Assembly: GCA_017651385.1 (NCBI GenBank)
Contig: JAGCCY010000305.1
Location: 1-6,360 of the forward strand
Length of the DNA: 6,360 bases
Direction: 5' to 3'
Origin: Lachnospiraceae bacterium
GTDB taxonomy: Bacteria; Bacillota; Clostridia; Lachnospirales; Lachnospiraceae
Shown: in pieces, positions 1-6,360 of the stretch
How the letters are laid out: the number at the start of each line of letters is the position of its first letter
How positions within the stretch are numbered: position 1 is the first letter of the stretch
Made by a program: the position numbers and the translations under genes
The notes under the pieces: generated by a model
Told to the model about the DNA's origin: nothing
What the model saw: the letters and a program-made list of their open reading frames with translations, nothing else
The model's database searches: none

Positions 1-630
1 ATTTCGGCCGATGAAATGCTGTATCCCGAAAATCATAAATATCTTGATGATCTTTTGGGCTATGTAAGCGTCGGCGCAAGATCTGTCGAAGATCAGCAGC
101 ACAGACTTACGGCAAGCGGCATAGAAGTTCCGGTCGGCATGAAGAACCCTACGGGCGGTGACTTTAACGCGATGCTTAATTCCATCCGCGCAGCTCAGAC
201 ACCTCATTCTTTTATATACAGAGGCTGGGCCGCTCATTCTTTGGGAAACGAATATGCTCACGCGATAGTAAGAGGTTACACCGATTTTTCGGGTAAGAAT
301 ATATCCAATTATGACTATGAGCATATGGTCAAGCTCAATGAGATGTATATGGCATCGGAACTTTTAAATCCTGCGGTAATAATAGACACGAACCATGCCA
401 ATTCGGGAAAAGATCCGTTTAAGCAGCCTGATATCATAGATGAAGTATTGGCTTACAGGGAAAAGAACGCCGATCTTAAGAGCCTTATAAGAGGCTTCAT
501 GGTCGAAAGTTATATTGAAGACGGCAAACAGCCTGTAGGCGGCGGTGTGTACGGAAAATCCATAACCGATGCATGCCTTGGCTGGGAGAAGACAGAGAAG
601 CTTATAAAGACTATAGCCGACAGGATCTGA
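1..630 (+). CDS. 3-deoxy-7-phosphoheptulonate (DAHP) synthase, class I, C-terminal part (5'-truncated by window edge)
   Basis: This enzyme condenses phosphoenolpyruvate with erythrose 4-phosphate to DAHP, the first step of the shikimate pathway to aromatic amino acids; it is cytosolic. The frame is open from base 1 to the TGA at 628-630, giving 209 residues. The family is about 340-350 residues, so the first 130-140 lie outside the window, and the ATG at 16 is internal. Conserved stretches match E. coli AroF/G/H as I recall them: GARSVEDQQHR (from nt 73, phosphate/PEP-binding Arg), VGMKNPTGGD (Lys at 142-144), the metal-ligand His in DTNHANSGK (394-396), the metal-ligand Glu in FMVES (505-507) and the metal-ligand Asp in GKSITDACLGW (568-570). 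The first metal ligand, a Cys, would be upstream. All visible catalytic residues are intact, so the enzyme is probably active. The feedback-inhibition type (Phe, Tyr or Trp) cannot be read, because the regulatory N-terminus is missing. Confidence 0.95.
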   Translation: MSADEMLYPENHKYLDDLLGYVSVGARSVEDQQHRLTASGIEVPVGMKNPTGGDFNAMLNSIRAAQTPHSFIYRGWAAHSLGNEYAHAIVRGYTDFSGKNISNYDYEHMVKLNEMYMASELLNPAVIIDTNHANSGKDPFKQPDIIDEVLAYREKNADLKSLIRGFMVESYIEDGKQPVGGGVYGKSITDACLGWEKTEKLIKTIADRI

Positions 631-686
631 TTATATATTGAGAATGCAAGTTTAAGTATTGATGAGGAAAAAGATACGATCGTAAG

Positions 687-692
687 TATAAT
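687..692 (+). promoter_or_regulatory. possible -10 box (TATAAT) for the flavoprotein gene
   Basis: A perfect TATAAT lies 24 nt before the start codon at 717 and just upstream of the Shine-Dalgarno. It would give a short leader of about 17 nt. No good -35 hexamer sits 16-18 nt upstream (the nearest TTGATG, at 659-664, is 22 nt away) and there is no extended TG, so this is only a candidate. If it is real, the flavoprotein gene is transcribed apart from the DAHP synthase gene upstream. The 86-nt gap shows no clear terminator. Confidence 0.25.
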
Positions 693-703
693 CTTCTTAA
701 GTC

Positions 704-710
704 AGGAGGA
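704..710 (+). promoter_or_regulatory. Shine-Dalgarno AGGAGGA of the flavoprotein gene
   Basis: AGGAGGA sits 6 nt upstream of the ATG at 717-719. This near-consensus site fixes the start. It contrasts with the genes starting at 5534 (-) and 5609 (+), which have none. Confidence 0.85.
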
Positions 711-716
711 TTTATT

Positions 717-1283
717 ATGAAAGTTGTGATCTTATGGTCAAGTCCCAATACGGACGGTCTTACTGCATCGGCAAAAGAACAGTTAAAGAAAGGTCTTATA
801 AGTAAAGACTGCGAGGTTGAGGAGATACACCTTAACAGATGTAAGATCGAACACTGCAGAGCCTGCGGAAACGGCTGGGGTACGTGCAATAAAAACGGTA
901 CCTGTGTTATAAAGGACGATTTTTCCGAAATATACGATAAGCTTGTCAAGGCTGACGGAATAGTGTTCGTAACAGCCGTTTACTGGTCGGATATGACCGA
1001 GTGCTTTAAGGCATTCTTTGACAGAATGCGCAGATGTGATGCTTCTTACAATCACTTTTTAAGGGATAAAAGATGTGTGCTCGTGGCTTGCGCAGGCGGA
1101 ACCGGAAGAGGCACACTGGAATGCCTTTCGCATCTTGAGATGGGTCTTACCCACATGGGAATGCGTGCCTATGACAGGATCCCTGTCGTAAGATACAATA
1201 AGGACTATATGCTCCCCGCACTGGAAGCTGCAGGAAGTACATATGCCGAAAGGCTTGAGAACGGATTTGATATGTATTATTAA
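717..1283 (+). CDS. flavodoxin-fold NAD(P)H-dependent FMN oxidoreductase with cysteine cluster
   Basis: This is a 188-residue cytosolic protein of the NADPH-dependent FMN reductase / iron-sulfur flavoprotein superfamily. It opens with a beta strand and the loop WSSPNTDGLT (residues 7-16), the FMN-phosphate-binding position written GSPRxxGNT in relatives. Next come cysteines C42, C47, C50, C57 and C63 followed by an acidic DD pair, the layout 'CxxC...G.C...DD' common in this group. VFVTAVYWSDMTECFKAFFDR (about 83-103) is the second flavin-contact region, usually 'SPvYw..mt..lK.ffDR'. CAGGTGRG (125-132) matches the third glycine-rich loop. True Isf proteins use a compact cysteine motif to bind [4Fe-4S]; the spacing here (C-x2-C-x6-C-x5-C) is looser, so cluster binding is possible but unproven. 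The physiological substrate cannot be told from sequence; quinone, flavin or nitro-compound reduction is typical of the family. The gene stands alone with its own RBS and a downstream hairpin. Confidence 0.88.
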   Translation: MKVVILWSSPNTDGLTASAKEQLKKGLISKDCEVEEIHLNRCKIEHCRACGNGWGTCNKNGTCVIKDDFSEIYDKLVKADGIVFVTAVYWSDMTECFKAFFDRMRRCDASYNHFLRDKRCVLVACAGGTGRGTLECLSHLEMGLTHMGMRAYDRIPVVRYNKDYMLPALEAAGSTYAERLENGFDMYY

Positions 1284-1296
1284 GACCGGCTGTTGA

Positions 1297-1325
1297 AATG
1301 CCCCGGACGTTTCGTCCGGGGCATT
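1297..1325 (+). terminator. 13-bp perfect hairpin, probable intrinsic (possibly bidirectional) terminator
   Basis: Arms AATGCCCCGGACG (1297-1309) and CGTCCGGGGCATT (1313-1325) pair perfectly around a TTT loop. The hairpin starts 13 nt after the flavoprotein stop codon. The following bases (ATACATTTATCC) are only moderately T-rich. On the other strand the hairpin lies about 60 nt past the end of the convergent aldo/keto reductase gene, so it may serve both, although the minus-strand tail is poor in T. Confidence 0.75.
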
Positions 1326-1385
1326 ATACATTTATCCGATACTTAAGTTTTATTATTGATCATACTTTATGCCGGCCAAGCATTA

Positions 1386-2501
1386 TCAATGTCCGTGCTT
1401 TTCAAGTTTTTCGGCAAGTTCTGCCATGTACTTGGGGATCTCGAGGCTCTGAGGACACTGAACGGTACAGGAACCGCACCCTATACAATCGGCAGGGGTG
1501 CCTTCGGAGTCAACATTCTTTGCTTTCCAAAGATTCATGTCGCCGTTTGCTTTAACATCGTTAAGCACCTTTAAGTATTCGGGGATGTTGATCTTCATCG
1601 GGCAGTGATCTACACAGTAACGGCAAGCCGTACAGGGGATCGTAAGCTGCTTTTTGAAAAGTCTTACCGCTTTTTCGAGAGTTGCCATGTCCTCGTCCGA
1701 TAAATTGTCGTCGGTGCTGAAGGTTTCAAGATTATCACGCATCTGGTCAAGATCGTTCATACCGCTTAAGATGACCTGAACACCGGGAAGACTCTTTACA
1801 AAGCGAAGTGCCCAGGACGAGATCGACCATTCGGGATGCGCTTCCTTGAGTATTGCTTCGGCATCGGGTGTAAGACTTGAAAGTCTTCCGCCTCTTACGG
1901 GTTCCATTACCATGATCGGAATGTTTCTTTTTACCAAAGCTTCATATTCGGATTTGGAATTTCCAAAGAACCAGTCAAAGTAATTAAGCTGGATCTGGCA
2001 GAAATCGAAAGGATGACTGTCTGCAAAACGCTCCAGGCTTTGAGTTGATGCATGCGACGAAAAGCCGATATATCTGATCTTTCCCTGAGAGCGCATATCT
2101 TCAAGAAAATCGATAAGTCCGCAGGAAAGATATTCGTCTATGTTGTTTTCGAGTAAGCAGTGTACAAGATAAAAATCGATCCTGTCGGTCTTTAAACGTT
2201 CAAGCTGCTCATTAAACATACGCTTATAATCTTTTTCGGCGTTAATGTTGAACTTTGTGGCAAGATAGTAAGAGTCGCGGGGATACTTACTGATACATTC
2301 GCCGAGACATCTTTCGGAATCGCCCTTATTGTATACATGGGCGGTATCGAAATAGTTGATGCCGTGATTATAGGCATAGTCTATCACTTCGTGGGCTTCG
2401 TCGTACTTGATCTTAAGCCCTGCGGGGTCGCTTGTGTGAAAGCGCATATTCCCAAGCCCCAGCCGGGACAGCTCAATGTCCTTAAAAGGTTTTTTGATCA
2501 T
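1386..2501 (-). CDS. aldo/keto reductase with C-terminal two-[4Fe-4S] ferredoxin-like domain
   Basis: This 371-residue cytosolic protein has two parts. Residues 1 to about 285 form an aldo/keto reductase TIM barrel with a full catalytic tetrad: Asp52 and Tyr57 in FDTAHVYNKG, Lys83 in LATKF and His114 in FYLVHC. The loop GFSSHAS (146-152) and the NAD(P)-side segment VILSGMND (243-250) are also typical. Residues about 288-355 hold two cysteine quartets, C290-x2-C293-x2-C296-x3-C300-P and C339-x2-C342-x2-C345-x3-C349-P, the signature of two [4Fe-4S] clusters. This 'aldo/keto reductase plus 4Fe-4S' architecture is widespread in Clostridia, and the substrate is generally unknown. The clusters suggest electron exchange with ferredoxin as well as or instead of NAD(P)H (inference). 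The start at 2501 is chosen because GGAGGA lies directly upstream. The next in-frame ATG, at 2564, would add 21 low-complexity residues and has no RBS. The gene converges on the flavoprotein gene. Confidence 0.93.
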   Translation of the reverse strand: MIKKPFKDIELSRLGLGNMRFHTSDPAGLKIKYDEAHEVIDYAYNHGINYFDTAHVYNKGDSERCLGECISKYPRDSYYLATKFNINAEKDYKRMFNEQLERLKTDRIDFYLVHCLLENNIDEYLSCGLIDFLEDMRSQGKIRYIGFSSHASTQSLERFADSHPFDFCQIQLNYFDWFFGNSKSEYEALVKRNIPIMVMEPVRGGRLSSLTPDAEAILKEAHPEWSISSWALRFVKSLPGVQVILSGMNDLDQMRDNLETFSTDDNLSDEDMATLEKAVRLFKKQLTIPCTACRYCVDHCPMKINIPEYLKVLNDVKANGDMNLWKAKNVDSEGTPADCIGCGSCTVQCPQSLEIPKYMAELAEKLEKHGH

Positions 2502-2505
2502 TTTT

Positions 2506-2511
2506 TCCTCC
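2506..2511 (-). promoter_or_regulatory. Shine-Dalgarno GGAGGA deciding the aldo/keto reductase start
   Basis: Read on the minus strand, TTGGAGGAAAAAATG places GGAGG 5 nt before the ATG at 2501-2499. This selects residue 22 of the longest open frame as the true start. Confidence 0.85.
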
Positions 2512-2548
2512 AATACATTATTTAAGGGTTTTGTTGTCGCATTGTTAT

Positions 2549-2564
2549 ATGTTAAGAATAACAT
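2549..2564. promoter_or_regulatory. short palindrome upstream of aldo/keto reductase, possible operator
   Basis: ATGTTA (2549-2554) and TAACAT (2559-2564) form 6-bp perfect inverted arms around AGAA. The centre is about 55 nt upstream of the aldo/keto reductase start, within the divergent region shared with the helicase gene. The position fits a repressor or activator site. No clear -35/-10 pair for the minus-strand gene could be placed beside it, and a 6-bp AT-rich palindrome can arise by chance. Confidence 0.3.
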
Positions 2565-2602
2565 GTGCCGGCGTGAATTAATAGAATAGGTTTTGCGTAA
2601 AA

Positions 2603-2631
2603 TTGTAAATATCGTTCTTTGGCATAATAAT
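2603..2631 (+). promoter_or_regulatory. candidate sigma-A promoter for the SUV3-like helicase gene
   Basis: TTGTAA (2603-2608) and AATAAT (2626-2631) are separated by 17 nt, giving 4/6 and 5/6 matches to consensus. Transcription would begin near 2638 and leave a leader of about 140 nt that contains the hairpin at 2723-2754. A second possible -10, TATAAA (2654-2659), lacks a convincing -35. Neither is certain. Confidence 0.3.
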
Positions 2632-2722
2632 TTTATCGATTTTGGCTGCCCGGTATAAACGGACGCAGCACGGATATCGGGTCACTTGAAAAAACATACG
2701 ATACCATTTAGAATATCTTTAG

Positions 2723-2754
2723 GTGGCGGGAGCAGGATTTCTTGCTTTCGCCAT
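2723..2754 (+). promoter_or_regulatory. long RNA hairpin in the 5' leader of the helicase gene
   Basis: As RNA, GGCGGGAGCAGG (2725-2736) pairs with CUUGCUUUCGCC (2741-2752) around an AUUU loop without mismatches, using three G-U pairs. Two more pairs (U2724-A2753, G2723-U2754) extend the stem to 14 bp. The G-U pairs would be A-C mismatches in minus-strand RNA, so the fold favours plus-strand transcripts. It ends 26 nt before the helicase ATG and leaves the ribosome binding site outside the stem. It is followed by GATTTTGTG, too weak a T-run for a confident terminator. It could act as an attenuator, an mRNA stabiliser or an autoregulatory target of the helicase (inference). Confidence 0.45.
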
Positions 2755-2771
2755 GATTTTGTGCATAAAGC

Positions 2772-2777
2772 AGGAAG
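2772..2777 (+). promoter_or_regulatory. Shine-Dalgarno AGGAAG of the helicase gene
   Basis: AGGAAG lies close to the ATG at 2781, with 5 nt between AGGA and the start codon. An in-frame TAA at 2766-2768 rules out any longer start. Confidence 0.65.
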
Positions 2778-2780
2778 AAT

Positions 2781-4853
2781 ATGGCATATTACAGAAGAAA
2801 AAGACATAGCGGCGGACATAAGATATCGCTTTCGACGCCTGAAAATAAAGAGCTTAAAAGAAAATTCTTAAAAGAACTTTCGGATAAACGTTTCGACATC
2901 ATCAAGGAAAACATAAAGTATGTGGGCGAATACGTAAAAGCCTTTGATTTTCCGGATGTAACATACGATCACATAAAAGAAAAGATAGCAAGACAACCGC
3001 TTGAAGATATTTTTTATAGTGCTATACGCGGCGGTTCAAAGGGTAAGGGTATCAATTCGACTCTTGCCAATAAATCCTGGATGTGGAAGGCAAAGAGATC
3101 CGCTTACAATGCATCCGCATCGTATGCCGTCAATCTGATCCCGGAAGCGGCAGAGTACAGAAAACTTTCAAAGGCGGAATTCGATAAGGAATATCATGCC
3201 TTTTATATGTCGATATTTGCCCGCATCAAAGAAGATTCGCGCGATGCGTTCTTTAACGCCATCTATTCAAATCATGTATATCTTTCCTACGAACATATGC
3301 TTCTTGAAGAAGATATGAGATTTAAGGATATGATCATGGACGAGATCCCTGAGCGTATCCCTGATCTTTATCCTCTGGCCCGCAAGATGAAGCGGCGTTT
3401 TATCCTGCATGTCGGTCCCACCAACTCGGGAAAGACCTACGATGCGCTCGAAGCACTTAAAAAGTGCAATAAGGGCATATATCTCGCCCCGCTCAGACTT
3501 CTTGCGTTTGAGATATATGACAGGCTCAACGAAGCAGGGGTCTTATGCAACATGATCACCGGCGAAGAGGAGATATTCATACCCGGTGCCACTCATTCTT
3601 CGGCCACGATCGAGACCGTGAGCACGCATGAGATCTACGATATCGCCGTGATCGACGAAGGACAGATGATAGGAGAAGAGCAGCGCGGCGGTGCCTGGAC
3701 AAGGGCTATCCTCGGTGTCTGCGCCGACGAGATCCATATCTGTTCCGACGAATCCTGCGTAGATCTTATAACAGCCATCATCGAGGAATGCGGGGACACA
3801 TGGGAGATAAGGCACAATGAGCGTGCGGTCCCGCTTGTTTTCGATAAGGAAAAGTTTTCTTTCCCCGCTTCGGTAAAAGAAAAAGACGCGCTTATCGTGT
3901 TTTCCAAGCAATCCGTTATCGCAGTTGCGGCCGAGCTTCAGCAAAACGGCATAAAGGCGAGCATGATATACGGAAATCTTCCTTACGATGTGCGCATGAA
4001 CGAAGTCAGGCGATTTACGGAGGGCGAGACACAGGTTGTGGTCGCGACCGATGCTATCGGCATGGGCCTTAACCTTCCCATAAAGCGTATTGTATTCCTT
4101 GAGACCAGGAAATTCGACGGTCATAACCGCCGTCCGTTAAACGTAAGCGAGATAAAGCAGATCGCAGGCCGCGCGGGCAGACGCGGAATTTTTGAAACAG
4201 GCTATTATACTTCCGAATACCGTTCCCAGGCCATAAAGAGGGCTGTTGAAGGTTCGGTTGAGACCATATCGTATGCAAGGATGGGCATACCGGAAAATAT
4301 CATCTATCTTGACATGCCGCTTTCGGAAATACTTAAACGATGGTCGGATGTTGATTTTACAAGCCTTTACGAAAAGGCAGACCTTGAAGACGACATATCG
4401 CTTTGCAAAAAACTCGAAGCGGTAGTAAGCGACAAAAAGCTCATATACGATTTTCTGATGATCGGATTCCGCTCGTCAAAGACGTTCCTTACGGAACTGA
4501 TCCTTAAGTTTGCAAAGCTTGAAGAGGCCGGCGGCTCAAGGCTCAACGATAAGATAAACGAGGTTGTCGAGGCCAACATCGTACCGTTTGACGATGAGCT
4601 CGATCATATGAAGATGGAAGAGCTTGAAGATCTCTATCTTGTATACGATCTTATCTATGCTTATTTAAGAAAGTTTGAGCACAGGGAAAGACTTTCGGAT
4701 ATCGTGGAGCTTAAGCGCGATGTTTCGGGAAGGATAATAGAATATTTAAAGACCCAGCAGCTTGAAGGAAGGCGCTGCAGGGTCTGCGGTAAAATGCTTC
4801 CGTGGAATTATCCTTACGGAAAGTGTGAAGACTGCTATTTTATAGAAAACTAG
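2781..4853 (+). CDS. SUV3-like (SUPV3L1 family) superfamily 2 RNA helicase with C-terminal zinc knuckle
   Basis: This 690-residue predicted ATP-dependent RNA helicase has the full motif set of mitochondrial SUV3: Walker A GPTNSGKT (212-219, Lys218), Ia APLRLLAFE (236-244), Ib SATIETV (274-280), Walker B IDEGQMI (291-297; DExQ as in SUV3's DEIQ), the SUV3-typical AWTRAILGVCADEIHIC (305-321), IV LIVFSK (371-376), V VVVATDAIGMGLNLP (419-433) and VI QIAGRAGRRG (460-469). Two RecA domains span about 205-345 and 346-490. A helical segment at about 505-660 (LEDLYLVYDLIYAYLR, 615-630) fits the SUV3 C-terminal region. Residues 1-200 are charged and mostly helical, begin with a basic stretch (RRKRH), and place Walker A at nearly the same residue number as I recall for human SUV3 (Lys213). 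C666, C669, C682 and C685 form a CxxC-x12-CxxC knuckle, probably zinc-binding and not known to me in mitochondrial SUV3. SUV3 unwinds RNA for degradation with PNPase; a role in RNA turnover here is inference. There is no signal peptide, and the gene is monocistronic. Confidence 0.93.
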   Translation: MAYYRRKRHSGGHKISLSTPENKELKRKFLKELSDKRFDIIKENIKYVGEYVKAFDFPDVTYDHIKEKIARQPLEDIFYSAIRGGSKGKGINSTLANKSWMWKAKRSAYNASASYAVNLIPEAAEYRKLSKAEFDKEYHAFYMSIFARIKEDSRDAFFNAIYSNHVYLSYEHMLLEEDMRFKDMIMDEIPERIPDLYPLARKMKRRFILHVGPTNSGKTYDALEALKKCNKGIYLAPLRLLAFEIYDRLNEAGVLCNMITGEEEIFIPGATHSSATIETVSTHEIYDIAVIDEGQMIGEEQRGGAWTRAILGVCADEIHICSDESCVDLITAIIEECGDTWEIRHNERAVPLVFDKEKFSFPASVKEKDALIVFSKQSVIAVAAELQQNGIKASMIYGNLPYDVRMNEVRRFTEGETQVVVATDAIGMGLNLPIKRIVFLETRKFDGHNRRPLNVSEIKQIAGRAGRRGIFETGYYTSEYRSQAIKRAVEGSVETISYARMGIPENIIYLDMPLSEILKRWSDVDFTSLYEKADLEDDISLCKKLEAVVSDKKLIYDFLMIGFRSSKTFLTELILKFAKLEEAGGSRLNDKINEVVEANIVPFDDELDHMKMEELEDLYLVYDLIYAYLRKFEHRERLSDIVELKRDVSGRIIEYLKTQQLEGRRCRVCGKMLPWNYPYGKCEDCYFIEN

Positions 4854-4899
4854 ATGCGGCCTTAATGTAAGAGGTAAAGCTTACTTAAACCTTCGCATC
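4853..4899. terminator. nested inverted repeat at the convergent 3' ends, possible bidirectional terminator
   Basis: Three pairs of arms nest in order: GATGCG (4853-4858) with CGCATC (4894-4899), TTAA (4862-4865) with TTAA (4885-4888), and GTAAG (4867-4871) with CTTAC (4880-4884), around an 8-nt loop. Small internal loops and a bulge separate them. The structure overlaps the helicase stop codon and the last codons of the YkgJ-like gene, filling the 27-bp gap between the two convergent stops. There is no T-run on either strand, so it may stabilise 3' ends rather than terminate. Confidence 0.35.
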
Positions 4900-5534
4900 C
4901 TTTCATAGAACTGCTCATAGAAATCCCTTTTTGTGTCATATTTAGGTTCAAAGAACACACGAAGGGGCAGCCAGGAATACTTTTTAAACTCGTTTTCGTC
5001 GGTGCATTCGTCAAGGAATGCGCCGATATTTTTTGTAAAAGAATGCCAGTCTTTTATAAAACGCTCGTATTTATCAAGATCTTCAATCCCGAGCCAGTCT
5101 TTTACCAAAGCATAACCTTTATCGGGATATCTGCATTCTTTTACCTGGATTATGTAATTAAAGTTACTGTCTTCGTCGTAGAGGCGTCCTAAAGGAAAAA
5201 GCCTGCAAAATCCGGGCCGTAATGAGTGTATCGTGCATCTTCCGTTTTCATCCAGAAGCCCGCAGGCGTCGGAATCCTCCTGCATCATGATGTTTGGAAG
5301 GACCACGTTGTCGATGAGCCTTATCTCTATTTCTTTTTCGACCATTTCGGCAAAAGACTTGTCTAAAGCCTTTTCAAGGTTATAGATATCAAAAGGGTCC
5401 AAAAGGATGGTGTCGCCGACTGTCTTGCAGCATTCGCTGCAGCCCCTGCAATCATCGCATGTGACCCTTACGCTGTCATCTTTATTATAGAGTTTTCCGT
5501 CGGTTACTTCAGAAAGATCCACGTCTCTTAACAT
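4881..5534 (-). CDS. YkgJ-family cysteine cluster protein (putative zinc/iron-chelating)
   Basis: This 217-residue cytosolic protein carries the YkgJ/UPF0153 signature: C26-x2-C29-x2-C32-x2-C35-C36 near the N-terminus, then C91, C100 and IHSLRPGFCRLFPLG (102-116, containing C110), and finally C134 in QVKECR. The family is predicted to chelate a metal, zinc or an iron-sulfur cluster; some members have been linked to protein modification, but the function is unestablished. Residues about 140-217 are charged and aromatic, contain KDWLGIEDLDKYERFIKDW, and are typical of the longer clostridial members. The ATG at 5534 is the first possible start, since an in-frame TAG lies at 5546-5544. No Shine-Dalgarno precedes it. 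Instead an extended -10 sits 6 nt upstream, so the mRNA may be leaderless. The gene converges on the helicase gene and diverges from the Tet(M)-like gene. Confidence 0.88.
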   Translation of the reverse strand: MLRDVDLSEVTDGKLYNKDDSVRVTCDDCRGCSECCKTVGDTILLDPFDIYNLEKALDKSFAEMVEKEIEIRLIDNVVLPNIMMQEDSDACGLLDENGRCTIHSLRPGFCRLFPLGRLYDEDSNFNYIIQVKECRYPDKGYALVKDWLGIEDLDKYERFIKDWHSFTKNIGAFLDECTDENEFKKYSWLPLRVFFEPKYDTKRDFYEQFYERMRRFK

Positions 5535-5540
5535 ATGTCG

Positions 5541-5549
5541 ATTCTATCA
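5541..5549 (-). promoter_or_regulatory. extended -10 promoter of the YkgJ-like gene, predicted leaderless
   Basis: On the minus strand, TGATAGAAT (TGn plus TAGAAT) is followed by CGACAT and then the ATG at 5534. Transcription normally begins about 7 nt after the -10, which falls at or beside the A of the ATG. No convincing -35 lies at the standard distance; extended -10 promoters can work without one. Confidence 0.5.
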
Positions 5550-5575
5550 CAATAAAGCTTTCTTAGGAATAAATT

Positions 5576-5602
5576 TTGACTTTTAATAAATTATGCTATT
5601 AT
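5576..5602 (+). promoter_or_regulatory. promoter of the Tet(M)-like GTPase gene, predicted leaderless
   Basis: TTGACT (5576-5581), a 15-nt spacer and TATTAT (5597-5602) preceded by TGC form an extended -10 promoter. The ATG at 5609 follows after only TAGCGT (6 nt), so the transcript should begin at or next to the start codon. There is no Shine-Dalgarno. An 8-bp direct repeat AATAAATT (5568-5575 and 5585-5592, period 17) brackets the -35. It could be a binding site, but the region is AT-rich, so chance is likely. Confidence 0.55.
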
Positions 5603-5608
5603 TAGCGT

Positions 5609-6360
5609 ATGACAAAAATCTGTGCAGGGATCCTGGCCCATGTCGATGCAGGCAAGACAACGCTTTCCGAAGCGTTATTGTATAAAGCGTCCGCCATTAA
5701 GACAATGGGCAGGGTCGATCTTAAAAATACATATCTCGATACCGATTACATGGAAAAAGAACGCGGTATCACCATATATTCAAAGTCCGCGAGGCTCAAT
5801 CTCGGGGATTTTGAAATGATCCTTATCGATACTCCCGGACATGTCGATTTTTCGGCGGAAATGGAAAGAACACTTGCGGTCCTTGATATTGCGGTCCTTA
5901 TCGTATCCGCTTCGGATAAGGTTCAGGCGCACACAAAGACAGTCTGGAAGCTTCTTAAACGCTACATGATCCCGACAGTCATATTTGTCAACAAGATGGA
6001 CCTTCCGGATACGGATAAGGCCGACATCTTAAAAACCTTAAAGGAAGAACTTTCGCCCGATATCGAAGATTTTACGGACGATTCAAGCGATGAGTTTTTT
6101 GAAAACGCGGCAACCGTATCGGAAGATTTCCTTGAGGATGTTTTAAATAACGGTTTTATCCCCAAAGAGAAGTTAAAAGCTGCCTTTGAAGAAAGGCTTA
6201 TTTTTCCCTGCCTTTTCGGCTCGGCTCTTAAAAACGAAGGTGTGGACAGATTGTTTGAGGTTTTAAAGGATTATTGCCCTCAAAAATCATATCCCGATGA
6301 ATTCGGGGCGATCACCTATAAGATCACGCGCGAGAACAATATAAGGCTTTCGCACTTAAA
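5609..6360 (+). CDS. Tet(M)/Tet(W)-like ribosomal protection protein family GTPase, N-terminal part (3'-truncated by window edge)
   Basis: The first 250 residues of an EF-G-like translational GTPase are visible, and the frame stays open to the last base. G motifs: G1 AHVDAGKT (10-17), G2 ERGITI (51-56), G3 DTPGH (74-78), G4 NKMD (128-131) and G5 GSALKN (204-209). The wording around them (GILAHVDAGKTTLSEALLY, IDTPGHVDFSAEMERTL, VLDIAVLIVSASDKVQAHT) is closer to Tet(M)/Tet(O)/Tet(W) than to elongation factor G. A beta-strand region after residue 230 starts domain II. Tet(M)-type proteins remove tetracycline from the ribosome by GTP hydrolysis. Many Clostridia carry divergent chromosomal members without proven resistance, and the loops of domain IV that contact the drug site lie outside the window. 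Codon use resembles the neighbours, which argues against recent transfer. The long leader and leader peptide that attenuate tet(M) are absent; the ATG follows the promoter directly. Confidence 0.88.
   Translation, partial: MTKICAGILAHVDAGKTTLSEALLYKASAIKTMGRVDLKNTYLDTDYMEKERGITIYSKSARLNLGDFEMILIDTPGHVDFSAEMERTLAVLDIAVLIVSASDKVQAHTKTVWKLLKRYMIPTVIFVNKMDLPDTDKADILKTLKEELSPDIEDFTDDSSDEFFENAATVSEDFLEDVLNNGFIPKEKLKAAFEERLIFPCLFGSALKNEGVDRLFEVLKDYCPQKSYPDEFGAITYKITRENNIRLSHL

Follow-up and report, generated by a model that had tools for sequence, protein, structure and literature searches.

The RNA helicase SUV3, known best from mitochondria, is treated as an enzyme of organelles, and accounts of RNA decay in bacteria feature DEAD-box helicases or RNase R. 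The locus considered here, a stretch of 6,360 nucleotides from a Lachnospiraceae bacterium (the window in the following), contains a gene with the motifs of SUV3, and thus raises the question of what such a helicase does in a Gram-positive cell and where it came from.

The source genome (G000) is 72% complete and holds a single copy of the helicase gene, and a 98% identical copy was found in MAG Tb.RUG.242, also named Lachnospiraceae bacterium. The other genes of the window (Table 1) comprise the end of a DAHP synthase gene, a flavodoxin-fold reductase, an aldo/keto reductase with a ferredoxin-like domain on the strand opposite to the helicase, a CxxCxxCC protein, and the start of an EF-G/TetM-like GTPase, which lies next but one downstream of the helicase. 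No conserved neighbour gene of SUV3 was found across 49 loci. When the neighbours were clustered, the CxxCxxCC protein matched only its near-identical counterpart in locus L005; in Vitreoscilla (L046 3875-6458) a YkgJ-type cysteine-cluster protein is encoded directly before the SUV3-like gene. The region that includes the hairpin upstream of the start codon (2715-2790) has a folding energy of -27.1 kcal/mol (z -4.0), and by comparison of sequence rather than of folds the hairpin is mostly retained in L005, the 98% relative, and not in L002-L004. It is conceivable that the helicase regulates its own expression via this hairpin.

Table 1. Positions of the helicase gene, its domains and adjoining features, counted from the first nucleotide of the window.
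Feature	Position	Strand	Description	Basis
Upstream hairpin	2723..2754		14 pairs, just 5' of the helicase start codon	
Shine-Dalgarno-like site	2772..2777	+	AGGAAG ahead of the helicase ATG	sequence
SUV3-family helicase gene	2781..4853	+	690 aa, ATG start, no internal stop	
N-terminal domain	2781..3350	+	residues 1-190, all-helical	AF2, 16-row alignment
RecA1	3366..3812	+	residues 196-344, Walker A and DEXQ box	PF22527
RecA2	3876..4187	+	residues 366-469, ATDAIGMGLNLPI and QIAGRAGR	PF00271
SUV3-type C-terminal domain	4218..4763	+	about residues 480-661	fold alignment, hhalign
Four-cysteine zinc-ribbon-like tail	4776..4835	+	residues 666-685, CxxCGxxLPWNYPYGxCxxC	alignment of 63 sequences
CxxCxxCC protein	4881..5534	-	adjoins the helicase convergently	
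EF-G/TetM-like GTPase	5609..6360		first 250 codons, cut by the window end	

A sequence-only reading had assigned the gene to SUV3 from its motifs. These are present in SUV3 order and at exactly the coordinates given, with the Walker A motif GPTNSGKT at residue 212, and the assignment was borne out by family profile, searches of solved structures, fold comparison, profile-profile alignment and tree, all of which concur. The family model DEXQc_Suv3 (PF22527) passed its cut-off with a wide margin (E 5.2e-64, 214.9 bits against 27), and Helicase_C (PF00271) matched with E 1e-14 (55.1 bits). Searches with phmmer gave E 1.3e-67 against human SUPV3L1, over residues 192-640, and E 3.3e-68 against the yeast-type Suv3 (6f4a). 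Motif II has the DEXQ form (DEGQ), with D292, E293 and Q295 invariant in 63 aligned relatives, and most residues of ATDAIGMGLNL and QIAGRAGR in RecA2 are invariant or nearly so across the same set. A 47-row tree, rooted with five Ski2-like helicases, set the 42 SUV3 rows apart from this outgroup with support 100/100. The protein did not group with Ski2/Mtr4-type, DEAH or generic SF2 helicases, and its helical C-terminal region, judged by fold, is the SUV3 C-terminal domain. A Ski2/Mtr4/Hel308 identity was rejected, since neither the closest fold nor the closest sequence match lies there and the tree separates the groups, and a generic Ski2/Hel308/DEAD helicase was likewise ruled out by sequence searches, fold comparison and tree. 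The gene is thus a SUV3-family RNA helicase of Bacillota with an intact catalytic core, and the predicted activity, judged from its sequence, is ATP-dependent 3'-5' unwinding of RNA.

The C-terminal Pfam models PF18147 and PF12513 gave no direct match in the window protein. PF12513 matches only four of the 63 relatives (best E 5.3e-4), and both models seem too narrow for the Bacillota clade. A Pontibacillus protein of the same clade passes the PF12513 cut-off (29.7 against 27 bits). The VIA alignment of the predicted fold to human Suv3 extends to model residue 677, and hhalign with proteobacterial-type SUV3 extends to residue 661, covering the places of Suv3_C_1 and SUV3_C in P0231. At the other end of the protein, the N-terminal domain varies in the family, with conserved residues only just before the core in a 16-row alignment, and it had no match by fold among solved structures at E<=0.001. 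It differs greatly between relatives, whose lengths range from about 510 to 860 residues, in line with a figure legend of a review (PMC10253155) in which the N-terminal domain is the most diverse part of SUV3.

Beyond the C-terminal domain the protein ends in a four-cysteine tail, which the sequence-only reading did not mention. C666, C669, C682 and C685 are invariant in the 63 aligned family members, in the wording given in Table 1. Every one of the 18 clostridial rows of the tree set has the pattern, as do the three Cytobacillus-like rows (L045, L116, L117); Priestia has it in different wording, and Pontibacillus and G267 lack it. Outside Bacillota, two of the 16 bacterial rows carry it, and these relatives (L127, P0237; one from Azospirillum thermophilum) have tails like the clostridial one. 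The tail may hence be older than the Bacillota clade or have been gained more than once. For residues 612-690, no SUV3 chain was matched among solved structures, and Pfam zinc-ribbon models gave weak, sub-threshold matches only. The spacing of the cysteines suggests that the tail binds zinc, and it might contact RNA or a partner. A Bacillota SUV3 clade with such a tail is seemingly new.

Within Lachnospiraceae the gene is patchy. It was found in 36 of 298 genomes of a first draw, in which the carriers matched at E 4e-79 or better and the next best match was 8e-7, and in 48 of 396 of an overlapping second draw (E<=1e-40); G568 and G773 are congeners without it. SUV3 changes state 25 times on a tree of 118 genomes and 36 times on a tree of 197. 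In a survey across the phylum 96 of 398 genomes had a match to PF22527, only four of them with E below 1e-40, and this tally does not equal a count of SUV3 because the 26 weaker loci that were inspected show mostly the DEIH and QMAGRAGR motifs of Ski2-like helicases.

Carriers and non-carriers within Lachnospiraceae were compared for the 3'-5' exonucleases that accompany SUV3. The marker of RNase R was the RNB domain (PF00773). In the first draw RNB was missing from 12 of 36 genomes with SUV3 and from 16 of 262 without (Fisher p 1.2e-5). Seven of these 28 RNB-less genomes were identified by elimination, and one that had no listed handle was counted as SUV3-negative because all 36 positive handles were accounted for. 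The figures for 80 further genomes were 7/18 and 4/62 (p 0.0019); here the search covered the 18 positive genomes seen and 62 selected negative ones, a part of all the new genomes. Pooled, RNB was missing from 19 of 54 carriers and 20 of 324 non-carriers (odds ratio 8.25, p 3.5e-8). In four genera, each represented by one carrier and one non-carrier, RNase R was missing from the SUV3 carrier (g331, G457/G713; g346, G722/G472; g468, G595/G784; g524, G815/G651), and among the genomes searched no genus showed the reverse. SUV3 differed and RNase R did not in genera g1, g336, g407, g415, g439, g455 and g467. Since 35 of the 54 carriers retain RNase R, including the source genome of the window (RNB match at G000:C300), and 20 of the 324 non-carriers lack both, SUV3 is neither needed nor sufficient for the loss of RNase R. 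This link between SUV3 presence and RNase R loss seems to be new, and it is the foremost result of the analysis.

Such a link could arise if SUV3 had nothing to do with RNase R and both patterns merely followed from genes being lost and gained lineage by lineage in small genomes, an explanation that we regard as unlikely. The many state changes on both trees indicate that the gene is easily gained and lost. Genomes without RNase R are smaller (2.55 against 3.15 Mb), and among SUV3 carriers RecQ, a dispensable SF2 helicase chosen as control, is rarer where RNase R is missing (3/19 against 10/21); general gene loss therefore contributes part of the pattern. On the other hand, carriers of SUV3 are not smaller than other genomes (median 3.1 against 3.0 Mb), and in a logistic model that includes genome size SUV3 retained an odds ratio of 6.3 (p 2.2e-5, 200 genomes). 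RecQ itself was not associated with SUV3, being present in 13 of 40 carriers and 18 of 40 non-carriers, the latter all with RNB.

Shared ancestry was considered with trees built from PNPase. The smaller tree, of 118 genomes, pointed in the same direction without significance (independent pairs 5.6 against 1.7 of 16, median p 0.29; Pagel test, LR 5.07, p 0.28), which favours the by-product explanation. Eighty genomes were added after these first, non-significant tests, so that the larger tree re-examines a sample that had been enlarged in the meantime. Of 27 independent pairs on its 197 tips, 8.8 agreed with the association and 0.4 went against it (p between 0.0005 and 0.29, median 0.0078); with the traits swapped the figures were 8.2 and 0.4 of 20 (median p 0.0156), and the Pagel test gave LR 13.07 with 4 df (p 0.011; 0.019 without the contaminated genome G815). 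The trees omit G000, G790, G671 and G430, which have no whole PNPase frame, and include G575 and G796 with partial PNPase; genomes negative for both traits are under-sampled in them, a bias expected to act against a positive association. In sum, the association of SUV3 with the absence of RNase R holds when genome size is taken into account and reaches significance on the larger tree but not on the smaller one.

PNPase (marker TIGR03591) was matched in all 54 carriers of SUV3 and in 146 of the 147 non-carriers searched. By sample, it was found in 72 of 72 genomes (half with SUV3, half without), in 48 of 49 non-carriers at a strict threshold and in 80 of 80 further genomes; matches in G575, G796 and G430 were fragments, and three frames contain one in-frame stop (G000:C317:2901-4952, TAG; G790:C4, TAG; G428:C78, TAA). 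PNPase is nearly universal, and finding it in every carrier is therefore no specific pointer to it as the partner of SUV3.

Elsewhere RNase R is the dedicated exonuclease for structured RNA. According to passages of PMC5818665, secondary structure in RNA inhibits PNPase, RNase R possesses a helicase activity of its own, and yeast Suv3 unwinds in the 3'-5' direction in partnership with Dss1; human SUV3 is described as a partner of PNPase in part of PMC10253155. Given this background and the association, SUV3 could supply the unwinding for PNPase that makes RNase R dispensable. We propose, as a reading that stands about evenly between right and wrong, that the bacterial SUV3 unwinds structured RNA 3'-to-5', that PNPase would then degrade the unwound RNA, and that the pair, similar to the human mitochondrial degradosome, would overlap RNase R in function and permit its loss in some Lachnospiraceae. 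SUV3 need not be the only route by which RNase R becomes dispensable, and in the organism of the window, which has RNase R, the two enzymes would work side by side. The functional pairing of SUV3 with PNPase is a prediction of this model. If correct, the tracking of RNase R loss by SUV3 would offer a concrete explanation, open to experiment, of how certain Gram-positive anaerobes might manage with PNPase. A broader version, which we hold tentatively and would sooner expect to fail, is that bacteria have repeatedly rebuilt the division of labour of the mitochondrial degradosome, with a zinc-ribbon-tailed SUV3 and PNPase replacing RNase R in Lachnospiraceae and permitting its loss many times.

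The neighbourhood of the window suggested a different job for the helicase, namely in ribosome-linked mRNA quality control, such as clearing mRNA cut on stalled ribosomes, or in ribosome assembly, instead of bulk decay with PNPase. A match to the EF-G/TetM-like GTPase of the window was found in all 36 SUV3 genomes searched, and in six of them (G000, G668, G577, G676, G407, G446) its closest relative lies within 11 kb of SUV3, where we estimate that a single gene in a genome of 3 Mb would give about 0.3 such linkages. The full-length protein in L005 (8827-11409; 94% identical to the window GTPase over the shared 250 residues) fuses EF-G-type domains to an NYN nuclease domain of YacP-like type at its C-terminus (PF05991, E 8e-47), and it falls well under the tetracycline-resistance cut-offs (392.8 against 775 bits). 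YacP is the A-site endoribonuclease Rae1 of B. subtilis. From its domains, such a GTPase-nuclease would fit mRNA cleavage at the ribosome upstream of SUV3-assisted decay, and a fusion of this kind acting on ribosomes is worth a separate study. However, on the contigs searched no linkage was seen in 30 of the 36 genomes, two of the six belong to one genus (g281), in which inherited gene order would explain it, and in G577, where the two genes are closest, the nuclease part lies on another contig. We therefore consider a ribosome-linked role to be rather improbable.

SUV3 might instead unwind RNA for RNase R or for some other nuclease of the RNB type, as yeast Suv3 does for Dss1 (PMC5818665, PMC10253155), and 35 of the 54 carriers have RNase R. 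The other 19 have no RNB match, the opposite of what is expected for an obligate partner, which makes this a poor candidate. The sequence-only reading had left the choice between PNPase and RNase R open; given the tendency of SUV3 to be found in genomes without RNase R, PNPase would be the usual partner and RNase R the less fitting half of that suggestion.

As to the origin of the gene, two routes had been envisaged, an older and wider bacterial distribution or a transfer. The 24 Bacillota rows of the tree, which also held mitochondrial and proteobacterial SUV3, form one clade of their own (88/99) with both Bacilli and Clostridia inside and human and yeast outside, and forcing Clostridia together with the eukaryotes cost 34 log-likelihood units (p-AU 0.00017). 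These results contradict a transfer from mitochondria or Alphaproteobacteria, hardly credible in spite of the mitochondrial fame of SUV3 and of plasmid copies such as that on Butyrivibrio pCY186, and they support descent from an old bacterial SUV3 lineage. The placement of the eukaryotes among the bacterial branches, as sister to this lineage or elsewhere, has a support of just 61/36.

The wide distribution is also apparent from a protein search, in which at least 7,997 relatives were found at E<=0.001 (7,997 of 8,000 scored candidates), and SUV3-like genes lie on plasmids of Alpha-, Beta- and Gammaproteobacteria. Bacterial SUV3 is thus less unusual than the sequence-only reading implied: it is a known family, already visible in databases under labels such as 'helicase-related protein' and 'ATP-dependent RNA helicase SUPV3L1/SUV3'. 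A SUV3-like helicase is also found in the 440-kb Salicola phage SCTP-2, where its annotation reads hypothetical protein (L050 4659-6479). A second alphaproteobacterial SUV3-like type (L051, L052, L121, L122) has a branch as long as 3.0 changes per column and is not close to mitochondrial SUV3 in the tree; it adjoins S4-domain and ferredoxin genes in L051, L052 and L122, and CarD in L051 and L052. A literature search of titles and the beginnings of abstracts, with subscription papers mostly outside its scope, returned none on the function of bacterial SUV3, on a Bacillota clade with a cysteine tail or on a link to RNase R.

The closest known systems to the window helicase include human SUPV3L1/SUV3 (PDB 3rc3, 3rc8, 7w1r), the helicase that works with PNPase in the mitochondrial degradosome. 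The window protein differs in its setting, the bacterial cytoplasm, in an N-terminal domain that remains unaligned (the alignment of the model with 3rc3 starts at residue 179), and in a cysteine-tail region that matches no SUV3 chain by sequence; dimerisation of human SUV3 is reported in PMC10253155 to depend on the tail of that protein. Yeast-type Suv3 (6f4a chain B) works with the RNB nuclease Dss1, whereas RNB is often missing alongside the bacterial gene. The proteobacterial 'helicase-related proteins' of Azospirillum, Methylobacterium and Ramlibacter align over 471 columns through the C-terminal domain (hhalign E 2e-111), but sit on other branches, and of the 16 non-Bacillota bacterial rows only L127 and P0237 share the four-cysteine tail. 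With the DEAD-box helicases of degradosomes, RhlB and CshA, the window protein would share the job of unwinding RNA for PNPase, although it belongs to a different SF2 family, and the CshA and RhlB models match its RecA2 region only, far under cut-off. A SUV3 that is widespread in bacteria and whose presence goes with RNase R loss suggests bacterial parallels to the PNPase-SUV3 pairing of human mitochondria.
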